Assembly (NCBI GenBank): GCA_947627975.1
Contig: CANQYB010000009.1
Span: 1 to 42,011, forward strand
Source: an uncultured Bacilli bacterium
GTDB lineage: Bacteria > Bacillota_I > Bacilli_A > RF39 > UBA660
Direction of reading: 5' to 3'
Length of the DNA stretch: 42,011 nucleotides
Shown here: piece after piece, positions 1-42,011 of the stretch
How positions within the stretch are numbered: position 1 is the first letter of the stretch
Layout: the number at the start of each line of letters is the position of its first letter
Program-made: the position numbers and the translations under genes
Notes under the pieces: model-generated
What the model was told of the DNA's origin: nothing
Databases searched by the model: none
What the model saw: only the letters and a program-made list of their open reading frames with translations

Positions 1-723
1 AAAGAAACAAAAGAAAACCAAGATTATAATCAAGGATTAACAATCGAGGGAACAATAGGAATAAAAGAAAGTGGAAGCTATGAAGAAAAAGATAAAAGTA
101 TAGTAAGAGAAGGATTAGAACTATTATATAATAAAAGAAGTTTAGAAAATGCCGATGATACATTAATAGACAAATCAGGAAAAAGACATAATGGAAAAGT
201 AGTGGGAGCAACAAAAACAAGTGAAGGTCTTTCATTTGATGGGGGAAATAACGGTGTAATAATAGGTAAGCTTAATTATGATTATGTAACTTTGGAAACA
301 GAATTTGAATTTGATGCACCTAGAATTGTTGGATTTGTAATAAGTAACGTTCAAGCTGGTTATGCTGGATATGGAATTTCTGTAAATACTGACTTTGCAG
401 GTGGTGGAATATTTGGAGAGGGATATGCTGAATTTCAACAAATAGTAAAAGGATATGATTTTATAAAAGGCAAATATCATGTAGTAGAAACATGTGATGG
501 AATAAATATAAAAATATATGTAAATGGAAAACTTAAAGATCAAAAAACACTTTCTGGGCCTATAGCTTCATCAGCTAATTATTTAGCGTTAGGTTGTTTA
601 TCAGTAGATGGGGAAAATTGTACAACTCTAGCTTTTATTGGAACAATATCCAATGTAAAAGTATATAGTAGAGCATTATCAGAAGCTGAAGTACTAAAAA
701 ATTATAATGCTTTACAAAATTAA
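1..723 (+). CDS. LamG-like surface/secreted protein, copy A (5' end cut by window edge)
   Basis: Frame 1 is open from base 1 (KETKENQDYNQGLTIEGTIGIKESGSYEEKDKSIVREGLELLYNKRSLENADD...) and is near-identical to the same region of the 2226 and 3457 genes. Ends ...SNVKVYSRALSEAEVLKNYNALQN*, typical of a LamG/concanavalin-like domain end. The tracked GTG at 202 is internal. Confidence 0.85.
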   Translation, partial: KETKENQDYNQGLTIEGTIGIKESGSYEEKDKSIVREGLELLYNKRSLENADDTLIDKSGKRHNGKVVGATKTSEGLSFDGGNNGVIIGKLNYDYVTLETEFEFDAPRIVGFVISNVQAGYAGYGISVNTDFAGGGIFGEGYAEFQQIVKGYDFIKGKYHVVETCDGINIKIYVNGKLKDQKTLSGPIASSANYLALGCLSVDGENCTTLAFIGTISNVKVYSRALSEAEVLKNYNALQN

Positions 724-742
724 AAAATTTATCAACAAAAGC

Positions 743-773
743 TTGACTGGGGGGGGTAGTATTATTATATAAT
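743..773 (+). promoter_or_regulatory. Poly-G spacer promoter 1: TTGACT (743-748), G8 (749-756), TATAAT (768-773); 19-bp spacer (17 bp if TATATA at 766 is used)
   Basis: Direct reading; same module as at 2178 and 3409 but with one extra ATT/TTA triplet before the -10. Confidence 0.8.
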
Positions 774-797
774 ATTCATAAGAAGGGAGAAAAAAAA

Positions 798-2078
798 TTG
801 AAAAAAATATTATTTTTAATTGTTACAGTTATTGCATTAACAATAACACCTAATGTTTATGCGGCACAAACTGTGGATTGTTCAAATGAAACTGCTGAAG
901 CTAAAGTAGGATCTAGTTGCTATAAAACATTAAAAGAAGCAATAGAAAGTGTAACTGGTCAAAATAATACTGTAAGATTATTAAAGGATGTTTCTAATTA
1001 TACATTAACAATTTCTAAAGATCAAAACATTATTCTTGACTTAGGTACTCATAAATTGACTGCACCTACAAATAGCTGGGCAATTTATAATGAAGGAAAT
1101 TTAAATATTTTTAATGGAACTATAGTAGGATCTTCAAATTCAGCTGCAATTCGTAATAATGGAATTAAATTAACAGTTAAATCTGTGACAGTAGAATCAC
1201 CATATATTGCCATTATTAATAATGATGTGGTAGCTGAAAATAATGTTGAACAACAAAATCGAAAACCAGAATTAATTATAGAAGATTGTACTATTAAAGG
1301 ACCATTTAGTAGTTGTGGGTTACAATTAAGTGGTAAGGCAACTGTTAAAAATACTACATTTAATGCTAAAAAAGGAAATACCATAATTAAAGCTTTAGAT
1401 GGAAAAACTGATTCAGAAATTATTCTTGATAATTTATCTACTAATTATAGAGGAATTATTAGTGCTGGTAAAGATAGTACAAATGATGAACATAATATTA
1501 AGATTGAAATTAAAAATATTACTGATACTGCAAAAGAAAAAATGTTTTTATCTTCTGCAGGAGATGCAATAGTTGTTCCAGATAATTCTTATGTTAATGT
1601 TGCTTTACAATATGCACTTAGTGGGTCAACTATTATTATTCCTGAAGAATTTTATATGGATAATATTAAGGTAAAAGATGGTGTAAATATCCAACTTTCC
1701 GAAGAAAGTTTTAGCAATCAAATAATTGAAAAAAATGCTAATGGAACATACAATATTATTAAAAAAGCTGATTATTCAGAAATTAATAAATTAAAAAATG
1801 AAATAGATAACTTAAATAAAGATGATTTCACTAAAGAAACATGGGAAGCATTACAAAAGGTACTATCGACTATTGATTATAATAAAAGTATTAAGGAACA
1901 AGATGAAGTTAATAATATAGCTAAAGCACTTGAAAAAGCTATTAATAATTTAGTAAAAATAAATAAAAATAATATTAAAAATCCTAATACAAGTGATATA
2001 AATTTAATAATAACAATTAGTACAATTCTAATAAGTATAATTGGTGTATATTTTATTGTAAAAAAAAGATTTAATTAA
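798..2078 (+). CDS. Cell-wall-anchored surface protein: signal peptide, beta-helix-like region, FIVAR-like helical region, NPNTS-type sorting signal
   Basis: N-terminal MKKILFLIVTVIALTITPNVYAA signal peptide; TTG start after AAGAAGGGAG; C-terminal NPNTSD + hydrophobic segment + KKRFN. Confidence 0.75.
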   Translation: MKKILFLIVTVIALTITPNVYAAQTVDCSNETAEAKVGSSCYKTLKEAIESVTGQNNTVRLLKDVSNYTLTISKDQNIILDLGTHKLTAPTNSWAIYNEGNLNIFNGTIVGSSNSAAIRNNGIKLTVKSVTVESPYIAIINNDVVAENNVEQQNRKPELIIEDCTIKGPFSSCGLQLSGKATVKNTTFNAKKGNTIIKALDGKTDSEIILDNLSTNYRGIISAGKDSTNDEHNIKIEIKNITDTAKEKMFLSSAGDAIVVPDNSYVNVALQYALSGSTIIIPEEFYMDNIKVKDGVNIQLSEESFSNQIIEKNANGTYNIIKKADYSEINKLKNEIDNLNKDDFTKETWEALQKVLSTIDYNKSIKEQDEVNNIAKALEKAINNLVKINKNNIKNPNTSDINLIITISTILISIIGVYFIVKKRFN

Positions 2079-2103
2079 AAGATTTAATTAAATAAAATTT
2101 AAT

Positions 2104-2137
2104 AAAAACCTCTGTTTTTAGAAAAAAAGAGGTTTTT
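2104..2137 (+). terminator. Rho-independent terminator
   Basis: AAAAACCTCT (2104-2113) pairs with AGAGGTTTTT (2128-2137). Confidence 0.85.
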
Positions 2138-2177
2138 ATATGCTTAAATTTTTTATTAAAAACTTATGAACAATTTC

Positions 2178-2205
2178 TTGACTGGGGGGGGTAGTATTAT
2201 ATAAT
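2178..2205 (+). promoter_or_regulatory. Poly-G spacer promoter 2: TTGACT (2178-2183), G8 (2184-2191), TATAAT (2200-2205); 16-bp spacer
   Basis: Direct reading; followed by TTAAGAAGGTAAGAAAATG start region. Confidence 0.85.
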
Positions 2206-2225
2206 ACATTTAAGAAGGTAAGAAA

Positions 2226-3389
2226 ATGAAGAAAAAATATATAATATTAATAATTACAATGTGTCTAATAAGTATTTTAATAATTGGTTCATCTTATGCC
2301 TACTTTAGTGCAACAATAAATGGAAATACAAATGCAGAAAATGTAGTAACTAAAACCGGAACATTATCTTTAAGTTTTTCCGATAAAACACCTTCATTTA
2401 ACGTTACGGAAATAAGTCCTGGATGGAGCAAGACAAAAGAAGTAACAGTAGAAAATACTGGAAGTGTAGATGTGACATATGATTTAGTGTGGTTAAAACT
2501 TGATAATGAAATATTAAAAGATGAGTTAGTATACACAATAACATGTACAAGTGGATGTAAAGGCCTTACTGAAAGTAAAGTACCAGAAGCAGGAGAAAAC
2601 TTAGGAATAATAAAAGGGCAAACAATAAAAAGTAAAGAAACTCAAACATATAAAATAACTTTTCAATTAAAAGAAACAAAAGAAAATCAAGATTATAATC
2701 AAGGATTAACAATCGAGGGAACAATAGGAATAAAAGAAAGTGGAAGCTATGAAGAAAAAGATAAAAGTATAGTAAGAGAAGGATTAGAACTATTATATAA
2801 TAAAAGAAGTTTAGAAAATGCAAGTGATACATTAATAGACAAATCAGGAAATAGATATAATGGAAAAGTGGAAGGTGCAACAAAAACAAGTGAAGGACTA
2901 TCATTTGACGGGACAAATGATGCTGTAATAATTGATGAACTTAATTATGATTATGTAACAGTTGAGGCAGAATTTATTTCAAAAAATAATACAGATATTA
3001 GATACATAATCGCGAATATTGAAAGTGGTGGGTATTGTTTATTTTGGGGTAACGGACAAATTAGCTTCCAACCTTATGTTGGAGGATATAAAGGTAAGTA
3101 CGTAACAATTACTTCTAAAACTAAATATCATGTAGTTGGAACATATGATGGATTTGATACAAAAATATATATTAATGGAAAAGAACAAACATCAAGTTTA
3201 CATGTAACTGATACATTAACAAAAATTGGAAAACCAGGAAATAAAACTAAATTAGTTTTAGGATGTAATCCAAGTGGTTCAAATTGCACCGCTGGTTATT
3301 TTGATGGAATAATATCTAATGTAAAAGTATATAGTAGAGCATTATCTGAGGCTGAAGTATTAAAAAATTATAATGCTTTACAAAATTAA
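2226..3389 (+). CDS. SipW/TasA-type signal domain + LamG-like secreted protein, copy B
   Basis: MKKKYIILIITMCLISILIIGSSYAYFSATINGNTNAENVVTKTGTLSLSFSD... resembles SipW-dependent (TasA/camelysin-like) N-termini; C-terminal LamG-like domain. Confidence 0.8.
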   Translation: MKKKYIILIITMCLISILIIGSSYAYFSATINGNTNAENVVTKTGTLSLSFSDKTPSFNVTEISPGWSKTKEVTVENTGSVDVTYDLVWLKLDNEILKDELVYTITCTSGCKGLTESKVPEAGENLGIIKGQTIKSKETQTYKITFQLKETKENQDYNQGLTIEGTIGIKESGSYEEKDKSIVREGLELLYNKRSLENASDTLIDKSGNRYNGKVEGATKTSEGLSFDGTNDAVIIDELNYDYVTVEAEFISKNNTDIRYIIANIESGGYCLFWGNGQISFQPYVGGYKGKYVTITSKTKYHVVGTYDGFDTKIYINGKEQTSSLHVTDTLTKIGKPGNKTKLVLGCNPSGSNCTAGYFDGIISNVKVYSRALSEAEVLKNYNALQN

Positions 3390-3408
3390 AAAATTTATCA
3401 ACAAAAGC

Positions 3409-3436
3409 TTGACTGGGGGGGGTAGTATTATATAAT
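3409..3436 (+). promoter_or_regulatory. Poly-G spacer promoter 3: TTGACT (3409-3414), G8 (3415-3422), TATAAT (3431-3436); 16-bp spacer
   Basis: Direct reading; sequence from TTGACT to the downstream start codon identical to promoter 2. Confidence 0.85.
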
Positions 3437-3456
3437 ACATTTAAGAAGGTAAGAAA

Positions 3457-4635
3457 ATGAAGAAAAAATATATAATATTAATAATTACAATGTGTCTAAT
3501 AAGTATTTTAATAATTGGTTCATCTTATGCCTACTTTAGTGCAACAATAAGTGGAAATACAAATGCAGAAAATGTAGTAACTAAAACAGGAACATTATCT
3601 TTAAGTTTTTCCGATAAAACACCTTCATTTAACGCTACGGAAATAAGTCCTGGATGGAGTAAGACAAAAGAAGTAACAGTAGAAAATACTGGAAGTGTAG
3701 ATGTGACATATGATTTAGTGTGGTTAAAACTTGATAATGAAATATTAAAAGATGAGTTAGTATACACAATAACATGTACAAGTGGATGTAAAGGCCTTCC
3801 TGAAAGTAAAGTACCAGAAGCAGGAGAAAATTTAGGAATAATAAAAGGACAAACAATAAAAAGTAAAGAAATTCAAACATATACAATAACTTTTCAATTA
3901 AAAGAAACAAAAGAAAACCAAGATTATAATCAAGGATTAACAATCGAGGGAACAATAGGAATAAAAGAAAGTGAAAGCTATGAAGAAAAAGACAAAAGTA
4001 TAGTAAGAGAAGGATTAGAACTATTATATAATAAAAGAAGTTTAGAAAATGCCGATGATACATTAATAGACAAATCAGGAAATAGACATAATGGAAAGGT
4101 AATGGGTGCAACAAAAACAAGTGAAGGACTTTCATTTGATGGGACAAATGATGGTGTAATAATTGATGAACTTAATTATGATTATGTAACTTTGGAAACA
4201 GAATTTGAATTTGATACACCTAGAATTGCAGGGTATGTAATAAGTAACGTTCAAGTTGATTATGCCGCTGGAGCTGGATATGGAATTTCTGTAAATGATA
4301 GTTTTCTGGGTGGCGGAATAATTGGAGAGATACATACATATGGGGGCACTCAAGTTATAAATGGAAATGATTTTGAAAGTGGTAAATATCATGTAGTAGA
4401 AACATATGATGGAATAAATATAAAAATATATGTAAATGGAAAACTTAAAGATCAAAAAACACTTTCTGGCTCTATAATTCCATCAAATAATTATTTAGCG
4501 TTAGGTTGTATGTCAGAGGGTGTATTTACTTGTTCACGTTTATATTTTGATGGAATAATATCCAATGTAAAAGTATATAGTAGAGCATTATCTGAAGCTG
4601 AAGTATTAAAAAATTATAATGCTTTACAAAATTAA
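3457..4635 (+). CDS. SipW/TasA-type signal domain + LamG-like secreted protein, copy C
   Basis: N-terminal ~200 aa almost identical to copy B; central LamG region closer to copy A; C-terminus identical to both. Confidence 0.8.
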   Translation: MKKKYIILIITMCLISILIIGSSYAYFSATISGNTNAENVVTKTGTLSLSFSDKTPSFNATEISPGWSKTKEVTVENTGSVDVTYDLVWLKLDNEILKDELVYTITCTSGCKGLPESKVPEAGENLGIIKGQTIKSKEIQTYTITFQLKETKENQDYNQGLTIEGTIGIKESESYEEKDKSIVREGLELLYNKRSLENADDTLIDKSGNRHNGKVMGATKTSEGLSFDGTNDGVIIDELNYDYVTLETEFEFDTPRIAGYVISNVQVDYAAGAGYGISVNDSFLGGGIIGEIHTYGGTQVINGNDFESGKYHVVETYDGINIKIYVNGKLKDQKTLSGSIIPSNNYLALGCMSEGVFTCSRLYFDGIISNVKVYSRALSEAEVLKNYNALQN

Positions 4636-4641
4636 TTAAAT

Positions 4642-4995
4642 TTATTTTAATAATTCTAAAGTTGCTCTTTGATAAGCTCTATAAAGTCCTCCAGTTCCTA
4701 ACTTTATTCCTCCAAAATATCTAACAACAACAATTAATACATTATTAAGTTTTTTTTGTTTAATAATATTATATATTGGAAGTCCAGCAGTATTTGTTGG
4801 CTCTTTATCATCAGTTTTTTTTTCTTGATTATTTATTTTGTATGCGTATGGAAAATGAACAGCTTTTTTATGTTCTTTTTTTAATTTATTTAATATATCA
4901 TTTATCTCATTTACATCTGTTACATTAAAGTAATAACTTATAAATTTTGATTTTTTTATTTCAATAATATTTTTTTTAAATAACATATTAGTCAC
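4642..4995 (-). CDS. YigZ/IMPACT (UPF0029) family protein, N-terminal domain only
   Basis: KSKFISYYF..., KEPTNTAGLPIYNIIKQKKLNNVLIVVVRYFGGIKLGTGGLYRAYQRA; ends at the domain boundary. Confidence 0.8.
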   Translation of the reverse strand: MTNMLFKKNIIEIKKSKFISYYFNVTDVNEINDILNKLKKEHKKAVHFPYAYKINNQEKKTDDKEPTNTAGLPIYNIIKQKKLNNVLIVVVRYFGGIKLGTGGLYRAYQRATLELLK

Positions 4996-5036
4996 CTAAT
5001 TAAATTATATCAAAATAAAAAAGGAATTTAAATTCC

Positions 5037-5639
5037 TTATCTATTATAATATTCAACTATTAAGCTTTCATTAATTTCTGCATTAAGCTCATTTCTTTCA
5101 GGAAGTCTTACATAAGTAGCAGCCATTTTTTTAGCATCATATGATATAAAACCTAAACGATTTGTAATTAGCTCTAATGAATTTTTAATTGCAGGATGTT
5201 CTAAAGAAGATTCTTTAACGCTGATTATATCACCAGGTTTAACTTGATATGATGGAATGTCGACTTTTTTACCATTAACTAATATATGTCCATGATTTAC
5301 AAGTTGTCTTGATGCACGTCTAGTATTTCCAAAACCAATTCTGTAAACTAAATTATCTAATCTACTTTCTAAAAGCTTTAAGAAATTTTCTCCAGCAACT
5401 CCAGCCATTTTTTGAGCTTTTTCAAATAATTTTTTAAATTGTTTTTCATTTAGGCCATACATAGTTCTAACTTTTTGTTTTTCCATTAATTGAATACCAT
5501 ATTCACTTGGTTTTCTTTTTCTATCTTTTCCATGAACACCTGGTCCATATGGACGACGAGCTAATTCTTTTCCGTTTTCAAGAGTTGAAAATGAAAGTCT
5601 ACGTGACTTTTTATATGCTGGTCCAGTATATCTTGCCAT
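5037..5639 (-). CDS. rpsD: 30S ribosomal protein S4
   Basis: MARYTGPAYKKSRRLSFS...; S4 RNA-binding region RLDNLVYRIGFGNTRRASRQLVNHGHILVNGKKVDIPSYQVKPGD. Confidence 0.97.
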   Translation of the reverse strand: MARYTGPAYKKSRRLSFSTLENGKELARRPYGPGVHGKDRKRKPSEYGIQLMEKQKVRTMYGLNEKQFKKLFEKAQKMAGVAGENFLKLLESRLDNLVYRIGFGNTRRASRQLVNHGHILVNGKKVDIPSYQVKPGDIISVKESSLEHPAIKNSLELITNRLGFISYDAKKMAATYVRLPERNELNAEINESLIVEYYNR

Positions 5640-5800
5640 AATTTCCTCCTTTTTCTAATATTATTACAAATAAAAGCTTTTTGCACAATTTATAATAGGG
5701 AGTTTGTTTTAATAATTTCTCTAAAGGCAGTCTTAAGATACTATTATCCAAATGTAACAAACACATTATATATAAATATATGCCCTGCCATGTACTTGTA
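5640..5800 (-). ncRNA. Candidate rpsD 5' leader (possible S4 autoregulatory leader)
   Basis: ~160-nt 5' UTR between promoter and start with several complementary segments on the minus strand (TTTGTT/AACAAA, GGCAG/CTGCC, AGGG/CCCT). Confidence 0.4.
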
Positions 5801-5806
5801 TTTAAA

Positions 5807-5835
5807 ATAATACCAAATATATGAAATATTGTCAA
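5807..5835 (-). promoter_or_regulatory. rpsD promoter TTGACA-N17-TATTAT
   Basis: Minus-strand TTGACA (5830-5835) and TATTAT (5807-5812), 17-bp spacer. Confidence 0.7.
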
Positions 5836-5940
5836 ATTATTATATATTATATTCATGTGAATAAATATTATAATAAAATTAATTCATTTTATTTAAATTT
5901 TATGTTAAAATATAATTATAAGAAAATAGGATGTGAAGTT

Positions 5941-7665
5941 ATGTCTAAAACAACATTTATATTAATTGCTACAACTTATTATTTTTTATCTATTGCCATA
6001 ATTATTTTAGTACTTAATTTAATAAAAAATTACATATTTAAAAAGTATGAAAAACAATTAAATAATTTAGAGAGAAATAAAAATTTAATTATTTCTGCTT
6101 CAATTTTATCTGAACTTAATAAAGTAGAAGCTTTGATAAATAATGATTCATTAAAAGAAACTTATGATAATTGGCAAAAAAGATTTAAAATTATAAAAGA
6201 TGAAGATGTACCTAAAATAACAGATTTATTATTAGAAGTAGAAGATAAATTTAAAGAAAATGATTATAAAAATTTGGATTCATTAATGGCTAAAGTAGAA
6301 TTACAAATTTATTATGTTAAAATGAAAGCAGATTTTTTATTAGAAGAAATTAGACAATTAACCCAAAGTGAAGAAAAAAATAGAGATACAGTTACTAGAT
6401 TAAAAACTAAATATCGTACAATTTTATTAAAATATAAAAATAACAAAGAAGATTACAAATTAATAGAAAATCCAGTTGAATTACAATTTGATAATATTAA
6501 TAAACTATTTTCTGCTTTTGAAGTTTCGATGGATAATAATAATTTTACTGAAATAGGAAAAATAGTAAAAGCTTTAGATGATAATATTGGTAACTTAGAA
6601 ATAATTATAGATGAAGCACCTAGTATAATTATTATGGGAAAAAATATTTTACCAAAAAAAGAAAAAGATATTTTAAATATTAAAAAAAGAATGATTAAAG
6701 AAGGATATCAACTTGATTATTTAAATATTGAATATAATATTGATGAATCAAATAAAAAAATTGCTGATATTTTTGATAGATTAAATGTTTTAAATGTTGA
6801 GGATTCAATTTTTGAACTAAAAACAATGTTAGATTATTTTGATGGATTGTATCATGATTTTGAAAAAGAAAGAGTTACTCGAAAATTATTTGAAGAATAT
6901 TCTCGTAGCTTAGGCATAAAAATAAATAAATTACTATCAACTGTCAAGGAATTATATAAATCAATTAAAGATATCAAATATTCATATGATTTATCTGAAG
7001 ACGATGTTGATGTTATAAAAAATATTAAAGAAGAATTAAATATTGCTAAAAATACTTACCAGCAAATTATTTCAATGCATAGAAATAAAACATTTCCATA
7101 TTCAAAACTTGCAAAAGAAATGGAACTTTTAAATGTTAAAATAACAAATTCAGAAGAAAAATTAGAAATTGCTTTAAGAACTTTAGGTCAATTAAAAGAA
7201 GATGAACTTAGGGCATATGAACAACTTGATGAAATAAAAGATATTTTAAGAAAATCAAAAAATAAAATGAATTCTTATAAATTGCCTATAATTCCTAAAA
7301 ATTATTATGTGCAATTAAAGGAAGCAAACGAAGCTATTAAAGAAATGGTAAAAGAATTAGAAAAGAAGCCAATTTCAATTAGAATATTAAATACTAGAGT
7401 AGATACTGCAAGAGATTTAGTATTAAAATTATATAATACTTCTAATGAAATAATAAAAACAGCAGCAATGGCTGAACTTGCTATAGTTTATGGTAATAGA
7501 TATCGTCCAATTAATAACGAAATTGATTTTGGACTATCAAAAGCAGAAGGAATGTTTTATAAAGGAAATTTTAAAAATGCTTTAGAAAATGCTATAAACA
7601 GTATTAATATTGTAGAACCAGATGCTTATAAAAAACTAATTGAGTCATATAAGACAGAATTATAA
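5941..7665 (+). CDS. ezrA: Septation ring formation regulator EzrA
   Basis: One N-terminal TM helix then long coiled coil; NWQKRFKIIKDEDVPKITDLLLEVED, YGNRYRPINNEID and C-terminal region EzrA-like; downstream of rpsD. Start reassigned from 5821 to the ATG at 5941. Confidence 0.85.
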   Translation: MSKTTFILIATTYYFLSIAIIILVLNLIKNYIFKKYEKQLNNLERNKNLIISASILSELNKVEALINNDSLKETYDNWQKRFKIIKDEDVPKITDLLLEVEDKFKENDYKNLDSLMAKVELQIYYVKMKADFLLEEIRQLTQSEEKNRDTVTRLKTKYRTILLKYKNNKEDYKLIENPVELQFDNINKLFSAFEVSMDNNNFTEIGKIVKALDDNIGNLEIIIDEAPSIIIMGKNILPKKEKDILNIKKRMIKEGYQLDYLNIEYNIDESNKKIADIFDRLNVLNVEDSIFELKTMLDYFDGLYHDFEKERVTRKLFEEYSRSLGIKINKLLSTVKELYKSIKDIKYSYDLSEDDVDVIKNIKEELNIAKNTYQQIISMHRNKTFPYSKLAKEMELLNVKITNSEEKLEIALRTLGQLKEDELRAYEQLDEIKDILRKSKNKMNSYKLPIIPKNYYVQLKEANEAIKEMVKELEKKPISIRILNTRVDTARDLVLKLYNTSNEIIKTAAMAELAIVYGNRYRPINNEIDFGLSKAEGMFYKGNFKNALENAINSINIVEPDAYKKLIESYKTEL

Positions 7666-7772
7666 AATACATAAAAAGAAGAAAAAGTATAGGAAAAAAT
7701 AAATATAGATTTAGTTGGTTTTTATAGTGAATATCCTGAGGAGTACTAATATTTATTTAAATTTATAATTAA

Positions 7773-7794
7773 AAAAACTTCAAATGAAGTTTTT
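7773..7794 (+). terminator. Rho-independent terminator
   Basis: AAAAACTTC-AAAT-GAAGTTTTT. Confidence 0.8.
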
Positions 7795-7860
7795 CTTTAT
7801 TTTTAGTATAAAAATGAGAAAAATTACATAAAATTTAAAAAATATAAAAAGAGGGAAAAT

Positions 7861-8400
7861 ATGAATTATAAAATATTAGTTAATAAAAAAAATAAATACA
7901 ATTTTTCTCCCCATAATTTAATTTGTAAGAAAAATTTTAATAATAATAAAATATTAGTTGAAAAAAGAACATATAAAAATTATTTAAAATTGAAAAAATT
8001 TTTAAAAAAATTTAATTATGAAATTGATATCGAATCAGCATATAGATCATATGATGAACAAAAAAAATTATTTTATGATATAGTTTCATTAAAAGGAATA
8101 AATCATGCTTTAAAATATGTTCAAAAGCCTGGATATTCTGAACATCAAACTGGTTTAGCTATTGATATTGCATTAATAAAAAATAATAAAATGTTATTTG
8201 ATTTTGATATAAATGATGAAAAATTTATAGAACTATTACATAAAAGTTTGTATAAATTTGGTTTTATTTTGAGATATCCTCAAAAAAAAGAAATATTTAC
8301 AGAAATAAATTATGAGCCATGGCATATTAGATATGTCGGAAAAAGGTTAGCTAAAAATATGTATTTTAATAATTTATGTTTAGAAGAAATAAAAAAATGA
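7861..8400 (+). CDS. D-alanyl-D-alanine carboxypeptidase / M15 peptidase (VanY-like)
   Basis: SAYRSYDEQ, GYSEHQTGLAIDIA, EPWHIRYVG motifs. Confidence 0.9.
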   Translation: MNYKILVNKKNKYNFSPHNLICKKNFNNNKILVEKRTYKNYLKLKKFLKKFNYEIDIESAYRSYDEQKKLFYDIVSLKGINHALKYVQKPGYSEHQTGLAIDIALIKNNKMLFDFDINDEKFIELLHKSLYKFGFILRYPQKKEIFTEINYEPWHIRYVGKRLAKNMYFNNLCLEEIKK

Positions 8401-8403
8401 GAT

Positions 8404-8955
8404 TTAAATTTCTCTCATTAATTCTTGATTTTTATAGGGATTTTTTTTATCAATTTTATCTGTAAATAATATACCATTTAAATGATCAATTTCATGTTGA
8501 AAAGCAACAGCTATATCTTCTCTTACTCTTATGTTACATTTATTTCCCTCAATATCAAAATATTCTAAAGTTATTCTAGCATGTCTAGGTACTATTCCTT
8601 CAACATCTCTATCGACACTTAAACAACCTTCGCCTTCGCCAACATATATCAATTCTTCTGATTCACTTTTAATTTTTGGATTGATTATAACATAATTAGT
8701 AAAAGACTCATCTTCTTCTTCACTACATATTACAAATATTCTTAATAATTTTCCAACTTGTGGAAAGGCTAACCCCATGCCAGGACGTAAATTATATTTA
8801 GTAGAATATTTTTCAATTTGAGATAATTTTAAATATAGTAACATATCATTAATTAATTTTTTATTTTCATTACTTAATGGAAAAATTACTTCTTTAGAAA
8901 CTTTATGTAATAACTTATTTTTTTCATTTAAAATTTTAATATCAGGTAATTTCAT
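8404..8955 (-). CDS. def: Peptide deformylase
   Basis: GMGLAFPQVG, EGCLSVDR, FQHEIDHLNGILF motifs. Confidence 0.95.
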   Translation of the reverse strand: MKLPDIKILNEKNKLLHKVSKEVIFPLSNENKKLINDMLLYLKLSQIEKYSTKYNLRPGMGLAFPQVGKLLRIFVICSEEEDESFTNYVIINPKIKSESEELIYVGEGEGCLSVDRDVEGIVPRHARITLEYFDIEGNKCNIRVREDIAVAFQHEIDHLNGILFTDKIDKKNPYKNQELMREI

Positions 8956-8980
8956 TTATTCACCTCATTAACTAAATAAA

Positions 8981-9009
8981 ATTATATGCATTTTGTGTCA
9001 TTTTGTCAA
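8981..9009 (-). promoter_or_regulatory. def promoter TTGACA-N17-TATAAT
   Basis: Minus-strand TTGACA (9004-9009), TATAAT (8981-8986). Confidence 0.8.
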
Positions 9010-9064
9010 ATTTATAATTATTGAAATAATTAATTTTATATGTTAATATAATTTTAATTTAGAG

Positions 9065-10204
9065 GTGGTTTTGTTGCTAAGGGAAGAAGTAATATTTGAA
9101 AGATTGCAAAATATAATTGAAATAGATAAAAAAATATATAACTTATATGGATATTTTATTGATACGTATAAAAATGATAATATTAATACTATTACGAATA
9201 TTAAATTAGCAGAATATAAAGAAGAAATTGATTTAATTTTAAAAAACGAAAAATCACCTAATAATGAATTTAATTTTCCTTTAAAATTTATTGATAATGA
9301 AGATTCATTTGAAGAAGATAATGATTATTTTGATGAATATGATGATGAGTATGATGAAGAATATGATGATGAGTATGATGAAGAATATGATGAAGAATAT
9401 GATGAAGAATATGGTGATGAGTATGATGAGAAATGTGATGAAGATGAACAGGATATAAATATTTCATTATCTGATTTTAGTTATATTATTAATAAAAAAC
9501 TTGATACATATATTTATTATTTAAAAAAATATAAAAAAGAAGAAGACAAAATATATAAATTAATAGATATAGATTTAGAAAATTTAAAAAATTATAATGA
9601 ATATTCAGATATTTTAGAAAAAATATATAGTAACAATTATTTGGGTTACCATATAAAAAATAGAATAGATAATAGATTACTTAATTTAAAAAATAAAAAT
9701 AATTTCGATTATAATTTTCATAATAGTCTTAATATTGATAGATTATATTTATTTTATAATTATTTAATTCCTTATGATTATTTAGATTATATTTTATCTT
9801 TTAGATTGAAAAGTATTTTTGAAGATGAAATTATAGAAAATAAATTTATTGAAACAAAATTTAAAAAAAATTTGTATAATATATTAGAACACCCATCTTA
9901 TTTAGATGATTTAGATAAAAAAAACACGTTTCAATACGAACGTATCCAGGATGCAATTGATTTTTATCTAGGATATAGCAATGCAGAAAATAAAGAAGAA
10001 AGAATAAGAAATATTAGTTATTTTAAAACTGAAATAAGCTTTTTGGATAATTATAGTATTAATAATCTTTTAAATATATTTGAAAATAAATTTTTAAAGC
10101 AAGGGCTAATTGGGTATGATGATTTTAATTATATAAAATATATTATAGATGATACTGTAGAACAAAAAAATTCAATTTATTATTTAACAAAAAAAATTAA
10201 ATAG
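9065..10204 (+). CDS. Hypothetical protein with acidic YDEE/YDDE repeat tract
   Basis: Long ORF with RBS GAGGTGG; real start probably TTG at 9071 or 9074. No recognised family. Confidence 0.7.
   Translation: MVLLLREEVIFERLQNIIEIDKKIYNLYGYFIDTYKNDNINTITNIKLAEYKEEIDLILKNEKSPNNEFNFPLKFIDNEDSFEEDNDYFDEYDDEYDEEYDDEYDEEYDEEYDEEYGDEYDEKCDEDEQDINISLSDFSYIINKKLDTYIYYLKKYKKEEDKIYKLIDIDLENLKNYNEYSDILEKIYSNNYLGYHIKNRIDNRLLNLKNKNNFDYNFHNSLNIDRLYLFYNYLIPYDYLDYILSFRLKSIFEDEIIENKFIETKFKKNLYNILEHPSYLDDLDKKNTFQYERIQDAIDFYLGYSNAENKEERIRNISYFKTEISFLDNYSINNLLNIFENKFLKQGLIGYDDFNYIKYIIDDTVEQKNSIYYLTKKIK
9325..9440 (+). repeat. In-frame 12-bp tandem repeat (Y-D-E/D-E)
   Basis: Protein FDEYDDEYDEEYDDEYDEEYDEEYDEEYGDEYDEKCDED. 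Confidence 0.85.
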
Positions 10205-10339
10205 TTTTTTATTAGATTCAAAGAATTTTAAGTTAACTTATTTTATTTTTAAGTTATATTATTAAAAAATTATAATATAAAATATTTTAATTTATTAGAA
10301 AGTCAGCATGAAAGAAAATAAAAATATAAAAAATAAAAC

Positions 10340-10361
10340 CTCTAGAAAACTAGAGATTTTT
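10340..10361 (+). terminator. Rho-independent terminator
   Basis: CTCTAG-AAAA-CTAGAG followed by ATTTTTT. Confidence 0.85.
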
Positions 10362-10388
10362 TCAATTTAAAAGGAAATAATTCCTTTA

Positions 10389-10571
10389 TTAATTGTTATT
10401 ATTAAACCATCCTGCGCCAATAATTATAACAAGTAAGATGAATAAAACAATCCAAATGGCTGCACCTATGCCATAACCTGATGAATATCCTGAATATCCG
10501 CCCATTTGTGGACAACATTGATTCATTCCATATCCACCACCATAGTAGCCATTATTTCCATAATAATACAT
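10389..10571 (-). CDS. YjcZ-like tiny transmembrane protein
   Basis: Gly/Tyr-rich N-terminus then IGAAIWIVLFILLVIIIGAGWF, as in the YjcZ / tiny TM family. Confidence 0.75.
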   Translation of the reverse strand: MYYYGNNGYYGGGYGMNQCCPQMGGYSGYSSGYGIGAAIWIVLFILLVIIIGAGWFNNNN

Positions 10572-10704
10572 ATTATTATACCTCCTTAATGTATCTATTA
10601 CATTTTATTAATAATGTTTTGTTTTTGACATTAAAAATGCCTATTTTTTAAATACTTGTTTTTTAAACTAATATTTTATGTTATTATTAAAATAGGAGTA
10701 GATT

Positions 10705-11856
10705 ATGAAAAATAATATAAAAAGATGTGACAAATTATTATTAATATTAACTTTATTATATTCATTACTTGGACTTATAATGATTTTTAGTTCATCTTCA
10801 GTTGCAGCTGTATATCGTTATGGCCTTAGTACTAATTATTATTTCATACGTCAGTTATTATTTACTTTAGTGGGATTTGTTTTTGGTTTTGTTTTTATTT
10901 TAAATTTTCCCATTAAAAAATATAAAATTTTTATTCCAATAGGATTTATAATACTTGTTTGTTTATTAATGTTTGTATTAACTGGAGAAAGTACTAATGG
11001 AGCTAAAAGTTGGCTAAATATCGGTTCTTTTGGTATTCAACCTACTGAATTTGCTAAATTATATTTAATAATATTTTTTGCTTATTTTTATGGATATAGA
11101 CTAAAAACAATGAAAAATAAATATGCAATATTTTTTCCTTTAATTATAGCAATAATTTTTTTTATATTGATTATTATGCAACCAGATTTAGGAGGTTCAC
11201 TAATTTTAGTAGGAATTGTATCGATGATGTTTTTTTCAATACCACTTCCTAAAAACAAAATGAATAAAATTATTAAAATAAGTGCCATAATTGGAATAAT
11301 AGCAATAATATTTTTATTTCAATTTGGAGGAAATATATTAAATGAAACTCAAGCTAAACGTCTAAAATATAAAAATCCTTGTTCTAGATATACTGAGGAT
11401 ACAGGATATCAAGTTTGTAATAGTTTGATTTCAGTATCTAATGGAGGCTTATTTGGTCTTGGACTCGGAAATTCAACTCAAAAATATCTATATTTACCTG
11501 AGGCTCATACAGATTTTATATTTTCAATAGTTTTAGAAGAACTTGGAGCTATTGTAGGAACGTTAATAATTATAGGTTATATTATTATTTTATTTAGAAT
11601 TTTAAATATTGCTAGAAATGCCTTATTTTTAAGTGGTTCTATTATTGCTTATGGAACTTTTTCATTAATGATTTTGCATATTTTTGTCAATTTATTAGGT
11701 ATTCTTGGTTTAATTCCCTTAACTGGAGTTCCACTTCCATTTCTATCATATGGAGGAAGTTTTAATTTAGTAATAATAACATTATTATTTATAGTTCAAA
11801 GAGTGGTAATAGAATCCAAAAATATTAAAAGAAAAAAAGAATTACAAAATATTTAA
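10705..11856 (+). CDS. FtsW/RodA/SpoVE-family peptidoglycan polymerase
   Basis: Multi-TM; GSFGIQPTEFAKL, QPDLGGSLIL, PEAHTDFIFSIVLEELG, GVPLPFLSYGGS. Confidence 0.95.
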   Translation: MKNNIKRCDKLLLILTLLYSLLGLIMIFSSSSVAAVYRYGLSTNYYFIRQLLFTLVGFVFGFVFILNFPIKKYKIFIPIGFIILVCLLMFVLTGESTNGAKSWLNIGSFGIQPTEFAKLYLIIFFAYFYGYRLKTMKNKYAIFFPLIIAIIFFILIIMQPDLGGSLILVGIVSMMFFSIPLPKNKMNKIIKISAIIGIIAIIFLFQFGGNILNETQAKRLKYKNPCSRYTEDTGYQVCNSLISVSNGGLFGLGLGNSTQKYLYLPEAHTDFIFSIVLEELGAIVGTLIIIGYIIILFRILNIARNALFLSGSIIAYGTFSLMILHIFVNLLGILGLIPLTGVPLPFLSYGGSFNLVIITLLFIVQRVVIESKNIKRKKELQNI

Positions 11857-11941
11857 ATGAAATTTAATTAATATTTTATATTATTATTTATAATTTATAA
11901 TTTAATTTATTTTGTTTTTTAAAACTATTACTCTATTTTTC

Positions 11942-11970
11942 TTGACAAATTATATAATTTGTTTTAATAT
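11942..11970 (+). promoter_or_regulatory. Promoter TTGACA-N17-TAATAT upstream of sortase
   Basis: TTGACA (11942-11947), TAATAT (11965-11970). Confidence 0.75.
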
Positions 11971-11994
11971 ATTTAGTATTTTAAGGAGGGGGTT

Positions 11995-12744
11995 ATGAAA
12001 AAAAGTAAATTATATACATTTAGGATAGTTTTACTTGTTTTCATATTTTTATCTGCTTCGATAAATGCTATTTATTTATTTCAAAATCAAGTTGATAAAT
12101 ATAAATCTAAAAATTTAGAAAATGCTTATCAAATTGAAAATGCTAAAAATAATGAAAAATTAAGTAGAAAAATAGATGTAACGTCATATCAAAATGCCGT
12201 AGATAGTTTAAGAAGTGAATTTAATAATACAGATATTTTAGGAACTATAAAAATAAATGATACTAATATTAATACTACAATAGTTCAAGGATCAGATAAT
12301 TTATTTTATTTAAATCATTCTGTTAATAAAGAAGAAAATATATTAGGTTCGGTTTTTATGGATTATCGAAACCAAGTGACAGATAAAATTAAATTACTAT
12401 ATGGTCATAATTCAAGAAGATTACAACCAATTTTTCATGAATTAGAAAAATTTTTGGATGAAAATTTTTTAAAACAACATTTATATTTTCAAATAATGGA
12501 TGAAACAGGATTATATAATTATAAAATATTTTCTGTTATGGTTGTTCCAAATTCAACTACAAAACATATGCAAATTGAATTTGATGATGATAATGCTTAT
12601 ATTCAACATTTAAAATGGCTAAAAGAAAATTCTAAATTTATTTTAGATGAGGAAATATCTTCTAAAGATGAAATAGTTTTATTGCAAACATGTTATTATA
12701 ATCCCTCTGATTCTTTTATTATAATTGCCGCAAAAAAAATATAA
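11995..12744 (+). CDS. Class B-like sortase
   Basis: N-terminal TM; ILGSVFMDYRN, LLYGHN (His), IVLLQTCYYN (Cys). Confidence 0.88.
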   Translation: MKKSKLYTFRIVLLVFIFLSASINAIYLFQNQVDKYKSKNLENAYQIENAKNNEKLSRKIDVTSYQNAVDSLRSEFNNTDILGTIKINDTNINTTIVQGSDNLFYLNHSVNKEENILGSVFMDYRNQVTDKIKLLYGHNSRRLQPIFHELEKFLDENFLKQHLYFQIMDETGLYNYKIFSVMVVPNSTTKHMQIEFDDDNAYIQHLKWLKENSKFILDEEISSKDEIVLLQTCYYNPSDSFIIIAAKKI

Positions 12745-12849
12745 TTTAATTATATTTTTTTTATATAATTAACTGTATTTAAAATTTTCTTGTTTTTTTA
12801 AATTTGATATGTTATTCTATTAATAGAATAAAAGGTAGGTGAAATAAGT

Positions 12850-13701
12850 ATGGATTTTATTATGAATATTTATAATAGTCAATACTTTACAATTGGAATT
12901 TTTATAGTTATAGCTGTTTTAGCATTAATATTTTTAATTTTGTTATTAAGTGGTGGAAAGAAAAAGAAAAAAGCTAAACAAGAGAATATAGCAAAACAAG
13001 AAAATGAAATAAATAACAATTTAAATCAAGATGTATTAAATGCAACTAATGGGGTAGCTAGTAATAATATGGACGTTAATACAATTGATAGCATAAATGA
13101 CAATGCAATTGATAATGTTATTATTACGCCTGATATGAAAAGTGATAATATAAATCCTATTACAAATAATGATCAAAATATGGAAAATAATAATATATTT
13201 AATTCGCAAATGCCACCACTTTCAAATGACATAGGTGAGATTAATCAAAATAATGAAATTAATAGTCAAGATAGTGTATTAAATAATCAAGTTAATGAAA
13301 TTAATAATCAACCTAATATATTAAATAGTCAAGTTAATGAAATAGATAATCAAAATATTAATGATACTAATCCAAATTCTAATGCTTTTAGTAATAATAT
13401 GGATATTACTCAAAATCCAATTGAAAATATGACAAATACAAACTTTAATATAAATGAAAATACAAATAATGAAATAAATTCAACTGAAAATAATGTTCCT
13501 GAAGTTAATTCTTCAAATAAACAAGTTGAAAATCAAGAAGTTAAAAGTGAAGTTAAACTTCCAAGTATTGATGATTTATTAAAAAGTGCAAATGAAAGTA
13601 GTAATTCTCAAAATCAAAATAATTCTGAACAATTTAGTTCTGTATATGTATCTAATAAAAATGATGAGATTGAACTTCCAAAATTAAATGACAATAATTA
13701 G
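12850..13701 (+). CDS. Hypothetical membrane-anchored protein with Asn/Gln-rich low-complexity tail
   Basis: One TM segment followed by KKKKK and ~230 aa N-rich region. Confidence 0.75.
   Translation: MDFIMNIYNSQYFTIGIFIVIAVLALIFLILLLSGGKKKKKAKQENIAKQENEINNNLNQDVLNATNGVASNNMDVNTIDSINDNAIDNVIITPDMKSDNINPITNNDQNMENNNIFNSQMPPLSNDIGEINQNNEINSQDSVLNNQVNEINNQPNILNSQVNEIDNQNINDTNPNSNAFSNNMDITQNPIENMTNTNFNINENTNNEINSTENNVPEVNSSNKQVENQEVKSEVKLPSIDDLLKSANESSNSQNQNNSEQFSSVYVSNKNDEIELPKLNDNN
13279..13353 (+). repeat. 42-bp-period imperfect tandem repeat in N-rich ORF
   Basis: TTAAATAATCAAGTTAATGAAATTAATAATCAA vs TTAAATAGTCAAGTTAATGAAATAGATAATCAA. Confidence 0.7.
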
Positions 13702-13709
13702 TTTAAAAG

Positions 13710-13731
13710 AAACTGTTTACAGTTTTTTTTT
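13710..13731 (+). terminator. Rho-independent terminator
   Basis: AAACTG-TTTA-CAGTTTTTTTTT. Confidence 0.75.
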
Positions 13732-13803
13732 AATGTTTTTAAAGCATTTTACTTTTACTTTGGAAAAAATTTGAATTTATGATAAAATAATTATGGTGAT
13801 ATA

Positions 13804-15708
13804 ATGAAAAAATATGATGAAAGTTCGATAAAAATTTTAGAGGGACTAGAAGCAGTTAGAAAAAGACCCGGAATGTATATTGGTAGTACTGATAAAAGAG
13901 GATTACATCATATGGCTTGGGAAATTGTAGATAATGCTATGGATGAAGTAATAAATGGTTTTGGGAATAAAATAATTGTTACTTTAAATAAAGATAATTC
14001 TATTACTATTAAAGATAATGGTAGAGGTATACCAATTGGAATGCATGAATCAGGAAAGTCAACTCCAGAGGTAATATATACTATTTTACATGCTGGTGGT
14101 AAATTTACAAGTGATGGTTATAAAGTATCAGGGGGACTTCATGGAGTTGGAGCATCGGTTGTAAACGCTTTATCTTCCTATATGAAAGTTACTACTTATC
14201 ATGATGGAAAAATAGCAGAAATTGAGTTTGAAAATGGGGGAAAGGTTAAATCACCATTAAAAATTTTAGGTAATACTAATAAAACAGGAACTGAAGTTAC
14301 TTTTAAGGCTGATGAATCAATATTTAAAAACGCGAGATTTTCTTTTACAACTATTTGTGAAAGATTACAGGAATCTGCATTCTTAGTACCTATTTTAACA
14401 ATTGAAGTAAATGATATAGAAGATGATAAACATGAAATTTATCATTATGAAAAAGGTATTCATTCATTTGTAGAATATATTAATCAACATAAAACTACAT
14501 TAAATGATATTTTAACATTTAATGGTAAAAAAAATGATATAAATGTTGAAGTTTCTTTACAATATAATAATAGTTATAATGAAAGTATTTTATCTTTTGT
14601 AAATAATGTTCGAACTTCTGATGGTGGAACACACGAGGTTGGGTTTAAAACTGGAATTACAAAAGCTTTTAATGATTATGCTAAAAATAATAATTTAATT
14701 AAAACAAAAGATGGTTCTTTTGATGGAAGTGATATTAGAGAAGGATTAACAGCTGTAATTAGTTTAAAAATTCCAGAAAATTTATTGCAATTTGAAGGAC
14801 AAACAAAAGGAAAATTAGGAACACCTGAGGCAAGAAGTGTAGTTGAAAATATAGTTTATGATAATGTATCATTCTTTTTAGAAGAAAATAAAGAAATTGC
14901 TTTATCTATAATTGATAAAGCGTTTAAATCAAAAATGGCAAGAGAGGCGGCAAGAAAAGCTAGAGAAGAAGCTCGAAATGGAAAGTCCAAAAAAGCAATT
15001 GAAAAAAATTTATCAGGAAAACTTTCCCCAGCTCAATCAAAAAATCCCAAAATAAATGAATTATTTTTAGTTGAGGGTGATTCTGCAGGTGGCTCTGCTA
15101 AGGGGGGAAGAAATAGAAAATTTCAAGCTATCCTTCCTCTTAGAGGAAAAGTTTTGAATTCGCAAAAAGCTTCTATGTCCGAAATTTTAAAAAATGAAGA
15201 ATTGAATACAATGATTCATACTATTGGGGCTGGAGTTGGTTCAGATTTTGATGTTAAAGATTCTAATTATGATAAAGTTATCATTATGACAGATGCCGAT
15301 GTTGATGGAGCCCATATTCAAATATTATTACTTACATTTTTTTACAACTACATGAGAGGATTAATTGAAGCTGGAAAACTTTATTTAGCATTGCCACCAC
15401 TTTATAAAATTGATTATGGAAAAAAACATTTTTACGCTTATTCTGATGAAGAATTAGAAGAAATAAAAAGAAATAATAGTGGAAAATTTAGTGTTCAAAG
15501 ATATAAAGGTTTAGGAGAAATGAATCCAGATCAATTATGGGAAACTACAATGAATCCAGATACGAGAACATTAATTAGAATAAATATAAATGATGCAGCT
15601 TTAGCTGATAGAAGAGTTAATATTTTAATGGGAGATAAAGTAGAACCACGAAAAGAATGGATTAATGAAAATGTTGAATTTACATTAGAGGATGATTATA
15701 GAGGGTAG
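13804..15708 (+). CDS. parE: DNA topoisomerase IV subunit B
   Basis: GLEAVRKRPGMYIGSTD, GGLHGVGASVVNALS, VEGDSAGGSAKGGRNRKFQAILPLRGK; adjacent to parC. Confidence 0.95.
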   Translation: MKKYDESSIKILEGLEAVRKRPGMYIGSTDKRGLHHMAWEIVDNAMDEVINGFGNKIIVTLNKDNSITIKDNGRGIPIGMHESGKSTPEVIYTILHAGGKFTSDGYKVSGGLHGVGASVVNALSSYMKVTTYHDGKIAEIEFENGGKVKSPLKILGNTNKTGTEVTFKADESIFKNARFSFTTICERLQESAFLVPILTIEVNDIEDDKHEIYHYEKGIHSFVEYINQHKTTLNDILTFNGKKNDINVEVSLQYNNSYNESILSFVNNVRTSDGGTHEVGFKTGITKAFNDYAKNNNLIKTKDGSFDGSDIREGLTAVISLKIPENLLQFEGQTKGKLGTPEARSVVENIVYDNVSFFLEENKEIALSIIDKAFKSKMAREAARKAREEARNGKSKKAIEKNLSGKLSPAQSKNPKINELFLVEGDSAGGSAKGGRNRKFQAILPLRGKVLNSQKASMSEILKNEELNTMIHTIGAGVGSDFDVKDSNYDKVIIMTDADVDGAHIQILLLTFFYNYMRGLIEAGKLYLALPPLYKIDYGKKHFYAYSDEELEEIKRNNSGKFSVQRYKGLGEMNPDQLWETTMNPDTRTLIRININDAALADRRVNILMGDKVEPRKEWINENVEFTLEDDYRG

Positions 15709-15714
15709 GAAAAA

Positions 15715-18213
15715 ATGAAAAACGAAACACAAGAAATTTTAAATAAAATTCAAGAATATGCTTTAGAGGAAATTATGGGCTTAAGATTTGGTGCTTATGC
15801 TAAAGAAATAATTCAAGATAGAGCAATACCAGATGTTCGTGATGGATTAAAGCCTGTTCAAAGAAGAATATTATTTGATATGTATAAAAATAATAATACA
15901 TATGAAAAAGGATATGTTAAATGTGCATATACTGTTGGCTCGGTACTTGGAAAGTATCATCCACATGGAGATTCATCGGTATATGATGCCATGATCAGAA
16001 TGAGTCAGTGGTGGAAACAAAATGAAATTTTAGTTGATATTCATGGTAATAATGGTTCAATGGATGGAGATTCTGCTGCTGCTTATCGTTATACAGAAGC
16101 TAGACTTTCTAAAATAAGTATGGAGCTTCTTAAAGATTTAGATAAAAATACTGTTTCATTTGCTCCCAACTTTGATGATCGCTTTTTAGAACCTACTGTT
16201 TTACCTGCAAAATTTCCTAATCTTTTAGTTAATGGTGCTAATGGAATTAGTGCCGGTTATGCTACAAATATTCCTCCCCATAATTTAGGTGAAATTATTG
16301 ATGCTACTATCAAAAGAATTGAATCGCCCAATTGTCATTTAGAAACTATTTTAGATATTGTAAAAGGACCCGATTTTCCTACCGGAGGAATTGTTGAAGG
16401 TAAGACTGGAATTATTGATGCTTTTAAAACTGGTAAAGGTAAAGTTATAATTAGGAGTAAAGTTCAATTTGTTAAAACTCAATCTAAGGAACAAATAATT
16501 GTAACGGAAATACCATTCGATGTTAATAAACAAAACTTAGTTAAAAAAATTGATGATATAAGAATTGATAAAAAAATTGAAGGAATTGCCGAAGTAAGAG
16601 ATGAAACTGATAAAGATGGATTAAGAATAGCAATAGATCTTAAAAAGGGGGCAAATAAAGATATAATTTTAAATTATTTACTTAAAAATACTGATTTATC
16701 AATATCTTATAATTATAATATGGTGGCTATTGTTAATAGAAGACCAATGACTTTAGGTATTTTATCAATTTTAGATGCTTACATTGCTCATCAAAAAGAA
16801 GTAATAATTAAACGTAGCCAATTTGATTTATTAAATTATAAAAAAAATTTACATATTGTTGAAGGATTAATAAAAGCATTAGATATTTTAGATGAAGTAA
16901 TAAAAACAATTAGAGCATCTAAAAATAAAGCTGATGCTAAAATCAATTTAGTTAACAACTATGATTTTACTATGGAACAAGCTGAGGCTATTGTCGATTT
17001 ACAATTATATAAATTAACTAATACTGATGTATCAGAATTAGAAAGTAAATTAGAACAACTAACTAAATTCATCAATGCTTTAGAAAGTATTTTAAATGAT
17101 GAAAATAAATTAAAAGAAGTTATGAAACATGAACTAAAAAAAATAAAAAAAGAATATGCTACAAAAAGAATTACGGAAATACGTGAAGAAATTACAGATA
17201 TTAAAATTGAAAAAAGCCACTTAATACCCAAAATTAAAACTTATGTAATAATTACAAATGAAGGCTATTTAAAAAGGGTATCATCTAAAAGTTATGCAGC
17301 CAGAAATGATGAAACAACTTTAAAACCAGGAGATTTTGTAAGTCAGATATATGAAACAGATACTCTTTCTAACTTAATTTTGTTTACTTCTTTGGGAAGA
17401 TATTTGTTTATTCCTGTTCACGAAATAACTGAATGTAAATGGAAAGATTTAGGTAAACATGTAAATAATTTAAGACCGATAGAAAATAAAGAGGAAATAA
17501 TTGGATCTTTAATATATAATGATAATGATATAGTTACGATGTTTACTAAGTTGGGAATTGTTAAAAGAACTTATTTAAAAGATTTGTTTGTTACTCGTTT
17601 TTCAAAGCCAATGACAGCAATTAAATTAAAGCAAAATGATGAACTTATTTCCATAACAAACAAAACTGGTAATTCAATAATTGTAACAAACAATGGCTAT
17701 GCATTAAATTTTTCATCTTCTGAAATACCATTAGTAGGTATTAAAGCCAGTGGAGTAAAAGGAATTAATTTAAAAAATGATTATGTTATCTTTGGAAATA
17801 ATACTGATGGAAGTGAATATTTAACAATATTTACAGCAATAAATGGAGCTAAAAGAATAAAATTAGAGTTATTAAATATTTCAACACGTGCCAAAAAGGG
17901 AACTATATTATTTAAAAAATTAAAGACTATAGATATTAAATTGATAAGTTGTCTTTTAACAAATTCTAAAACTACTATAGGGCTTAAAACAGAGGAAGAT
18001 ATTATTAATATAAGAGTTAGTGAAATTCCTATTATGGATTTATCTTCTACTTTTGGTAAATTTAATTCTTTCAAAATATTAAAAGCATTTATTGCCGATA
18101 ATCTAGAAAAAGAACCAGAAAAAAACGATGATGATAATATTGAAAAAAATAAAAATACTGAAAATATTAAAGAATTAACTATTTCAGATTTTATAAATGA
18201 ATTTAAAATATAA
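15715..18213 (+). CDS. parC: DNA topoisomerase IV subunit A
   Basis: ALEEIMGLRFGAYAKEIIQDRAIPDVRDGLKPVQRRIL, GKYHPHGDSSVYDAMIRMSQ, RYTEARLS. Confidence 0.95.
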   Translation: MKNETQEILNKIQEYALEEIMGLRFGAYAKEIIQDRAIPDVRDGLKPVQRRILFDMYKNNNTYEKGYVKCAYTVGSVLGKYHPHGDSSVYDAMIRMSQWWKQNEILVDIHGNNGSMDGDSAAAYRYTEARLSKISMELLKDLDKNTVSFAPNFDDRFLEPTVLPAKFPNLLVNGANGISAGYATNIPPHNLGEIIDATIKRIESPNCHLETILDIVKGPDFPTGGIVEGKTGIIDAFKTGKGKVIIRSKVQFVKTQSKEQIIVTEIPFDVNKQNLVKKIDDIRIDKKIEGIAEVRDETDKDGLRIAIDLKKGANKDIILNYLLKNTDLSISYNYNMVAIVNRRPMTLGILSILDAYIAHQKEVIIKRSQFDLLNYKKNLHIVEGLIKALDILDEVIKTIRASKNKADAKINLVNNYDFTMEQAEAIVDLQLYKLTNTDVSELESKLEQLTKFINALESILNDENKLKEVMKHELKKIKKEYATKRITEIREEITDIKIEKSHLIPKIKTYVIITNEGYLKRVSSKSYAARNDETTLKPGDFVSQIYETDTLSNLILFTSLGRYLFIPVHEITECKWKDLGKHVNNLRPIENKEEIIGSLIYNDNDIVTMFTKLGIVKRTYLKDLFVTRFSKPMTAIKLKQNDELISITNKTGNSIIVTNNGYALNFSSSEIPLVGIKASGVKGINLKNDYVIFGNNTDGSEYLTIFTAINGAKRIKLELLNISTRAKKGTILFKKLKTIDIKLISCLLTNSKTTIGLKTEEDIINIRVSEIPIMDLSSTFGKFNSFKILKAFIADNLEKEPEKNDDDNIEKNKNTENIKELTISDFINEFKI

Positions 18214-18220
18214 GGTCTAC

Positions 18221-18255
18221 ATCACCTACTAAAATCATAAATTAAAGTAGGTGAT
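18221..18255 (+). promoter_or_regulatory. Hairpin sequestering the ylbD ribosome-binding site (possible parC terminator/attenuator)
   Basis: ATCACCTACT (18221-18230) perfectly complementary to AGTAGGTGAT (18246-18255), which contains the SD AGGTGA 5' of ATG 18261. Confidence 0.6.
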
Positions 18256-18260
18256 TTTAT

Positions 18261-18632
18261 ATGTCAAAAAAAGATGAATTCAAAAAATTTGCTTCAACTC
18301 ATCCTGAATTAATTAATTTTATAAATGATGGATCTATGACATGGCAAAAATTTTATGAAATTTATGATATATATGGAGATGATAATCGAAGTTGGTCAAA
18401 ATTTATAAATAACACATCAAATACTGAAAATATTAACATACCAAAAAAATTATCCGGTGTTGGAAAAATACTTGGTAATATAGATATGAATTCTATTCAA
18501 GAACATATTAATACTGCACAAAAAGCTTTAGGGGTAATTCAAGAATTAACTTTAAAAAATTCCTCAGATGTTTCCAATGTTGCAAAGGGTCCAACAAGTA
18601 CTAGACCAATTAATAAATTTTTTGAGGATTAA
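18261..18632 (+). CDS. ylbD: YlbD-like (putative coat) protein
   Basis: FKKFASTHPELINFINDGSMTWQKFYEIYDIYGDDNRSW matches the YlbD-type HP-TWQ-(Y) pattern; followed by ylbE-like gene. Confidence 0.7.
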   Translation: MSKKDEFKKFASTHPELINFINDGSMTWQKFYEIYDIYGDDNRSWSKFINNTSNTENINIPKKLSGVGKILGNIDMNSIQEHINTAQKALGVIQELTLKNSSDVSNVAKGPTSTRPINKFFED

Positions 18633-18634
18633 TT

Positions 18635-18859
18635 ATGCAATTAAATGTCCAATTTAAAATAATTAATGATAAAAAACTATATGACTATTTAAAACATAAT
18701 TCAAATTATATAAAAATGTTAAATCGCAATTCACTTAATTTAAAAAATTTTGAATCAGATATGAAAGATAAATATAAAACTAGGCCCAGTGATAAATTAA
18801 ATAACGTTATTGATAATATTGATTTAGTCACTAATATGTTAAATGTTTTTAAAAAATAA
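18635..18859 (+). CDS. ylbE: YlbE-like protein
   Basis: YIKMLNRNSLNLKNFESDMKDKYKTRPSDKL resembles YlbE; next to ylbD. Confidence 0.6.
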   Translation: MQLNVQFKIINDKKLYDYLKHNSNYIKMLNRNSLNLKNFESDMKDKYKTRPSDKLNNVIDNIDLVTNMLNVFKK

Positions 18860-18925
18860 AAAAAAGTTTGTAAAAATGCTCTATTAATGATAAAATGATA
18901 CTAGATATAATTGGAGGAATGAATA

Positions 18926-19330
18926 ATGGCATTAAAAAATTTAAAGAAAGCATTATTTTCAGAAAGTGATGAAAAAGAAAATATAGAAGATAGTTATTAT
19001 GTTATGTCAGAAAGTGAAGCTTTGAAAGAAGCTGATAAATCTGGTAGTAAAATGATTTTAATTGAACCAAGAGCTAATTCTGAATCACAACAAATTGCTG
19101 ATCATTTAAAAAATAGAAATAGCGTAGTTGTTAATTTAAAAAGAGTTACTTCAGCACAAGCTAAAAGAATAATTGATTTTTTAAGTGGTACTGTTTATGC
19201 AATTGGTGGAGAACTTCAAAAAATTGGCAATGGTATATATCTTTGTACACCTAATAATGTAAATATTCAAGGAAAAATTACAGAAGACGGAAAAGAAGAA
19301 AACAAAACAGATGAAGAAGTAGAATGGTAA
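18926..19330 (+). CDS. sepF: Cell division protein SepF
   Basis: [66 protein letters not shown]. Confidence 0.92.
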
Positions 19331-19360
19331 AAAATGTTTTAAAAGAAAAGAGCAAGTTTT

Positions 19361-19792
19361 ATGGGTAAATTTAATACTAGTTTTAATGGTTATGATAAAA
19401 CTCAAGTTAATAATTTTATAGATGAAGTTACTATGAGATATAGTAATCTTTTAAATGCCTTAAAACTTAAAGATCAAGAATTAAAAGAAACAAAAGAAAA
19501 ATTATCTTATTTTGATAATTTAAGTGAGTCCTTTAATAAAGCTATACTTGCAGCTGAAGAAACATCAACTAGTATAAAAAAAATGGCAAGAGAGGAAAGT
19601 AATCAAGTTCTTGAAAAAGCTAAAAATAATGCATCGAGAATAATAAATGAAGCTTTAATGAAAGCTGAAAAAGCTGAAATGGAAGCTGAAGAAATAAAAA
19701 GAAAAGTTGCTGCGTATAAAAGAAGAATAAAAGCTGTAGTTTCTGAGCAGCTTGAATATTTAGATGAAATAGATGATATTAAAATTGATTAG
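19361..19792 (+). CDS. divIVA: DivIVA-domain protein
   Basis: FNTSFNGYDKTQVNNFIDEVTMRYSNLL N-terminal domain followed by coiled coil. Confidence 0.85.
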   Translation: MGKFNTSFNGYDKTQVNNFIDEVTMRYSNLLNALKLKDQELKETKEKLSYFDNLSESFNKAILAAEETSTSIKKMAREESNQVLEKAKNNASRIINEALMKAEKAEMEAEEIKRKVAAYKRRIKAVVSEQLEYLDEIDDIKID

Positions 19793-19903
19793 ACAAGATT
19801 ATACTTGTTTAATTTTTAATTGCCTGAAAAAAATAATCTAGATATATTTATTTTTTTTTTGTATAATTATATAGAGACTTTTTAAATCTTAGGAAGGAAA
19901 TAT

Positions 19904-20431
19904 ATGAAGTTATATTTAGTAAGACATGGTCAAACTGATTGGAATAAGCTGGGATTAATTCAAGGTGATTCTGATATTCCTTTAAATAATGAAGGTATTA
20001 AGCAAGCAAAAATTGTTAAAACAAAAATTAAAGATAAAATTGATATATGTTTTACTAGTCCTTTAAAAAGAGCGTTTCAAACAGCTAAAATTATTACCGA
20101 TGTCAATATAATACTTGATAAAAGATTAATCGAACGAAATATGGGAGAATTTGAAGGAAAAGATTTCTCAATTTATGCTACTGGAGATTATTGGAATTAT
20201 GATTTAAATTCTGGTGATTATGGGGTAGAAAAAGTCCAAGATTTATTTAAAAGAGCTCAAGATTTTATAGAAATGCTTAAAAAAAATTATAATGATAAGA
20301 CTGTTTTAGTAGTGTCACATGGTGCAACTATTAGGGCATTAAATTTTGTTATTAAAGGATATAATAAAAATATTGATTTTTTGAAATTAGAAGTTCCTAA
20401 TTGTAAAGTCTTTGAATTTGATATTAAATAA
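19904..20431 (+). CDS. Histidine phosphatase family protein (phosphoglycerate mutase-like)
   Basis: LYLVRHGQTDWNKLGLIQG, VSHGATIRAL. Confidence 0.92.
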   Translation: MKLYLVRHGQTDWNKLGLIQGDSDIPLNNEGIKQAKIVKTKIKDKIDICFTSPLKRAFQTAKIITDVNIILDKRLIERNMGEFEGKDFSIYATGDYWNYDLNSGDYGVEKVQDLFKRAQDFIEMLKKNYNDKTVLVVSHGATIRALNFVIKGYNKNIDFLKLEVPNCKVFEFDIK

Positions 20432-20446
20432 GAAAGAGGAGAAAAT

Positions 20447-21625
20447 ATGAAAATATTATCAGTAAATTGCGGTAGTTCATCATTAAAATTTCAATTATTT
20501 GAATTACCAGAAGAAAAAGTATTAATTTCAGGAGTATTTGAAAGAATAGGTATAGATAATTCTTTTTATACAATTAAAATTAATGATGAAAAAATAAAAA
20601 AAGAAATTGAACTTAAAAATCATAAACAAGCTTTTGAAATATTAACAAAAGAATTAATTGAAAACCATACTATTGAAAATTTAGAGGAAATTAAAGGAAT
20701 TGGACATAGAATAGTTCAAGGTGGCTCATACTTTGATAAAAGTGTAATTGTTAATGATGAAGTAATTGAAAAAATAGAGGAATTATCATCTCTTGCTCCT
20801 CTTCATAATCCAGCAGCCATAACAGGAATAAAAGCAAGTCAAGAAGTTATGCCAAATGCTATTCAAACAGCAGTTTTTGATACTGCTTTTCATCAAACTA
20901 TGAAAGAAGATGTTTATTTATATGCTTTGCCTTACGAATGGGCAAGTAAATATAAAGTAAGAAGATATGGTGCTCATGGTACTTCTCATAAATATTTAAC
21001 TTTAAAAATGGCTGAAATATTAAAAAATGCAAATACTAAACTAATTACTTGTCATATAGGAAATGGTGCTTCTATTAGTGCTATAAAAAACTCTAAATGT
21101 GTTGATACATCGATGGGACTTACACCAAATGCTGGACTAATTATGGGTTCTCGTTGTGGTGATATTGATGCAACTATAGTTACATACATTATGGAAAAAG
21201 AAAATTTTACTGCAGAAGAAATGGATAATATTTTAAATAAAAAAAGTGGTTTATTAGGAATTAGTGGTATTTCATCTGACTCTAGAGATATTGAAGAAGG
21301 AATAAAAAATGGTAATGAAAGATGTATACTGGCTAATAAAATGTATGTTAGGAGAATAATAGATTACATTGCTAAATATTATGTAGAATTAGAGGGAGCA
21401 GATGCAATAATATTTACTGCAGGAGTTGGAGAAAATTCTATTTCTCTACGTAAAGAAGTAATGGATGGATTAAAAATTTTAGGAGTAGAGTGTGATGATG
21501 AAAAAAATAATATTAGAGGTAAAATTGCTTTAATTACCAAAGAAACTTCTAAAATTCCTTGCTATGTAATTCCTACTAATGAAGAATTAATGATTGCTTT
21601 AGATACATATAATTTAGTTAAATAA
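20447..21625 (+). CDS. ackA: Acetate kinase
   Basis: MKILSVNCGSSSLKFQLF, AVFDTAFHQTM, YGAHGTSHKYL, CHIGNGASISAI, FTAGVGENS. Confidence 0.96.
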   Translation: MKILSVNCGSSSLKFQLFELPEEKVLISGVFERIGIDNSFYTIKINDEKIKKEIELKNHKQAFEILTKELIENHTIENLEEIKGIGHRIVQGGSYFDKSVIVNDEVIEKIEELSSLAPLHNPAAITGIKASQEVMPNAIQTAVFDTAFHQTMKEDVYLYALPYEWASKYKVRRYGAHGTSHKYLTLKMAEILKNANTKLITCHIGNGASISAIKNSKCVDTSMGLTPNAGLIMGSRCGDIDATIVTYIMEKENFTAEEMDNILNKKSGLLGISGISSDSRDIEEGIKNGNERCILANKMYVRRIIDYIAKYYVELEGADAIIFTAGVGENSISLRKEVMDGLKILGVECDDEKNNIRGKIALITKETSKIPCYVIPTNEELMIALDTYNLVK

Positions 21626-21638
21626 AAAGGAGTTAAAA

Positions 21639-22610
21639 ATGAATTTAGGGACACTAAAAAAGAAAATATTTAAAAGTATTAAAAATCATAATGAAATAAT
21701 TATTGCAAGACATATAGGCCCTGATCCTGATGCAATTGCTTCGACAAATGCACTAAAATTAGCTATAAAAGAAACTTTTAAAAATAAAAAAGTATTAGTT
21801 GTTGGAAAAAGTGTTTCACGTTTTAAGTATTTGGGTGAAATGGATAATATCGATGAAAATGTATTAAATAATCCCTTATTAATTGTTTTAGACGTTCCTA
21901 ATATTTCTAGAATAGATGGCATTAATTTTTCTAAATATAAAGATATTATTAAAATTGATCATCATCCTTATGAAGATAAAATGGGAAATATTGAATGGGT
22001 TGATGATAAAGCATCTAGTGTATCACAAATGATTACAGAACTTATTTTAGATACTAATTTATTATTACCAAAAAAAGCGGCAGAAAATTTATTTTTAGGA
22101 ATAGTTTCAGATAGTGAACGTTTTTCTCTTTCATATACTTCATCTAAAACTTTTTATTTAGTTGCTAAACTAATTGAAAAATCTAATATTGATATTGTAT
22201 CTTTATATAAATGTTTGTACATGAGACCTTTTTCTGAAATAAGATTTCAAGGATATATTGCTACAAATTTGAATGTTACGGAAAATAATTTTGCATATTT
22301 AAAAATTTCTAAAGAGGCAATATTAGAATATGGAGTTGATATTGCTGCTGCTTCAAATTTAGTTAATAATTTTAATTATATTAAAGAAATAATTGCTTGG
22401 GCACTAGTGGTTTATGATGAAAAAAATGAAATATTTAAAGTAAATATTAGATCAAGGGGGCCAGTTATTAATAATATTGCTTCTAAATATAATGGAGGAG
22501 GACATCCTTTAGCAAGTGGAGCGAGAATAAAGAATGAAAATGATGTAAATAATCTTTTTGCGGAACTTGATGAAGTATGTAAAAAATATAATGAGGATAG
22601 AAAAATTTAA
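21639..22610 (+). CDS. nrnA: DHH/DHHA1 phosphoesterase (NrnA-like)
   Basis: HIGPDPDAIASTNALK, IDHHPYEDK, C-terminal NGGGHPLASGARI. Confidence 0.88.
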   Translation: MNLGTLKKKIFKSIKNHNEIIIARHIGPDPDAIASTNALKLAIKETFKNKKVLVVGKSVSRFKYLGEMDNIDENVLNNPLLIVLDVPNISRIDGINFSKYKDIIKIDHHPYEDKMGNIEWVDDKASSVSQMITELILDTNLLLPKKAAENLFLGIVSDSERFSLSYTSSKTFYLVAKLIEKSNIDIVSLYKCLYMRPFSEIRFQGYIATNLNVTENNFAYLKISKEAILEYGVDIAAASNLVNNFNYIKEIIAWALVVYDEKNEIFKVNIRSRGPVINNIASKYNGGGHPLASGARIKNENDVNNLFAELDEVCKKYNEDRKI

Positions 22611-23358
22611 AAAGTTAAAAAATAATGAATATGAAGTTATAATTGATTCTAAAAAAATAATTTTGTATGCTGATATAATTATTAAATATAATTTACTAGC
22701 TAAAAAAAATATAGATTCTTTATACTTATCTAAAATTGTTAATGAAAACAATGATTTGAATGGATATTATTTATCTTTAAATTATATTAATAAAAAATTA
22801 AGATGTGAAAAAGAAATAGAAGAATTTTTAAAAAGAAAAAATTTCACTGATGTAATAATTAATAAAACAATAAAAAAATTAAAAGAAAATAAATTATTGG
22901 ATAGAAATTTATATATTAAATCATACATCAATGATCAAATTAATTTATCATCAAATGGACCTAAAAAAATTAAAATTAATTTAATTAATTTAGGATTTTC
23001 AAATAATGAAATTGATGAATATTTAAATACAATTGATAATAGTATTTTTGAAATGAAAATTAAAAAATTAATTGAAAAAAAATTAAAATCTAATAATAAT
23101 TCTTCAAATTATAATATTAAACAAAAAATTACAAATTACTTAATAAATCTTGGTTATGAAAAAAAAGATATAAGTAATTATATAAACAATATAAAATTTT
23201 CTGAAACAGAAATTTTAGAAAGAAAAGCTAAACTAATTTTAAAAAAAATAAAGAAAACCGAAACCGATATTAATAAAATAAAAAATAAGTTAAAAGCTAA
23301 ATTATATTCACAAGGTTTTTCAATTGATGAAATAAATCAATATATAAATAATTTATAA
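22591..23358 (+). CDS. recX: Regulatory protein RecX
   Basis: LNYINKKLRCEKEIEEFLKRKNF...NKLLDRNLYIKSYINDQ...NGPKKIKINLINLGF; overlaps nrnA 3' end. Start reassigned from 22558. Confidence 0.8.
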   Translation: MRIEKFKKLKNNEYEVIIDSKKIILYADIIIKYNLLAKKNIDSLYLSKIVNENNDLNGYYLSLNYINKKLRCEKEIEEFLKRKNFTDVIINKTIKKLKENKLLDRNLYIKSYINDQINLSSNGPKKIKINLINLGFSNNEIDEYLNTIDNSIFEMKIKKLIEKKLKSNNNSSNYNIKQKITNYLINLGYEKKDISNYINNIKFSETEILERKAKLILKKIKKTETDINKIKNKLKAKLYSQGFSIDEINQYINNL

Positions 23359-23385
23359 CAATTTGGACTTTTTCAAATTGTTTTT
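23357..23385 (+). terminator. Rho-independent terminator
   Basis: AACAATTTG (23357-23365) / CAAATTGTT (23374-23382) followed by TTT. Confidence 0.8.
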
Positions 23386-23579
23386 AATTGAAAATTTTTT
23401 TCAAAATTAATTTAGTTTATATGTAATTAAAGTAAAAAAAATATATATTAAAAAGAAAAAAACTATATTTATATCAAAATTATATAAAAGTATTATATCT
23501 AAAATTATGGACATATGAAAATTTTTTTGATATAATTATTTCACTATTTTAACTTTAAATAATTAGAAAAGGGATGTTT

Positions 23580-25214
23580 ATGAGCAAAATAAAAATATTT
23601 GGATTAGGTGGTTTAAATGAAAATGGAAAAAACACTTATGTTATTGAAATAAATAATGATATATATGTTTTTGACTGTGGTCTTAAATATGCAAAAGAAA
23701 ATTTATATGGAATAGATTATATTATTCCAGATTTTGATTTTTTAGTAAAAAACAGAAAAAAAATAAAAGGAGTTTTTATAACTCATGGCCACTACGAAAA
23801 TATGGGTGCTGTTGCAGATTTATTAAATTTAATACCCGAAATAAAAATTTATGCAACAAAATTTACAAAATTTGTTTTATTAAATGAAGGGGTAAAAGAA
23901 AATAATATTATTGAAATAACTCCACATAAAAAAATCAGTTTTAGAAATTGTAGTATATTTCCAATTAGTGTTTCTCATTCTGCTCCAGACAGTGTAATGT
24001 ATATTATAAATACTAAAGATGGCATAATTGCTTATACTGGTGATTTTTTAATTGATCCAAGAACTAATGAACACTACGCTATGGATCTTGGTAAAATAAG
24101 TTATATTGGTAAACAAGGAGTATTATGTTTATTATCTGAATCAGTATTTTCTGAGCGAAGTGGTTTTACTTCTCCAAAACATAGATTAACAGATTTTTTT
24201 AAAGATACTTTGAATAGAAATGAAGGTAGAGTTATTTTCTCTATATTGCCTAATCATATTTATACTATTCAAGAAATATTTCAAAGTGCTGAAAATTCTC
24301 ATCGTAAAATAGTTGTTATGGGAAAAAAATTACAAAATTTAATTAATTTTTCTAAAAAAGAAGGATATTTAAAATTTGATGATTCTTATATTGGAGATCT
24401 TTTAAATATAAAAGACAATAATACTATTATTTTAGTTGGTGATGATAAAGAAAAACCTTATGCTTCAATTGATAGAATAGTACACGGATATGATAAATAC
24501 GTATCTTTAAAAAAAGGTGATACAATTGTTTTTGCAGAGCCTAGATATGATCATGTGGAAAAAAAATTAGTTAAACTAGAAGATGAAATAGCAAGAATAG
24601 GTGGTAAAAGTATATCTATTCCTCAAGATAAAATAATATTGCATCATGCATCATCTGAAGATTTATTATTAATGTTAAAATTATTAAATCCAAAATATTA
24701 TATGCCTGTAAAGGGTGAATATAGGTATATGGTTGAAAATGCTAATCTTGCCAGTGCAATTGGTATGAATAAAAATAATATTATACTTAAAACTAATGGG
24801 GAAGTTGTCAATTTTATTGATGGCAAATTACAAGATACTATAGAAAATATTAAAGTTAATGATGTTTTAATTGATGGCAATGCATCGGATGATGTTGGAG
24901 AACTTGTTTTAAAAGATAGGGAAATGCTTGGAGAAAGTGGAATTGTTTTAATTAGTGCAACATTAAATAAAAAAAATAAAAATATAATTGTTGGACCAGA
25001 GGTGACGACAAAAGGTTTTATATATAATAAGGATTCAAAAGAATTAATTGCCGAAATGAAAAAAATATCTTTAGATGTAATAGAAAGAAATACAAATCAT
25101 AATTATGTTGATTATAGTAAAATTAAAGTAGAAATTAGAGAAGAACTTGGTAAATATTTATATCAAGAAACTGAATGTAAACCAATGATTATTGCTGTAG
25201 TTCAAGAAATATAA
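23580..25214 (+). CDS. RNase J family protein (J2-like, degenerate metal site)
   Basis: MBL fold/beta-CASP: GGLNENGKNTYVIE, THGHYENMGAV, SHSAPDSVMYIINTKDGIIAYTGDFLIDPR, MPVKGEYRYM. ATG at 23580 better spaced from AAAAGGG than 23574. Confidence 0.88.
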   Translation: MSKIKIFGLGGLNENGKNTYVIEINNDIYVFDCGLKYAKENLYGIDYIIPDFDFLVKNRKKIKGVFITHGHYENMGAVADLLNLIPEIKIYATKFTKFVLLNEGVKENNIIEITPHKKISFRNCSIFPISVSHSAPDSVMYIINTKDGIIAYTGDFLIDPRTNEHYAMDLGKISYIGKQGVLCLLSESVFSERSGFTSPKHRLTDFFKDTLNRNEGRVIFSILPNHIYTIQEIFQSAENSHRKIVVMGKKLQNLINFSKKEGYLKFDDSYIGDLLNIKDNNTIILVGDDKEKPYASIDRIVHGYDKYVSLKKGDTIVFAEPRYDHVEKKLVKLEDEIARIGGKSISIPQDKIILHHASSEDLLLMLKLLNPKYYMPVKGEYRYMVENANLASAIGMNKNNIILKTNGEVVNFIDGKLQDTIENIKVNDVLIDGNASDDVGELVLKDREMLGESGIVLISATLNKKNKNIIVGPEVTTKGFIYNKDSKELIAEMKKISLDVIERNTNHNYVDYSKIKVEIREELGKYLYQETECKPMIIAVVQEI

Positions 25215-25241
25215 AAATACTTCAAAATGAAGTGATATGAT

Positions 25242-25283
25242 AAAAGTAGACAAGGTGAAAAAAACACCAAGTCTACTTTTTTT
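25242..25283 (+). terminator. Hairpin terminator inside IS left end
   Basis: AAAAGTAGAC-AA-GGTG-A7-CACC-AA-GTCTACTTTTTTT. Confidence 0.8.
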
Positions 25284-25341
25284 GATATAATTAATAATAA
25301 GGAGATGATGAAATTGGCACATCCAAAAGAAAAAAAATGTA

Positions 25342-25683
25342 ATGAGAACTAAGGAAGAAAAAGAAAAATTAATTTTAGAATTTTATGAATCAGGATTGGG
25401 ATATAAAACATATTCAAAAACGCGAGGAATTAATTATTCTACCTTTTTTAGTTGGTTAAAAAAATATCATAAAAATGGAATTGAAGGATTAAAATCTGAA
25501 ACTGGACTGAAATCAGGGAAAGGTGTTGGAAGGCCAAAAAAATCAACTACATATGAAGAAGAACTAGAAATTAAAATAATGAATTTAGAAATTGAGAATG
25601 AAAGATTAAAAAAAGGTTATCTTGTGAAAGGAGGTGGGGATCAAAAGGAATACGTTACTACATTAGACAAGAATATGAAATAA
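25342..25683 (+). pseudogene. IS3-type orfA (HTH); the N-terminus from the better-placed start codons is frameshifted
   Basis: GYKTYSKTRGINYSTFFSWLKKYHKNGIEGL; TTG 25314 (MAHPKEKK...) goes out of frame at an A8 run. Confidence 0.7.
25608..25614 (+). promoter_or_regulatory. Putative programmed -1 frameshift heptamer A AAA AAA between orfA and orfB
   Basis: Codons TTA AAA AAA GGT in orfA frame; orfB reading (SKGIRYYIRQEYEIIEKL) is in the -1 frame. Confidence 0.55.
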
Positions 25684-26554
25684 TAGAAAAATTAAAAAAT
25701 AAATATTCAGTAATTAAACTATGTAAAATTATGTCAGTAAGTAAATCAGGTTATTATAAATGGAAATACAGAAAAGAAAATCCTAGTTTAAAGGAAATAA
25801 CAAGACAAGGTGATATAAAATTAATTAAAGAAGTTCACGATAAACACCCCTCACATGGTTATAGATGGATTAATGCTTTTATAAGAAATATAAATATGGA
25901 GTTATATTTAGTGATAATCATGTTCATTTATGTTGCAAATATGAAGGAATAAGATCTCAAGGAAAACATTATCAATGGAAAAAGCCAGGAGAAGAACAAT
26001 TTAAGTTTAATAATTTAATATGGAATGGTTGGAAATATTTATCTAAGACATTTGAAGTTATTATTTCAGATATGACATCTTTTTGGGCAAATAAGACTTA
26101 TTATGAATTAACATTGTACTTTGATGCTTGGAATAAAGAAATAGTTGGTTATGGCTTATCTTCTCAAAAAGGTAATGTTAAAACTTATTATGATGGTTTG
26201 AAACAAGTATTAAATCGTATAAAAAAAGAACAAACTGAAGATTTGATTACGTTGCATACAGATCAAGGTTCAGTTTATTCATCAGCGAGCTATAATAAGC
26301 TCCTTGAAAATTATAACATAAAAAGGTCAATGAGTCGAGCTGGGACACCAACAGATAATCCAGTTAATGAATCTTTAAATGGTTGGATTAAAGAGGAATT
26401 ATTTATTGACTTTGGTTTAAATCATTGTACTGACATTCCTAAATTAATTGAAGAATATATTTACTATTATAATAACGAGCGTCCTTCTTATGCTTTAAAT
26501 TACAAAACCCCAATTCAATTTAAAATTGAATCAGGGTTTAGATGTTTTTTATAA
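25646..26554 (+). pseudogene. IS3-type orfB (DDE integrase-like transposase), frameshifted near 25890
   Basis: SKGIRYYIRQEYEIIEKLKNKYSVIKLCKIMSVSKSGYYKW...HGYRWINAFIRN / KYGVIFSDNHVHLCCKYEGIRSQGK...SDMTSFW...HTDQGSVYSS...NPVNESLNGWIKEE; tracked as 25731-25952 and 26072-26554. Confidence 0.8.
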
Positions 26555-26595
26555 ATTGTCTACTTTTACTTGACTAGTTCAAAATGAAGTATTTT

Positions 26596-27843
26596 TTAAT
26601 CTTTTTTAAATTCTTTTTTTAGTTTATTTGATTTTAATAATTTATTATATTTTTTTTCATTAATAATAAGATCAAATTCTCCAATAAATTCATATACTCT
26701 TGGATTAAAAGATAATTTAAATTGATTTAATCCATAATATGGATTATTTTTTTCAAAATTACCAGCAAGACCATTTAAGTCAGCAAATTTGTATTTATCT
26801 TTATAATAATTTAAAATTTCATAATGTAAAAAATAATTAGCATTAAAATGTTTATAATTTTTATCAAATCCACTCATTACAAAAAATATTCTATTTCCAT
26901 ATTTTATTACTAAAGCTGCTGCTATAAATTTTTCAATTTCTTGATTTCTAATACCATTTGTAGCTTCAATAATATCATTTTTTATATTATTTAAAATTTT
27001 ATCTGATTCCATTTTTTTATTTATATTGCTTTTTGTTGGATTTTTCTTTATTAATTCATTTAATTGAAAATTAATTTTAGAATATTTATTATAATCATTT
27101 TGGGCATTAACCAAATAAGTTTCATAATTAATTTTTACTAAAAATAAATCAATTAAATTGTCCTTAGCAAAAATATTAAAATAATCTTTATAATATTTTA
27201 TATCTCTATTTTTCTTTTTAGCTTTTATTAAATCATAAAAATTTTTAATTTTATCATAAGAGGAAAGTTCTAATTCTAAACCTTGTTTTTTACATTTTCT
27301 TATTTTATTTCTAACATTTTTTTTAGTACAATTTAAATCAAAATTAGATAAGTTAATTACTCCATTATATTTAGGAATTAGATAATCAAAGGGATTAATT
27401 TCTTTTAAACTTTTATAGCCATTATTTTCTAAATAATTTATAATTTTAGTATTATTATTATATGTACAATCATATTTATTATTTGAAGTTTTAAATACTT
27501 CACCAATGGCTATTTCAGGATTAATTTTAATAAAAACAAAATTTTTATTTTCATAATATTTTTTTATATCATTTGTAAAATTTTTTAATAAATCAGCATC
27601 AAAATAATCAATTAAAAATCCTTTGGGTGAATATCCATAATATGCTTTCCAACCAATTTTTTTATACAAAATCAAGGCTGCTGCTTTAATTGTACCATTA
27701 TAGTCTATATATCCAATAAATTCATATTCATAGCCATTTTCAGCCATTAAAAGAGCATAGTTCGAAGTTTGATGATAACTTTTTAAGGGATGAAGTTTAG
27801 CAAATGAATCAAATTCAAATAGATTAAGTTCTTTAATAGTCAT
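26596..27843 (-). CDS. FemAB/FemX-family peptidoglycan bridge aminoacyltransferase
   Basis: SYHQTSNYALLMAENGYEYEFIGY, AALILYKKIGWKAYYGYSPKGFLIDY, NFEKNNPYYGLNQFKLSFNPRVYEFIGEFDL. Confidence 0.85.
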   Translation of the reverse strand: MTIKELNLFEFDSFAKLHPLKSYHQTSNYALLMAENGYEYEFIGYIDYNGTIKAAALILYKKIGWKAYYGYSPKGFLIDYFDADLLKNFTNDIKKYYENKNFVFIKINPEIAIGEVFKTSNNKYDCTYNNNTKIINYLENNGYKSLKEINPFDYLIPKYNGVINLSNFDLNCTKKNVRNKIRKCKKQGLELELSSYDKIKNFYDLIKAKKKNRDIKYYKDYFNIFAKDNLIDLFLVKINYETYLVNAQNDYNKYSKINFQLNELIKKNPTKSNINKKMESDKILNNIKNDIIEATNGIRNQEIEKFIAAALVIKYGNRIFFVMSGFDKNYKHFNANYFLHYEILNYYKDKYKFADLNGLAGNFEKNNPYYGLNQFKLSFNPRVYEFIGEFDLIINEKKYNKLLKSNKLKKEFKKD

Positions 27844-27929
27844 GAGTATTCTCCTTTATGTTAAAATTATATCAAAAAATTAAAAAAAAGCCTAGTTGTA
27901 AATTAATTTTTTTTTGAAAGGATATATAA

Positions 27930-28667
27930 ATGAGCAAATTTAAAAAAGATAAAAAAGCAATTCTTTTAATTCATGGTATTGCCGGAGGTATATTTGATTT
28001 AGAGGAATTACAAAGATTTTTACAATTACATGATTTTAACACTTTTTCATATACTTTAAAAGGTCATGATGATTATGATAATGTTGATCATATAACTTAT
28101 AAATCTTGGATAAATCAGGCAGAAGAAATGCTTAATTTATTAATTAATAATAATTATAAAATAATTTATTTAGTAGGACATTCAATGGGTGGAGTTTTAG
28201 TTTCTTATTTAGCATCTAAATATATTCAAGTAAAAAAAATTGTATTACTTTCTCCAGCATTTAAATATATGATTTTTAAAGATAATAATTTTAATTTATT
28301 TCAATCAATAAAAGAATTTCCAAATATTTTTGAAGGTTATAAAAAAAAACAATTAATATCAAGATTTACAAGATTTCCAATTTATTTTGTATTTGAATTT
28401 ATAAAATTAGTTGATAGTTTAAAAAATTGTATTAAAAAGGTAAAAATTCCCATATTAATAATTCATGGAAAAAATGATTTAATCGCCCCAGTTGAATCAT
28501 CATTGTATGTATACAATAATTGTCCATCTGACAATATTAAATTAATTAAATTAGCTAATGTAAATCATGCAATATTAAAAAATAATAAAAAAAATATAAT
28601 AATGAATGAAATAAATAATTTTTTTAATAAAAATATTAAATTTAAAAAACAAATAATTGACAAATAA
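27930..28667 (+). CDS. Alpha/beta hydrolase (carboxylesterase/lysophospholipase-like)
   Basis: LLIHGIAGG, VGHSMGGVL, IPILIIHGKNDLIAPVESS, NVNHAIL. Confidence 0.88.
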   Translation: MSKFKKDKKAILLIHGIAGGIFDLEELQRFLQLHDFNTFSYTLKGHDDYDNVDHITYKSWINQAEEMLNLLINNNYKIIYLVGHSMGGVLVSYLASKYIQVKKIVLLSPAFKYMIFKDNNFNLFQSIKEFPNIFEGYKKKQLISRFTRFPIYFVFEFIKLVDSLKNCIKKVKIPILIIHGKNDLIAPVESSLYVYNNCPSDNIKLIKLANVNHAILKNNKKNIIMNEINNFFNKNIKFKKQIIDK

Positions 28668-28685
28668 ATAAGTAAGTGTTAAAAT
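28657..28685 (+). promoter_or_regulatory. Promoter TTGACA-N17-TAAAAT
   Basis: TTGACA 28657-28662, TAAAAT 28680-28685, overlapping end of upstream ORF. Confidence 0.7.
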
Positions 28686-28712
28686 ATTCTTCTTATTTAT
28701 AGGGAGGTTTAT

Positions 28713-29315
28713 ATGAATAAAAAATATTTATTATCAATTAAAAAAAATAAAAATAATGTATTTCCTCTTTTAATTAATTCGTTGAATAATAATTATATAC
28801 CAGATAATTATAAAGATATAGATATTTTTACTTCTAGTTTTAAGGATGAATTAAGTTTAAAAAATGCTTTAATTAATTTAAATATATATTCTGAATTTGA
28901 TTTAAATGGAATACTAATCATTGCTGAATTTGAATGTGATGGTAATAATAATTATAAATATACAAAAAAATATTGTGATAAAATAATATTTGAAGATAAA
29001 AAAAATTTAATGTCCAATAGATACTTATACGAAATTATTTTAGATATTGCTAAAGATAGTGAGATGTGCAATCATGTATATAATAAATTTATTAATACAA
29101 AAAGTTTAAATTTTAAAAATTTAATTTCTATATTTAATCAAAAGAATATAATGAATAATATTACATTTATGAAACAACAATTAATAGAAGTATTAAAAAG
29201 ATTATCTTATATCGAAAAAAGAAATCTTATAATATTTATAGATGAAGAGAAAAATAAAACTAAAAAATATAAACAAAAAATTTTAGAATTAGAAAAGAGT
29301 GATATTAATGCCTAA
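28713..29315 (+). CDS. Hypothetical protein (pair member 1)
   Basis: Good RBS (GGGAGG); no recognised family; weak resemblance to next gene. Confidence 0.7.
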   Translation: MNKKYLLSIKKNKNNVFPLLINSLNNNYIPDNYKDIDIFTSSFKDELSLKNALINLNIYSEFDLNGILIIAEFECDGNNNYKYTKKYCDKIIFEDKKNLMSNRYLYEIILDIAKDSEMCNHVYNKFINTKSLNFKNLISIFNQKNIMNNITFMKQQLIEVLKRLSYIEKRNLIIFIDEEKNKTKKYKQKILELEKSDINA

Positions 29316-30096
29316 TTATCATTTATCATTTAAAAAGGGAAAAGATGAATTTAAGCACATACCTGAAAATTTACTTAAATTAGATAGGATTGATAAATTT
29401 ACTACTATGTTTGAAAGTGAACAGAAATTAAAGGAATTTTTAGCAAGAAAATATGTTCCAATTAGTTTACTTAATAATGAAGATTTTAAATATAAAATTG
29501 TGATAAGTTATAAAAATAATGGTAAAGAAAAATATTTACATGTTCCATTTGGGATAGCATATAAAGAGGATTTAAAATTTTTAGATGAATATTATTTAAA
29601 AAGCTATATGCAATCCCAAAAATTAAACCCCAATTTTATATCAAAACTTTATAATAAATTTATAAAATATTATGGTGTATCAGAAATTTTAAACACTTTA
29701 AATAATCACATTAATATGTATATTAATAATAATTTTAGTCAATTTATGGGTGGTAAGAAAGAACTTGAAGATGTCATTATTAAAGATATTGATAAAGTTT
29801 TTGAAAATATTATATTTAATTATAGAAAAAATAAAATTAGTTTAATATATGAAAAAGTCTTTTCTTATTTACAATTTCATTGTTTAGCTATGTTTTGTGC
29901 TAATTATGAAAAAGAAAAAAAACTTAAAAAAGAAAAAAATTGTACTGAATTAAAAGATGACAATAATTTTCAAATAGATGATGATAAAGAATTAAATATT
30001 GATGAATACATTTTAGATGATTTTGGCAAATATAATGATGATTTTATTGAATTATCTGAAAATATTTACCATCCTGATAGTAAAAGAAAAAATTAA
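29308..30096 (+). CDS. Hypothetical protein (pair member 2)
   Basis: ATG 29308 overlaps the stop of the previous gene by 8 nt; no recognised family. Confidence 0.7.
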   Translation: MPNYHLSFKKGKDEFKHIPENLLKLDRIDKFTTMFESEQKLKEFLARKYVPISLLNNEDFKYKIVISYKNNGKEKYLHVPFGIAYKEDLKFLDEYYLKSYMQSQKLNPNFISKLYNKFIKYYGVSEILNTLNNHINMYINNNFSQFMGGKKELEDVIIKDIDKVFENIIFNYRKNKISLIYEKVFSYLQFHCLAMFCANYEKEKKLKKEKNCTELKDDNNFQIDDDKELNIDEYILDDFGKYNDDFIELSENIYHPDSKRKN

Positions 30097-30135
30097 ATTT
30101 TTTCTTTTTTTTGTTATAATTATAATGGTGGTATA

Positions 30136-31026
30136 ATGAATAAAATAGTTATAGAATATTTATCATTTTTAAAAAATGAAAGAAATTATTCTGATAAAAC
30201 AATTATTAACTACAGAAAAGATTTAGAAGAATTTTTAATATTTTTTAAAATTGATAATTATAAACAATTAGATATAACAAAAGAAGATTTAAGAAAATAT
30301 TTAAGACATTTAGATGAATTAAAATATTCTTCAACAACAATCTCTAGACATTTAAGTTCTTTAAGAAGCTTTTATAATTATTTAAATGTTTTAGGATATT
30401 ATGATAAAAATATTTTTAAAAATATAAAAAATCCTAAAAAACCTAAAAAATTACCTAACTTTTTACAAATAAATGAAATAGAAGAGATATTAAAAAATAC
30501 TAATATTAGTAATGATATATATTTTAATATACGAAATAAGTTAATTATTGAATTATTTTACTCTACGGGAATTCGAATTAATGAATTAGTAATGATTAAA
30601 TTATCTGATATAAACATTAATGAAAAGTCTATTCGCATTATGGGAAAAGGAAGCAAAGAAAGAATTGTTTATTTTGGAGAAATACTTTTTAATGATCTTA
30701 ATGATTATTTAGATAATTCTAGGAAATATTTAAAACCAAAATGTGATTATTTAATATTAAATAAATTTGGAAATCAAATTACAACTAGAGGAGTTAGTAA
30801 TATTTTTGAAAAAATAATTAGTAAAAGTGCTATTAAACATAAAGTAACACCACATACAATAAGACATACTTTTGCTACTCATCTTTTAAATAATGGAGCT
30901 GATCTAAAAACAGTACAGGAATTATTAGGACACGAATCTTTATCAACAACGGGAATTTATACTCATGTAAGTAATGAACGTCTTCGACAAATTTATTTAA
31001 AAACTCACCCAAGAAACTTTCACTAA
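30136..31026 (+). CDS. XerC/XerD-family tyrosine recombinase
   Basis: YSTGIRINELVMIKLSDI, GKGSKERIV, TPHTIRHTFATHLLNNGADLKTVQELLGHESLSTTGIYTHV. Confidence 0.95.
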   Translation: MNKIVIEYLSFLKNERNYSDKTIINYRKDLEEFLIFFKIDNYKQLDITKEDLRKYLRHLDELKYSSTTISRHLSSLRSFYNYLNVLGYYDKNIFKNIKNPKKPKKLPNFLQINEIEEILKNTNISNDIYFNIRNKLIIELFYSTGIRINELVMIKLSDININEKSIRIMGKGSKERIVYFGEILFNDLNDYLDNSRKYLKPKCDYLILNKFGNQITTRGVSNIFEKIISKSAIKHKVTPHTIRHTFATHLLNNGADLKTVQELLGHESLSTTGIYTHVSNERLRQIYLKTHPRNFH

Positions 31027-31029
31027 GCA

Positions 31030-31058
31030 TTGACATGAAATTAATTTATTGATAACAT
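31030..31058 (+). promoter_or_regulatory. Promoter TTGACA-N17-TAACAT
   Basis: TTGACA 31030-31035, TAACAT 31053-31058. Confidence 0.6.
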
Positions 31059-31076
31059 TTTAATGTGATAAATAAT

Positions 31077-32093
31077 ATGAATAAAATAAATAAAAAAAAG
31101 ATAATATATACATTAATTTTTATAATTTTAGTTTTTATTTGTTCAAGTTTAATTTATTTTTCATTTAAAAATCAAAATAAAATAGTTACTGAACAAGCTC
31201 TTTTAAGGTATAAACAAATAAAAAAAGAAGAAAAAGTACAAAAAATAAAAACATTAAAAAAAATTAATGATTGTCTTACAAATAAAGATGAATTCAATGA
31301 AAAATATTTTAATACAAATTTAATTAATGAAATTAATAATTTTAATGATTATTTGAATAATAGTTCTAATTATGCAATTATATATAAAGAAATTAATGCA
31401 AATTTTCAAATAACTAGGAATGAATATAATTCTTTTTATGGGGCCAGTATTATTAAGGCAGCATTAGCTATATATATTTTTGAACAAGCAGAAAATGATA
31501 AAACAATATTAGAAAACAAAATTTATTATTCATCTAAATATTATATGGGTGGAGCAGGAATAATAAAAAATAATATAAAGCAATCATATACAGTTTTAGA
31601 ACTTACAAAATATATGATTGAAGAAAGTGACAACATTGCTTTTTTAATGTTATATAATAATTTTAATATAAATGATGTAAGAAATTTTTGGAAAAATTTT
31701 GGTACAACTAAAACATTTATAGGAAATGATAAATTTGGTAATATTACCGCAAACGATGCTTTAATTTATATGGAAGAATTAAATAATTATTTAAATACTA
31801 AAACAGAATTATCTAAAGTCTTAGCAAAAATATTTAACAATGCTTCTAAAAATTCTTATATTGCTAAAAATTTAAATGAAGAAATTTATTTTAAATATGG
31901 AGAAACAATTCCCAATTATCATGAAATTGCCTTAGTTAATACAAAAAATCCTTATATAATTGTTATATTAACAACTAAATTTCCCAATAATCATGTAGAT
32001 TTTATTAATAATATTTCAAATTATATAAAAAACATTCATAATTTGTATTATGAAAATAAAGATACATATTGTAATAACAAGTACTTAAAATAA
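31077..32093 (+). CDS. Membrane-anchored class A beta-lactamase-like serine hydrolase
   Basis: N-terminal TM; YGASIIKAAL (SxxK), EESDNIAF (SDN), FKYGETIPNYHEIALV (KTG-like region). Confidence 0.78.
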   Translation: MNKINKKKIIYTLIFIILVFICSSLIYFSFKNQNKIVTEQALLRYKQIKKEEKVQKIKTLKKINDCLTNKDEFNEKYFNTNLINEINNFNDYLNNSSNYAIIYKEINANFQITRNEYNSFYGASIIKAALAIYIFEQAENDKTILENKIYYSSKYYMGGAGIIKNNIKQSYTVLELTKYMIEESDNIAFLMLYNNFNINDVRNFWKNFGTTKTFIGNDKFGNITANDALIYMEELNNYLNTKTELSKVLAKIFNNASKNSYIAKNLNEEIYFKYGETIPNYHEIALVNTKNPYIIVILTTKFPNNHVDFINNISNYIKNIHNLYYENKDTYCNNKYLK

Positions 32094-32172
32094 AAAAATA
32101 AATGCTTAAATATAAATAATTATTAATGGACAAATAATATTTTTTTATTTATAATTATTTGGGGTGAAACAA

Positions 32173-33207
32173 ATGAATATTAATGATTTTAATTATAATT
32201 TACCAAAAGAATTAATTGCTCAAACTCCATTAAAAGATCGAAGTGCCTCTCGACTTTTAGTTATGGATAAAGATAATGGCAATTTAGAACATAAAAAATT
32301 TAAAGATATTATTAATTATTTAAATAAAGGGGATGTTTTAGTATTAAATAATACTAAAGTAATTCCTGCTAGACTAATAGGTGAGAAAGAAGAAACCAAA
32401 GCAATTATTGAAATATTACTTTTAAAAGATTTGGGTAATAATACTTGGGAGTGTCTTTCTAAACCATTTAAAAGATTACATAATGATACAATTATAGTTT
32501 TTGGTAATGGGCTATTAAAAGCAAAAGTTATTTCTAAAAAAAGTGAAGGTATAGTGCATGTAAAATTATTATATAATGGAATATTATATGAAATTTTAGA
32601 CAAATTAGGAACTATGCCATTACCACCTTATATTCATGAAAAATTAAATGATCAAAATAGATATCAGACTGTTTATGCCAAAAATATTGGTTCAGCAGCT
32701 GCCCCAACAGCAGGCTTACATTTTACTAATGAGTTATTAAAAAAAATAGAAGAAAAAAATGTAGAAATTTTATTTATAACTTTACATGTTGGACTTGGAA
32801 CATTTAGACCAGTTGAAGAAGATGATATTACTAAGCATCACATGCATAGTGAATATTTTGAAATATCATCAGAAGTTTCAGAAAAACTTAATAGAGCAAA
32901 AGCGGAAAAAAGAAAAATTATTGCTGTTGGTACAACTACATGTCGAGTTTTGGAAACAGTAATGCATAAATATAATAAATTTAAAGAATGTAAAGAAAAT
33001 ACAGATATTTTTATTTATCCAGGATTTAAATTTAAAGCAATTGATTCTTTAATTACAAATTTTCACTTGCCAAAAAGTACATTACTTATGTTAGTAAGTG
33101 CTTTTACTTCAAAAGAAATGATTTTAAATGCTTATAATGAAGCAATTAAAAATAATTATCGCTTTTTTTCTTTTGGAGATGCAATGTTTATAAATAAAAA
33201 TAAATGA
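32173..33207 (+). CDS. queA: S-adenosylmethionine:tRNA ribosyltransferase-isomerase
   Basis: [75 protein letters not shown]. Confidence 0.96.
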
Positions 33208-33256
33208 AATTATTAATTTAAATAATTGTGTGTCTTTAAATATTTTAGTATAATAA

Positions 33257-34399
<1,143 letters not shown>

Positions 34400-34400
34400 T

Positions 34401-34706
34401 TTGAATAATAATAAAATTGTTATTTTTATTTTTATAATATCACTAATACTAATTATATGTGTACCAACTATTTTAAAAGTATCTGAAAGACATAAGGATG
34501 CATTATATACTGCACTTGAGAATAAAATAATCGAAGCAACTAAAAAGTGTATAAATGAAAATAAATGTTCGGAAACTGAAAATGTTAGTTTAAAAAAATT
34601 ATATAATTATAATTATCTTGAAAAACTTACTGATCCAATAACAAATGAATACATAAAAGAATCAACTTATGTTGATCCTATAGATTTTAAAATTCACTAT
34701 GATTAA
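34401..34706 (+). CDS. Small membrane-anchored protein, pilin-like appearance
   Basis: TTG start after AGAGGTGA; N-terminal hydrophobic helix then ALENKIIEATKKCINENKC...VSLKKLYNYNYLEKLTDPITNEY. Confidence 0.6.
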   Translation: MNNNKIVIFIFIISLILIICVPTILKVSERHKDALYTALENKIIEATKKCINENKCSETENVSLKKLYNYNYLEKLTDPITNEYIKESTYVDPIDFKIHYD

Positions 34707-34725
34707 TCTTTTATTAAGATTGATC
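34701..34725. terminator. Bidirectional terminator between convergent genes
   Basis: GATTAATCTT-TTATT-AAGATTGATC followed by T-run. Confidence 0.75.
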
Positions 34726-35088
34726 TTTTTTATTTTTTCCAATTATACTTCCAAATATAATGCTTATTAAAATAATAAAATAATATAAAATATTGCTAAA
34801 ATATAGAGGAAAATTTAAAATTCTGCCAAAAATAAATAATATTAATATTATGGGTATCCCAAATTTTAAACCAATTATATAACCTTTTGATTTTCCTTTA
34901 ATTCCTCTTTGAATGCCAAATATTATAGAATAAATTATTACTAAAATATAGTTTACTATAGATATTATAGTATCATTAATTATATAAGTATAATTTAAAA
35001 AGGAAAATATTAATATTGTTATTATAAATAAAGAAATTAAAATTAAAGTTTTTTTATATTTTTTTAAAAAGTTTTTCAATATTATCAC
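34714..35088 (-). CDS. TIGR04086-like (YrzE-type) small membrane protein
   Basis: Four hydrophobic helices; GIQRGIKGKSKGYIIGLKFGIPIILI; located next to queA-tgt. Confidence 0.6.
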   Translation of the reverse strand: MIILKNFLKKYKKTLILISLFIITILIFSFLNYTYIINDTIISIVNYILVIIYSIIFGIQRGIKGKSKGYIIGLKFGIPIILILFIFGRILNFPLYFSNILYYFIILISIIFGSIIGKNKKDQS

Positions 35089-35139
35089 CTAATAAATAAT
35101 ATGTATGTTTAAAAAAACTATTCATGGTCCATAATAATA

Positions 35140-35799
35140 ATGGTGATTTTTATGGAATATTTTATAGTATTATACCGTACTTTCTTTTTTTATTTTTTTA
35201 TTGTGTTATGTTATAAATTGATGGGAAAAAGAGAAATAGGACAATTAGGAGTAATAGATTTAATTGTTTCTATCCTAATTGCCGAAATGGTAGCAATAAG
35301 TATTGAAAATATGAATAAATCAATGTTTCAAACTATTTTACCTATTTCATTATTAGTTGTTTTAGAAATAGTTTTAGCTTTTATTTCTTTAAAATCTAAA
35401 GGAATTAGAAAAATACTTTCACCACATCCTTCTATAATTATTTTAAATGGTAAGGTTAATTATAAAGAAATGGTAAAACAAAGATATACTTTAGATGATT
35501 TACTACTTCAATTACGTCAAAAAGATATTCGAAGCATAGAAGAAGTTGAATATGCTATACTTGAGTCAAACGGTAAATTATCAGTTTTTAAATATGGTAT
35601 ACTTAAAATAAAAAAAGACTTACCATTACCTGTTATAGTGGATGGAAATATTCAATATAAAACTTTAAAATATTTAAATAAAAATAAAATGTGGTTACTT
35701 AATAATTTGGATAATCAAAATATAAAATTAAATGATGTTTTTTATGCTTTTTATAAATCATCTAAATTTTATATTATTAAGCAAGATGAAGTTTTATGA
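35140..35799 (+). CDS. DUF421 (YetF-like) membrane protein
   Basis: YKLMGKREIGQLGVIDLIVSILIAEMVAI, SPHPSIIILNGKVNYKEMVKQRYTLDDLLLQLRQKDIRSIEEVEYAILESNGKLSV. Confidence 0.88.
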   Translation: MVIFMEYFIVLYRTFFFYFFIVLCYKLMGKREIGQLGVIDLIVSILIAEMVAISIENMNKSMFQTILPISLLVVLEIVLAFISLKSKGIRKILSPHPSIIILNGKVNYKEMVKQRYTLDDLLLQLRQKDIRSIEEVEYAILESNGKLSVFKYGILKIKKDLPLPVIVDGNIQYKTLKYLNKNKMWLLNNLDNQNIKLNDVFYAFYKSSKFYIIKQDEVL

Positions 35800-36443
35800 A
35801 AAAAATAATTATAATTTTATTTTTATTCTTTTTTTTATTAAATATTTCAGATGATAAAAGTGTAATGAAAAATGAAAATAATAAAATAATTGCTCTAACT
35901 TTTGATGATGGTCCAAAAGAAAAAACTACCTCAAGACTTTTAGATGAATTAAAAAAACGTAATGTACATGTAACATTTTTTGCTTTGGGAAGGCAAATTG
36001 AACAATATCCTAATATTTTAAAAAGAATAAATGATGAAGGACATTTAATAGGCAATCATACTTATAATCATTATAATTTGTCAAAATTAAACGATAACAT
36101 GGTTAAAAAAGAATTAAATAATACATCAAATTTAATTTTTTCAATAACTGGTAATTATCCTAAATATTATCGTCCTAGTTATGGATCTATTAGTAAAAGA
36201 CAAATTAAAAAAATAAATTTGAAATTGGTAAAATGGACTATTGATTCTAAAGATTGGAAATATCAAAATACTAAAAAAATTGTAAATAAAGTATTAAATA
36301 GTGTTAATAATAAAAATGAAATTATTTTAATGCATGATATTTATGATACTAGTATTGACGCAGCAATTATAATTATTGATAATCTTAGAACATTGGGATA
36401 TAAGTTTGTTACAATTGATGAATATTTTAATTATTTGGCATAA
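35796..36443 (+). CDS. Polysaccharide deacetylase
   Basis: LTFDDGPKEKTTSRLLDELKKRNVHVTFFALG, GNHTYNH, YRPSYGS, LVKWTIDSKDW, LMHDIYD. Confidence 0.93.
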   Translation: MKKIIIILFLFFFLLNISDDKSVMKNENNKIIALTFDDGPKEKTTSRLLDELKKRNVHVTFFALGRQIEQYPNILKRINDEGHLIGNHTYNHYNLSKLNDNMVKKELNNTSNLIFSITGNYPKYYRPSYGSISKRQIKKINLKLVKWTIDSKDWKYQNTKKIVNKVLNSVNNKNEIILMHDIYDTSIDAAIIIIDNLRTLGYKFVTIDEYFNYLA

Positions 36444-36486
36444 TTTTAACTTTTTATCATATTATTTATTAATAAAGGAGAAAAAT

Positions 36487-36912
36487 ATGATTAGAGATAA
36501 AATTGTAGAATTTAATAATTATTTTTATGATATATTAAATGAAGTAAAAAAATTAAAATATGATGTTGCTAAAAATAATATTTCTATTTATTTTTTTGAA
36601 GAATATGATTTTATTAATTGTTATATTATACCAAATAAAGTTTGCTTTAAATTTAAAAACAAACAAGATTTTTTAAATTATTTTAAAAATCAAGTGATTG
36701 AAATATCAAATTTAAATATTGCTGATTTAGATAATATTTTAATTAATTTAGTAAAAAAATATAATTTGAATTTTACTACTTTAAGTTTCAGTAGTGATGA
36801 TAATAAAAATTATCTTTTATCAAGTATCAAAAGTAATGAAGAACTATCTACTGGAACTAATATTTTTTTATATTATGATAATAGTTTAATTAAAATGAAA
36901 AAATATAATTAA
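36487..36912 (+). CDS. Hypothetical protein
   Basis: AAAGGAG RBS before ATG 36487; tracked ORF start at 36376 overlaps the deacetylase. Confidence 0.65.
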   Translation: MIRDKIVEFNNYFYDILNEVKKLKYDVAKNNISIYFFEEYDFINCYIIPNKVCFKFKNKQDFLNYFKNQVIEISNLNIADLDNILINLVKKYNLNFTTLSFSSDDNKNYLLSSIKSNEELSTGTNIFLYYDNSLIKMKKYN

Positions 36913-36916
36913 AACT

Positions 36917-36945
36917 TTGACAATATTTCTTAAATGTAATATATT
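36917..36945 (+). promoter_or_regulatory. Promoter TTGACA-N17-TATATT
   Basis: TTGACA 36917-36922, TATATT 36940-36945. Confidence 0.7.
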
Positions 36946-36968
36946 TATCTTAAGAGGTATTTGTAGTT

Positions 36969-37313
36969 ATGAAAAATTTATTTGAAGTTGCTAATGAAAC
37001 ATATGAAGAATTCTATGAAAATGATAATAAAAGGGGATATTTAGTTATTGGAAAGCAAAAATTATTCCATAAGAGTGAGTTAATTATTACAGTTCCAAAA
37101 TATATTGAAGTATTTAATGGAAATTATTATAATTTTTGTATCGATGATTATTATGATATTATATTTAATTATCCTTTTAAAATTGAAGATTTTTATAAAT
37201 TTCAATATCGATGTTTATTTTGGACTGATAAGTTAACTGAAAGTGAAATTCAATTATTAAATTTATTAATAAAAACAAAAGAAGAAAAAAATGTAAAAAC
37301 TTTGTTAAAGTAA
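36969..37313 (+). CDS. Hypothetical protein
   Basis: ORF with AAGAGG RBS-like sequence upstream and own promoter. Confidence 0.6.
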   Translation: MKNLFEVANETYEEFYENDNKRGYLVIGKQKLFHKSELIITVPKYIEVFNGNYYNFCIDDYYDIIFNYPFKIEDFYKFQYRCLFWTDKLTESEIQLLNLLIKTKEEKNVKTLLK

Positions 37314-37363
37314 AAAAATACTTTATTAAAAATTTTTAAGATACTTAATAAAAAGTATTTTTT
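37313..37363 (+). terminator. Rho-independent terminator
   Basis: AAAAAATACTT (37313-37323) / AAGTATTTTTT (37353-37363). Confidence 0.75.
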
Positions 37364-37419
37364 ATTTTATTAATTATAAAGTATATGTTAAAATACTTAT
37401 ATAAATGAAGAAGGTATTT

Positions 37420-39762
37420 ATGAAAAAAATTATTGGACTTAATGATGAAGAAGTAAATTATAGAATAAAAAAAAATCAAGTTAATTTTGATAATCAACCA
37501 AAAACAAAGAGTATAAAAGAAATAATATTAAATAATATTTTTACATATTTTAATATATTAAATTTAATTTTAGGATTTTCAATATTAATTGTAGGAATTT
37601 TTAGTGGAAAAATTTTTTATTCTTTAAAAAATTGTTTATTCTTAGGTGTTATTATTTGTAATACTACTATTTCAGTTATTCAAGAAATTATATCTAAAAA
37701 AATTATTGATAAATTATCCTTATTATCTTCAACTACTACAACTGTTTTAAGAAATGATAAGATTGTTAATTTAAATGTTAATGAAATTGTTTTAGATGAT
37801 GTTATTAAATTAAAATTAGGAGATCAAATTGTTGCTGATTCTGTAATTATTGATGGAACGATTGAAGTAAATGAATCATTATTAACTGGTGAATCTGATG
37901 CTATTACGAAAAAAAAGAATGATAAACTATTATCTGGAAGTTTTGTTGTTAGTGGAACATGTTATGCTAAAGTTATAAATGTTGGAAGCGACAATTATAT
38001 TTCTAAAATATCAATAGATGCTAAATATAATAAAAAAATAAATTCTATAATTATTGATTCATTTAATAAAATATTAAAAGTTATATCAATTATTATAATT
38101 CCTTTAGCAATCTTTTTATTTATTACGCAATTAAAAGTAAATAATAATGAAATTTCTACTGCAATATTTTTAACTGTTGCTGCTTTAATTGGCATGATTC
38201 CTGAAGGACTAGTTTTATTAACTTCATCAATAATGGCAGTAAGTGTTATTCGTCTTTCTAAATTCAAAGTTTTGGTACAAGAATTATATTGTATTGAAAC
38301 TTTAGCTAGGGTTAATTGTATATGTATAGATAAAACAGGAACATTAACAATTGGAAAAATGAATTTAAAAAAAGTAATTCCCTTAAATTTTGATAAAAAA
38401 ACACTTGATAAAATTATTAATACAATAACATATTATAGTAATGATACAAATGAAACTTTTAAAGCAATAAAAAATGTATATAATAAAAATCCTTATTATA
38501 AAGTTATTGATACTATTCCTTTTTCATCAGAAAGAAAATATTCTGTTTATAAAATTAATGATGGCTATACTTATTATTTAGGTGCTCCAGAATTTATATT
38601 AAAGAATTTTGAAGAAAATAAAGAAATTAGAGAATATCAAAATAATTATCGAATATTAGTTTTAGCTAGAAATAAAGAAAAGATGAATGTTAAAAATAAT
38701 TTAGAAATTATTGGTTACTTAGTAATTGAAGATATTTTACGAGAAAGTGCTTTTAAAACTTTGCAATTTTTTTCTAATAATAAAGTTAATGTAAAAATAA
38801 TTTCAGGAGATAATATTAACACTGTTATGGGGGTTGCAAGACGTTTAGAAATACCAAATTTAAAGGGAATTGATATTTCTAAAATTGTTGATGGTGATTT
38901 TGAAAAAATTATTAAAGAATACAATGTTTTTGGTAGAGTAACACCAAACATAAAGAAAAAAATAGTTCTTACTTTACAAAATTTAGGATATACAGTGGCA
39001 ATGACAGGGGATGGGGTTAATGATGTTTTAGCATTAAAACAATCTGATTGTGCAATAGCAATGGCAAGTGGTTCGGATGCTGCTCGAAATGTTTCGCAAT
39101 TAGTACTTTTAAATTCAGATTTTTCATCACTTCCTAAAGTAGTTGCTGAAGGTAGAAGATCAATTAATAATGTTGAAAGATCATCATCATTATTATTAGT
39201 TAAAACTATTTATTCAATATTACTTGCAATTTTTTGCATAAGTACTACTACTAAATATTTTTTTGTTCCTATTCAGCTTACGTTAATTACAACTTTTACT
39301 ATCGGAATACCATCTTTTGTATTAGCGCTTGAACCAAATAAAAGGCTTGTAACTGGCGATTTTATAAAAAAAGTTGTAGGAAGAGCATTCCCCGCAGCAT
39401 TTACTATAGTTTTTAATATTGTTATAATTACAATTTTTAAAAAATATTTTCATATATCAAATGATGTTTCATCATTACTTTCAGTTTTATTAACTGGAAC
39501 AACAGGATTTATATATTTATATAGAATTTGTAAACCATTTAATAAATTGAGATTAGTGTTGTATTTATTCTTACTTTTAGGTTTTTCCTATTGTGCTTTA
39601 TTTAAATATAAGTTTTTTAGTTTAGCTAAAATTAATTTTTACGTTATAGTTATTTATTTTGTTTTATTTATTGTCTCAATGTTTGTTTTTGATAATATTA
39701 ATAATTTAGTGGAATTTATCCTTAAGAAATTAATTAAAAAAAATAAAATATTAAAAAATTAG
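37420..39762 (+). CDS. HAD-IC family P-type cation ATPase
   Basis: VNESLLTGESDAI, MIPEGLVLL, CIDKTGTLTIGKM, AMTGDGVNDVLALKQSDCAIAMASGSDAARNVSQLVLL. Confidence 0.93.
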   Translation: MKKIIGLNDEEVNYRIKKNQVNFDNQPKTKSIKEIILNNIFTYFNILNLILGFSILIVGIFSGKIFYSLKNCLFLGVIICNTTISVIQEIISKKIIDKLSLLSSTTTTVLRNDKIVNLNVNEIVLDDVIKLKLGDQIVADSVIIDGTIEVNESLLTGESDAITKKKNDKLLSGSFVVSGTCYAKVINVGSDNYISKISIDAKYNKKINSIIIDSFNKILKVISIIIIPLAIFLFITQLKVNNNEISTAIFLTVAALIGMIPEGLVLLTSSIMAVSVIRLSKFKVLVQELYCIETLARVNCICIDKTGTLTIGKMNLKKVIPLNFDKKTLDKIINTITYYSNDTNETFKAIKNVYNKNPYYKVIDTIPFSSERKYSVYKINDGYTYYLGAPEFILKNFEENKEIREYQNNYRILVLARNKEKMNVKNNLEIIGYLVIEDILRESAFKTLQFFSNNKVNVKIISGDNINTVMGVARRLEIPNLKGIDISKIVDGDFEKIIKEYNVFGRVTPNIKKKIVLTLQNLGYTVAMTGDGVNDVLALKQSDCAIAMASGSDAARNVSQLVLLNSDFSSLPKVVAEGRRSINNVERSSSLLLVKTIYSILLAIFCISTTTKYFFVPIQLTLITTFTIGIPSFVLALEPNKRLVTGDFIKKVVGRAFPAAFTIVFNIVIITIFKKYFHISNDVSSLLSVLLTGTTGFIYLYRICKPFNKLRLVLYLFLLLGFSYCALFKYKFFSLAKINFYVIVIYFVLFIVSMFVFDNINNLVEFILKKLIKKNKILKN

Positions 39763-39799
39763 TTTTTTAACATTTTATTTTGAATAATATATTAAATAT

Positions 39800-40534
39800 T
39801 TAATCAGAATTAATTTTATTTTCTAAAAAATTTTTTAAATATTCATGATATGCTTTATAGTCATAGTCAATTATTTCTAATTTTTTAGGTTTATATTTTA
39901 TTTTCATAGAATCTAAATAAATAGTTAATAATTTATCTGTAAGATAAGGATTCCTAATAAGAAGTGGTCCAATTAAATACGTACCATAAAAATTTTTATA
40001 TACAAATCCTTCATAATTATCATTTATAGTTGAACCAGTACCACTAATAACTTTAAATAAATGATTTTTGTTTTTTTTCATTACACTAGTTCTATTTTGA
40101 AAACCAATTATATCATTGTTTATTAACTTAGTTTTAAAATGTTGTTCACCAACAATTTGAAAATCAATAATTTCTGTTATATAATCAAAAATTTTTAATG
40201 TTTCAATTTTTTCATTATTTTTTTTAATATATTGACCAAATAATTCTAAGGCAGAACCAGTTACTATAAATAATTTGTTCATATTAATTGCATTTTTTAT
40301 ATCATCTTTATATTTTTTAATATCATTTAATACAATTTTTTGATTTTCAAATGATCCCATTCCAATATAAAAAATATCATATTTATTAAAATCAATGTTA
40401 TCATTAACAGTTAAAAAATGAATTTCAGCATTTAGACCTTTATTTTTCAAATGTCTGATTAAAGCTTGAGGATTTCCAGATTCTCCATATAAATTCATCA
40501 AATCATAATATAAATGAGCAATTTTTATAATCAT
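39800..40534 (-). CDS. gatD: GatD-type class I glutamine amidotransferase homologue lacking catalytic residues
   Basis: YYDLMNLYGESGNPQALIRHLKNKG, FYIGMGSFENQKIV, VYKNFYGTYLIGPLLIRNPYLTDKLL; adjacent to murT with 4-bp overlap. Confidence 0.85.
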   Translation of the reverse strand: MIIKIAHLYYDLMNLYGESGNPQALIRHLKNKGLNAEIHFLTVNDNIDFNKYDIFYIGMGSFENQKIVLNDIKKYKDDIKNAINMNKLFIVTGSALELFGQYIKKNNEKIETLKIFDYITEIIDFQIVGEQHFKTKLINNDIIGFQNRTSVMKKNKNHLFKVISGTGSTINDNYEGFVYKNFYGTYLIGPLLIRNPYLTDKLLTIYLDSMKIKYKPKKLEIIDYDYKAYHEYLKNFLENKINSD

Positions 40535-41862
40535 TTTTGATTCTCCTTTAGTAATAATTTAATTTTATCACTCATATCAAAACATACCATTGTGTAAATA
40601 TTTCCTTTAGTATCTTTTTTGATAATATTTATTAAATTATCTATATCATCTACCATAATTAATTTTTTACAATCTATATTTGAATATGAAAGACAAGTTG
40701 CAACGTCATATTTAAATCTACCAATACATAATATATGATCTATATTATCATCATCTAATAATTTAAAAGTTACATCATATAACCAAGATAAATCATTAAA
40801 TTTATACCTTCGAGATACATTATCAAAACCTACTACAATAGTTTTTAATTCATTTTTAGAGTGTATGTAATTTAATGATTGATAATAAGATAAAGAATTT
40901 TCATTTTTACTTTCTAGCATTGTTAATTTTCTATTATCTATATTAAATATTTCTCCACGTTTTGGTTCAATATAATTTATATTTATTGCATCTTTAATAA
41001 TTTTTTCATCAATTTTTAATTCTTTTAAAAGGGCAACAGCGGCTAATGTATAATAGGCAGCATACATTATATCTTTATTTAAATAATAATTTTTTTTATT
41101 TATTTTCATTTGCTGTTTATCTAAGTCTAAATCTGTTGCTTTATATTTAACTTTGCCTCTTGAAAAATTACATTTTTTACAATTATATATTCCTATGTGG
41201 CCATAATGATAATATTTATAGAATAATTTATTATGGCAAATTGGGCAATAGGCATTATCAATTCCTAAATTTGGGGGTATTACATAATCATATTTTGTTT
41301 TTTCTATACCATAAGTAACAATATTTTTAAACATTAATGACATTTTCATAACATGAGGATCATCAGCATTTAAAATAAGTTTAGTATCATTGGAAATTGA
41401 TGATGTAATTTCATCAAATATAAAATCTGGATTTCCTGATCGCGATGGTTGATCTCTTGTTATATTTGTTACAATTAAATGAGTTAATATTTTTTTATTA
41501 AAAGCAAGTTTTAAATGTCTTTCATCAATTTCTACAAGTAAAATATCTTTTTTAAATTTTCCAGTTAAAGTACAATTTCTTAAAATTAAAGTAGTTATTC
41601 CATATATTCCATTTGAGCCAAATTTATTATATGCAACACTATTTCCATTTTTTTCTAAAACATGAGCAATTAATGATGTAGTTGAACCTTTCCCAGCTGA
41701 ACCAGTAATGCCAATTACAATTTTGGGATATATTATTTTTTCTAGAATATGATGGTCTAAATCATATGCAATCTTTCCTGGAAAAACTGTAGCATTTTTC
41801 TTAAATAATTTCAATATAATTATTGATAATTTACTTAAAAAAATTAAAATTGTTTTTTTCAT
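40531..41862 (-). CDS. murT: MurT-type Mur ligase
   Basis: GITGSAGKGSTTSLIAHVLEKNG, NITRDQPSRSGNPDFIFDEI, four-Cys ribbon CPICHNKL...CKKCNF, VVGFDNVSRRYKFNDLSWLYDV. Confidence 0.9.
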   Translation of the reverse strand: MKKTILIFLSKLSIIILKLFKKNATVFPGKIAYDLDHHILEKIIYPKIVIGITGSAGKGSTTSLIAHVLEKNGNSVAYNKFGSNGIYGITTLILRNCTLTGKFKKDILLVEIDERHLKLAFNKKILTHLIVTNITRDQPSRSGNPDFIFDEITSSISNDTKLILNADDPHVMKMSLMFKNIVTYGIEKTKYDYVIPPNLGIDNAYCPICHNKLFYKYYHYGHIGIYNCKKCNFSRGKVKYKATDLDLDKQQMKINKKNYYLNKDIMYAAYYTLAAVALLKELKIDEKIIKDAININYIEPKRGEIFNIDNRKLTMLESKNENSLSYYQSLNYIHSKNELKTIVVGFDNVSRRYKFNDLSWLYDVTFKLLDDDNIDHILCIGRFKYDVATCLSYSNIDCKKLIMVDDIDNLINIIKKDTKGNIYTMVCFDMSDKIKLLLKENQK

Positions 41863-42011
41863 AATTCACCTCATGTTAATTATAACATAATTTTTATTTA
41901 AAAATATATAATAAGGTAAGTTTTTATTTTGCTTTATTGTAGTGTTACAATTGATGTGAAACATTTCTATATAAAAAAAGTAATTCAAGTCGTATAATTG
42001 AGTTAACAAAA

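Follow-up and report, generated by a model that had tools for sequence, protein, structure and literature searches.

Close to the start of the 42,011-nucleotide stretch of DNA analysed here (the window), three successive genes each follow a promoter in which part of the spacer between the -35 and -10 hexamers is a run of eight guanines. The question raised by this locus is whether the G8 tract acts as a switch, with gain or loss of a G altering promoter spacing, or is a fixed part of the promoter. In the draft genome to which it belongs (G000; 1.06 Mb in 48 contigs), the window makes up contig C9; the host family consists of uncultured, probably gut-living bacteria. The original prediction, that of a phase-variation switch, placed TTGACT-G8-TAGTATTA sites at positions 743, 2178 and 3409, and the letters of the window agree exactly. 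The promoters and genes are arranged as follows.

1 to 723, plus strand: 3' part of one more gene paralogous to genes 2 and 3, truncated where the contig begins
729 to 737, plus strand: DnaA-box-like 9-mer TTATCAACA, 5 bp 5' of the -35 of promoter 1, a position fixed in 33/33 promoters of two species
743 to 773, plus strand: promoter 1, TTGACT - G8 - TAGTATTATTA - TATAAT, 19-bp spacer, with TATATA at 17
749 to 756, plus strand: G8 tract of promoter 1
798 to 2078, plus strand: gene 1, which starts at TTG and encodes a secreted protein of 426 aa whose C terminus carries an NPNTSD sorting signal and a membrane segment
2164 to 2172, plus strand: DnaA-box-like 9-mer TTATGAACA, 5 bp 5' of the -35 of promoter 2
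2178 to 2205, plus strand: promoter 2, TTGACT - G8 - TAGTATTA - TATAAT, 16-bp spacer
2184 to 2191, plus strand: G8 tract of promoter 2
2226 to 3389, plus strand: gene 2, encoding 387 aa with an N-terminus of camelysin type (PF12389) and a LamG-type (PF13385) domain
3395 to 3403, plus strand: DnaA-box-like 9-mer TTATCAACA, 5 bp 5' of the -35 of promoter 3
3409 to 3436, plus strand: promoter 3, TTGACT - G8 - TAGTATTA - TATAAT, 16-bp spacer
3415 to 3422, plus strand: G8 tract of promoter 3
3457 to 4635, plus strand: gene 3, 392 aa, a paralogue of gene 2

The three spacer lengths, and the alternative -10 hexamer of promoter 1, are those originally predicted. Between positions 1 and 4700 of the window, camelysin/LamG paralogues stand in tandem, along with long direct repeats; since this array is open at the contig start, it is probably longer than the visible part. 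A Pfam search with the gene 1 protein gave no matches. G8 runs had been described as very unlikely by chance, and a G7 is indeed expected 0.23 times in the window against 6 overlapping matches found; for the promoter 22-mer the number expected by chance, allowing as many as 3 mismatches, is 0.00. The window contains no further run of 7 or more, in keeping with the claim that its other promoters lack G8, and the next longest is a single G6 at 15102. The six promoters chosen for comparison in the original prediction all have 17-bp spacers as stated, four of them only by way of a degenerate -10 (TAATAT, TAAAAT, TAACAT and TATATT).

The proposal that such promoters form a family reiterated ahead of surface genes is supported, and the family is larger than had been thought. 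Searches covering 986 kb of the same genome (GC content 22.8%) found 14 poly-G promoters ending in TATAAT, one of which has a tract shortened to G5, and a fifteenth cut by a contig end. A sister species (G001), the only other genome of the genus that was compared, carries 19 such promoters and one divergent copy, TTGACGAT-G9; its copies match those of the MAG 'uncultured Bacilli bacterium isolate Lapin-026__bin106'. The 14 and 19 promoters together make up the set of 33 used below, which comprises 21 distinct cores attached to unrelated genes and in which the tract is G8 in 27, G9 in four, and G7 and G5 in one each. A search of six promoter loci against Rfam gave no known RNA elements.

The G tracts also stand out from the base composition of the genome. 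G/C runs of length 4, 5, 6, 7, 8 and 9 number 577, 104, 4, 1, 14 and 1, respectively, in the 986 kb, so that a normal fall-off to length 5 is followed by near-absence at 6 to 7 and a jump at 8; a third-order Markov genome has 0 to 2 runs of length 8 and about 20 of length 6. Long G runs are nearly confined to the promoter family: of the 16 that reach at least 7, it holds 14, made up of one G9 and 13 G8 with the cut copy counted. The remaining two lie in a single glycan-synthesis locus on contig C33 (L103, G000:C33): a G8 at 5893 to 5900 within an acyltransferase ORF (PF01757), which is open at the G8, and a G7 at 7381 to 7387 in a later gene's ribosome-binding site. These two are candidate coding and translational contingency tracts, respectively, and they count in favour of tuning by slippage.

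The drafts are fragmented, many copies of the promoter module are close to the end of a contig, and contig C6 (L104, G000:C6:1-8) stops exactly where the G8 tract of the fifteenth copy does, all of which could suggest an artefact of assembly or sequencing. Such an artefact can hardly account for the family: the module recurs in the assembly of a second species and in other genera, also inside long contigs, and with precise flanks. As an explanation for the presence of the module an artefact is refuted, though individual tract lengths could be off by one. An assembly fork at the end of contig C6 could stem from the repeated copies or from a polymorphism in tract length (G8/G9).

Alignment of the promoters on the -35 hexamer revealed an element overlooked in the original prediction, a DnaA-box-like 9-mer, TT-W-T-C-M-A-C-A, located exactly 5 bp 5' of the -35. 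Within it, all 33 promoters agree in having T at -13, T at -11, and A, C and A at -8 to -6. The pattern TTWTNMACA-N5-TTGAC has 15 matches in the 986 kb of the own genome and a G run follows in all 15, while the box/-35 pair does not occur in three Markov genomes; with a looser box pattern and TATAAT, 29/29 matches in the own genome and G001 carry a G run. In sequence this element is similar to the DnaA box TTATCCACA (PMC8287927). The dnaA-rpmH intergenic (oriC) region of the own genome contains TTATCAACA followed directly by TTTTCCACA, and also AACTTATCCACAAAAA, found again in the promoter at G000:C8:1048. A regulator probably binds the upstream box. The exact relaxed form TTWTNCACA is present in 4/15 own boxes and 12/19 sister boxes, which makes DnaA no more than a candidate for that regulator.

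A second feature overlooked originally is the rarity of 17-bp spacers among the poly-G promoters. Their spacers measure 13 or 15 to 19 bp, mostly 16 or 19, and are for the most part one or two bases off 17 bp. A 17-bp spacer is found in 2/33 poly-G promoters versus 40/91 ordinary TTGACW...TATAAT matches in both genomes (Fisher p = 3e-5; p = 2e-4 on distinct cores within 15 to 19 bp); the chance matches that the ordinary set includes should lower its peak at 17 and not produce it. In the 19-bp class, TATATA also stands at 17. The part of the spacer that follows the G tract varies from 7 to 11 bp. With G8 near-constant and the total not tuned to 17, the tract fits a recognised motif better than a ruler. 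This raises the principal alternative to switching, a fixed promoter of a surface-gene regulon in which box and G8 are elements of recognition or geometry, DnaA or another regulator acts on promoters that are deliberately non-optimal, and selection holds the tract at G8. The constant G8 beside a variable remainder speaks for it, as do the inseparability of box, -35 and G run within the genus and the recurrence of the same extended box at the oriC region; the incomplete agreement of the boxes with TTWTNCACA speaks against it. We regard this alternative as possible and worth serious weight, though probably not the correct one.

The genes downstream of the promoters encode mainly secreted proteins, and a minority are not obviously surface proteins. 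All five proteins found to have an NPNTSD sorting signal are served by a poly-G promoter, and one NPNTA protein lacks it; contig C21 encodes a sortase-like protein that has a TLITC motif. Among nine ORFs with an MKKKYIILII-type leader, one of them cut by a contig end, the promoter precedes seven, including the cut one. Other or uncertain targets include a P-type cation ATPase and, with less certainty because the names are partly a reading of the sequence, a GtrA-like membrane protein, a glycosyltransferase-like protein and a conserved 560-aa protein. In the 5' leaders of three G001 promoters (L024, L029 and L031) a palindrome, TTTCCTTA-gaaag-TAAGGAAA, surrounds the ribosome-binding site and is a possible translational hairpin.

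Poly-G spacers were also found in other genera. G018, from another genus (g18) of the same family, has nine G runs of 9 to 11 and none of length 7 or 8 in 400 kb, and all nine lie in promoter-like spacers 5' of secreted or anchored proteins. They occur in two layouts, TTGACN(n)-G9..11-TAGTTATnG-TATAAT and TTGACAAAAnGCTCT-G9..10 followed directly by a TA-rich -10, and the DnaA-like box is absent from both. In G185, a congener of G018, a G9 stands directly 5' of TATAAT ahead of a related secreted-protein gene. G131 (genus g128) has the box-containing layout with TTGACC and either G9 or GAGGAGGG, the latter being an interrupted tract found in two copies, and also a G8 copy with a weaker box; its targets belong to the homologous camelysin-type family. 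In the sampled stretches of 18 other genera the longest run was 6 or less. Poly-G in the spacers of surface genes thus recurs in at least three genera while its surroundings differ, which points to a function of the G run itself, and the G018 spacers, with G9 to G11 and no box, count against a fixed box-and-G8 regulon. Of the similar strings found elsewhere, those in Nitrospinota, those in other GC-rich genomes and all viral matches were rejected as unrelated on reading.

Whether the tract changes length can be judged in part from copies that are otherwise alike. Cores identical in all other respects differ by one G (G7/G8 before TAATATTACTA and G8/G9 before TCTATTA), similar G018 cores carry G9, G10 or G11, and a cupin-like ORF of G001 (L106, G001:C35, around position 5992) looks frameshifted at a G7 tract, with the other frame continuing domain-like sequence. 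Together these indicate that such tracts do change length, and the one-G differences argue against a promoter fixed by selection. Orthologous promoters, identified by their neighbouring genes, have equal tract lengths in three of four cases, including a G9/G9 pair (C14, C17), and differ in the fourth (G5 versus G8); proteins near these loci have a median identity of about 82% between the two species. The three conserved lengths favour a fixed regulon, and with the G8 in 27/33 promoters, the interruptions in G131 and the presence of mutS they stand against fast switching. The MutS protein is encoded in both genomes, and loss of mismatch repair was accordingly rejected as a cause. A constant tract in consensus genomes is compatible with slow switching, given the precedent of Bordetella fimX (PMC1891110). 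An invertible promoter was considered and rejected: the inverted repeats present amount to short A/T-rich or imperfect pairs and a single terminator-like hairpin, none of them convincing as flanking repeats.

On balance we consider it somewhat more likely than not that these are surface-gene promoters tuned by slippage, a reading that would work as follows. A single lineage-specific promoter of sigma-70 type would have been copied across the surface genes of a small-genome Bacilli lineage in the arrangement [TTWTCMACA box]-5 bp-[TTGACW]-[poly-G, usually G8]-[7-11 bp]-[TATAAT]-[RBS]-[surface gene]. Within the spacer, the run of G would be the adjustable part, and occasional replication slippage, which we infer to be frequent enough to matter, would add or remove one G. 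Each such change would shift the -10 relative to the box/-35 block, in distance as well as in helical phase, and tract length would in this way raise or lower transcription of that single gene. The upstream box, with its bound regulator (DnaA being the candidate), would set a shared level of expression. A further step, in which surface composition would be set jointly by replication status, acting through DnaA, and by inherited tract length, is unlikely on present evidence. The original prediction of phase variation is supported in part, by the reiterated surface-gene family, the near-confinement of G runs to it, the spacers mostly off 17 bp, the one-G differences between like cores and the longer, more variable runs of G018; its claim to novelty was overstated.

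The flanks of the window promoters show how copies have been exchanged. Over 60 bp upstream, promoter 3 is 97% identical to promoter 1, and downstream it is 100% identical to promoter 2, while the remaining flanks are unrelated (promoters 2 and 3 upstream, 33%; promoters 1 and 3 downstream, 45%). This mosaic marks the promoter as a junction at which neighbouring surface genes recombined or were duplicated. The own-genome orthologue of a module-bearing G001 gene (MGFIK...) lacks the G run, so modules have been gained or lost. The mosaic, the large direct repeats in the window and the many identical cores would also fit an ancestral promoter spread by gene duplication and gene conversion, the G run having no special role and being carried along. 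This explanation is very unlikely: it would have to cover 21 distinct cores before unrelated genes in two species and the poly-G of G018 in different architectures, and a neutral G8 would decay at a GC content of 22.8%.

Several module-bearing contigs of G001 (ends L076, L078, L079, L085 and L086) start with one of two repeats, which end approximately 32 to 55 bp 5' of the -35. On contig CANRKJ010000057.1 (L049), in the region 3228 to 3680, one such repeat adjoins a short ORF that is transposase-like and has an HTH_38 domain, possibly the end of an IS30-type element near the promoters. The same contig carries a promoter with box, TTGACA and G8 at 3690 to 3760; the contig is binned as Clostridia, comes from the same sample series, and may be misbinned or transferred DNA.

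If switching is true, Bacilli of reduced genome size would vary much of their coat through a single reiterated promoter, a kind of coat variation documented mainly in pathogens. If the motif is instead fixed at G8, it marks out a previously undescribed regulon, in which an unusual, conserved poly-G element stands beside a DnaA-box-like site. In either case, assemblies may conceal surface-gene diversity where contigs break, or homopolymers are miscalled, at these promoters.

A poly-G version of a spacer switch had been put forward as a new instance, which overstated its novelty, as precedents exist in porA, tp0126 (PMC7864442) and the Bordetella fim genes (PMC1891110). The system was also compared with the basal unwinding system of replication origins, with which it shares the DnaA-box-like 9-mer, the extended box at its own oriC and, in some copies, a G-rich stretch followed by TAG-type triplets. 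The present element is, unlike that system, a promoter ahead of genes and not an origin; identity with it was rejected, as the distance from box to triplet, 19 bp, exceeds the 16-bp limit (PMC8287927) and many cores lack triplets (e.g. TCTATTA).

In Neisseria meningitidis porA, as cited in PMC7864442, a poly-G tract lies between the -35 and -10 of a surface-protein gene, and the position is the same here, so that tract length sets the spacing. According to that citation porA is a single gene with demonstrated variation and an effect on expression, whereas here there is a family with near-constant G8 and a fixed box. Treponema pallidum tp0126 likewise has poly-G between -35 and -10, with transcription best at 17-bp spacing, and the tpr genes form a surface family with poly-G promoters, near some of which a CRP homologue binds (PMC7864442). 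Length variation was measured in T. pallidum; the spacers here are mostly 16 or 19 bp, and the companion site is DnaA-box-like. Further parallels are with Bordetella fim2, fim3, fimX and fimN, in which a conserved fim box and a C-stretch are repeated over a surface-gene family; the fimX tract is C7 in most strains, yet the transcript is 3.8-fold lower at C8, and interrupted tracts occur in relatives (PMC1891110). The present family shares the conserved upstream box with a homopolymer ahead of several surface-protein genes, the short and mostly fixed tracts, and the interrupted tracts in relatives; it differs in having G in place of C on the coding strand. As in systems of the porA, tp0126 and fim type, a homopolymer lies between -35 and -10 in 33 promoters of two species, and again in G018 and G131, and the targets are mainly surface-exposed or secreted. 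On the likeliest reading the poly-G spacer would work as in porA, tp0126 and fim, with a fixed regulon motif as the main rival; what is new is the lineage, the reiteration over much of the surface-protein set and the tie to a fixed DnaA-box-like element.
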